Shown in pieces: positions 1 to 39,886 of a stretch of DNA of 39,886 nt; the first letter of the stretch is position 1; each line of letters opens with the position of its first letter. The stretch is from assembly GCA_003219415.1 (NCBI GenBank), contig QHOS01000028.1, positions 1-39,886 on the forward strand, in the 5' to 3' direction. Made by a program: the position numbers and the translations under genes. This DNA is from Verrucomicrobiota bacterium (GTDB taxonomy: Bacteria; Verrucomicrobiota; Verrucomicrobiia; Chthoniobacterales; UBA10450). The notes below the pieces were generated by a model, which made no database searches, was not told where the DNA came from, and was given only the letters and a program-made list of their open reading frames with translations.

Positions 1-3
1 TGA

Positions 4-552
4 ATGCACATCGAGCCGGATACGCTTCCAACTGGACACGCCGGTATCACAGCGCGTTTAAAAAAAGGCCCCACCATCCATTCCAGCGCATGGGTTGTCC
101 CAGGAGCAACGGTGATTGGCGACGTGATTCTGGAGGAAGAATCGAGCGTATGGTACGGCGCTGTGCTTCGTGGCGATATCAATCGGATCGTCATCGGCCC
201 GCGGTCGAACATTCAAGATAACGCCGTCGTTCATATCGACACAGGTTATCCAACAACCATGGGCGAACTTGTTACCGTTGGTCACACCGCCGTCGTACAC
301 GCATGCAAAATCGACAATGAAGTGCTTGTCGGCATGGGTGCCATTATTCTCGACGATGTGGAAGTCGGGGCGCGCTCGATCATCGGAGCAAACGCTCTTG
401 TTACAATCGGGACGAAAATTCCTCCGGGGTCGCTCGTGCTCGGATCACCGGCGAAAATACGCCGCCAACTTACTCTGGATGAACAAAAGGATATCGCCCG
501 GTGGGCTTGGAGCTATGTCGAAACGGCAAAGCAATATCGCGAATTTTACTGA
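4..552 (+). CDS. gamma-carbonic anhydrase family protein (left-handed beta-helix)
   Basis: 182 residues, a normal length for YrdA/PaaY-type gamma-class carbonic anhydrase homologues. The hexapeptide-repeat pattern that builds a left-handed beta-helix runs from about residue 25 to 150 (for example VVPGATVIGDV, IGANALVTIG, GSLVLGSPAK). Features typical of the family are visible: VLRGDIN with its conserved Arg and Asp, QDNAVVH carrying the first metal-binding His, and VGHTAVVH carrying the two others. All three zinc ligands are therefore present. Many close homologues are not demonstrated carbonic anhydrases, so CO2 hydration is likely but unproven. The ATG directly follows a TGA at bases 1-3, which may be the stop of an upstream gene outside the window. 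The cupin gene starts 33 bases downstream on the same strand. Family call firm, substrate less so. Confidence 0.9.
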   Translation: MHIEPDTLPTGHAGITARLKKGPTIHSSAWVVPGATVIGDVILEEESSVWYGAVLRGDINRIVIGPRSNIQDNAVVHIDTGYPTTMGELVTVGHTAVVHACKIDNEVLVGMGAIILDDVEVGARSIIGANALVTIGTKIPPGSLVLGSPAKIRRQLTLDEQKDIARWAWSYVETAKQYREFY

Positions 553-585
553 ACAATTTGCCACCAGAAAAAACACCAAACAGCT

Positions 586-1083
586 ATGAAAACGACGACT
601 TTCGGTTCCGCATTAGCTGTGCTCTTGGCCCTGGGCTTCTCCTGGACGCGGTCCTCTGCCGAAGAGACGCAGTCCGCAGACATGCGCCTTTATCCGCCGA
701 CGACTATTGAATGGAAAGTAGCGCCAGCGGCGTTGCCTCCTGGCGCAAAGATGGCTGTACTCGAAGGCGATCCAACGAAAGAAGGCCCGTTCGTGGTGCG
801 TTTTCAGTTTCCCGAAGGCTATCATGTCCCGCCGCATACCCATCCGAAAACCGAGCGTGTCACTGTGATTTCGGGTGTTCTTTATCTCGCGACCGGAAAA
901 GCGCTCGATCGCGGCAGCGCAAAAAAACTTCCGGCTGGCTCCTTCGGTTACTGGCCGGCTGGCATGAAACACACGGCGTGGTCTGAAGTCGAAACAGTTA
1001 TCCAGCTTCATGGCGTCGGCCCCTGGCAAATCAATTACGTGAATCCCGCTGACGATCCGAGGAACGCTAAGAAATCACCGTAA
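586..1083 (+). CDS. exported cupin-domain protein
   Basis: 165 residues. The N-terminus (about residues 1-25: MKTTT, then a hydrophobic stretch, then a small-residue site near SSA) looks like a Sec signal peptide, so the protein is probably periplasmic. A single cupin barrel follows. Motif 1 is GYHVPPHTHPKTE, with H84, H86 and E90 as likely metal ligands. Motif 2 is GSFGYWPAGMKHT, with H129 as the fourth ligand. The complete metal set suggests a functional metal site, but cupins are too varied to predict a substrate. It lies 33 bp after the carbonic anhydrase homologue on the same strand and may be cotranscribed. A repeat (1152-1277) occupies the gap after it. Confidence 0.8.
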   Translation: MKTTTFGSALAVLLALGFSWTRSSAEETQSADMRLYPPTTIEWKVAPAALPPGAKMAVLEGDPTKEGPFVVRFQFPEGYHVPPHTHPKTERVTVISGVLYLATGKALDRGSAKKLPAGSFGYWPAGMKHTAWSEVETVIQLHGVGPWQINYVNPADDPRNAKKSP

Positions 1084-1151
1084 CAAGTCGCTGGTAACGC
1101 GCGACCGCCGGAGCGCTGACGACTGATGGTAACATTGGTGTGCGGTCCATC

Positions 1152-1277
1152 ATTGTAGGGCGTCTGTGTCAGACGCCATTCCACAGTTCGGGGTTCACAG
1201 AATGGAGCCGCGGGGCGCGAGCGACATGGACGGGCAGCTTGTTAGAGCGGGAGCGCGCGAGTCAAAGGCCCTACAAT
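1152..1277. repeat. composite hairpin repeat, TTGTAG-ended, loop GTGTC
   Basis: The ends are a 10-bp inverted pair: ATTGTAGGGC at 1152-1161 and GCCCTACAAT at 1268-1277. Just inside the left end is a 7-bp hairpin GGCGTCT-GTGTC-AGACGCC (1159-1177). A very similar architecture recurs at 29705-29770, where the stem differs but the loop is GTATC. The right end carries the TAG stop of the glycerate kinase gene (complement of 1271-1273), so the repeat abuts or overlaps coding sequence. No ORF of note lies within. It separates two convergent genes. Confidence 0.65.
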
Positions 1278-2410
1278 TCTTGCGCGATTTCGCGCGCTTT
1301 CTCGCGCAATAATTCTCCAGCACGTTTCATCTGTTCCTTCTCGCTCATATCGGAGCGCGCAAGTTGATAGACTTCATCAAACAACTCGTGCACCTGTTGA
1401 TTTCCGTCATAACGCCCGGCAATTGCGAAAACTTTCTTGCCAAGTTTTCGCGCCAATCTCGCAACACCTGCCGGCGTTTTTCCCTCCAAAGTCTGCCGAT
1501 CCAAGCTCCCCTCGCCCGTAATCACAATATCGACACCTTTCATTTTTGACTCGAGCCCGACGGCTTCTGCGACGACATCGAAGCCGGGCCGAATCGTCGC
1601 GCCGCAGAAACTCATCAGACCAAACCCGAGTCCACCTGCCGCGCCCGCGCCGGGTCTGTCGCGGTAATCAGAACCAAATTCCTTAGCGACAAGGTCGGCT
1701 AGCCTGGTCAGTGCTTGTTCCAAGAGATTGAGCTCATCCTCGCTCGCGCTCTTTTGCGGACCAAATACTCGCGTCGCCCCATTTTCGCCAAGCAACGGAT
1801 TCTGCACATCAACGGCCGCAATGATTTTCAGCAAATTCAAATCGTGCGGCTTTTCGATCCGACTGAGATTGACCAAATCGGTTACGCGTTCCTTGTCTTT
1901 CTCCTGCTCGCTGGCCGCGCCGAAGCCGGGCGAAGGCGGGTGCTCGTAATCGAATCGAAACCCCAGCGCGCGCGCCATCCCAAAACCGCCGTCGTTTGTC
2001 GCGCTGCCGCCAAGACCGATGATGATTTCGTTCGCTCCTCGACCAGCTGCGTCCAAAATCATTTCACCAACACCGAACGTGGTCGCGCGAACTGGATCTC
2101 GTTCGCTTTCAGATAGCCGTCGCATTCCGGCCGCTTCGCTCATTTCCATTACTGCCAATTGCCCGTCTTCAATCCACGCGTAACGCGCCTCGATTTCACG
2201 ACCGAGGGGATCGTGTGCTTTACATTTCAACCATGACCCTCCGCGCGCCTCGCAAATCGCTTCTGCCGTTCCCTCGCCGCCATCCGCCATCGGCACGATG
2301 TCGATCCTGGCGTCCGGTAAAGCGTCGCGCAGACCTTTGGCAATATTTTCGGCGACTTCTCGCGCGTTGAGTGCGCCTTTGAATTTATCGGGGGCAATTA
2401 GAATCCGCAC
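1271..2410 (-). CDS. glxK: glycerate kinase (GarK/GlxK family)
   Basis: 379 residues, the usual size for type-1 glycerate 2-kinases (PF02595). These enzymes phosphorylate D-glycerate, feeding glyoxylate or glycolate carbon into lower glycolysis. The N-terminus MRILIAPDKFKGAL is the family signature, followed by PMADGGEGTAEAI. Further conserved blocks are IIGLGGSATNDGGFGMARALG, GAAGGLGFGLMSF and DIVITGEGSLDRQTLEGKTP. No frameshift is seen. The start is GTG (complement of 2408-2410), supported by the signature sitting right at the N-terminus. The stop lies inside a hairpin repeat. Which hydroxyl is phosphorylated cannot be read from the sequence, and garK/glxK paralogues cannot be told apart here. 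Confidence 0.93.
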   Translation of the reverse strand: MRILIAPDKFKGALNAREVAENIAKGLRDALPDARIDIVPMADGGEGTAEAICEARGGSWLKCKAHDPLGREIEARYAWIEDGQLAVMEMSEAAGMRRLSESERDPVRATTFGVGEMILDAAGRGANEIIIGLGGSATNDGGFGMARALGFRFDYEHPPSPGFGAASEQEKDKERVTDLVNLSRIEKPHDLNLLKIIAAVDVQNPLLGENGATRVFGPQKSASEDELNLLEQALTRLADLVAKEFGSDYRDRPGAGAAGGLGFGLMSFCGATIRPGFDVVAEAVGLESKMKGVDIVITGEGSLDRQTLEGKTPAGVARLARKLGKKVFAIAGRYDGNQQVHELFDEVYQLARSDMSEKEQMKRAGELLREKAREIAQEL

Positions 2411-2436
2411 AGCTCAATTTCATCGCGTATTCAATC

Positions 2437-2523
2437 TTGTCATTCCGAGCGAAGCGCAGCGCAGTCGAGGAATCTCTCGTTAGAAAAAAATTAGAGATGT
2501 CTCGACTACGCTCGACATGACAA
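2437..2523. repeat. TGTCATTC-type palindromic intergenic repeat, copy 1
   Basis: The left arm begins TTGTCATTCCGAGCGAAGCG and the right arm ends CTCGACATGACAA, near-complementary over about 35 bp with a short A-rich loop. The same end design occurs at 4029-4122, 10898-10991 and 28862-28979. It lies between two minus-strand genes (gatB upstream, glycerate kinase downstream). There is no T-tract to make it an obvious terminator, though the RNA would fold strongly. Confidence 0.8.
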
Positions 2524-2539
2524 AAAAAGAAACGCGCGA

Positions 2540-3994
2540 TTAAGACTCAAGTTTCCGCTCTAAAATTTCGCCGGCCAACTGCGGATTAGCCTTCCCTTTT
2601 GATAACTTAATCACCTGCCCCTTAAGAAAATTGAGGGAGGAGATGTTGCCGGCTTTGAAATCTGCGACCGGCTTGGGATTCGCGGCGATTACTTCGGCGC
2701 ATAATTTTTCGATGGCGCTTGGATCGCTTAGTTGCTCGATCCCCTTTTCTTTCACAATCGCGGGCGCCCTTCTTCCACTCGCAAACATCTCCGCGAAAAC
2801 CTCTTTACCCTGCTTGCCGCTGATTTTTCCGCTGTCGATCAGATTAACCAACTCATCAAAAGCCTCTGGTAGAATCGGACAATCGTTAATGGTTTTACCG
2901 GCGCTACCAAGAGCGTTCTGCAGGTCGTTCAGAATCCAGTTTGCGACATTCTTCGGTTTCTTTGCGCCTTTGGCTGCCGCTTCAAAATAACGCGCCAGAT
3001 CAAGATCGTTCGCCAGTACGGCAGCATCATACGGGCTCACCTGGTATTGCTGAACAAAACGGTCTCGTTTCGCTTTCGGCAACTCAGGCACCCGCTGTCG
3101 TACTTCCGCCAGAAGCACTTCAGTTTTTACCGGCACAAGGTCAGGATCCGGGAAGTAGCGGTAATCATGCGCGAATTCTTTTGTCCTCATCAAAAACGTT
3201 TCGCCGGCTGCGTCGTTCCACCCACGTGTTTCTTGCTCGAGTGTGTCGCCATTTTCTAGTGCACTAATTTGACGGGAGATTTCGTACGCCAGGGCGCGTC
3301 GCACTCCGCTGATTGAATTCAGGTTCTTAATCTCGATCTTCGCACCAAGCTCTGTCTGCGACTCCGGTCGCACGGACACGTTGCAGTCACAGCGGAGTTG
3401 CCCCTTCTCCATATCGGCATCGCTTACCGCTCCGTAGATCAAGATTTGCCTGAGAGACGTCAGAAACGCGAACGCTTCCTCCGGCGAGTTGATTTCCGGT
3501 TGCGTCACGATCTCCATCAACGGTATACCGGCACGATTGAAGTCGATTCCCGTGCTGTTCTCAAGGTGGAAGCTCTTCGCCACGTCTTCCTCGAGATGAA
3601 TACGCACGAGATGCACTTCCTTGTCGGGCGTAGCGATATTTTTCTGCGCATCCTTCGGGTAAGCCAGATCGTGCAACGGGACGGCGCCGTTGGTGCAGAG
3701 CGGCATGTCGTACTGCGAAATCTGATAGTTCTTCGGCATGTCCGGATAGAAATAGTTTTTGCGATCGAACTTGCAGATAGGTGCCATGTCGCATCCGAGC
3801 AGGAGTCCAGTCAGCACCGTCATGCGCAGCGCCTCGTGATTCATCACTGGCAATGCTCCAGGCAAACCAAGGCAAACCGGGCAAGTGTGCGTGTTCGGTT
3901 CCGCTCCGAACTCAACCGGCGAATCACAAAACATCTTCGAGCTCGTGTTGAGTTGGACGTGCACTTCCAGACCGATGGTGGCGAGATACTTCAT
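2540..3994 (-). CDS. gatB: Asp-tRNA(Asn)/Glu-tRNA(Gln) amidotransferase subunit B
   Basis: 484 residues, full length for GatB. The protein is the tRNA-binding and kinase subunit of the GatCAB complex, which amidates mischarged Glu-tRNA(Gln) (or Asp-tRNA(Asn)) in the cytoplasm. Recognisable blocks are IGLEVHVQLNTSSKMFC at the N-terminus, the CPVCLGLPGALPVMN zinc-site region, the ammonia-tunnel region DFNRAGIPLMEIVTQPE, CDCNVSVRP, and RYFPDPDLVPV. A C-terminal YqeY-like helical tail covers about residues 330-484. gatA and gatC are not adjacent, so the operon is split. An AsnRS gene lies in the same window (17424-18818), so the complex is more likely needed for Gln-tRNA. The ATG start is clear from the family N-terminus. 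Confidence 0.97.
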   Translation of the reverse strand: MKYLATIGLEVHVQLNTSSKMFCDSPVEFGAEPNTHTCPVCLGLPGALPVMNHEALRMTVLTGLLLGCDMAPICKFDRKNYFYPDMPKNYQISQYDMPLCTNGAVPLHDLAYPKDAQKNIATPDKEVHLVRIHLEEDVAKSFHLENSTGIDFNRAGIPLMEIVTQPEINSPEEAFAFLTSLRQILIYGAVSDADMEKGQLRCDCNVSVRPESQTELGAKIEIKNLNSISGVRRALAYEISRQISALENGDTLEQETRGWNDAAGETFLMRTKEFAHDYRYFPDPDLVPVKTEVLLAEVRQRVPELPKAKRDRFVQQYQVSPYDAAVLANDLDLARYFEAAAKGAKKPKNVANWILNDLQNALGSAGKTINDCPILPEAFDELVNLIDSGKISGKQGKEVFAEMFASGRRAPAIVKEKGIEQLSDPSAIEKLCAEVIAANPKPVADFKAGNISSLNFLKGQVIKLSKGKANPQLAGEILERKLES

Positions 3995-4028
3995 GCGATT
4001 TTGTATAATCGTTGAGCGTTAAACATCA

Positions 4029-4122
4029 TTGTCATTCTGAGCGGAGCGAAGAATCTCTAATTATTTCCTCCGGCAGCGCTGGAAATATATCCAGAGATGT
4101 TTCGCTTCGCTCAACATGACAA
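4029..4122. repeat. TGTCATTC-type palindromic intergenic repeat, copy 2
   Basis: The left arm TTGTCATTCTGAGCGGAGCG and the right arm TTCGCTTCGCTCAACATGAC form a long stem around an unrelated 30-nt loop. The arms are almost the same as those of the copy at 10898-10991, while the loops differ. It lies between gatB and cvpA, both minus strand. Immediately after it, at about 4133-4155, is a short quasi-periodic stretch (CGCTTCAACGCTTCAACGCT) that forms the 3' end of cvpA. Confidence 0.85.
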
Positions 4123-4139
4123 CATTGGTGCTCGACGCT

Positions 4140-5177
4140 TCAACGCTTCAACGCTTTAGCGGTTGACGAATTCTGCTCCAGCGCATAATCGAGCGCGCGC
4201 TGAATATCGAATTTCCTGACTCGCTCCGCGAGGACCGGATCATTTGCGGCATCGATGACACGAGAATTTTGAAGGAGATCGACGAAGCGCCTCTCCGCGA
4301 TCAGATCGGCGATTTCCGGATCGCTTCGCAACGCGACAATCTTTGGATGCTCGCTCAATTCGCGGGCACCCGGGAACGTTAGAAATTTCTCCGCACGTTC
4401 CGGACTGGAAAGAACGCTCCCCGCTTTCTCCAGCGTTTCATATGTTCTCTGCGAAATCGGGTCGGTGCCCTTGAACACGCTTCCAAGCAGACCTAGTTCG
4501 AGCGAATTCTTCAGCCGTGCCAGTGATGTCGCGAGCGCGGGCACGCGATCGTCTGATTCCGAAAGAAAACGGCGCCGCACCTCGAGAGCACGGGAGGTTG
4601 CATCTTGCGCATCATGCGCTGATGCGCGCGGACGGCTGCGAGCTTGCCCTTCAGCGAGGGCGCCGACCGCTCGCACACTAGCGACAGTCAGCCAAAGGAA
4701 AAAAACGCCGAAAAACAATCCAAGGATTGCACCCGCAAAACCGTAAATAAAATAGACCAGTCCGGATTCTTGCTGGGAAGTTCGCTTAAACAAAATCGCT
4801 CCGATGCCGCTTACCAGCGCATAGGCGGCCAGGGCAAGTATTGCGCCGCATAAGATCGACAAAATGGGGTCAGGCATTTTGAAAAAGGACCGCGCCACAG
4901 GAACACACAAGCTGCCTCCAAGAAACGCAGCCCCGTAGGCAGCGGCAAGAGCGATAAGCCGCATGATCTGACGCATCAAACCCAATCGCCAACCCCGCAC
5001 GACTTCGAATAAAATCAAAATGACGCCAAAAGAAATGAAGACGACCTGCCAAAGTGGCGAGCCGGCCACTGATGGAATTGCGGATTGTGGATTGGCGACA
5101 CCGAAATTCTTCGCGAGCTCGCGAGCCATCGTCGGAGTTGCGGATAGAACCGACCCAAGCACTTCCAAGTCGATCAT
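4140..5177 (-). CDS. cvpA: CvpA family inner-membrane protein with long C-terminal region
   Basis: 345 residues, roughly twice the length of E. coli CvpA. Four hydrophobic segments fit the family: about residues 45-62, 72-92, 106-130 and 140-168, with the conserved [20 protein letters not shown] stretch. A long, mostly soluble C-terminal half (about 175-345) follows, rich in charged helices. CvpA proteins relate to colicin V production and envelope stress; the biochemical role is unknown. The start codon overlaps the aroC stop (ATGA), so translation is probably coupled. Two oddities: residues near NPQSAIP derive from a GGATTG-type word repeat (5073-5096), and the last codons (ALKR and stop) lie in a CGTTGAAG word repeat. 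A CvpA assignment for the N-terminal part is fairly firm; the C-terminal part is unassigned. Confidence 0.78.
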
Positions 5178-6313
5178 TCCGAAACCCGGGATCCGCCCGC
5201 CTTCGCCTTGCTACGGCGTGGCAAGCGATCCGCGATTGCAATTGCTCGCTGCCGCAAAGCATGATCGCAAAGCACCAACGCGGCCATCGCTTCCACGATC
5301 GGCACCGCTCGGGGAAGAACACACGGATCATGGCGTCCGCGCGCAGCGAGCTGAGTCTGCTTGCGCGAACTGGTCACCGTCTTCTGTTCATGGGCGATCG
5401 TGGCTGTCGGCTTAAACGCGACACGAAAATAAATCTCCTCTCCATTACTGATGCCGCCCTGCGCGCCGCCGGAATTGTTTGTTGCCGCGCGAATTCTCCC
5501 GCCGCGCATTTCAAATGGATCGTTATGCTGCGAGCCCCGCATCCGCGTCGCGGCAAAACCGGAACCAATCTCGAATCCCTTCGTCGCCGGTATGCTCAGC
5601 ATCGCTTTCGCCAGATCCGCATCGAGCTTGTCAAAAACCGGTTCACCAAGTCCGGGCGGAATGCCGCGCACCACGCATTCAATAACGCCACCAACCGAAT
5701 CGCCTTTGTCGCGAATCTCTTCGATCAGCGACACCATTTTTTTGGCCGCCACGGCGTCCGGGCAGCGAACGATGTTCTTCTCGATGTCTTTTGTTTTGAC
5801 CGCGGAACGATTGATTTTCGCAACGACTTCATGAATTTGCGTGACGTAGGCGACAATCTCGAATTCCGCATACAGCACTGACAATATTTTCTTTGCAACT
5901 GCGCCTGCTGCCACTCGGCCGATTGTTTCCCGCGCCGAAGCGCGGCCACCGCCCTGCCAGTTTCGTATTCCATACTTGGCTTCATAAGTGAAGTCGGCAT
6001 GTGAAGGCCGAAATTTCTTTGCGATCTCCATGTAGTCCTCCGGTCGCGCGTCTTTGTTGCGCACGAGAATCGCGATCGGAGTGCCCAGTGTTTTGCCTCC
6101 AAAGATACCTGAAAGAATTTCGGATCGATCTTCTTCTTTTCGCTGCGTTGCAATTTTACTTTGACCCGGACGGCGGCGGTCTAGCTCCTGTTGGACCCGT
6201 GCCTCAGACAGTTCAATATTCGGCGGGCAACCGTCGATGACCACGCCCACGCCGCCCCCGTGTGATTCGCCAAAAGTGGTGACGCGAAAGAGCTGGCCAA
6301 AGGTGTTACCCAT
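5174..6313 (-). CDS. aroC: chorismate synthase
   Basis: 379 residues from the chosen start. Converts 5-enolpyruvylshikimate 3-phosphate to chorismate, the last shikimate-pathway step, using reduced FMN. Signatures seen: [19 protein letters not shown] at the N-terminus, [17 protein letters not shown], and the block around [21 protein letters not shown]. Downstream are [27 protein letters not shown] (written here as a block name only), [11 protein letters not shown] and [19 protein letters not shown]. The reading frame stays open 32 codons upstream to 6409, but that extension crosses a hairpin repeat and lacks family similarity, so the ATG at 6313 is preferred. The 3' end overlaps cvpA by four bases. 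The C-terminal [20 protein letters not shown] is also conserved. Identification is firm. Confidence 0.97.
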
Positions 6314-6382
6314 GTTGGACGTAACATAGCCATCCTTGGCTGTCTCGGCGAGCAGGCTTCGAGGCTGTTGAAATCCCAACTC

Positions 6383-6429
6383 GACAGGCGAGACGCCTGC
6401 CTGCCCCACAGCCGGGACGGCCGTTCTAT
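6383..6429. repeat. composite hairpin repeat upstream of aroC
   Basis: The stretch contains AGGCG-AGA-CGCCT (6386-6398) followed by CTGCCTGCCCCACAGCCGGGA. Read on the minus strand, its order (GGCTG-type block, GGGCAGG, then a GCG hairpin) parallels the element at 25866-25908. It lies between the Lrp-type regulator gene, whose TAG stop is at 6426-6428, and aroC. It would therefore be part of the aroC leader if the two genes are cotranscribed. The repeat assignment rests on similarity to other loci in this window only. Confidence 0.5.
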
Positions 6430-6926
6430 TGTTTCCTGCTCTTGCGAGCAGGAGCCATCAAAAGCTGTGGCGACCGCGGCGGCACCGGCGAGGACTGCAC
6501 AATGGACGTTGTCGTCTGTCCATGAACGAGAAAGCGATCGAGCACGCGATCCAAAGACGCGATTTCGGGCAGGTGCACTTTGAGAATGAAACAATCTTCT
6601 CCGGTCACTCGATGACATTCCACGACCTCGGGAATTTGTTGAGCAAGCGCCGAGATTTTTGGCAGGTGTCCGGGAAGTGGCCGGATTCTGACGAACGCGG
6701 TGATATCATGTCCCGCTGCTTTCGGATCCAGTTCGAGACGATAGCCGGCGATCACCCCACTCTTTTCTAAACGTCGAACACGCTCCTTCGCCGCTGGATT
6801 GGACATCCGAATTTTTCTGGCCAGTTCGGCGATCGACATTCGTGGATTGCGTTGCAAGAGCTTCAGAATTTCAATATTCTTGTGATCTTCTAATATTTCC
6901 TTAATATTCACAGGTATATCGACCAT
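6426..6926 (-). CDS. Lrp/AsnC family transcriptional regulator
   Basis: 166 residues, typical for the family. Residues about 17-65 ([20 protein letters not shown], then [20 protein letters not shown]) form the AsnC-type winged helix-turn-helix. Residues about 75-145 match the ligand-binding RAM/AsnC effector domain, with [19 protein letters not shown] as its core. The C-terminal 20 residues are basic and unassigned. It is transcribed divergently from an EamA-type exporter, with only 81 bp between the two starts. This is a common arrangement in which an Lrp-like protein senses an amino acid and controls its exporter; that link is inference. aroC and cvpA follow on the same strand. Confidence 0.9.
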
Positions 6927-7007
6927 AATACATTAAAAGCTATCACTGGTAACTAGATTATACCTTATTTATGCTTGTGCTCGTGGCTCAATGATCTATT
7001 TATAATT
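6927..7007. promoter_or_regulatory. divergent promoter region between Lrp-type regulator and exporter
   Basis: 81 bp, clearly A/T-rich compared with its surroundings, separating two diverging starts. It holds several TATA-like words, including TATAAT at 7001-7006 on the plus strand, but that one sits too close to the exporter ATG to be a normal -10 box unless the start lies further in. It is the natural place for an autoregulatory Lrp-type operator. No convincing palindromic operator was identified by eye. Confidence 0.4.
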
Positions 7008-7904
7008 ATGACGGACGAGGTCATTTTTCCGACAAAGCCAATGGCCGGGGAACGGCCGCGCACAGCGGAACGTATTCCGCCGGAGGCTTTTTTCATTTGC
7101 AGCGCCATTTTTCATTATCTTGGTCCAGCCTTTGCAGTGCTTCTCTTTGCCAGAGTTGATGTATTAGGCGTCGCGTGGCTGCGGATTGCAAGTGCGGCGG
7201 TAGTGTTCGCAGTCTGGAAGCGTCCCTGGCGTTTATTCGCTGAATTGGAGACACGCGACCGGCGAACCGTGGTCGCGTTAGGTTTCGTGCTGGCAATCAT
7301 GAACGTCTGTTTTTATCTGGCGATCGACCGGCTGCCATTAGCGACGGTCGGAACAATCGAGTTTCTCGGACCAATCGTGCTGGCAGCATTCGGTGTGCGG
7401 ACGATGCGCAATCTTGCCGCTCTGCTACTCGCGTGCGGCGGGGTGTTCCTGCTGACCAGCGTGCGAATCAGCGGTGAACCGATCGGATACATTTTCGCAT
7501 TTGCGAATTGCGCGCTGTTCGTTCTTTACATTCTGCTTGGGCATCGGATCGCCGCGACCGGTGGCCGCGGTGGAGTTGAACGTCTGGCACTGGCAATGCT
7601 CATCGCGAGCGTTGTGGTCACCCCGATTGGATTGAAAAACGCGTTGGTCGCAGTGTTCAATCCGATGCTGCTTCTCGCTGGCGCCGGAGTCGGTATTTGT
7701 TCCTCCGTCATTCCTTACATCTGCGACCAATTTGCAATGGCGCGATTATCGAAGGCCACTTTTGCTCTTATGCTGTCCCTGTTGCCTGCGACAGCATGTC
7801 TGGTCGGGATAGTCGTGTTGCGACAAGTTCCGTCGATTTCCGAACTAAGCGGCGTCGGTGCGGTGATAGCTGGAGTCGCTTTGAAACGAAGCGCACATGA
7901 TTAG
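7008..7904 (+). CDS. EamA/RhtA-type drug/metabolite transporter (DMT) permease
   Basis: 298 residues from the ATG at 7008. About ten hydrophobic helices are visible, in two EamA repeats (about residues 25-150 and 165-295). Motifs include AWLRIASAAVVF in the first half, the AIDRLPLATVGTIEFLGPIV stretch, and YICDQFAMARLSKATFALML in the second. This pattern is closest to RhtA-like exporters of threonine, homoserine or other amino acids. It should sit in the inner membrane as an exporter. The frame is open to a TTG at 6975 but that start has no support; another ATG at 7041 is possible. Divergence from an Lrp/AsnC regulator supports an amino-acid link. The TAG stop touches the left end of a foldback element. 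Confidence 0.85.
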   Translation: MTDEVIFPTKPMAGERPRTAERIPPEAFFICSAIFHYLGPAFAVLLFARVDVLGVAWLRIASAAVVFAVWKRPWRLFAELETRDRRTVVALGFVLAIMNVCFYLAIDRLPLATVGTIEFLGPIVLAAFGVRTMRNLAALLLACGGVFLLTSVRISGEPIGYIFAFANCALFVLYILLGHRIAATGGRGGVERLALAMLIASVVVTPIGLKNALVAVFNPMLLLAGAGVGICSSVIPYICDQFAMARLSKATFALMLSLLPATACLVGIVVLRQVPSISELSGVGAVIAGVALKRSAHD

Positions 7905-8176
7905 AACCCATCACATAAATAGGGAAAGGGTGCGTTGCTGGAGATTTGGCGCTACAGCAAGGCGCGAGGAGGGAGAATATCCTTCATGGATCTGTGACCG
8001 ACGAGCAACGCCGCTGCAGCGGCAAAGATCCGCAACCCTCCGGGCTAAGCTCTGGCGACCTGCTGGCGGCGTTGCTCCTCAGTCACAGAGCGGCGTTTGG
8101 CTATGCTTCTTCGTCGCGCCTTGCCAGCCGCCCGCCAGAGCTTAGCGCACACATTCCCTATTTATGAGATGGGTTC
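7904..8176. mobile_element. 273-bp foldback element with 31-bp terminal inverted repeats (MITE-like)
   Basis: The terminal inverted repeats are 7904-7934 and 8146-8176, matching at 28 of 31 positions (outer core GAACCCATC, then CATAAATAGGGAA). A second, nested inverted pair lies inside: CTGTGACCGACGAGCAACGC at about 7993-8012 against GGCGTTGCTCCTCAGTCACAG near 8067-8087. The whole element can fold into one long imperfect hairpin. No convincing ORF is present. It fills the gap between the exporter stop and the ribosome-binding site of the aldo-keto reductase gene. No target-site duplication is obvious. A non-autonomous mobile element is the best reading; no transposase is in the window. Confidence 0.65.
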
Positions 8177-8195
8177 ACAACGGAGGTGTTAAAGA

Positions 8196-9173
8196 ATGAA
8201 TTATACAAATCTTGGTAAGACGGGACTCAAGGTATCGCGAATCTGTCTGGGCTGCATGAGTTACGGACTCGAGGAGAGAAAGTGGGGTCTGAATGAGGAA
8301 CAAGGCCGGCCTTTCATTAAACGAGCGCTCGAGCTTGGCATTAACTTTTTTGACACAGCCAACATGTACGGGAATGGCAGGAGCGAAGAGGTTTTGGGCC
8401 GGGCGCTGCGCGATTTTGCGAAACGGGATGAGGCAGTCATCGCGACGAAAGTCTATTTCTCGATGCGTCCCGATGTGAACGGGCGCGGATTGTCCCGCAA
8501 AGCGATCATGACAGAGATCGACCACAGTTTGCGGCGACTAGGAACGGATTATGTCGATCTTTATCAGATCCACCGTTGGGATTACGATACGCCGATTGAA
8601 GAGACGCTAGAAGCCCTTCACGACGTGGTGAAATCAGGAAAGACGCGTTACATCGGAGCATCATCGATGTTTGCCTGGCAATTCTGCAAGGCGCTTTACC
8701 TTGCCGATCTCCACAGTGGAACGCGTTTTGTTTCGATGCAGCCGCATTACAACCTGCTGAACCGCGAAGAGGAACGAGAGATGTTACCTCTTTGCCTGGC
8801 GGAGGGTATTGGCGTGATGCCGTGGAGCCCGCTGGCACGCGGTCGCCTTGCTCGCGGCTGGGAAACGCAGTCGAGCACTACACGTGCTCAAACCGATGAG
8901 TACGGCAAAAAACTTTATTCTGGGACTGAGGAAGCGGACAAACCGGTCGTAGATCGCGTGGGAGAAATTGCCAAGGCGCGACGGATCCCTCGCGCGCAAA
9001 TCGCGCTGGCGTGGTTGCTTCACAAGCCTGCGGTAACGGCGCCGATTGTTGGCGCAACCAAACTTCACCATCTCGAAGAAGCAGTGGCAGCTCTGGACGT
9101 GAAACTATCCGACGCGGAAATCGAAGCGCTTGAGGCACCGTATGTGCCTCATAGCATTGCCGGATTCGAATGA
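8196..9173 (+). CDS. aldo/keto reductase, YajO-like
   Basis: 325 residues. It resembles E. coli YajO across its length: NLGKTGLKVSRICLGCMSYG at the start, DTANMYGNGRSEEVLGRALRDFA, QIHRWDYDTPIEETLEALHD, then REEEREMLPLC and PWSPLARGRL. The catalytic tetrad of aldo-keto reductases is complete: D53, Y58, K85 and H126. The enzyme should be a cytosolic NADPH-dependent reductase with a TIM-barrel fold. E. coli YajO has been linked to 1-deoxyxylulose 5-phosphate and ribulose 5-phosphate chemistry, but the natural substrate here is open. A strong Shine-Dalgarno (GGAGGT, 8181-8186) precedes the ATG. A foldback element ends 20 bp upstream. A cupin gene follows 36 bp downstream. Confidence 0.9.
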   Translation: MNYTNLGKTGLKVSRICLGCMSYGLEERKWGLNEEQGRPFIKRALELGINFFDTANMYGNGRSEEVLGRALRDFAKRDEAVIATKVYFSMRPDVNGRGLSRKAIMTEIDHSLRRLGTDYVDLYQIHRWDYDTPIEETLEALHDVVKSGKTRYIGASSMFAWQFCKALYLADLHSGTRFVSMQPHYNLLNREEEREMLPLCLAEGIGVMPWSPLARGRLARGWETQSSTTRAQTDEYGKKLYSGTEEADKPVVDRVGEIAKARRIPRAQIALAWLLHKPAVTAPIVGATKLHHLEEAVAALDVKLSDAEIEALEAPYVPHSIAGFE

Positions 9174-9209
9174 TCAAGATTTCGAGAGCGAACGTAGTAG
9201 AAGACGTCG

Positions 9210-9620
9210 ATGCTAGGTAACCTTTTGATTAACGCCAACCAAGTTAACCCTATGCTTCCTGATTGCATCGACTTCTTGATCAAACGATTTGAGAACCCGG
9301 ATGAGGTTCGCACTTTTGAAAAAGGACAGTTCGAACTTATCAAGATCGGCGGAATGACGATCGGTCGGGCGACATATGAGCCCGGCTGGAGATGGTCGCA
9401 ACACGTCGCGCCAGTTGCCGGGACTTCCCTTTGTCAGGTGGAGCACGTCGGTATGGTGATCTCGGGACAAGCTGCATGCGCGATGGAGGATGGAAGATCT
9501 TACATCATGAAGCCCGGAGACATCTTTTACATCGGTCCTGGGCACGATAGTTGGGTGGTGGGCGATCAACCTTATGTTTCGCTTCACTTTCTCGGAGCGG
9601 AAAAATACGCGCATGACTGA
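9210..9620 (+). CDS. small cupin-domain protein
   Basis: 136 residues with no signal peptide, so probably cytoplasmic. The cupin barrel spans about residues 45-130. Motif 1 is divergent: GWRWSQHVAPVAGTSLCQVE with H65, then H79. Motif 2 is PGDIFYIGPGHDSW, with H112. The HVAPVAGT pattern is often seen in small cupins annotated as conserved hypotheticals. An in-frame ATG at 9252 (MLPDCIDFL) is an alternative start that would remove 14 residues. It follows the aldo-keto reductase on the same strand and may be cotranscribed. No substrate can be named. Confidence 0.75.
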   Translation: MLGNLLINANQVNPMLPDCIDFLIKRFENPDEVRTFEKGQFELIKIGGMTIGRATYEPGWRWSQHVAPVAGTSLCQVEHVGMVISGQAACAMEDGRSYIMKPGDIFYIGPGHDSWVVGDQPYVSLHFLGAEKYAHD

Positions 9621-9681
9621 GAGGACTTCTCCCGTTTCGAAATCCACTGCACCGCACTTTACGCTGGCGAGCGTATGCGAG

Positions 9682-10842
9682 CTAAATCGCTTCGAGCGCG
9701 CTCTTCAAATCGTCGATTAAATCGCGGACATCTTCCACGCCCACCGAAAGCCTGATGAGCGAATCGGTAACGCCCAGTTCTTCGCGCCGCTCCTTCGGGA
9801 CCGACGCATGCGTCATGAGCGCGGGATGATTAACGAGGCTTTCTACACCTCCCAAACTTTCCGCCAAGGCAAAAAGGTGCGTATTTTCCAAAAAGCGCCT
9901 GGTGTCCGCGAGATCACCTTTCAAGATGATCGTTACAATTCCGCCAAAGCCGCGCATTTGCTGACGCGCCAGATCGTGATGCGGATGGGACTTTAGCCCC
10001 GGATAACGGACGGATTTTACCTCTCGCTGTTCCTCCAGCCAGCGCGCAATCTCAAGGGCGTTTGCGCAATGGCGCTCCATTCGGAGCGGCAACGTTTTTA
10101 AACTGCGCAGCACAAGAAAACTGTCGAACGCGCCGGCGATTGCGCCGACTGAGTTTTGCAGGAATGCAATTTGATCGCCGAGCTCCTTGTTGTCGCCGAC
10201 TACGACGACTCCGCCCACCAGATCGGAATGACCGTTCAAATACTTTGTCGCAGAATGCACCACGATGTCGAATCCGGTCTCAATCGGGCGTTGAATCCAC
10301 GGCGTCGCAAATGTGTTATCGCAAACTGAGATGATTTTGTGCTCCCGCGCGATCTTCGCGATTGCTTCAAGATCGATCAGCTTCAGCAGTGGATTGCTCG
10401 GCGTTTCGATCCAAACCATGCGCGTATTTGGTTTGATGGCGCGCTCCAGATCTTTCGCATCTGTCAGATCAACATAAGTAAAATCAAGGTTCGCCGATCG
10501 ACGGCGCACCTTATCGAACAACCTGAATGTGCCGCCGTAAAGATCGTCACTTGCAACGATATGCGACCCGCTCTCAAGCAGTTCAAGCACTGTCGCCATC
10601 GCGGCGAGGCCCGAGGCAAACGCGAAGCCACGCGTACCGCTTTCCAAATCGGCGATGCACTTTTCATAAGCCAGCCGGGTGGGATTGATCGAGCGCGCGT
10701 AATCGTAGCCTTTGTGCTTTCCCGGACTTTCCTGCACGTACGTCGATGTTGCATAAATCGGCGTCATCACCGCACCAGTGGAAGGGTCGGGCGCCTGCCC
10801 CGCGTGAATCGCACGTGTGGCGAATTCGAGTTGCTTTTTCAT
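9682..10842 (-). CDS. cystathionine gamma-lyase / gamma-synthase family PLP enzyme
   Basis: 386 residues of the Cys/Met metabolism PLP-dependent family. The PLP lysine is K200 in HSATKYLNGHSD; other family blocks are FATRAIHAGQAPDPSTGAV, YDYARSINPTR, FASGLAAMATVL, WIETPSNPLL and the C-terminal LIRLSVGVEDVRDLIDDL. The family contains MetB (gamma-synthase), MccB/CGL (gamma-lyase) and MetC-like lyases, and these cannot be separated safely by eye. The gene for a cystathionine beta-synthase lies directly upstream on the same strand. The pair would make the reverse transsulfuration route, homocysteine to cystathionine to cysteine, so the lyase reading is favoured. A hairpin repeat (10898-10991) sits between the two genes. 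Confidence 0.9.
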   Translation of the reverse strand: MKKQLEFATRAIHAGQAPDPSTGAVMTPIYATSTYVQESPGKHKGYDYARSINPTRLAYEKCIADLESGTRGFAFASGLAAMATVLELLESGSHIVASDDLYGGTFRLFDKVRRRSANLDFTYVDLTDAKDLERAIKPNTRMVWIETPSNPLLKLIDLEAIAKIAREHKIISVCDNTFATPWIQRPIETGFDIVVHSATKYLNGHSDLVGGVVVVGDNKELGDQIAFLQNSVGAIAGAFDSFLVLRSLKTLPLRMERHCANALEIARWLEEQREVKSVRYPGLKSHPHHDLARQQMRGFGGIVTIILKGDLADTRRFLENTHLFALAESLGGVESLVNHPALMTHASVPKERREELGVTDSLIRLSVGVEDVRDLIDDLKSALEAI

Positions 10843-10897
10843 ATCACTTTCATCTAACCACGGATGACGCGGATTTCGCGGATAAAATTTGGCACGC

Positions 10898-10991
10898 TGT
10901 CATTCTGAGCGGAGCGAAGAATCTCTGATCAGTTGTTCCGACAATCGTGAAGCGTCAAATCCAGAGATGTTTCGCTTCGCTCAACATGACA
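10898..10991. repeat. TGTCATTC-type palindromic intergenic repeat, copy 3
   Basis: The arms TGTCATTCTGAGCGGAGCGA and TTCGCTTCGCTCAACATGAC are nearly identical to those of copy 2 at 4029-4122, while the loop differs. It lies between cbs and the cystathionine gamma-lyase/synthase gene, both on the minus strand. In the transcript it would form a strong hairpin that could partly end transcription or stabilise the cbs message. No T-run follows, so it is not called a terminator. Confidence 0.85.
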
Positions 10992-11024
10992 AAAATGGCG
11001 GCGGTCATCCGCGCAAGCAGCGAT

Positions 11025-12440
11025 TCACTGCTTCGGCATGTGCAACCGCAAGTATGAGAGCAGATCGGAACGCGTGACCAGCCCGAGGAATTTGTCGTCT
11101 TCCATCACAATGGCCACGCGGCCGCGATCAAATACGTCCAAAAGATCCTTGATAGTCGCTTTGGGCGAGAGTGTTTCGAGCTTGGACGTCATCGCATTTT
11201 TGACCGGATCATTAAAGTGCAAGGGATCGCGGTGCACTTTCACAAGCACGTCGGATTCATCGATAATCCCAAGGGCGCGTCCATCTTGATCGACCACGGG
11301 AAGCTGCGAGACATCCGCTCCACGCATCCGCTTGAACGCGGTCAGCAACGTGTCCGTTGGTCCAATGGAAATTACCTCGCCGGCTTCGTAACGATGCGAG
11401 ATGAGGTCGCTCAAATCGCCATGCGGCGGACGATGAATGAACCCCTGCTCCGTCATCCAGAAATCGTCGAACATCTTGGAAAGATATTTGTTCCCGGTAT
11501 CGACCACAAAGCTGACGACACGCTTCGGTTTCGTCTGTTTACGGCAATAACGCAGCGCCCCGGCGACGAGTGTGCCCGTGGAAGATCCGCCGAAAATTCC
11601 TTCCTTGCGCAACAGCTCGCGCACCGTTGCAAAGCTTTCCGCGTCATCAATCTCAAATGCTTCGCTTACGAGCGACATATCGGCAATTTCAGGAATAAAA
11701 TCCTCGCCGATGCCTTCGACAGCCCAACTGCCTGCTTCGAGCAGCTTGCCCGACTTAACATATTCGAAAAGTATGGAACCCTTCGGGTCGGCCAAAACCA
11801 TTTCGATGCCGCGCCGCGGTTTAACGCGATTAAAAAATCGCCCGAGACCAGTCAGCGTCCCACCAGACCCGACGCCTACGACAACCGCATCGACATCGTG
11901 CCGCATTTGTTCCCAGATTTCCGGTCCTGTGGTGCGCTCGTGCGCCAAAGGATTTGCAGGATTCCCGAATTGATTCACATAGAACGCGCCCGGGATTTCC
12001 TCGGCAAGTCGCGCAGCCACATCCTGGTAATATTCAGGATGGCCGCGCGTCACGTCCGAACGGGTGATCCGCACTTCGGCGCCGAGCGCTTTCACATGCG
12101 AAATTTTTTCCTGCGACATTTTATCGGGAATTACGAGTAAGACACGGTAGCCTTTCGCGCCTGCAACTAGCGCAAGGCCCAAACCGGTGTTGCCTGCTGT
12201 GGCCTCAACAACCGTGCCGCCGGGCTGCAATTTCCCTTCGTCTTCCGCAGCTTCGATCATCGACAGCGCGATCCGATCCTTGATCGATCCGCCTGGATTT
12301 TGATTTTCAAGCTTGAGAAAAAGCTGACATGGACCCGTGTCGAGCTGCGTGACTTCTACCAACGGTGTGTCGCCAATCAGCGACAGAATTTGCGGCGGAC
12401 GTTTCGAATTGATGTGGGGAACGGTGGGAGTTTCGAGCAT
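11025..12440 (-). CDS. cbs: cystathionine beta-synthase with C-terminal CBS-domain pair
   Basis: 471 residues. Residues about 15-325 form the type-II PLP fold shared with cysteine synthase. The PLP lysine is K54 in NPGGSIKDRIAL, preceded by LIGDTPLVEV. The substrate loop is EATAGNTGLGLALVA and the phosphate-binding loop is VGSGGTLTGLG. EGIGEDFIPEI and FGGSSTGTLVAGAL are typical of CBS rather than CysK. Residues about 335-471 hold two CBS motifs (regulatory, adenosyl-ligand type), giving the eukaryote-like CBS layout without the heme region. It condenses homocysteine with serine to cystathionine. The neighbouring lyase gene supports this. AAGGA lies 7 bases before the ATG. A TlpA-like gene ends 9 bp upstream, so the three genes probably form one operon. 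Confidence 0.94.
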   Translation of the reverse strand: MLETPTVPHINSKRPPQILSLIGDTPLVEVTQLDTGPCQLFLKLENQNPGGSIKDRIALSMIEAAEDEGKLQPGGTVVEATAGNTGLGLALVAGAKGYRVLLVIPDKMSQEKISHVKALGAEVRITRSDVTRGHPEYYQDVAARLAEEIPGAFYVNQFGNPANPLAHERTTGPEIWEQMRHDVDAVVVGVGSGGTLTGLGRFFNRVKPRRGIEMVLADPKGSILFEYVKSGKLLEAGSWAVEGIGEDFIPEIADMSLVSEAFEIDDAESFATVRELLRKEGIFGGSSTGTLVAGALRYCRKQTKPKRVVSFVVDTGNKYLSKMFDDFWMTEQGFIHRPPHGDLSDLISHRYEAGEVISIGPTDTLLTAFKRMRGADVSQLPVVDQDGRALGIIDESDVLVKVHRDPLHFNDPVKNAMTSKLETLSPKATIKDLLDVFDRGRVAIVMEDDKFLGLVTRSDLLSYLRLHMPKQ

Positions 12441-12449
12441 TGCGAATCC

Positions 12450-12965
12450 TTAGGGGGAGCCTATTGCCGGTTCGCCTTTATGCGACCATTCCGATTTGCT
12501 GTCTTCGAGAAACTGCTGGAGCACAGGGAAACGGACCTCGCCGTAGTTCAATGCGTAGCGGAGATCGCCGCCTTTGTAAATCCAAGTCGTAGGAATCCAC
12601 GAAAGCGGCATCCCGGCGAATTGCTTGATTTTGCTGTCACCCTTGCGCGGCCCCGGATCAGCCAGGATCGTGACGTTCGGTTGGTCGGTAATTTGGAATT
12701 TCTGCAAGATCGCATGGCCGTCCTCGCCATCGTTCCAAATAGATACGAAATAGAATTTCACCTGCGGATTCTCTTTGGCCATTTTGAGCCAACCGCCGCT
12801 CTTCAATTCTGCCTGGCAATTGGAGCACCAAGGCGCCCAAAGATGCACGACGCTGAGATCGGGTGATTTGATCGCTTCGATAATTTTTTGCTCGGCGGGG
12901 GACTCAGCGCGGAGTGATGTGGCTGCGAGAAGTGTGGCGAAGATCAACAAGCGGAACAGCAACAT
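12450..12965 (-). CDS. exported TlpA-like thioredoxin-fold protein
   Basis: 171 residues from the ATG at 12965. Residues about 1-20 (MLLFRLLIFATLLAATSLRA) read as a Sec signal peptide ending in a good cleavage site. The mature part has a thioredoxin fold with the redox motif WAPWCSNC. A cis-Pro region, SWIPTTWIY, follows near residue 130. The protein is probably a periplasmic thiol-disulfide protein of the TlpA/ResA type. The frame extends 11 codons further to a TTG at 12998, but that extension would spoil the signal peptide. Its stop lies 9 bp before the cbs start on the same strand. A link between periplasmic redox and cysteine synthesis is suggested only by position. Confidence 0.83.
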   Translation of the reverse strand: MLLFRLLIFATLLAATSLRAESPAEQKIIEAIKSPDLSVVHLWAPWCSNCQAELKSGGWLKMAKENPQVKFYFVSIWNDGEDGHAILQKFQITDQPNVTILADPGPRKGDSKIKQFAGMPLSWIPTTWIYKGGDLRYALNYGEVRFPVLQQFLEDSKSEWSHKGEPAIGSP

Positions 12966-13024
12966 ATCGATGTTGAAAGATAGAGGGAAAACGCCCAACG
13001 CTCAACGTCCAACGCCAACATTCA

Positions 13025-13138
13025 ATGCAGCGCATTCGAGCGGAGCGAGGAACCCCACATTCGAAGCCAGGGTCACGCGAACTATTCTGCGTGAAGCAGC
13101 AGTGATCGGGTGAGGTCTTTCGCTTCACTCAGGATGAC
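13025..13138. repeat. degenerate TGTCATTC-type repeat
   Basis: The left arm (GCATTCGAGCGGAGCGAGGAA, starting near 13031) and the right arm (TCTTTCGCTTCACTCAGGATGAC, near 13116-13138) resemble the ends of the four better copies but are more diverged. It lies in the 320-bp gap between the TlpA-like gene and rpsA, which diverge. Just before it, at about 12991-13022, is a stretch of CAACGCTCAACGTCCAACGC words. Confidence 0.45.
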
Positions 13139-13202
13139 GCCTGCGGTATCCCTCGGCTGTCATTTGACCTGCGCGCGGAAAACGCATACTATGGCGTCCC
13201 GC

Positions 13203-13275
13203 TTCCGCGGCCCAGCTTCGCGGAAATCTTCCCCGAAGAAGTTCGGGGCTATCCCGAAAATTTCGGGAAAGGAGG
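13203..13275 (+). promoter_or_regulatory. rpsA leader: three tandem hairpins and Shine-Dalgarno
   Basis: Three consecutive stem-loops precede rpsA: TTCCGCG/CGCGGAA (13203-13225), CCCCGAA-GAAG-TTCGGGG (13231-13248), and TCCCGAAA/TTTCGGGA (13252-13268). The last abuts AAAGGAGG (13268-13275), the ribosome-binding site, which lies 13 nt from the ATG. E. coli rpsA also has a structured three-hairpin translation initiation region, which S1 itself controls, but without a strong Shine-Dalgarno. The similarity in form is seen here; a regulatory role is inferred. A TATAAT word at 13280-13285 is noted without weight. Confidence 0.6.
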
Positions 13276-13288
13276 CCCATATAATTTT

Positions 13289-15028
13289 ATGATTCACATG
13301 CAGGATGTAATGGCCAAGCCGATGCCTGACTTCCGGGAGGGAAGCATCGTCAAGGGACGCATTTTGGAAATTCGTCCGCGCGAAGTGTTGGTGGATGTCG
13401 GATACAAATCCGAGGGCGTCATTCCGTTGGCAGAATTTGATGATGTTGATTCCCTCGAGGTCGGCGACGAGGTGGAGGTGCTTCTAGAGCGGCTGGAAAA
13501 CGAAGAAGGCATGGTTGTTCTCTCGAAGGAGAAAGCCGCTTACCGACAAAATTGGAACAAGATCGTCGGTGTGTTCCAAGGTGACGGTCTCATCAAAGGC
13601 AAGGTGAAATCGGTGGTGAAAGGCGGCCTGATGGTGAACATCGGCGTTGAGGCATTTTTGCCGGCATCGCAAATCGATGTCGTTCCACCAAAGGATCTAC
13701 AGCAATTCGTCGGCAACACGTACGATTTCAAAATCGTTAAGCTCAATGACGATCGCAAAAACGTCGTGCTGAGCAGGCGCGAAGTAATCGAGAAGGAGCG
13801 AAGTGAAAAGCGCCAGAAATTCATGGAAGGCGTTAACGTGGGCGACCGCGTAACTGGCACTGTGAAAAACATCACTGACTTCGGCGCATTCATCGATCTC
13901 GATGGGATGGATGGGTTGTTGCACGTCACCGACATGACCTGGGGTCGGCTGGGGCATCCCAACGAGTTATTGAAGGTCGGGCAGCAGTTGGAAGTCATCG
14001 TGCTGGATATCAATAAGGAAAAGGAGCGCGTGTCGCTGGGGCTTAAACAAACTCAGAAGAATCCGTGGGACCAGATCGAGGAACGTTTCCCGGCAGGTCA
14101 GCGCATCAAGGGCAAGATCACCAATCTTGTTCCCTACGGCGCGTTTGTTGAGATCGAGGAGGGCGTGGAAGGACTAATCCATGTCTCCGAGCTTTCGTGG
14201 ACGAAGCGCATCATGCGTCCATCTGACATCCTCAGTGTTGGCCAGGAAGTGGAAGCTGTCGTGCTCGGCGTGAACAAAGAAGAACAGAAAATTTCATTGG
14301 GTCTTCGCCAGCTCGAGGCCAATCCGTGGGATGAAATCGAGAAGAAATTCACCATCGGGAGCCAGGTGAAAGGCAAGATTCGCAACATGACCGCGTATGG
14401 CGCGTTCGTGGAGCTAGAGGAAGGCATCGACGGAATGATTCACGTGTCCGATTTGAGTTGGACCCGCAAGATCAATCACCCCAGCGAAGTCTTTAAGAAA
14501 GGCGATGAAATTGAAGCCGTAGTCATCGACATCGACAAGGTAAACCAACGGATCAGCCTTGGAATCAAACAACTCACCGAAGATCCCTGGAAAACAATCG
14601 ATGAGAAATACAAGATCGGCGACCTTGTTAAAGGCAAGGTAACGAAGCTCGCCAGCTTTGGCGCGTTTGTGCAGCTGCAAGACGATATCGATGGCCTCGT
14701 GCACATCTCGCAATTGAGCGAAGATCACGTCGCGAAGGTAAAAGATGTGCTCAAAGTCGGTCAGGAAGTCGAAGCTCGCGTCATAAAAGTGGACAAAGTT
14801 GAGCGCCGCATTGGATTGTCGATCAAGGCGGCGAATTACACCGAGGAACAACTGCGCAAGGAAGCCGAAGCTCTCGACATTCTCCGCCCAGGCGAAGACA
14901 TGGTCGGCCTTGAGAAAGCATTCGCCGCAGCCGAACAGGAAGAATATCGTCCCGGCGAATCTAAGACCGCCGCAACGGAATCAAACGAATCCAAGCGCGA
15001 GTCGAAGAAAGACTCGAAGAAGAAATAG
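13289..15028 (+). CDS. rpsA: 30S ribosomal protein S1 (six S1 domains)
   Basis: 579 residues, near the usual length for six-domain S1. S1 motifs begin about residues 18, 103, 189, 274, 361 and 448. Examples are GSIVKGRILEIRPREVLVDV, GDRVTGTVKNITDFGAFIDL and GDLVKGKVTKLASFGAFVQL. Domains 3-6 show the canonical GAF-(I/V)-x-L and LIHVSELSW type cores, while the first two are more divergent, as expected for the ribosome-binding domains. The last 30 residues are charged and low in complexity, with a Ser/Lys-rich tail. S1 binds mRNA on the 30S subunit and helps initiation on structured or weak Shine-Dalgarno messages. The ATG at 13289 is preferred, but ATG at 13298 is possible. No partner gene is close enough to define an operon. 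Confidence 0.96.
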   Translation: MIHMQDVMAKPMPDFREGSIVKGRILEIRPREVLVDVGYKSEGVIPLAEFDDVDSLEVGDEVEVLLERLENEEGMVVLSKEKAAYRQNWNKIVGVFQGDGLIKGKVKSVVKGGLMVNIGVEAFLPASQIDVVPPKDLQQFVGNTYDFKIVKLNDDRKNVVLSRREVIEKERSEKRQKFMEGVNVGDRVTGTVKNITDFGAFIDLDGMDGLLHVTDMTWGRLGHPNELLKVGQQLEVIVLDINKEKERVSLGLKQTQKNPWDQIEERFPAGQRIKGKITNLVPYGAFVEIEEGVEGLIHVSELSWTKRIMRPSDILSVGQEVEAVVLGVNKEEQKISLGLRQLEANPWDEIEKKFTIGSQVKGKIRNMTAYGAFVELEEGIDGMIHVSDLSWTRKINHPSEVFKKGDEIEAVVIDIDKVNQRISLGIKQLTEDPWKTIDEKYKIGDLVKGKVTKLASFGAFVQLQDDIDGLVHISQLSEDHVAKVKDVLKVGQEVEARVIKVDKVERRIGLSIKAANYTEEQLRKEAEALDILRPGEDMVGLEKAFAAAEQEEYRPGESKTAATESNESKRESKKDSKKK

Positions 15029-15184
15029 AGTTCGGGAACTGTTCGTGTAAGAGAACAGCTTCAGGTCTGCGTCATAATCAAAGGCGCACAAGCGCTGTCA
15101 GACTCTAAGACGCAAGCGAGTCAGCTGAGACCAGAAGCGGCCAGCTCGACACGATGATCATGGCTGATTATAAATCGGCAGGCC

Positions 15185-15520
15185 ATGCCATTTAATTCTT
15201 CTCAATCCAAGCCGCGATTACGAATAATCGCGATCGTTTTAGCATTTGCGATTGCTGGCTGCGGAAGCTCCACCATCGTAGGCAAATGGCGCCTGATGGG
15301 AGGATCAAATGCAATCCTGTGGGAATTTTCGGCAAATGGTGCCGTCCTTATCGGGGACGTGCGCGGTCGGTACAAATTCGGTGACCAGGATCGAATCAAA
15401 ATCGAGACGCCATTCGCAACGACAGTTTACCAGATGACAATTTCCGGCGAGCGGATGACGCTGCAAGAGCCCGGCGGCTCCAAGCTCGAGTTTACTAGGA
15501 TAAGGGAAACGCAGCGCTGA
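15185..15520 (+). CDS. small putative lipoprotein
   Basis: 111 residues, not recognised as a named family. Residues 10-26 form a lipoprotein signal: basic start, hydrophobic core, then lipobox AIAGC with C26 as the probable lipidation site. The rest is beta-rich (GKWRLMGGSNAILWEFSANG, then IETPFATTVYQMTISG), the pattern seen in small lipocalin-like 'META/DUF'-type lipoproteins, but no assignment is made. It should sit in the envelope. It follows rpsA by 156 bp on the same strand and converges with surE, 37 bp away. The 15029-15184 gap holds only a short hairpin (CTGTTC/GAACAG, 15039-15058) and no gene. Confidence 0.65.
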   Translation: MPFNSSQSKPRLRIIAIVLAFAIAGCGSSTIVGKWRLMGGSNAILWEFSANGAVLIGDVRGRYKFGDQDRIKIETPFATTVYQMTISGERMTLQEPGGSKLEFTRIRETQR

Positions 15521-15557
15521 TCTGTGTTCCGGTAAAGCCTAGCGATTTCATCATCGG

Positions 15558-16379
15558 TTAGCTCTTTTCGTGCCGCGCTTTTTTGTTCATGCCGCGTCTG
15601 GATTTTTTGTTCCTTTGTGAGTTGCCTGATGTTCCGCTAGCGATTGGTGGCGTGTGATGGAGCGCCAGGGCACGGGTGAGACCTTTTTCGTCGGTGAGAT
15701 CAAGGCGCAGAGGAGTGATGGAAACCCAGTTGTGTTCGACTGCCCAGCGGTCGGTTCCTTCCTCTGCTCCTTCAAGGGGCGTAATAGTGAACCAGTAAAT
15801 TGGACGGCCCATTGGATCCTTGCTCGGGACCACTTTTCCGTCGTACTGCCGCACAGACTGGCGCGTCCAGCGAATGCCTCGTGGTTTTGGAGGCAAATTC
15901 ACGTTGACGAGCGACATCGCTTTTTCTTCAAGTAGCAACTCGAGCACCTTCGTTACGTATGGCTCAAGCGCAGAGAAATTCGGTTCCTGTTTATCACTGA
16001 ACTCTGTGCTGATGGCGATTCCGCGCAGGCCGAGTAAAGCTGCCTGTTTTGCCGCCGCGAGCGTTCCGGAGTGCCAGCAGGAGTTGCCGAGATTCAGACC
16101 AAGATTGATTCCCGACAGGACAACATCAGTATGCTGCCACTGATGGGTCCCAAGTGCGACGCAATCGGCGGGCGTGCCGTTTACCCTGTAAGCCTCGAAC
16201 TCGTCGAGCCGAATCCGTTTGTATCGCAGCGGCCGTGAAGCAGTAATAGCGTGGCCCATCGAAGATTGCTCGACGTCGGGTGCAACCATGCGCACTTCGC
16301 CAAAACGCGACGCGACTTTCGCGAGGGCCAGAATGCCGGGACTATAGATTCCATCGTCGTTCGAAATTAAAATTCGCAT
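15558..16379 (-). CDS. surE: 5'/3'-nucleotidase SurE
   Basis: 273 residues. SurE is a metal-dependent phosphatase of nucleoside monophosphates, linked to stationary-phase survival. The N-terminal MRILISNDDGIYSPGILAL is the family signature and carries the metal-binding Asp pair (D8, D9). Further signatures are VVAPDVEQSSMGHAIT-like (here MVAPDVEQSSMGHA), VNGTPADCVALG, VLSGINLGLNLG and SGTLAAAKQAALLG. The C-terminal 20 residues are basic and add to the usual length. The ATG start is unambiguous from the signature. It diverges from the lipid kinase gene with 77 bp between them. Confidence 0.96.
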   Translation of the reverse strand: MRILISNDDGIYSPGILALAKVASRFGEVRMVAPDVEQSSMGHAITASRPLRYKRIRLDEFEAYRVNGTPADCVALGTHQWQHTDVVLSGINLGLNLGNSCWHSGTLAAAKQAALLGLRGIAISTEFSDKQEPNFSALEPYVTKVLELLLEEKAMSLVNVNLPPKPRGIRWTRQSVRQYDGKVVPSKDPMGRPIYWFTITPLEGAEEGTDRWAVEHNWVSITPLRLDLTDEKGLTRALALHHTPPIASGTSGNSQRNKKSRRGMNKKARHEKS

Positions 16380-16456
16380 GTCTTTATTTTATGAAACGTG
16401 TGCCAGATTGTTTTTGGCCGAACCGTTCCAAGTAGTATCTACGATTGCGAAAGAGG

Positions 16457-17383
16457 ATGCGAATCACATTGATACACAATCCGAAGGCTGGCGATGCAAA
16501 ACATGGCAAAAGGCAATTGATGGCCGCGCTAGCCAAAGCTGGACATCACGCCACTTATCAATCGACGAAAGAACCGGGCCTCAAGAAAGCTCTCAAGAAA
16601 CCGACCGACCTCGTGCTTGCCGCCGGCGGAGACGGGACTACCGCAAAGGTCGCGTCCCGGCTCGTCGACAGCGGCATTCCCTTAAGTGTGCTCCCGCTCG
16701 GCACGGCGAATAACCTTGCTCGTGCGCTCGGGTTCGTCGCTTCTCCCGAGGAAATTATTACGAGACTCGAAGGCGGAAGGAAACGGGCATTTGATGTCGG
16801 ATTTGCGTATGGGCCGTGGGGTGAACGCTACTTCTTTGAAGCGGCCGGCGGAGGCCTCCTTGCAGATTACGTTCAAGCTGCGAAAAAAGAGGAAAAAAAG
16901 AACAAAGCGATTAAGAAGCTTTCCAAAGAGCAAGAGATGGCTCGACACAGCGCGCTGTTGTGCCGAATGCTGCACGATTATCCGGCGCGTAAATGGAAGA
17001 TCGAGCTCGACGGAAAAGACATTTCCGGGCGCTACATTCTTTGGGAAGCAATGAATATTCATTCCGTCGGTCCTGCACTTTATTTGGCGCCACGCGCCGG
17101 CACCAGAGATGGACGATTCGATTTTGCGTGCGCACGCCCAGCCGATTCCGCGCTTCTGGCAAAACACTTCGAAGCACGCGTAGATGGGAAGAAGAGCAAT
17201 TCTCCGCTGCCCGCTCGAAAATTCCGCAAATTACGGGTTGTTTGGAAAGGACCAGCACTTCATTTGGACGACAAGCTTTGGCCCAAGAAGAAACAGAGCG
17301 GCAAATTTTCCAGTGAAATTGAAATCACTGTGAAACCGTCGGCGCTGATCATTCTGCAACCAGCGCCCGCCGTCAAAACCTAG
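16457..17383 (+). CDS. diacylglycerol kinase family lipid kinase (YegS-like)
   Basis: 308 residues from the ATG at 16457. The N-terminal MRITLIHNPKAG and the LVLAAGGDGTTAKVA block, with its GGDGT nucleotide-binding motif, identify the DAGK catalytic domain. LPLGTANNLARALG is the second conserved block. The C-terminal beta-sandwich half (about residues 125-300) is typical of YegS/DgkB-like enzymes. The substrate is probably diacylglycerol or another membrane lipid alcohol, phosphorylated at the cytoplasmic face; the sequence does not tell which. A Lys-rich insertion (about residues 137-160, KKEEKKNKAIKKLSKEQE) is unusual. The frame is also open to TTG at 16445. It converges with asnS. Confidence 0.88.
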   Translation: MRITLIHNPKAGDAKHGKRQLMAALAKAGHHATYQSTKEPGLKKALKKPTDLVLAAGGDGTTAKVASRLVDSGIPLSVLPLGTANNLARALGFVASPEEIITRLEGGRKRAFDVGFAYGPWGERYFFEAAGGGLLADYVQAAKKEEKKNKAIKKLSKEQEMARHSALLCRMLHDYPARKWKIELDGKDISGRYILWEAMNIHSVGPALYLAPRAGTRDGRFDFACARPADSALLAKHFEARVDGKKSNSPLPARKFRKLRVVWKGPALHLDDKLWPKKKQSGKFSSEIEITVKPSALIILQPAPAVKT

Positions 17384-17423
17384 AATGCCGGTGCTTCCCT
17401 TGGAAGAGGGGTTATTCTCATGC

Positions 17424-18818
17424 TCAGAATTCGGCGCTCCCAGGCGTTCGTGCGAAGGGAATTACGTCGCGGATGTTTGGTATGCCAGTGATGAACATCA
17501 GCATTCGCTCGAAGCCGAGGCCGAAGCCGGAGTGCGGAACGGTGCCGTAACGGCGAAGATCGAGATACCATTTGTAGTCGGCGGGGTCCATGTTGTGTCG
17601 GCGCATGTTTTCCTCCAGGATATCTAGCCGCTCTTCGCGCTGGCTGCCGCCGACGATTTCGCCAATTCCCGGCACGAGGAGGTCCATTGCGGTCACTGTC
17701 TTCCCGTCATCGTTCAAACGCATGTAGAACGGTTTGATTTCCTTTGGATAATTGAAAACAGTGACCGGGCACTGGAAATGTTTCTCCGTCAACCAGCGCT
17801 CGTGTTCTGATTGCAGATTCAATCCGTAATCAATCGGGAACTCGAATTTCTCTCCGCTCTTTTTTAGAAGCTCGACAGCTTCAGAATAGGTGATCCGCTG
17901 AAATGGGCGGTCTACCACGAAATCAAGTCGCGCAAGTAACTCTTTGTCTACGAACTTGCCGAAAAGTTCCATCTCATCCGGGCAATGTTCGGGCGCGTGT
18001 GCGACTAGATACTTAACAAACTCCTCGGCGAGGTCCATGTTGCCTTTCAGATCGCAAAACGCCATTTCCGGTTCGATCATCCAAAACTCGCTTGCGTGCC
18101 TGGAGGTGTTGGAGTTCTCAGCGCGAAAAGTCGGTCCAAAGGTGTAAACATTGGATAAGGCCAGCGCGAAGGCTTCCGCTTCGAGTTGGCCGCTTACGGT
18201 CAGATACGTCGGCCGTGCGAAAAAGTCTTTCGTATAGTCGATCTTGCCATCGGCCGCTCGCGGTATTTTCTCGGCGTCGAGCGTTGTGACTCGAAATAGT
18301 TCTCCAGCTCCTTCGCAATCGCTGCCGGTGATAATTGGCGTATGAACATAAACGAAACCGCGGTCCTGAAAAAACTGGTGAACTGCAAACGCGAGCCTGC
18401 TCCGCACGCGAAAGACACTACTGAAAAGATTTGAGCGAGGACGCAGATGAGCGATTTCGCGCAGAAATTCAGGCGTATGCCCCTTCTTTTGCAGCGGATA
18501 GGAATCATCGGTAGTTCCTACGATCTCGATTTTGTTCGCAACCAGCTCCCATTTTTGTCCTTTACCTTGCGACGGGACCAACGCGCCGGTCACGCTGATT
18601 GATGCCCCCGTTGCGAGCCGTTGAACCGCCGGATAATTCGGCAACGTGTTCTTCGCGATAATCTGAAGATTGCGCAGAGTGGAGCCGTCGTTCAGCTCGA
18701 TGAATGAGAAATCTTTGGAATCGCGTCGCGTCCGCACCCAGCCCTGCACTTGAAGCGAATCGATCGGTGCGGTGCCTTGCAAAGCATCCTTAATCGGAGT
18801 TGGAGAAGGCTGTGTCAT
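17424..18818 (-). CDS. asnS: asparaginyl-tRNA synthetase
   Basis: 464 residues, standard for class IIb AsnRS. Residues about 20-105 form the OB-fold anticodon-binding domain ([20 protein letters not shown]). The catalytic core then carries motif 2 as [21 protein letters not shown] and motif 3 as [15 protein letters not shown] near the C-terminus. The stretch [17 protein letters not shown] is characteristic of AsnRS rather than AspRS. It charges tRNA(Asn) directly, so GatCAB would not be needed for asparagine. The ATG is supported by the family N-terminus. It converges with the lipid kinase gene (40-bp gap). A degenerate repeat lies between it and speA. Confidence 0.97.
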
Positions 18819-18839
18819 TTTACATCCAGATATTTATTG

Positions 18840-18942
18840 ATTCGTTCGTTTCCCGACTCTCTCGCCGCTACCCTCGCGGCGCAACCGTCCATGTCGCTCG
18901 TACTCTACTCGTTCCATTCCTACTTCGCGCGGAATGACAAGT
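18840..18942. repeat. possible remnant of TGTCATTC-type repeat
   Basis: Only the right end, CGCGCGGAATGACAA (about 18926-18940), clearly resembles the family, and the left half is poorly conserved. It lies in the 159-bp gap between speA and asnS. I would treat it as a decayed copy at most. Confidence 0.3.
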
Positions 18943-18977
18943 GAGACGGCGTACCTGGCGGAGTCGCCAGCTCGAGA

Positions 18978-20933
18978 TCAACTTAGCGGCAACCAACTAC
19001 CCGATTGCGGCGGCAGTTTGACGCCGTTAAGCGAGAGATAGGTGTACTCCTGCAAAAGCCGCTCGTAATCATCCAACAGTCTCATGGCATCGTTAGGCTT
19101 AAGGCGATCGGTTTTGATGGCGTCGTCGACCTGTGTCTTGAGCAGCCGCATCAACTCGACTTTGTCCCACTGCGTCATGGCTAGAACTTCGCCGATGGTA
19201 CTGCCACCGATCACTTCTTCGATGTACCAGCCGGACTCCTCATCGGGATCGAGAAAAATGTGCACCTCGGTTACTCGGCCAAACAAATTGTGCAGGTCAC
19301 CCATGATGTCCTGATACGCGCCGACCATAAACACACCGAGGTAATACATCTCGCCCGGCACAATGCGATGCAGCGGGATCGTATCACGCACATCCTGTAA
19401 ATCGGTGAATTTCGAGACTTTTCCGTCGGAATCGCACGTAATGTCGACGATCATTCCGTGACGATCGGGCGGCGTGTTAAGCCGATGGATCGGCATGATT
19501 GGAAACAATTGACCGAGCGCCCAGTGGTCGAGCAGGGATTGGAAAACCGAGAAATTGCAGATGTACTGGTCACCCAGGGTCGTTTCGAGCTGCTTGACTT
19601 CTTCCGGAATGAAACGCAAGCCGCGATGCATGTTCACGATCTGCTGTGCCAGCTGCCAATAGATGGTGTCGATCTTTGCTTTTGATTCGAGATCGAGCAG
19701 ACCAAGTTCGAATGTCTGTTGCGCTTCCTCCTTGATCTGCCGGATGTCGTGCAGGCTCTCAAGGCGATTGCCGCGCTTAAGCCGTTGTTTCACATCGAGG
19801 ATATCGCCCACCAGCTTGTGATCTTTGTCGCTGGCGGTGACCCGCAACTTCGGCGCCGTTTTCTCGATCGAACTAAACGCTTCCATCACCAGCACGGAGT
19901 GATGCGCTACGATCGCGCGACCCCCTTCACTCACAATCGCCGGATGCGAAACGCCTTCCGAATCACAAACATCCATGATATTCCACACGACGTCGTTGGC
20001 GTATTCCTGGAGAGAATAATTTGCCGAGCTATCGAAGTCGCTACGCGAGCCGTCGTAATCGACGCCAAGCCCGCCGCCGACATCCAAATATCCGAGTTGG
20101 TGTCCAAGCTTCGCAATCTTTGCATAATAACGGGCCGCTTCGCGGACCGCGCGCTTGATGATTGAAATATCCGGTACCTGCGAGCCAACGTGGAAGTGAA
20201 TCAATTTAAGGCAATGCCCCAGGCCTGCGGCCTTCAGCATTTCGCTCGCGGCGATGAGACTTGTGGTATCGAGACCGAACTTCGCGTTCTCGCCCCCGCT
20301 CGGCGCCCATTTGCCCGCGCCTTTGCTGTAAAGGCGGACGCGAATGCCGATGTGCGGTTCCACGCCGACTTCCTTTGCCGCGCGGATCGTTTGCTCAAGC
20401 TCTTCGAGTTTCTCGGCAACGATGACCACCTTTTTGCCGAGCTTGCAGCCAAGCAGCGCGATGCGGACGAAGGCCGCGTCTTTGTAGCCATTGCAAATGA
20501 TGAGACTTTCGGGGTCCTGGTGCATCGCCAGCGCAGCGACCAGTTCCGGCTTGCTTCCGGCTTCGAGACCGAAGTGAAATTGCTGACCGGCATCGACAAT
20601 TTCTTCGATAACTTCGCGCAATTGATTGACCTTGATCGGAAAAACGCCGCGATATTCATTTTTGTAGCCAAATTCCGTGATCGCGTTGTGGAATGCGCGA
20701 TTAACAGTTTCGACACGGTGGCGGAGCAGATCCTGAAATCGGATGACCAGCGGGAAACTTAAACCGCGATTGCGCCCTTCATTTACGACTTCCAGGATGT
20801 CGATGGTGCCACCGTTTTGCTGCAAAGGCTGCACAACGACGTTGCCGGTTGCGTTGACAGTAAAATATCCCCCTCCCCAACCGTCGACATTATAAGTCGC
20901 GATCGCTGCATCAACGTCCCATTCGTTTTTCAT
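18978..20933 (-). CDS. speA: biosynthetic arginine decarboxylase
   Basis: 651 residues from the ATG at 20933, matching the usual 630-660. Decarboxylates arginine to agmatine, the first step of a polyamine route. It has the PLP barrel fold (group IV decarboxylase): K101 in GVFPIKVNQLREVIEEIV is the probable PLP lysine, and the N-terminus contains the familiar YNVDGWGGGYFTVN. Other blocks are GLEAGSKPELVAALA, HFHVGSQVPDI, YLDVGGGLGVDYDGSRSD and VSEGGRAIVAHHSVLV. The frame remains open through an ATG at 21020, which would add 29 residues, and on to 21302 across the divergent gene. No good Shine-Dalgarno favours either ATG; family length favours 20933. Confidence 0.95.
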   Translation of the reverse strand: MKNEWDVDAAIATYNVDGWGGGYFTVNATGNVVVQPLQQNGGTIDILEVVNEGRNRGLSFPLVIRFQDLLRHRVETVNRAFHNAITEFGYKNEYRGVFPIKVNQLREVIEEIVDAGQQFHFGLEAGSKPELVAALAMHQDPESLIICNGYKDAAFVRIALLGCKLGKKVVIVAEKLEELEQTIRAAKEVGVEPHIGIRVRLYSKGAGKWAPSGGENAKFGLDTTSLIAASEMLKAAGLGHCLKLIHFHVGSQVPDISIIKRAVREAARYYAKIAKLGHQLGYLDVGGGLGVDYDGSRSDFDSSANYSLQEYANDVVWNIMDVCDSEGVSHPAIVSEGGRAIVAHHSVLVMEAFSSIEKTAPKLRVTASDKDHKLVGDILDVKQRLKRGNRLESLHDIRQIKEEAQQTFELGLLDLESKAKIDTIYWQLAQQIVNMHRGLRFIPEEVKQLETTLGDQYICNFSVFQSLLDHWALGQLFPIMPIHRLNTPPDRHGMIVDITCDSDGKVSKFTDLQDVRDTIPLHRIVPGEMYYLGVFMVGAYQDIMGDLHNLFGRVTEVHIFLDPDEESGWYIEEVIGGSTIGEVLAMTQWDKVELMRLLKTQVDDAIKTDRLKPNDAMRLLDDYERLLQEYTYLSLNGVKLPPQSGSWLPLS

Positions 20934-21113
20934 TTGGCCAAAGCGTGCGGGCGAAATGCCGCAAAACGCACAATGATTCAGCCCGCCTAACATGCAAGCG
21001 AGTAGGTCCAAAAATCTCATGCGACTCACATGTTCCCACGTATCGGATGAAACGAATGCGACGATGGGATGCACGTCGCTTGTTTTTCGTTTTCCTGCGG
21101 ATAACGTTCGCTG

Positions 21114-21584
21114 GTGAACAAAACGGTGATCGAAGTGCAGGTGCGCGCGGTTTTGCCGACAAGCGGCGGGTGTGCCGTGTTCCTCGGCAACAACGACAAA
21201 GTCTTCATCATTTATGTCGATCAAACCGTCGGCAGCGCGATTACGATGTTCATGCGCCAGATTACCAAGGAGCGCCCGCTCACTCACGATCTGATGGCGC
21301 ATTTACTGACTGCTCTGGGCGCAAAGGTCGAGCGAGTCATCATCAATGACCTAAAAAATGCCACCTACTACGCGCGAGTCATCATTCGCGTCCAAAATGA
21401 ATTACATCAGAAAAAGATCATCGAGCTCGACGGGCGCCCGAGTGACTGCATCGCGATGGCCACTCAGCAAAAGGCACCCATCTATGTGAGTCAGGACGTC
21501 TGGGACGAAGTGGACGATATGAGCGATGTCTTGCGCAAGATGGAGGAAGAAGGTCTGAAGCCGGATCCTGAGGCGGAAGAGTAA
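21114..21584 (+). CDS. bifunctional nuclease domain (BFN/DUF151) protein
   Basis: 156 residues covering a full BFN domain (about residues 5-135). Recognisable blocks are AVFLGNNDKVFIIYVDQTVG, RPLTHDLMAHLLTALGAKVE and IELDGRPSDCIAMATQ, with the conserved D of RPSD. The family includes proteins with proposed DNase/RNase activity; most bacterial members are uncharacterised. A short acidic tail follows. The start is GTG at 21114 with only a weak ribosome-binding site. It diverges from speA with 180 bp between them (less if SpeA starts at 21020) and converges with ptsI. Confidence 0.87.
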   Translation: MNKTVIEVQVRAVLPTSGGCAVFLGNNDKVFIIYVDQTVGSAITMFMRQITKERPLTHDLMAHLLTALGAKVERVIINDLKNATYYARVIIRVQNELHQKKIIELDGRPSDCIAMATQQKAPIYVSQDVWDEVDDMSDVLRKMEEEGLKPDPEAEE

Positions 21585-21595
21585 CGAGGGGCGAA

Positions 21596-21680
21596 AGACG
21601 TGATTCAAGATTTGTAATTCGTAATTTGAAAAGTGAAATTCGAGAACCGGATCACGAATCACCAGTTACCAATTACGGTT
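21596..21680. repeat. quasi-periodic word repeat between convergent genes
   Basis: The stretch holds GTAATTCGTAATTTG, then GAAATTCG, then ATCACGAATCAC and ACCAATTACGG. Short words of the AATTCGTA and GAATCAC kinds recur, and the ends are partly inverted (GTGATTC near 21600 versus GAATCAC near 21655). No ORF is present. Related words occur at 31808-31860. Confidence 0.45.
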
Positions 21681-23446
21681 CACCCCAGTAAATCGCCGTA
21701 ACGCTTGTCCGCTAATTCGAGGCACCGCGACAGAATCTCCGAGGAAGTATTCAGCTTGAGTGTTTCCTCGACCAGCTCGCGGCATTCAGGAATAGCCAGA
21801 CTTTGCACCGCGCGTTTCACTCGCGGAACCGACGTCGCCCCCGCGCTCAGTTCATCCATGCCAAGACCGAGCAAAAGCGGAACCAGCGCGACGTCTCCGG
21901 CCATTTCTCCGCAAACACCCACCCAGATGTGATGCGCATGCGCCGCCTCGGCGATCATTCTTAACAAACGCAGTATTGCCGGATGCGTAGGCTCATAAAG
22001 GTGCGCGATCTTTTCGTTCACTCGGTCGACTGCAAGCGTATACTGGATCAGATCGTTGGTTCCGATGCTGAAGAAATCGACCTCGGATGCGAGAACATTG
22101 GCGCAGAGGGCTGCGCTTGGGATTTCAATCATCGCGCCAACCTCGATCTCTTCGTCCAAAGGAACGCCCGACCGGCGCAACTCTTCATGGCACTCAGCGA
22201 GGACGGCCTTGGCACCTCGCAATTCCTCCAGACCCGAGATCATGGGAAACATGATTTTTATGTTCCCGACAGCGCTGGCACGGAGAATAGCGCGCAACTG
22301 CGTTTTAAAAATGTCTATGTTCTCGAGACAAAGACGAATAGCACGCCAGCCAAGGAAAGGATTTAACTCATCAGTGATATCTACCGTACCAGGAGCCAGT
22401 TTGTCGCCGCCTAGATCAAATGTTCGGATAATTAGCGGATCAGGCCGGACGCGCTCTGCTACTTTTCGATAGGTTTCGAATTGTTCGTCCTCTGTCGGCA
22501 GGGTAGTCCGATTCAAATAAAGGAATTCCGTGCGATAAAGTCCGATGCCCTCCGCGCCATTGGCCGCGACGGCCTCGACGTCTTCCGGGAGTTCAATGTT
22601 TGCGGAGAGCACAATGTGACGACCGTCGCGCGTGGTTGATCTTGTCGTACGCAGTTGTTTGAGTTGTGACACAACCCTGGCCCTTCTTGATTCAAGCTCT
22701 GCGTAGTGCGCGATCGTTTCCGGCGCCGGATTGACAATTAGCAGGCCATCACTCCCATCGACCAGCACGTGTTGGCCAGTCTCGAGCTTCGCGGTAATAT
22801 CGTGCAATCCGACGACCGCCGGGATGTTAAGAGAGCGCGCCAGAATCGCCGCGTGCGATGTGCGGCTACCCAGATCGGTCGCGATCCCGAGCACGTTTGC
22901 ACGGTTCATGCTTGCCGTGTCCGAAGGAGTAAGATTATGCGCAACGAGAATGTGCAACTCGCTCAGGGCAAGAAACGTCTTGGGAGCTTTGCCCTGCAGA
23001 TTGCGAATCACGCGCTTTGTCACGTCCTGAATATCCAGCGCACGTTCTCGAAGGTAGGGATCGTCGATCTTATTCAGAGTCTCAGCGTAACGCGTGGCAA
23101 CTTCCTGAAAGACCCACTCGACATTGCAAAGGTCGGTTTCCAGCTTCCGCAGCACTTCGTCGATCAGCGTCCGATCCTCGACGACAAGTAGATGCGCATC
23201 GAAAATGGCTGCGTCCTTTGCTCCGATGGATTCCGCAATGCGCTGCTGCATTTCCAGAATCTGCATGCGCGTTTGAATAAGCGCGGTCTCGAACCGTCCG
23301 ATCTCGTCCGGAATCTGGGAAGGCGCGATCCGGTACCGCGAGACGTCATCCAAGTCATCGCGCACGACATGGATCTTGCCGCAGGCCATTCCGGGCGAAA
23401 CGCCTGCTCCTTCAAACCGGATTTCCTGACGCTCGCCGCCGCTCAT
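21680..23446 (-). CDS. ptsI: PTS enzyme I (phosphoenolpyruvate-protein phosphotransferase)
   Basis: 588 residues, the standard size of EI. EI takes phosphate from PEP and passes it to HPr. The phosphorylated His is H198 in DLGSRTSHAAILARSL. The PEP-binding half has GIGLYRTEFLYLNR, the FPMISGLEELR block, EVGAMIEIPSAA, FSIGTNDLIQYTLAVDR and VCGEMAGD. Lacks any extra GAF domain, so it is the ordinary sugar-type EI rather than PtsP. ptsH and hprK lie upstream on the same strand (109 bp from ptsH). No EII gene is visible, so the relay here may mainly regulate. Confidence 0.97.
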   Translation of the reverse strand: MSGGERQEIRFEGAGVSPGMACGKIHVVRDDLDDVSRYRIAPSQIPDEIGRFETALIQTRMQILEMQQRIAESIGAKDAAIFDAHLLVVEDRTLIDEVLRKLETDLCNVEWVFQEVATRYAETLNKIDDPYLRERALDIQDVTKRVIRNLQGKAPKTFLALSELHILVAHNLTPSDTASMNRANVLGIATDLGSRTSHAAILARSLNIPAVVGLHDITAKLETGQHVLVDGSDGLLIVNPAPETIAHYAELESRRARVVSQLKQLRTTRSTTRDGRHIVLSANIELPEDVEAVAANGAEGIGLYRTEFLYLNRTTLPTEDEQFETYRKVAERVRPDPLIIRTFDLGGDKLAPGTVDITDELNPFLGWRAIRLCLENIDIFKTQLRAILRASAVGNIKIMFPMISGLEELRGAKAVLAECHEELRRSGVPLDEEIEVGAMIEIPSAALCANVLASEVDFFSIGTNDLIQYTLAVDRVNEKIAHLYEPTHPAILRLLRMIAEAAHAHHIWVGVCGEMAGDVALVPLLLGLGMDELSAGATSVPRVKRAVQSLAIPECRELVEETLKLNTSSEILSRCLELADKRYGDLLG

Positions 23447-23555
23447 GCACCTGCCAGACTAAAGCAGATGTCAAACAATGCGAGAGCCTCTTCGTGGACC
23501 TTAAGGAGGCAGCGCCGCCCCCGAGAGCTTTCGGGGTCGTCGCACCGCGACGCCC

Positions 23556-23867
23556 TTACTCCTCGTTAAAACCCGCCTTGATCAAGGCCTCGAGTTCTTC
23601 CATCGCCTTGTCGGCATCGGGGCCTTCGCAGCGGATGTGAAGCTTTGATCCCTGGCCGGCGGCCAACATCATCAAGCCCATGATACTCTTGCCATTTACT
23701 TCTTCCCCTTCCTTGGAAACCCAGATTTCCGAACGATGACGACTCGCAATCCGCACAAACATGGCCGCTGGCCGCGCGTGAAGCCCAAGCCGATTGGCAA
23801 TCGAAATGTCTTTTTCGACCTTCTGGGCAGCTGCGGCGCGGCCGGTTTTTCTATACAGCAAACCCAT
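23556..23867 (-). CDS. ptsH: HPr family phosphocarrier protein
   Basis: 103 residues, about 15 more than classical HPr at the N-terminus. The phosphoacceptor His is H30 in NRLGLHARPAAMFV. The regulatory Ser site is S61 in NGKSIMGLMMLAAG, the site phosphorylated by HPr kinase. The start overlaps the hprK stop by one base (TAATG), implying translational coupling, so the N-terminal extension is probably real. A short GC hairpin (CCCCGAGAG/CTTTCGGGG, about 23517-23536) lies between this gene and ptsI. Both His and Ser sites are kept, so it can serve both EI and HprK. Confidence 0.96.
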   Translation of the reverse strand: MGLLYRKTGRAAAAQKVEKDISIANRLGLHARPAAMFVRIASRHRSEIWVSKEGEEVNGKSIMGLMMLAAGQGSKLHIRCEGPDADKAMEELEALIKAGFNEE

Positions 23868-24895
23868 TACACTGCTCCCTTCCCTGCCACGCCAGAGCCT
23901 TGCGAAGGCGGGCGCTCCATCAAACTGAGCAGTCTAGCGTTAAAATCGACTGCACTGTTTTGGCCGAGACCCTTCAATTTTTCATCCATCGCCGCGACCT
24001 CGATCAGGCGCGCCATATCGCGACCGGGCCTTACCGGAATGGTCACATGCGGCACCGGAAGCCCCAGGATTTCATAGAATTCTCGATCCAGCCCGATCCG
24101 ATCGACCTCGTCCACGTCTTGCCAATCCTTCAGCGTGACCACGAGGTCGAGACGCTTCTCGATTCGAATGCTGCCAATGCCGAAAACCTTCGCCACATCA
24201 ATAATGCCAATGCCACGCACTTCCATGTGATTGCGAGTCAATTCGGGCGCTGTCGCCATGAGCTCGCGTCCTTCGAGCGAAGTGATCCGGGTCACGTCGT
24301 CGGCTACGAGGCTGTAACCGCGCTCGATCAACCCCAAGACGCATTCGCTCTTGCCGATTCCGCTGGCGCCGCGAATTAAAACGCCCACACCCAGGATGTC
24401 CACCATGCTGCCGAACTCGGTTACCGTCGGGGAAAAATCCATCTCTAGAGCAATTGTCGCCGCGTTAATGAACTTCATGGTAATCATCGGAGTGCGAAAC
24501 ACTGCGATTTTTGCCTCTGCGGTCACACCTAGCAACTCCGGCGCAAGACGAAACCCCCGCGACATGACCAGGCACGGAATTTTGCGCTGGCACAATCTTC
24601 GAAATCGTTTTACGCGCAACTTCGAAGGCAAACTTTTGAGATAGGAATGCTCGGCTGCACCCAGCACCTGCACACGTTTTTCAGCGAAATAAGTATAGAA
24701 GCCCGACAGAGCAAGGCCGGGGCGGTTGATAGTGGGCTCGCGAATTTTGCGATGAAACCCCACCTGCGGCCCCTCTAGTTTCATCTGCAGCTTTTCAGCG
24801 TGCGAGTTGTAAAAGCTGTCGACCGTAACAACCGGGACGCTTTTCTGTCGATCGCTTGGAGATGTGATCGTCTGGGTGCCGAGTTGTTCCGCCAT
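23867..24895 (-). CDS. hprK: HPr kinase/phosphorylase
   Basis: 342 residues. The C-terminal half carries the P-loop GASGIGKSE (G176 to S183) and the HPrK signature stretch MEVRGIGIIDVAKVFGIGSI. An N-terminal domain (about residues 15-145) matches the Hpr_kinase_N fold region. It phosphorylates HPr on Ser and removes that phosphate again, in the cytoplasm. An about 15-residue N-terminal lead is unusual but the start ATG is in place. It overlaps ptsH by one base. In Gram-negative bacteria with incomplete PTS, HprK is thought to have regulatory roles; that applies here by analogy. Confidence 0.96.
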   Translation of the reverse strand: MAEQLGTQTITSPSDRQKSVPVVTVDSFYNSHAEKLQMKLEGPQVGFHRKIREPTINRPGLALSGFYTYFAEKRVQVLGAAEHSYLKSLPSKLRVKRFRRLCQRKIPCLVMSRGFRLAPELLGVTAEAKIAVFRTPMITMKFINAATIALEMDFSPTVTEFGSMVDILGVGVLIRGASGIGKSECVLGLIERGYSLVADDVTRITSLEGRELMATAPELTRNHMEVRGIGIIDVAKVFGIGSIRIEKRLDLVVTLKDWQDVDEVDRIGLDREFYEILGLPVPHVTIPVRPGRDMARLIEVAAMDEKLKGLGQNSAVDFNARLLSLMERPPSQGSGVAGKGAV

Positions 24896-24997
24896 GAGGA
24901 TTAACTTCTAGCGTGGATACGGCGCGATTTCCAATATGCGTCGCAGCACAGACTCGCTGCTGCATGCAAAGATGCCAAGATCAGAGCGAACGCTCTA

Positions 24998-25339
24998 TTA
25001 GCGTTTCTCCTGACCTTGATAGCGGATCACTTTCGCCTTTTCGAGCGTGACGAGGCCGCCGCCCATCATTTCATCGAGCACTGGCAAGAATGCATTTACC
25101 TTTTCCTCAGTGTCCACGATTTCGATCACCATTGGAAGATCCATGGATAAGCGAAGGATCTTGGCAGTGTGCAGGTGACTTGATTTTCCAAAACCCATTG
25201 GTCCGCGCAACACGGTTGCGCCTGCCAGTTGCAGTTCGCGTGCTTTCAACACGATCGCCTCGTACAGCGGTCGGTGCTGATAACGATCACTTTCACCGAT
25301 AAAAATCCGCAGGAGGACAGCGTCTTCTGGAAGGTGCAT
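24998..25339 (-). CDS. DUF190 domain protein
   Basis: 113 residues, typical of DUF190 (PF02641): LLRIFIGESDRYQHRPLYEA at the start, GATVLRGPMGFG, then LPMVIEIVDTEEKVNAFLP. The fold is ferredoxin-like and resembles PII signal proteins; no activity is established. It starts 9 bp after the stop of fluC on the same strand, so it belongs to the fluoride-riboswitch operon. DUF190 genes are often beside crcB genes, which suggests a role linked to fluoride or its channel, by inference. The gap down to hprK (24896-24997) holds a small hairpin, AGAGCG-TTCG-CTCT, a possible weak terminator. Confidence 0.88.
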   Translation of the reverse strand: MHLPEDAVLLRIFIGESDRYQHRPLYEAIVLKARELQLAGATVLRGPMGFGKSSHLHTAKILRLSMDLPMVIEIVDTEEKVNAFLPVLDEMMGGGLVTLEKAKVIRYQGQEKR

Positions 25340-25348
25340 GGCTTGTTT

Positions 25349-25738
25349 CTATTTCGGCAATAGCGCAAGAGCAAGAATACGTCCAAGCCATACCGCTGCG
25401 ACGCAGCAAGCGAATGAGAGCGCCGTGTTCAGGCAGGCCCTGAACCAATCTCCGTCCCGAGCGAGGTCGAGCGTTTGTAAGCTGAATGATGAAAACGTGG
25501 TGTAACCTCCGCACACGCCGATCATGAAGAATTGACGAAGCCGCGGTGACACAAGAAGCGGCCCTTCCGGATCCGTAAATGCGGCAAAGAACCCGATAGC
25601 GAAGGATCCCGTGACGTTCACGACGAGTGTTCCCAGAGGGAAAAGCTCCCCGGCCGTTTTAGCAACAAACCCCGACGCCCAGAATCGCGCTCCAGTCCCA
25701 AGTGCACCGCCTAACATCACCAAAATGTAATCGAGCAT
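25349..25738 (-). CDS. crcB: fluoride channel FluC/CrcB
   Basis: 129 residues, four predicted membrane helices (about 3-23, 35-57, 66-88 and 100-125). FluC dimers expel fluoride passively from the cytoplasm. Family marks: GGALGTGARFWASG near the N-terminus, NVTGSFAIGFFA with its conserved Asn, and GVCGGYTTFSSFSLQTLDL with the Phe box and Thr/Ser polar track. A single gene rather than a FluC pair is seen, which suits homodimeric channels. A fluoride riboswitch and attenuator lie immediately upstream. Its ribosome-binding site (GGAAGGAG, 25746-25753 complement) is formed by the 3' half of the terminator stem. DUF190 follows. Confidence 0.95.
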   Translation of the reverse strand: MLDYILVMLGGALGTGARFWASGFVAKTAGELFPLGTLVVNVTGSFAIGFFAAFTDPEGPLLVSPRLRQFFMIGVCGGYTTFSSFSLQTLDLARDGDWFRACLNTALSFACCVAAVWLGRILALALLPK

Positions 25739-25739
25739 T

Positions 25740-25766
25740 AAAAAACTCCTTCCGTTTGGAAGGAGT
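25740..25766 (-). terminator. fluoride-riboswitch expression platform: intrinsic terminator
   Basis: On the minus strand ACTCCTTCC-AAAC-GGAAGGAGT is followed by six T residues, then AATG of crcB. The 5' arm of this 9-bp stem includes ACTCCT, which is also the pseudoknot strand of the fluoride aptamer. The two folds are therefore mutually exclusive. Fluoride should hold the aptamer strand and let transcription pass. The 3' arm doubles as the crcB Shine-Dalgarno. Confidence 0.85.
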
Positions 25767-25823
25767 CATTAGCTCGCGCGGTTTTCCCAGCCTTCAGGTG
25801 GGACGGCAAACTCCATTGCCTTG
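25761..25823 (-). ncRNA. fluoride riboswitch (crcB motif) aptamer
   Basis: Read on the minus strand: a hairpin GGCAA-TGGAGT-TTGCC (complement of 25805-25820), then a variable hairpin (CCCA...TGGG), then AACCGC and GCTAATGACTCCT. The loop TGGAGT can pair with ACTCCT to give the pseudoknot of the class. TGGAGT, AACCGC and the (T/A)AATGACTCCT end match the known crcB motif, as in Pseudomonas. It stands directly before crcB, as expected. The only odd part is the extra hairpin between TTGCC and AACCGC. Confidence 0.87.
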
Positions 25824-25854
25824 AGCGGATGTTACCGCGTCTTTGCTTCGATTC

Positions 25855-25908
25855 AAGGAAGAATAGGCAAGCGATGCGCTTGCCCTGCACCGGCTGTGTC
25901 AGCCGCGG
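25855..25908 (-). terminator. possible lptB terminator, also a composite hairpin repeat
   Basis: Minus strand: GGCAAGCG-CAT-CGCTTGCC (25866-25884) followed by TATTCTTCCTT, a moderate terminator just after lptB. Before it is CGGCT-GACAC-AGCCG (25890-25904), whose complement has the loop GTGTC, the same loop as at 1152-1277. The pair of hairpins resembles the repeat near 6383-6429. It may thus be a repeat that also serves as terminator. Confidence 0.55.
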
Positions 25909-25909
25909 C

Positions 25910-26695
25910 TTACATCTTGAAGCGCTCGCCGAGATAAAGTTGACGGCTGATGGGATCGTCGATGAGAAAATCCTTTGTGCCTTCGCTCTCGACGCGGCCA
26001 TCGAAAATCAAATACGCGCGGTCGACGATGGAAAGAGTCTCGCGCACATTGTGATCGGTAATCATGATCGCAAGGCCCGATTTGCGCAGGTTTACGATAA
26101 TTTGCTGGACATCGTAGACGGCGATGGGATCCACACCGCTGAACGGCTCATCGAGCATCAACAACTTAGGTTGCGTGACCAGCGAACGCGCAATTGTTAA
26201 TCGTCGTTTCTCTCCGCCGCTCAACGTGAGCGCGATGTTTTTAGCGATCCGCTCAATTCCAAACTGATGCAGCAGTTGGTCGCAACGGTTGCGCCGTTCG
26301 GCCTTGCTGAGCGGCAGCGTTTCCAAAATGGCGAGGATGTTTTGTTCGACTGTCATCTTCCGGAAGATCGATTCTTCCTGCGGTAAATAACCCATGCCAA
26401 GCCGCGCACGCTTGTACATCGGATAGTCAGTGACGTCGGTGTCCGAAAAAATCACCCGACCGCTATTTGGCCTGATCAGGCCAACAATCATATAAAAACT
26501 CGTGGTTTTACCTGCTCCATTCGGTCCGAGTAGTCCCACAATTTCGCTGGCTCCAACATGCATGTTGATTCCGTCGACGACCGCTCGGCCTCCGTAAATC
26601 TTAACCAGTTGATCGGTACTCAGTACGGTCTCCGCCTTCGTTGTGGCCGGCGACGGAGCTTTCGGAGTCGAAACAGGCGCAGCTTGGCTAATCAT
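25910..26695 (-). CDS. lptB: lipopolysaccharide export ABC transporter ATPase LptB
   Basis: 261 residues: an about 25-residue Pro/Ala/Thr-rich lead, then a standard ABC ATPase. Walker A is GPNGAGKTT (57-65), the signature LSGGEKRR (158-165), Walker B LLMLDEPFSG (178-187), and the H-loop Asp-His is in ITDHNVRETL. Signs of LptB over other ABC ATPases are MGYLPQEESIFRKMTVEQN and FSGVDPIAVYDVQQI. It powers extraction of lipopolysaccharide from the inner membrane with LptFG. Its ATG overlaps the stop of the upstream lptA-like gene (ATGA), so they are coupled. lptF and lptG are not in the window. Confidence 0.96.
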   Translation of the reverse strand: MISQAAPVSTPKAPSPATTKAETVLSTDQLVKIYGGRAVVDGINMHVGASEIVGLLGPNGAGKTTSFYMIVGLIRPNSGRVIFSDTDVTDYPMYKRARLGMGYLPQEESIFRKMTVEQNILAILETLPLSKAERRNRCDQLLHQFGIERIAKNIALTLSGGEKRRLTIARSLVTQPKLLMLDEPFSGVDPIAVYDVQQIIVNLRKSGLAIMITDHNVRETLSIVDRAYLIFDGRVESEGTKDFLIDDPISRQLYLGERFKM

Positions 26696-27414
26696 GGCTT
26701 TGGCAGAGACGGAGCGGGTGACGCTTGCGCGGCGGGAGTTTGAGAGGGATTTGCTTGTCCCTTTTTTTCTTCGTTTGGCTGCTGAACAATTTGGGTGCGA
26801 CTGGGTCCGTGCGTCTTTAGCTGACTGTTCTGACTAATGATCATGACCGTATCAGGGCTGGTTGCCACATGCAGGTTTTGTCCCTCTTGCACCCGCGGTG
26901 TTCCCACCAATTCAACATCGCCGGAGTTAGCTGTATAGGTGGCTTTATCGGAACGGCCAACAGCGCGAGTGGGAGGGCCGCCATTCGGATCGGGCCGGTC
27001 GCGCACAAGTCCAACGTTCCCTTCTGCGATGGCTTTCTCCAGGCTCTGGTTTTGTCCCTTTGTAATGAACACTGTTAATTTGTCAGATTGCAGATTGAAA
27101 CGCGGATCGACTACCTTCACACGGCCGCTAAAGATGCCCATGTTCTTGGTTGAATCAAAAAAAGCCTCGTCCGAATAGATTTCCGTTGTCGTCGGTTGAT
27201 CGGATTGGATCCCCGCGGGGCTCGAGCCAAATAAGTTCGTGCCGGATGATTTATCTTCTTTCTTTTTATCCTTGTTTTTCGCTTTGTCTTTCGCTGGTTT
27301 CTCAGCTTTCTTGGCAGGCAGGGGCGAGCCCGGTGGCGCAGCGGCAATCTGTCCAGCCGACCGCGCCCCGATCGCGCATGCGATAAACAAGACTAACACA
27401 CCTAATTTTCTCAT
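26692..27414 (-). CDS. lptA: LptA/OstA-like periplasmic LPS transport protein
   Basis: 240 residues. A signal peptide (about 1-20: MRKLGVLVLFIACAIGARSA) is followed by a low-complexity, Lys-rich linker (about 34-58) that LptA from E. coli does not have. An OstA/LptA beta-jellyroll region then runs from about 75 to 200 (EIYSDEAFFDSTKNMGIFSG, SDKLTVFITKG, KATYTANSGDVELVGTPRV). The C-terminal 35 residues are Pro/Gln/Ala-rich. The protein should bridge inner and outer membrane for LPS. Position between an lptC-like gene and lptB with ATGA overlaps on both sides supports it. Length and linker make it an atypical member. Confidence 0.82.
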   Translation of the reverse strand: MRKLGVLVLFIACAIGARSAGQIAAAPPGSPLPAKKAEKPAKDKAKNKDKKKEDKSSGTNLFGSSPAGIQSDQPTTTEIYSDEAFFDSTKNMGIFSGRVKVVDPRFNLQSDKLTVFITKGQNQSLEKAIAEGNVGLVRDRPDPNGGPPTRAVGRSDKATYTANSGDVELVGTPRVQEGQNLHVATSPDTVMIISQNSQLKTHGPSRTQIVQQPNEEKKGQANPSQTPAAQASPAPSLPKP

Positions 27415-27962
27415 TCGGTCGTGTTGGGTTTCGCCGTCAGATGAGATTTGTCAGTGATCACCATCTTTACATTTCCGCTCAATCGTCCGGTCTTCGAATT
27501 CGTGTCGAATTGCACCGAATCACCAGCGATGTTGAAATCCGACCGCTGAATGGTTGTGCGCTCCTGTGAGCTTAGAATCTTAGTCTTCAAATCCAGCACC
27601 GATGTGAGCATGTCGATTTGCAGGTCAGGCTGACTCTGCGGAGTGTAGGTTGTAATTTTAAGATGCTGAAAGCCTACGTGTTCCTGGTCAATCCGGTGAG
27701 CAGTCCCGGCTTCGAATTTTCCCCTTAAACGACCGTCACCATCGAAATCTGGCAATACAAGGCCCTTGGCTTCGTGCCCAATTGGCAGCGGAATGTTCGT
27801 CAAGCTCTGTTCCCCGGGAGACCCGCCCGCTGTCGCTGAGGTGCCCGCCTTCCTTTTACGACCTTTTGACTGACCAGATACTTGAGGCGCCGCTATTACA
27901 ACGCACATCAACACCGACACCAACCAAAGCGACAAGACCCGGCGGAGATGAGAGTGGGTCAC
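27411..27962 (-). CDS. LptC-like LPS export protein
   Basis: 183 residues from a GTG at 27962. That start is chosen because GGAGG ends 8 nt before it and because the resulting protein opens with a membrane-anchor or signal segment (LSLWLVSVLMCVVIAAPQVSG). The frame is open to 28043, overlapping kdsA, but that lead has no support. The mature region has the LptC-like pattern LPDFDGDGRLRGKFEAGTAH and DLQIDMLTSVLDLKTKILSS, then a VQFDTNSKTGRLSGNVKM repeat of the OstA type. LptC would link LptBFG with LptA. The assignment leans on operon position as well as motifs, so it is moderate. Confidence 0.72.
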   Translation of the reverse strand: MTHSHLRRVLSLWLVSVLMCVVIAAPQVSGQSKGRKRKAGTSATAGGSPGEQSLTNIPLPIGHEAKGLVLPDFDGDGRLRGKFEAGTAHRIDQEHVGFQHLKITTYTPQSQPDLQIDMLTSVLDLKTKILSSQERTTIQRSDFNIAGDSVQFDTNSKTGRLSGNVKMVITDKSHLTAKPNTTE

Positions 27963-28014
27963 TGGAATCTCCTCCTCCCTCGACGCAATATCCCTGTTAC
28001 CCGGGCGATTGCGG

Positions 28015-28851
28015 TCAATCGCCCCTACCTGAGACGGCAGCATGAATAGCCTTTAACACGCGCAGGTGCTTCGGCAAATCCTTTAGGGGAATCTGATTTG
28101 GCCCATCTGATAACGCACGGCTCGGGTTTTCGTGCACCTCCATGAAGATTCCGTCGCACCCGGTGGCCATCGCTGCTCTCGCCAGCGCCGGCGCCAAAAC
28201 ACCGTCACCCGATGTGGAGTCCCCCGCCCCACCCGGCCGCTGCACCGAATGGGTCGCATCAAAAATCACGCGATAGCCGGCGTCGCGCAGCCAATAGAGT
28301 GAGCGCATATCGGCAACGAGGTTGTTATAGCCAAAACTAGTGCCGCGCTCCGTGAAACAGAATTTGTCATTGCCGAACGCAATCAACTTCTCGGCGATAT
28401 TACGCACGTCCCACGGTGCAAGAAACTGGCCTTTTTTCACATTGATCGCGCGATCCGTTTCCGCAGCTGCGTGCAGGAGATCGGTTTGGCGGCAAAGAAA
28501 TGCCGGGATTTGCAACATATCAATCTTCTCGCCAGCAATTTCGGCTTCGGCAGAGGAATGAACATCCGTTGTGACGGCAATTTTCAAGTCCCGGCCGATG
28601 ACTGAAAGAATCTCGCAACCTTCACGTACTCCGACTCCGCGAAAAGAGCGCACCGAAGTTCGATTCGCCTTGTCATACGAGGCCTTGAAAATGAAATCGA
28701 TATCTTCGGCCGCGCAGATTTCAGCGATCTTCTTCGCCATCCGCCGGACAAACTTCTCCGACTCAATCACGCACGGCCCGAGGATGAATACCGGACGTTT
28801 GCCGCCAATGGTAACTTTGCCTACACGCAATGGCTTCATTTTCTCGCTCAT
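28015..28851 (-). CDS. kdsA: 3-deoxy-8-phosphooctulonate synthase (KDO8P synthase)
   Basis: 278 residues, normal for KdsA. Condenses PEP and arabinose 5-phosphate to KDO 8-phosphate, a precursor of the LPS inner core. Blocks seen: FILGPCVIES, FKASYDKANRTS, FRGVGVREG, TDVHSSAEAE, LQIPAFLCRQTDLL, and FDATHSVQRPGG. The C-terminal metal site region MEVHENPSRALSDGPNQIPL is complete. The Cys in GPCVIES suggests the metal-dependent or -independent class cannot be told by eye. It heads the kdsA-lptC-lptA-lptB run. A TGTCATTC-type repeat lies just upstream. Confidence 0.97.
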   Translation of the reverse strand: MSEKMKPLRVGKVTIGGKRPVFILGPCVIESEKFVRRMAKKIAEICAAEDIDFIFKASYDKANRTSVRSFRGVGVREGCEILSVIGRDLKIAVTTDVHSSAEAEIAGEKIDMLQIPAFLCRQTDLLHAAAETDRAINVKKGQFLAPWDVRNIAEKLIAFGNDKFCFTERGTSFGYNNLVADMRSLYWLRDAGYRVIFDATHSVQRPGGAGDSTSGDGVLAPALARAAMATGCDGIFMEVHENPSRALSDGPNQIPLKDLPKHLRVLKAIHAAVSGRGD

Positions 28852-28861
28852 ATTTATTCAG

Positions 28862-28979
28862 CGTCATCCCGAGCCGCGAAAACGGCGAGGGACCTCGCAA
28901 ATCGGGCAGAACATTACTCAAACTATCGAGTGTGACCATTCCCCAAGTGAGAGGTTCCTCGCTCCGCTCGGAATGACCA
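28862..28979. repeat. TGTCATTC-type palindromic intergenic repeat, copy 4
   Basis: The left arm GCGTCATCCCGAGCCGCGAA and the right arm TCCTCGCTCCGCTCGGAATG are complementary over most of their length, with a longer loop (about 55 nt) than the other copies. It fills the gap between kdsA and the YwaF-type gene, both on the minus strand, and would lie in the kdsA 5' leader if they are cotranscribed. Confidence 0.75.
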
Positions 28980-28984
28980 CACTT

Positions 28985-29698
28985 TTATTGAATGGTAGCT
29001 CCATTGCGTCGCACAAGATCGACAACTGCGAATGGCGCATACAATCCGAGGAAGAAAAGCAACGCGACGCCATGTAGTTGCAGGAGGTAAAACGGCCAAG
29101 AATCGGAGAGAAAACTCAAAATGGAAAACGCTTCGGGTTTGTGCAGCAAAAATCCGTAATTAACGTCCGTCAGTTTGTCGATAAGCAGAGTAATCACAAA
29201 ATAAAATTCCGACCACAGCCACACTCGCACGATCGACATGGGATATGGCCGGTATCGTCGAGTCAACATTAGGAAGACCACGCCAATGATAATACCGCAG
29301 TGCGACGTGAAAAAGCTGATGAATCGCCAATCTGGAAAACCAAAACGCAAGTCTGGCGTGAGCACAGCCTGCAACGTGCCGCCAATTCCCCAGAAATATG
29401 CAACCTCGAACCAGCGTTGATTTCCCGTCCACATCGCCACGATTACGACCACCATGCCCCAGTCGCACATTTGCATGGGCAACATATGCCTCCAATCCAT
29501 GATGCCGTGGCTGCGGATAAAAACCAAATAAGCGACGTAGTTCAAGATCAGCACCGCTGAGAGGACTCCGATAATCATCTTCACCAGCAGCCGCGATTTT
29601 GTGCGCCACACGATCGCAGCCAGCACAAACGGCAGAACAATCGTGAGGAAAATAACGGTGAGATGCGGCAAACCGTACGGTCGGAATTCGGGTTCCAT
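28985..29698 (-). CDS. YwaF/TIGR02206-type integral membrane protein
   Basis: 237 residues from the ATG at 29698. Seven or so hydrophobic helices are visible (for example VIFLTIVLPFVLAAIVW, FISFFTSHCGIIIGVVFLML, LLQLHGVALLFFLGLYAPFA). The spacing of MDWRHMLPMQMCDWGM and EVAYFWGIGGTLQAVLTPDL fits the conserved TIGR02206 (YwaF) family, whose function is unknown. The frame reads into a hairpin repeat to a TTG at 29725, which is less likely to be the start. It is followed by the kdsA-linked repeat and preceded by repeat 29705-29770. Confidence 0.78.
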   Translation of the reverse strand: MEPEFRPYGLPHLTVIFLTIVLPFVLAAIVWRTKSRLLVKMIIGVLSAVLILNYVAYLVFIRSHGIMDWRHMLPMQMCDWGMVVVIVAMWTGNQRWFEVAYFWGIGGTLQAVLTPDLRFGFPDWRFISFFTSHCGIIIGVVFLMLTRRYRPYPMSIVRVWLWSEFYFVITLLIDKLTDVNYGFLLHKPEAFSILSFLSDSWPFYLLQLHGVALLFFLGLYAPFAVVDLVRRNGATIQ

Positions 29699-29704
29699 GC
29701 GTTG

Positions 29705-29770
29705 TTGTAGTGGCGGTTGTATCAACCGCCGAATCTTATAGAAAGGCGTTTGACACCAGCACCTCTACAA
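29705..29770. repeat. composite hairpin repeat, TTGTAG-ended, loop GTATC
   Basis: TTGTAG (29705-29710) and CTACAA (29765-29770) form the ends. Inside is GGCGGTT-GTATC-AACCGCC (29712-29730), a 7-bp stem with a 5-nt loop. The design matches the repeat at 1152-1277, but the stem sequence differs while the loop has GTATC against GTGTC. It lies between the YwaF-type gene and the universal stress protein gene, both minus. Confidence 0.7.
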
Positions 29771-29796
29771 TTCCCGCGCAAGGACGGCAGTTTAAT

Positions 29797-30621
29797 TCAA
29801 CGAATTACCCACAGGTTACACGGAATGACATCGGTGACCCAGGCAATATTACTCGGCAATTGTTGGATTGCTCCGGCACTTTTCTGCAGCGGCACCACGA
29901 GCAAATCGGCTTTCACCGATTGAACAAAATCCGAGGCAGCCAATCCGGTGTTTCCGCGGATGCAGCGTGCTTCGATCGGGACGTCGGTCGCGCCGGCCGA
30001 CAAGACGAATTCCTCCACTGCGGCTTCCTCATCCTCCGCTCGGGGCTTTTCGTGTCCCTTGGCACTCACGCGAATCGATTCGCGTGCCTGATCGAACGTC
30101 GTGATGATCCGAATAACATAAAGTCGCTCGCATGATTCCGCCGCAGCGAAGGGCAGCGTCCTTTTCAAAGCCTGCAACCCTTGATCTGAATAATCGGCCA
30201 CGAAAACAATCCGGCGGAGCGGCCTCGGTTTTATTGCCGGTCTTGTGAAAAGCATGACTGCGCAGCGCGCTTCGCGGACCAGGCGGCGAGCGACATTGCC
30301 CAAAAACGGGTGCAATACCGCCTCCTTTTCCAGTGCGCCCGCGACAATCATGTCGATTTTTTCCCGCGCCAGCGCGCCCAGAATAGCTTCTGCAGGGGTT
30401 CCTTTTTCATAATGAATCGCTGAGTCAGGCGGAAGCTGCAGTTGCGCGAGCGCGTCTCTAAACTTCTTTGCCGTTTCCTCATCTCCTTCGCCCACGTAAA
30501 TCAGATGAAGATGAGCGGAAAAGCGTTCTCGAATGCGCTTTGCCTCCGCGAGCACTTGCTTGAACCGCGGAGAGAACGTGCTCGCCACGGCGATGGTTTT
30601 GTATGGCGATGGATCACGCAT
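29797..30621 (-). CDS. tandem-domain universal stress protein
   Basis: 274 residues from the ATG at 30621. Two Usp domains follow each other: residues about 1-135 start YKTIAVASTFSPRFKQVLAE, and residues about 137-274 start LRRIVFVADYSDQGLQALKR. Signs of the fold are IDMIVAGALEKEAVLHPFLG and ADLLVVPLQKSAGAIQQL. The classical G-2x-G-9x-G(S/T) ATP motif is only partly present in each, so nucleotide binding is uncertain. The frame continues 70 codons upstream, but that section translates a word repeat (LNRYTVTSVSV) and has no Usp similarity. Such proteins respond to stress in the cytoplasm. Confidence 0.8.
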   Translation of the reverse strand: MRDPSPYKTIAVASTFSPRFKQVLAEAKRIRERFSAHLHLIYVGEGDEETAKKFRDALAQLQLPPDSAIHYEKGTPAEAILGALAREKIDMIVAGALEKEAVLHPFLGNVARRLVREARCAVMLFTRPAIKPRPLRRIVFVADYSDQGLQALKRTLPFAAAESCERLYVIRIITTFDQARESIRVSAKGHEKPRAEDEEAAVEEFVLSAGATDVPIEARCIRGNTGLAASDFVQSVKADLLVVPLQKSAGAIQQLPSNIAWVTDVIPCNLWVIR

Positions 30622-30689
30622 GAGATGAGCAATTTGGTGGCGCACGAACTTTAGGCAAATTGAACCGCAAATGACGAATGGCTTCGCCG

Positions 30690-30745
30690 GGTTGAATCGT
30701 TGAACTGAAACCGATGTAACCGTGTAACGGTTTAACGAGTCACCC
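30690..30745. repeat. quasi-periodic word repeat in divergent promoter region
   Basis: GTTGAATCGTTGAACTG is followed by GATGTAACCGTGTAACGG and TTTAACGAG. The words GTTGAA and GTAACC recur. The 238-bp gap between the universal stress gene and coaD (30622-30859) otherwise holds no gene. It is the likely promoter region for both genes, but no clear -35/-10 pair was picked. Confidence 0.4.
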
Positions 30746-30859
30746 GGCCCGTATATTTCGGCATTCGCCTGCCACACCCTGGCGAAAGCAAACGCGGGTG
30801 CTTCGTCATTCTTTTTCAATCCGCTTTTCATTTGTGATTTCCTCTGCGAATTTTCGCCA

Positions 30860-31336
30860 ATGCGATGTGCAATTTATCCGGGTAGTTTTGATCCGATCAC
30901 GAATGGTCATCTCGATGTAATCGAGCGTGCTCGAAAATTGTTCGACGAAGTGGTAGTGGCTGTGGCGCACAACGACGAGAAGCAGCCTCTTTTCTCGCTG
31001 AAGGATCGTCTCGACTTGCTGCGCCAAACAGCGGGGAAAATCGACAATGTGCGAATCGCTGAGTTCGAAGGATTACTGGTCGAGTTCGCCAGGAAAGAAG
31101 AAGCCGGGGCAGTAATCCGTGGCTTGCGCGCGGTTTCCGACTTTGAATTTGAATTTCAAATGGCCTTAATGAACCGGAAATTGGATACTTCGGTAGAAAC
31201 AATTTTCCTCATGCCGAAGGAGGAATACACTTATCTAAGTTCTCGCATTGTTAAGGAAATCGCGCGCCTCGGCGGGGATGTCTCCGGTTTTGTTCCGGCT
31301 TGTGTTGCCAAGGCGCTGAGCACGAAATTCGGCTGA
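30860..31336 (+). CDS. coaD: phosphopantetheine adenylyltransferase
   Basis: 158 residues, standard for CoaD. Transfers AMP from ATP to 4'-phosphopantetheine, the next-to-last step of coenzyme A synthesis. The N-terminus CAIYPGSFDPITNGHLDVIE holds the nucleotidyl-transferase T/HxGH motif (T14-N-G-H17). Further blocks are VIRGLRAVSDFEFEFQMALMNR and YTYLSSRIVKEIARLGGDVSGFV. The ATG start is fixed by the signature at the N-terminus. DUF177 follows after 22 bp, so it opens a run through fabH. Confidence 0.97.
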   Translation: MRCAIYPGSFDPITNGHLDVIERARKLFDEVVVAVAHNDEKQPLFSLKDRLDLLRQTAGKIDNVRIAEFEGLLVEFARKEEAGAVIRGLRAVSDFEFEFQMALMNRKLDTSVETIFLMPKEEYTYLSSRIVKEIARLGGDVSGFVPACVAKALSTKFG

Positions 31337-31358
31337 TAATATTCGAAGGATTTGACGC

Positions 31359-31808
31359 GTGAAAATTCATCTCAGACAAATTCCTGCGCAGGGTTTGCAT
31401 TTGGACGGGGATGAGGATTGCCCGATCCACGACCTTGAAGCAGAAGGAATTCGTTGTGCCGGCCCACTGCATTACAACATTGACGTGGGCGTTGCTGGAG
31501 GTGCCCTTTGGGCAAGAGGCTCGCTGTCACAACCAGCGGAGCTGCGTTGCGTATCGTGCCTGGAGAATTTTGTGCACGACATTCAAGTGCCCGCATTCGC
31601 CGTACATACTGAGCTGCGTGGCCCCGAGACGATCAACCTCACGCCGTTTTTTCGCGAGGATCTTTTGCTCAATCTGCCAGCGCATCCACGTTGCGACACA
31701 GATGGCAATCGTGTTTGCAAGGCGAAACAACAGAAGACCGTTGAGCAAGATACAAAGCGAAAATTGGATTGGAGTGCGCTGGATAAGTTGAAGATCGAGA
31801 ACCGTTAA
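31359..31808 (+). CDS. DUF177/YceD family protein
   Basis: 149 residues. YceD-family proteins usually lie directly before rpmF, as here, and have been linked to rRNA maturation (23S) in E. coli and plants. The family's Cys motif is seen as RCVSCLENF (C64, C67), and a second pair is C112 and C120 toward the C-terminus, giving a possible metal site. The start is GTG at 31359, with GAAGGA 8 nt upstream. A word repeat lies between it and rpmF (31809-31896). The C-terminal KLDWSALDKLKI matches the conserved end of the family. Confidence 0.85.
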   Translation: MKIHLRQIPAQGLHLDGDEDCPIHDLEAEGIRCAGPLHYNIDVGVAGGALWARGSLSQPAELRCVSCLENFVHDIQVPAFAVHTELRGPETINLTPFFREDLLLNLPAHPRCDTDGNRVCKAKQQKTVEQDTKRKLDWSALDKLKIENR

Positions 31809-31860
31809 ATCGTTGAATCGTTACATCGGATCACGAATTTCGAATTACGAATCACGTTTG
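31808..31860. repeat. quasi-periodic word repeat before rpmF
   Basis: ATCGTTGAATCGTTACATCG precedes CACGAATTTCGAATTACGAATCACG. The words ATCGTTGA and CGAATTACGAATCACG are near-duplicates of one another. It sits between DUF177 and rpmF inside a run that is otherwise tightly packed, and no terminator is apparent. Confidence 0.45.
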
Positions 31861-31896
31861 TCTTTTTCAGCCTACATGCTTTAGTCACCGCCTGCC

Positions 31897-32079
31897 ATGG
31901 GAGTCCCAAAACGCAAAACATCCAAGATGCGGTTACGTACGCGCAAAGCGGCGAATCGCTGGCATGCTGCACATTTGAACAGATGTTCCCAGTGCGGGAG
32001 CACCGTTCCCTCGCACATCGCCTGCCCCTCGTGCGGTTACTACCGCGGGCGGCAGGTGCTCACGCTTGAGGGCAAATAA
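31897..32079 (+). CDS. rpmF: 50S ribosomal protein L32
   Basis: 60 residues. Starts MGVPKRKTSKMRLRTRKAANRW, which is typical of L32. Four cysteines (C30, C33, C43, C46) form the zinc ribbon, so this is the zinc-binding form. The start ATG is normal for the family. It sits between DUF177 and plsX, the widely conserved yceD-rpmF-plsX-fabH order. It is probably cotranscribed with both. Confidence 0.97.
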   Translation: MGVPKRKTSKMRLRTRKAANRWHAAHLNRCSQCGSTVPSHIACPSCGYYRGRQVLTLEGK

Positions 32080-32118
32080 GTTGCATTCGGCGGCTAAAGT
32101 CCGCAAAGTTTCAAACCG

Positions 32119-33150
32119 ATGAAGATCGCCCTCGACGCGATGGGCGGTGACTTTGGCCCGCCTAACCTCGTTGCTGGCGCCGTTATGGCGTTGCGTGAGT
32201 ACCCTTACGTCAACAAACTTTTTCTTGTTGGCGACTCCGCGCAGATCGAAGCGGAACTTAAGAAACATGGCTGCAACGACAGCCGGATCGAGATCACACA
32301 TGCGACGCAAGTAGTAGATATGAGCGACCGCGCATGGTCGGCGGTCAGGCGAAAGAAGGATTCATCAGTAAGCCGCGCCTTTGATCTCGTGAAGCACGGG
32401 CAAGCAGATGCAGTGGTGAGCGCAGGTCACACGGGCGCGTCAGTCGCCGCGGGCACGATTAAACTTCGCACATTGCCAGGAATCGATCGACCAGGTATCG
32501 CGGCCGTGCTTCCGACCGAAACGAACGTCTTCGTTTTGATCGATGCAGGGGCGAATATCGATGCGCGTCCAGAACATCTTCTTCAGTACGCGTTCATGGG
32601 CTCGGTCTATTCACGTCACGTTCTCCATTACAAGAATCCTACCGTTGGTTTGGTCTCGCTCGGCGACGAGGATGTTAAGGGCACCGAATTAACCAAGGAA
32701 GTGTTCAAGATGCTGAAACCAAGTTCGCTTAACTTCGTCGGCAACATAGAAGGTCGGCATTTGTTTGAGGACCCGGTGGAGGTCGTGGTGTGCGACGGAT
32801 TCGTTGGCAATGTCATCTTGAAAACGTGCGAATCGATCGCAGTGGCAATGTTTCAATGGCTCAAGCACGAGCTCATGCGCACAACAATGCGAAAGGCCGG
32901 CGCGTTCCTCGCGAAGGGTGCCATTGGAACCATCAAGGACAAGACGAACTACGAAGAATATGGCGGCAGTCCGCTTCTCGGCGTAAACGGCATCTGCATC
33001 ATCGCGCATGGAGCGAGCACGCCGCTGGCAATCAAGAACGCGCTGCGAGTGGCGGCGGAGTCGATTGAACAGCAGGTAAACCCGCATATCGTCGAGGAGA
33101 TTCGCCGTTACTATGAAACGACAGCCTCGCTCGAACCCGCGCTCCAATAA
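32119..33150 (+). CDS. plsX: phosphate acyltransferase PlsX
   Basis: 343 residues, full length. Makes acyl-phosphate from acyl-ACP for phospholipid synthesis. The N-terminus KIALDAMGGDFGPPNLVAGA is the family signature. Others are VVSAGHTGASVAAGTIKL, AVLPTE, VLIDAGANIDARPEHLLQYA, LSLGDEDVKGTELTKE-like (here SLGDEDVKGTELTKE) and GGSPLLGVNGICIIAHGAST. No ribosome-binding site of note precedes the ATG. fabH begins inside its 3' end (38-bp overlap), so expression is linked. Confidence 0.96.
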   Translation: MKIALDAMGGDFGPPNLVAGAVMALREYPYVNKLFLVGDSAQIEAELKKHGCNDSRIEITHATQVVDMSDRAWSAVRRKKDSSVSRAFDLVKHGQADAVVSAGHTGASVAAGTIKLRTLPGIDRPGIAAVLPTETNVFVLIDAGANIDARPEHLLQYAFMGSVYSRHVLHYKNPTVGLVSLGDEDVKGTELTKEVFKMLKPSSLNFVGNIEGRHLFEDPVEVVVCDGFVGNVILKTCESIAVAMFQWLKHELMRTTMRKAGAFLAKGAIGTIKDKTNYEEYGGSPLLGVNGICIIAHGASTPLAIKNALRVAAESIEQQVNPHIVEEIRRYYETTASLEPALQ

Positions 33151-34135
33151 AGCGCTGCGGACAGTCTCGATCATTGGCACAGGCAGTTATGTGCCTGAAA
33201 GAATCCTGACCAACGCGGACCTCTCGCGAATGGTCGACACCAGCGACGATTGGATAACCACTCGCACCGGCATTAAAGAACGCCGTATTGCCGCAAAAGA
33301 TGAAAACACCAGCGATATGGCGACCGAGGCGGCGCTCAAGGCACTCGAACAGGCAAAGATTTCCCCGAAAGATGTTGATCTGATTCTCGTGGCAACGGCC
33401 ACTCCTGACATGCTGTTCCCAGCCACGGCCTGCTTCGTTCAGAAGAAGATCGGAGCAACCAACGCCGCTTGCCTCGATATTTCCGCAGCCTGTGCTGGTT
33501 TCCTCTTTGGCGTCGAGATCGCGCAGCAATTCATTACCTCACATACTCACGACACTGTCCTCGTGATCGGCGCCGACAAATTGACATCGATCACTAACTG
33601 GACGGATCGCAATACTTGCGTCCTTTTTGGAGATGGCGCTGGCGCCGCCATTTTGCGCCACCGCGGCAGCACGCACGGTGTCATCAGCACCCACATCGGC
33701 AGCGACGGCCAATACACCGATATTTTGTTCATGCCCGGCGGCGGCTCACGCTGCCCGATCACGCGCGAAAATGTCGATCTGCATTTGACTACGATCCACA
33801 TGACCGGCAAGGAAGTTTACAAGCAGGCTGTCACCGCAATGTTGAACGCGGCCAAGAAAGTCCTCGACCAGGCTGGGCTTTCCATCGACGATATCGCCTG
33901 CGTTATTCCGCATCAGGCCAATCTCCGCATTATCGAAGCGATTGCGGACCGGCTCGGTATTTCGCGCGACAAGATGTTTGTGAATCTGGATCGGTATGGG
34001 AACACCTCGGCTGCGGCGGTCGCTATCGCATTGGATGAAGCCAATCGCAGCGGCCGGATCAAGGCGGGTGATTACGTTTTGTTGATCGTTTTTGGCGGCG
34101 GACTAACCTGGGCGAGCACGATTATAGAATGGTAA
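33113..34135 (+). CDS. fabH: 3-oxoacyl-ACP synthase III (KAS III)
   Basis: 340 residues. Starts fatty-acid synthesis by joining acetyl-CoA and malonyl-ACP. The catalytic triad is complete: C127 in DISAACAGFLFG, H267 in IPHQANLRI and N297 in RYGNTSAAA. The N-terminal VSIIGTGSYVPERILTNADL is typical, and the SDDWITTRTGIKERR block follows. The first 16 residues (MKRQPRSNPRSNKALR) are extra and basic, and derive from the overlap with plsX. No later in-frame start fits better. It ends the coaD-rpmF-plsX run. Confidence 0.97.
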   Translation: MKRQPRSNPRSNKALRTVSIIGTGSYVPERILTNADLSRMVDTSDDWITTRTGIKERRIAAKDENTSDMATEAALKALEQAKISPKDVDLILVATATPDMLFPATACFVQKKIGATNAACLDISAACAGFLFGVEIAQQFITSHTHDTVLVIGADKLTSITNWTDRNTCVLFGDGAGAAILRHRGSTHGVISTHIGSDGQYTDILFMPGGGSRCPITRENVDLHLTTIHMTGKEVYKQAVTAMLNAAKKVLDQAGLSIDDIACVIPHQANLRIIEAIADRLGISRDKMFVNLDRYGNTSAAAVAIALDEANRSGRIKAGDYVLLIVFGGGLTWASTIIEW

Positions 34136-34230
34136 GCCCGGAGTTGATAGTCGTTGGTTGAGAGTCGATAGAAGGATCTTTTTCTCGTGAACTCTCAACA
34201 CTCAACTATCAACTATCAACTAATCGATAC
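34136..34230. repeat. quasi-periodic word repeat spanning the tatD start
   Basis: Left side: GTTGATAGTCGTTGGTTGAG (34143-34162). Right side: CTCAACACTCAACTATCAAC and a further TATCAAC (about 34192-34220). The sides are inverted complements with slippage, enclosing GATCTTTTTCTCG. The right side is in frame with tatD and encodes its residues 2-12. Confidence 0.6.
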
Positions 34231-35080
34231 TCACGCACACCTCGATTATCCGGATTTCGCCACTGATCTCGATGACGTGCTGCGTCGGGCAAATGATGCG
34301 GCCGTTACGCGCATCATCACGGTGGGCACGTCGCTGGAAAGTAGCCGCCGTGCTATCGCCCTGGCAGAAAAACATTCTGCCGTCTTCGCGGCAATCGGCG
34401 TACACCCAAATTCCATTGAAGATGCCGAAGATGACGTTATCACACCGTTGCGTGAGCTGGCGAAGAACCCACGCGTCGTGGCGATCGGCGAGACTGGGCT
34501 CGATTACCACCGTTTGCCGAGCGAAAAAGTAGCGAAGGAAGAGCAGGTCCAGGTTATGACCGCGCTGCGAACCGAGACTGACGAAGAAATCGAAGCGCAA
34601 ATTCGCGACGGTGCCTACAAATCGAAACAGGCGAGCTTATTTCAGCAGCAACTCGATCTTGCGGTGGAACTGGGGCTAAATGTGGTGATCCATCAGCGCG
34701 ACGCATGGGAGGACACGCTTGGAATCATGCGGCCTTACACGGGGAAACTGCGCGGCGTTTTTCATTGCTTCGGCGGCTCGCTTGATGAGGCAAATGAAGT
34801 TCTCGATCTCGACCATCTCGTTTCGTTCACTGGAATTGTTACTTTCAAAAACGGCGTGTCTGTGCGAAAAGTTGCGGCACAAATTCCGCTCTGGAAATTC
34901 ATGGTGGAGACCGATTGCCCATATCTGGCGCCCGTCCCTTTTCGCGGAAAGCGCTCTGAACCAGCGTATACACGCATCGTGGCAGAAACGGTCGCCGCGG
35001 CGCGAGAAATCACACTGCGGGAAGTTGCCGAGGCGACAACTGAAACCGCGGAGGGGTTTTTTCAGTTTAATCGGACATGA
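34187..35080 (+). CDS. tatD: TatD family metal-dependent hydrolase with internal insertion
   Basis: 297 residues, some 35 longer than typical. Metal and catalytic residues of the TIM-barrel family are visible: LIDTHAHLD (H16, H18), GETGLDYHR, VIHQR (H169), FHCFGG (H193), and VETDCPYLAP. Family members are DNases/exonucleases in the cytoplasm. Between GLDYHR and the helix QQQLDLA an extra charged stretch (about residues 113-148) occurs that classic TatD lacks; it may be lineage-specific. The only workable start is GTG at 34187, which falls within a word repeat. Its stop overlaps the next ATG by ATGA. Confidence 0.88.
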   Translation: MNSQHSTINYQLIDTHAHLDYPDFATDLDDVLRRANDAAVTRIITVGTSLESSRRAIALAEKHSAVFAAIGVHPNSIEDAEDDVITPLRELAKNPRVVAIGETGLDYHRLPSEKVAKEEQVQVMTALRTETDEEIEAQIRDGAYKSKQASLFQQQLDLAVELGLNVVIHQRDAWEDTLGIMRPYTGKLRGVFHCFGGSLDEANEVLDLDHLVSFTGIVTFKNGVSVRKVAAQIPLWKFMVETDCPYLAPVPFRGKRSEPAYTRIVAETVAAAREITLREVAEATTETAEGFFQFNRT

Positions 35081-35760
35081 ACATGAATAATGACAGAACG
35101 CGATCACAGATTGCTCGCCGTGGCGCGGGCGCGCCGAAAACGCGCGATAAAATGGACGGTTTGACGATCCGTTGCTACGTCTTGCTTCTCGCGGTTCTAC
35201 TCGCATCCTGCGCGGCTCCAGACACTCGGCATCAGATTGTCGTCAGCACGCGTGAGCAAAAACTCGCCCTTATTGATCGCGGCAACGTCCTGGCAATTTA
35301 TCCAGTCTCCACGTCGAAGTTCGGATTAGGGGATTGGCGCGGCAGCCGTTTTACGCCACTGGGCAAACTGGAGATCGCCAAAAAAATCGGCGACAATGCG
35401 CCGCCCGGTGCAGTGTTCAAGGATCGGCTCCGCACCGGCGAGGTCGTTGCCCCGGATTCGCCCGGCCGCGACCCCATTGTCACCCGCATTCTCTGGCTGC
35501 GCGGACTGGAGGCTCAAAATGCCAATGCGTTCACCCGAGATATTTACATTCACGGCACGCCGGAAGAGCAGCGCATCGGAACCCCCGCGAGCTACGGATG
35601 CATTCGGATGCGCTCGAGCGACGTCATACATTTGTACGACATCGTAGGAACCGGTGCCGCGGTTACTATCGTGAACGCGCCGCTCGCTGCTGCCGTTCCA
35701 AGTCTGGTGTCGGCTCACTCGATGGCTGATACTAATCCGGCGCCATTCGTGATGCGGTAA
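35077..35760 (+). CDS. L,D-transpeptidase (YkuD fold), probable lipoprotein
   Basis: 227 residues from the coupled ATG at 35077, or 202 from ATG 35152. The catalytic YkuD motif is complete: H159 in IYIHGTPEE and C175 in ASYGCIRMRSSD. The lipobox LLASC (C45) with a preceding hydrophobic segment marks a lipoprotein, and starting at 35152 (MDGLTIRC) would give a normal signal length. The 35077 start has the ATGA overlap with tatD. The enzyme would crosslink peptidoglycan (3-3) or attach proteins to it, in the periplasm. The start is open; the family is firm. Confidence 0.9.
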   Translation: MNMNNDRTRSQIARRGAGAPKTRDKMDGLTIRCYVLLLAVLLASCAAPDTRHQIVVSTREQKLALIDRGNVLAIYPVSTSKFGLGDWRGSRFTPLGKLEIAKKIGDNAPPGAVFKDRLRTGEVVAPDSPGRDPIVTRILWLRGLEAQNANAFTRDIYIHGTPEEQRIGTPASYGCIRMRSSDVIHLYDIVGTGAAVTIVNAPLAAAVPSLVSAHSMADTNPAPFVMR

Positions 35761-35793
35761 GCGGTGCCGCCTTCTGCGTTTCATTAACGCAGT

Positions 35794-35917
35794 GGCTTCA
35801 GCCCGGTGCCAGGCCAGCACAAAGGAATAACGAAACTGTTTTAACAGTTTAATCCATGCAATAAGCCGTTGAAACGGCTGCACCAAAGTCCATTCGCAAA
35901 TCCACCGGGCTAGAGCC
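35794..35917. repeat. nested inverted repeat between convergent genes
   Basis: Outer arms GGCTTCAGCCCGGTG (35794-35808) and CACCGGGCTAGAGCC (35903-35917) match at 13 of 15. Between them are two perfect hairpins: AAACTGTT/AACAGTTT (35833-35850) and AGCCGTT/AACGGCT (35864-35879). It lies between the L,D-transpeptidase and gmd stops and may end transcription from both sides, though no T-runs follow. Confidence 0.65.
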
Positions 35918-35935
35918 GCGGTGTTACGAAAAAGG

Positions 35936-36949
35936 TCACGGCAGCTTGCCGAGGTGCTCTCTCGGCGTCTCTCGCGACAGCAATGCCATGTCAGCATCCA
36001 CCATGATGCGCACCAACTCGTGGAAACGCACCTTGGGTTCCCAACCGAGAGTCTTTCGCGCCTTCGACGCGTCACCAACCAATATATCGACCTCTGCTGG
36101 ACGCTCATAGCGCGGATCGTGTTTGACGTATTGTTTCCACTCCAGGTTGGCACGGGCAAAAGCTGCTTCGACAAACTCGCGGACCGTGTGGGCTTCGCCA
36201 GTAGCCAGCACGAAATCGTCGCCTTCACCAAGCTGCAAAATCCGCCACATGCCTTCGACGTATTCCGGTGCAAAGCCCCAATCTCGCTTCGCGTCCAAAT
36301 TTCCGAGGAACAATTCCTTTTGCAGCCCGTGTTTGATCGCTGCAACAGCACGCGTGATTTTGCGAGTGACGAACGTTTCGCCGCGCCTCGGGCTTTCATG
36401 GTTGAACATAATGGCGTTGCTTGCGCAAAGAGCGTAGCTCTCCCGATAGTTGACGGTCGCCCAATATGAAAAGACCTTCGCGACACCATACGGACTGCGT
36501 GGCCAAAACGGTGTCCTCTCCGTTTGCGGCACCTGCTGCGCCTTGCCAAAGATCTCACTACTCGACGCCTGAAAAAAACGGGAACGCAATCCGGATTCGC
36601 GTATCGCCTCTAGAATGCGAATGGTGCCGACACCCGTGACGTCCGCAGTGTACTCAGGAATGTCGAAGCTGACGCGGACGTGGCTTTGCGCGCCCAGATG
36701 ATAAATTTCGTCCGGTTTCAGCTCATACAGAAGCTTCACGAGATTCACCGAGTCGCTGAGATCGCCGTAATGCAGAAACATTCGCACGCCGTTGATATGG
36801 GGATCGGCGTAAAGATGGTCAATGCGTGAAGTGTTGAAGGTGCTGGCGCGGCGAATAATGCCATGGACTTCGTAACCCTTCTCCAGGAGAAGCTCGGCCA
36901 GATAGCTACCGTCCTGACCGGTGATACCAGTGATGAGCGCCCTTTTCAT
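35936..36949 (-). CDS. gmd: GDP-mannose 4,6-dehydratase
   Basis: 337 residues from the ATG at 36949. Extended SDR enzyme that turns GDP-mannose into GDP-4-keto-6-deoxymannose, the precursor of GDP-fucose, rhamnose and perosamine. Motifs: the NAD(P)-binding [18 protein letters not shown] (G8, G11, G14), [43 protein letters not shown], the active-site Tyr-Lys pair Y154/K158 in SPYGVAKVF, and [17 protein letters not shown]. Twelve further codons upstream are in frame but not family-like. A fucose synthase gene (fcl) is not in view. Together with the sulfotransferase/glycosyltransferase gene nearby it points to surface polysaccharide. Confidence 0.97.
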
Positions 36950-37013
36950 CCGAGCATTAAGAGCAAGAGTCCAAGCAAAGCGCAAGAATCAGATTTTGGC
37001 CGTCGCTCTTCGG

Positions 37014-37763
37014 TTAGACCTCTGGCGGTGACACCATGATTCGCGCCAAAACGGCGCGTTGCGCGCCGATCAATGCAGCGATGCCTTTCCTTGCGAGGCC
37101 TAACATCTCATCCAGTTGCGATCCGGAAAAGGTTGCTTCTTCACCAGATCCCTGCACTTCTACGAATTCGCCGTCTTCAGTAGCCACAAGATTGAAATCA
37201 ACGCTCACAAGCTTGTCCTCTTCGTAATTAAGATCCAGTACAGCTTGCCCATTCAGAATACCGGCACTCACTGCGGCGAGCAATTTTTGCATTGGAGGGG
37301 CGTCGAGTTTTTTTTCTCTCACAAGTTTCCGGCAGGCAATGGCGAGGGCCAGACTGGCTCCGGTAATTGCCGTGGTGCGTGTTCCTCCGTCGGCTTGCAA
37401 AACATCGCAATCGACCCAGATCGTTCGCGGCCCGAGCTTCTCGAGATCGATAACTGCTCGCAGCGAGCGACCGATCAAGCGCTGGATCTCTACGCTGCGA
37501 CCGTCGAGGCGACCTTTTGCGGCGTCGCGCGGCTTTCGCGTCTGCGTAGAATATGGAAGCATCGAATACTCAGCCGTAAGCCAGCCGCCAGTCACTCCCT
37601 GCTCTTTCATCCAGCGCGGCACAACTTCTTCAATAGTAACGCCGCAGATCACGCGTGTTTGCCCCATCGAAACAAGCACTGAACCACTTGCATGCGGCGC
37701 GACGTTTAGCTCGAAATCGATCGACCGAATTTCATCGGGTCCGCGGCCGTCATTTCGCTGCAT
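37014..37763 (-). CDS. rph: ribonuclease PH
   Basis: 249 residues. Phosphorolytic 3'-exoribonuclease that trims tRNA precursors. The N-terminus RNDGRGPDEIRSIDFELN and ASGSVLVSMGQTRVICGVT are family signatures. Next come GWLTAEYSMLPYSTQTRKPRD (core of the active region), GRSVEIQRLIGRSLRAVIDL, and WVDCDVLQADGGTRTTAITG with the phosphate-binding Gly/Thr. The full length and conserved C-terminus suggest an active enzyme (not the truncated E. coli K-12 form). It diverges from the polysaccharide gene at 37925 across 161 bp; that gap holds no recognisable feature. Confidence 0.97.
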   Translation of the reverse strand: MQRNDGRGPDEIRSIDFELNVAPHASGSVLVSMGQTRVICGVTIEEVVPRWMKEQGVTGGWLTAEYSMLPYSTQTRKPRDAAKGRLDGRSVEIQRLIGRSLRAVIDLEKLGPRTIWVDCDVLQADGGTRTTAITGASLALAIACRKLVREKKLDAPPMQKLLAAVSAGILNGQAVLDLNYEEDKLVSVDFNLVATEDGEFVEVQGSGEEATFSGSQLDEMLGLARKGIAALIGAQRAVLARIMVSPPEV

Positions 37764-37924
37764 CGCTGGGAACTTAGATGTAGCCGGGATTTGCGCGACG
37801 AAAGATTTCGCAACTTCGATGATTCCGCTGCGACGGATTCAGTCCACACCGCCGGTGATCGCTGCTGAGCCCTCAGTAATCGGCTTGACGCACTGCGCTG
37901 ACCATCGTTGTTTAAGCGTTTTGA

Positions 37925-39886
37925 GTGAAAAATAGCGCTGATACCCAGACAGCGATTTGCATTGCCGGAGCGCACCGTTCAGGAACATCGATGCTCACAA
38001 GGCTATTGCAGGTCTGTGGCCTCTACCTCGGTCCAAAAGACGAATTGATGCCTGCGCAGACCGATAACCCCGATGGTTTTTGGGAACACCTTGGATTCGT
38101 TGCGCTGAATGATGAATTGCTGAACGAGCTCGGTGGCGCATGGGATCTCCCACCGAAAACTGACGAGACCTTCGAACATGCGCGACTGGATCCTTTGCGG
38201 ATGAAAGCCCGGCTGCTCATTGAACGGTTCAGTTCGGCAGGTCTCTGGGGCTGGAAAGATCCGCGCAACAGTTTGACGCTGCCTTTTTGGCAGGACCTGC
38301 TGCCCGGCGTGAAGACGCTCATCATGGTGCGCAATCCGTTGGAAGTCGCCCACTCCATGAAGGAGCGAAACGGAACTTCTTATTCGTTTGGGTTGCGGCT
38401 TTGGGAAATCTATAACGGGCGCTTGATCGAGACGGCCAGCAAGCAGGAGCGGCTGGTCACGCATTACGATTTGTTTTTTGAAAACGTGGAAGCGGAATTG
38501 CGACGCATTGCGCATTTCACTGGTTTGCCCGATTCCGAAGTGCAGAAGGCCGCTGCGCTCGTAACAAAGCGAAGGCGGCATACTCATTTCACGATTGAGC
38601 ACCTGATCGATGCTCGTGTCGCTCCTGAAGTAATTGAACTTTATCGCGCGTTGGTTGCCGAGTCGTCAGCCGAAAGACAAAACAAGCGGACCGCAGTGAC
38701 GGCCCACCAGACAGCAAAATCGCATGAGCCCGAGTTGCTTCCCGGAGCAGTCACTCGTCTAAATGCCTTCGTTCCAGAAAGGATTGCGCAGATCGAGCAG
38801 CTTTACCAGGAGTTCTTGGCGCAAGCCGAAGCCCGTCACAAGGCGCAGGTAGAAGAACTCAGTGAGCACTTGGCTCGCCAAAACACCTCTATTGCCGAAA
38901 CAAATCAGCTGCTTCGTGACAAAAGCATCAGCCTGGCGGAGAGCGAAGCGCGGGCGGAAGAGGTGCAAAAGCGTCTGCGGCTGCAACTGAAGGCTGCTGA
39001 AAAGCTTTGCCGGTTTTTGGACGAGGCCGATGAAGCAGCAGCCCGGCTTCGCTCTTCTGCACGCTGGCAAATTGCAAATCCAATTGCCGCATTAAAGGCA
39101 AAATTTTCTCCTCGGCGGGCCCCGGCCTTGCTGGGCTACGGCCATTTGGAAAGAATCCTCTCCGCTTATCGGACGTGGCGAAGCACACATCCGGAGGTGG
39201 CTGCTATTGATGACCAAATTCAGGCCCTGATGTCGGGCGCAGTTTCAGCAGCTTCGCAGAGAGCAGCACCCGTTGAACCTCCCGTGCCAACGCGGCCGAT
39301 TGAGTTTCCGGTTCATGAGCAGGTGGAAATTTCAATCATTATTCCGGTGTTCGATCAGTTTCGCTTTACCCAGGCCTGTCTGGCTTCGCTTCAGGAACAT
39401 CAGGGCGCGGAACGCTTCGAGATCATCGTGGTCGACGATTGCTCCACCGATGCCACAGCGGAGGCTATCCCGCAGATGCCAGGGGTTGTCTATCTGCGCA
39501 ACGAAACGAATTCCGGTTTCATCACCTCTTGCAATCGCGGTGCAGAAGCCGCTCGCGGCAAATACCTCGTTTTCTTGAATAACGATACAATTGTAAGGCA
39601 AGGCTGGTTAACTGCTTTGCTCGATACTTTCGCACAGGAGCAACGGGCAGGCATTGTCGGCTCAAAGCTGCTTTACCCAGACGGCCGTTTGCAAGAGGCG
39701 GGCGGCATTATCTGGCAGGATGCTACCGGATGGAATTACGGCAAGTTCGATGATCCAGAGAAACCCGAATACAATTATCTTCGCGAGGTGGATTATTGCT
39801 CAGCGGCGGCGCTGATGATTCCCAGATCGCTATTTGCTAGCGTGGGGTGCTTCGATTCGCGTTACGCGCCCGCCTACTATGAGGAT
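37925..39886 (+). CDS. sulfotransferase-coiled coil-GT2 glycosyltransferase multidomain protein (3' end outside window)
   Basis: 654 codons are present with no stop before the window ends. Residues about 8-215 look like a sulfotransferase domain: AGAHRSGTS (14-22) is the PAPS 5'-phosphosulfate loop, with WKDPRN (110-115) and VRNPLEVAHSM (135-145) as the 3'-phosphate motif (R136, S144). A linker with a Glu/Gln/Ala-rich coiled coil spans about 255-375. A GT2 (GT-A fold) domain begins near residue 467 (VEISIIIPVFD), with VVDDCSTDAT (502-511), LNNDT (551-555) and VDYCSAAALMIP. It was chosen from GTG 37925, just after an in-frame TGA, because the P-loop lies before the later ATG at 37991. It may both sulfate and elongate a surface glycan; that is inferred. 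No Shine-Dalgarno is seen. Confidence 0.85.
   Translation, partial: MKNSADTQTAICIAGAHRSGTSMLTRLLQVCGLYLGPKDELMPAQTDNPDGFWEHLGFVALNDELLNELGGAWDLPPKTDETFEHARLDPLRMKARLLIERFSSAGLWGWKDPRNSLTLPFWQDLLPGVKTLIMVRNPLEVAHSMKERNGTSYSFGLRLWEIYNGRLIETASKQERLVTHYDLFFENVEAELRRIAHFTGLPDSEVQKAAALVTKRRRHTHFTIEHLIDARVAPEVIELYRALVAESSAERQNKRTAVTAHQTAKSHEPELLPGAVTRLNAFVPERIAQIEQLYQEFLAQAEARHKAQVEELSEHLARQNTSIAETNQLLRDKSISLAESEARAEEVQKRLRLQLKAAEKLCRFLDEADEAAARLRSSARWQIANPIAALKAKFSPRRAPALLGYGHLERILSAYRTWRSTHPEVAAIDDQIQALMSGAVSAASQRAAPVEPPVPTRPIEFPVHEQVEISIIIPVFDQFRFTQACLASLQEHQGAERFEIIVVDDCSTDATAEAIPQMPGVVYLRNETNSGFITSCNRGAEAARGKYLVFLNNDTIVRQGWLTALLDTFAQEQRAGIVGSKLLYPDGRLQEAGGIIWQDATGWNYGKFDDPEKPEYNYLREVDYCSAAALMIPRSLFASVGCFDSRYAPAYYED

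Follow-up and report, generated by a model that had tools for sequence, protein, structure and literature searches.

The crcB gene studied here begins close behind a candidate fluoride aptamer, and its leader raises the question of whether one short RNA segment, in which the end of the aptamer, a terminator-like hairpin and the ribosome-binding site overlap, governs the gene at transcription, at translation or at both. The leader lies on the minus strand of the window, the whole 39,886-nucleotide stretch of verrucomicrobial DNA that was analysed. A preliminary description had placed a fluoride riboswitch before crcB, and comparison with the Rfam Fluoride family (RF01734) bore this out. The family matched the minus strand at 25829-25753 with 40.7 bits (gathering score 34; E = 4.8e-08), spanning model positions 1-64, the full model length, and this was the single match in the whole genome. 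The gene downstream is the fluoride-resistance gene crcB, the canonical target of fluoride riboswitches. The limits first given for the switch (25736-25823) take in the first stem from 25820, but the RF01734 match starts slightly outside them at 25829.

All conserved parts of the aptamer were present in the RF01734 alignment, namely the AUGGAGUU loop, AACCGC, AUGACUCC and the pseudoknot between loop and 3' strand. Both the alignment and inspection of the sequence itself place the first stem-loop, GGCAATGGAGTTTGCC, at 25820-25805, and its loop GGAGT (25814-25810) complements ACTCC (25766-25762) to give the pseudoknot. Relative to the model, the second stem has suffered deletions that cut it to 2 bp with a GCGA tetraloop (25779-25772). 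A stem this short would suit a chance match with no working riboswitch behind it, a reading we regard as scarcely conceivable given a score above threshold ahead of crcB and the presence of such aptamers in 51 of the 83 genomes of the bacterial family; a chance origin was rejected on the bit score and on the stability of the downstream hairpin (z = -5.6). The extra hairpin reported earlier between the two conserved aptamer parts was found at 25803-25785 (TCCCACC-TGAA-GG.C.TGGGA), as an insertion with respect to the model. It is kept in nearly all family members, with varying sequence and retained pairing, and similar insertions were seen elsewhere in the phylum; it belongs to the aptamer of this lineage and is no peculiarity of the gene in the window.

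The aptamer runs directly into the expression platform. As first described, ACTCCT (25766-25761) is both the aptamer end and the beginning of a 9-bp hairpin (25766-25745), composed of the 5' arm ACTCCTTCC (25766-25758), the loop AAAC and the 3' arm GGAAGGAGT (25753-25745). Its folding energy was -14.2 kcal/mol (z = -5.64), none of 200 shuffled sequences was equally stable, and a simple terminator scan picked up the same hairpin. Since bases 25766-25762 are common to the pseudoknot and the hairpin, the two pairings are mutually exclusive. The 3' arm contains the crcB Shine-Dalgarno AAGGAG (25751-25746), which is followed, after a 7-nt spacer, by the ATG at 25738-25736. The six T residues noticed between them (25745-25740) form the putative terminator tail and part of this spacer, the first T (25745) being counted in the nine pairs through its pairing with A25766. 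Barrick and Breaker (2007), who classify riboswitches by expression platform, applied the term "dual expression platforms" to those with a terminator near the gene and the ribosome site in the 3' side of the hairpin (PMC2258182). The hairpin in the window likewise resembles an intrinsic terminator, bears the ribosome-binding site on its 3' side and competes with the ligand-bound aptamer fold through the shared bases. Because only five of the nine pairs are G-C and just five U residues are left unpaired, termination at 25766-25740 may be partial.

To compare this layout among relatives, we read out 55 loci of the bacterial family, 52 of which could be classified automatically. The Shine-Dalgarno was paired with the aptamer 3' strand in at least 46 of these 52 switches, a lower bound because the automatic assignment of starts and Shine-Dalgarno sequences misplaced a few members (L044, L054). 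Among the 46, a run of at least five T followed the hairpin in 22 and four T in 10, while 14 had no T-run. Judged from these sequences, hiding of the Shine-Dalgarno is the constant element of the design, whereas some members have the terminator tail and others lack it; as 14 members keep the pairing without a T-run, termination would not be essential to it.

Further support came from the hairpin arms and from the T-runs themselves. Across 47 distinct hairpins, the first pair past the fixed CTCCT/AGGAG varied with compensation on both arms, being T-A in 15, A-T in 6 and G-C in 15. Arm pairing was judged by swapping arms between members and not by a MAFFT alignment of the hairpins, which are of unequal length; swapping reduced the pairing from an observed 2.03 of 3 to 1.61 in the permuted set (p = 0.0005). 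As a null for the T-runs, we took 89 other Shine-Dalgarno starts from genes of the window and the family loci, in which runs of at least five T occurred once and of at least four T twice. The contrast between switch-controlled and other spacers was large (Fisher p = 1.6e-10 with the threshold at five T and 6.5e-18 with it at four, values that ignore relatedness), and an ordinary spacer of these bacteria was rejected as an account of the T-run on the single case with at least five T among 89. This rarity suggests that the T6 tract is probably a real terminator tail.

These data bear on how the hairpin acts. A fluoride riboswitch working on translation only, with a hairpin that hides the Shine-Dalgarno and a T-run that is an unstructured, poorly terminating spacer, would agree with the conservation of the Shine-Dalgarno pairing and with the 14 members lacking a T-run, some of which have GTTATG or ATCATTATG after the hairpin. 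It would also agree with timing: by a crude footprint estimate from general knowledge, the pseudoknot strand emerges from the polymerase at about the moment the T-tract is reached, and so little time would be left for a transcriptional decision. We nevertheless consider it unlikely, in view of T-runs of at least five at 22 of 52 switch-controlled starts against 1 of 89 others and of a terminator scan that recovers the hairpin site. The converse reading, in which the switch acts on transcription only and translational control adds nothing, takes the position of the Shine-Dalgarno to be forced by the GGAG/CTCC pairing; CTCC is fixed by the aptamer, and any terminator using it as an arm would have to contain a Shine-Dalgarno-like GGAG. 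We hold this to be very improbable, as the ATG stands 7 nt after AAGGAG with no other Shine-Dalgarno seen, and relatives without a T-run retain the pairing. Moreover, where plain terminators occur elsewhere in the phylum, a separate Shine-Dalgarno lies downstream in some cases (L060, L203, L204); the phylum-wide matches were classified roughly only, many of their start codons being uncertain. The reading first put forward, in which the 27-nt segment 25766-25740 would control both transcription and translation, is supported by the covariation of the arms and the enrichment of T-runs in relatives.

The switch probably has its own promoter directly upstream, conserved in the family. A -35 element TTGAAT (25856-25851) and a -10 element TAACAT (25834-25829), separated by 16 nt, end 8 nt 5' of the first aptamer stem and predict an RNA start at about 25822. 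This candidate agrees with just 8 of the 12 consensus positions. A -35 of the TTGA type and a -10 of the TAnnnT type stand at a fixed place in the 54 family members compared, and in 42 of these the distance from the end of the -10 to the first stem is 7-8 nt. No upstream column of the family is better conserved than a T at the position equivalent to this -35 element. The mean best promoter score was 7.56 in these members, against 5.77 in shuffled sequences and 5.55 in upstream control stretches. With the promoter (25856-25829) placed next to the aptamer, the unit from -35 to ATG measures about 120 bp. Just upstream of the promoter, a terminator-like hairpin behind lptB (25885-25865; 9 pairs, 6 of them G-C, with a T-rich tail) separates lptB from the switch, in a scan whose chance level is about one such match per region.

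Downstream, crcB (25738-25349, minus strand) encodes a Fluc-type fluoride channel of 129 aa (PF02537, 1.1e-29) that scored 175 bits against NF010802, the fluoride efflux transporter CrcB (cut-off 140), and it is the only CrcB gene in the genome. The second gene, correctly named from the sequence as DUF190, lies at 25339-24998 on the same strand and encodes a UPF0166 protein (COG1993) of 113 aa (PF02641, 6.8e-42) with the solved relatives 2dcl and 1o51. A literature search returned no useful connection between DUF190 and crcB. DUF190 follows crcB in most family members in which crcB is the target, and the pair is therefore a family trait. Within the window (21680-28851), the crcB-DUF190 unit is set between lptC-lptA-lptB and the hprK-HPr-enzyme I genes of the PTS; in other members of the genus, the same slot between lpt and PTS genes holds an antiporter.

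The combined evidence makes it probable that crcB-DUF190 is governed by a self-contained ON switch that is activated by fluoride and has a dual expression platform. The promoter would start the RNA a few bases from the aptamer. With fluoride and Mg2+ present, ACUCC (25766-25762) would be held in the pseudoknot by the first-stem loop GGAGU (25814-25810), so that the hairpin is blocked, RNA polymerase clears the U-tract and ribosomes have access to the Shine-Dalgarno AAGGAG. In the absence of fluoride, ACUCCUUCC would pair with GGAAGGAGU; hairpin and U-tract would then stop the polymerase just short of the AUG, and transcripts escaping this stop would carry a buried Shine-Dalgarno. In this model, which we infer from sequence, the binding of fluoride, the occurrence and efficiency of termination and the contribution of each layer are all predicted properties, built on mutually exclusive pairings that are directly visible in the leader.

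Published counterparts of this design leave the novelty hinted at in the preliminary description unsupported. Dual platforms with exactly the layout of the window are known from TPP, AdoCbl, FMN and lysine riboswitches (PMC2258182), although these respond to other ligands and are mostly OFF switches, whereas the window is predicted to hold a fluoride ON switch. Terminators overlapping the crcB motif have also been described (PMC2864571, PMC11077080), and in the fluoride riboswitch mechanism the pseudoknot strand is common to the terminator base (PMC11077080), so that the transcriptional half proposed here is the published mechanism of the class. The Bacillus cereus and Thermotoga petrophila switches (PMC11077080) have the same aptamer, target gene, ON logic and sharing of the pseudoknot strand with the terminator base. 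The window differs from them in that Shine-Dalgarno and start follow directly, which makes the terminator a cover for the ribosome site as well (the distances to the start codon in those two lay outside the comparison), and its aptamer has the extra hairpin and a very short second stem. The leader had been called very compact, which is true chiefly of where the start codon lies; its length of about 84 nt, from the predicted start to the end of the T-tract, is similar to the 79-82 nt of those switches.

Translational counterparts are found in Pseudomonas syringae and Burkholderia pseudomallei, whose fluoride riboswitches show no fluoride-dependent termination (PMC13273304). A fluoride response at translation is likewise expected in the window; unlike them, it has a T-tract after the hairpin, and termination is expected as well. 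In the pT181 attenuator, a dual-control regulator, the terminator hairpin bears the ribosome-binding site of the next gene, as in the window, and the joint action of both layers was shown experimentally to cut leak (PMC5435934); the attenuator is controlled by antisense RNA and the window, as predicted, by a ligand. A pattern scan of genomes for fluoride-type aptamers with GGAG, a T-run and an ATG, in which the frames opened directly by the ATG were read by eye as resembling CrcB or an antiporter, returned at least three matches in Elusimicrobia (L099, L120, L149) and, among the matches listed, others in Gemmatimonadetes (L101), Bdellovibrionota (L163) and unassigned bacteria (L112, L158). The compact layout is therefore not confined to this phylum; the dual layout is recurrent across phyla, and the window adds a clean further example.

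What lies behind the switch varies among close relatives. In the genus of the window, CrcB was found in 9 of 35 genomes and a riboswitch-controlled CPA2-type antiporter in 19, with both in none, an overlap of zero that would arise by chance at about 2e-4 (reckoned by hand on the assumption of independence, for genomes that are related and partly incomplete). DUF190 was present in ten genomes of the genus, nine of them the CrcB carriers, while CLC-type channels occurred in few genomes, on both the CrcB and the antiporter side. According to a review, only one class is found under fluoride riboswitches more often than Na+/H+ antiporters, whose association with these switches is thus already known (PMC11139923); for the mutual exclusion of CrcB and antiporter, we found no description in the literature.

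Sister genera have the order riboswitch-crcB-DUF190-CPA2-type antiporter at five loci (L003, L028, L033, L040, L047), and the simplest history would be an ancestral three-gene operon that was cut down along two routes while the riboswitch in front was kept. At L018, L019, L020, L041 and L045, the antiporter opens with a few residues resembling the start of CrcB. In four of them (L019, L020, L041, L045), these residues (MLNSIWVSFG...) are fused to the antiporter, as if an in-frame deletion had removed crcB but spared its start region, which is part of the switch. A crcB-like remnant of 61 codons stands between riboswitch and antiporter at L015, L024 and L032.

Other genes were also seen behind such aptamers. 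Fluoride-type aptamers precede a DUF6062 gene with a CPVC motif near its start at L027 and L048 and, further downstream, at L046; at L027, where GTG was assigned as the start codon, the Shine-Dalgarno is paired to the strand of the aptamer. Elsewhere in the phylum (L060, L077, L204), the gene behind the fluoride aptamer resembles enolase by eye, and two of these loci (L060 and L204) have a terminator that is separate from the Shine-Dalgarno. Enolase is a known fluoride target.

We advance one broader proposal tentatively, as a possibility that we rate below even chances. In this soil verrucomicrobial genus, the riboswitch slot would hold either crcB, with DUF190, or a CPA2-type antiporter and never both, the antiporter alone could serve as the fluoride defence of genomes lacking crcB, and the switch would keep its translational lock while gaining or losing the terminator tail. 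The value of the finding lies in this either-or gene content and in the series of platforms. Closely related aptamers with a hairpin only, a hairpin and four T, or a hairpin and five to eight T form a natural series in front of the same types of gene, which allows the gain from a terminator over a translational lock to be measured and the evolution of the two layers to be followed. Where the riboswitch was kept and an antiporter has taken the place of crcB, in turn, it becomes testable whether such an antiporter can do the work of a fluoride exporter.
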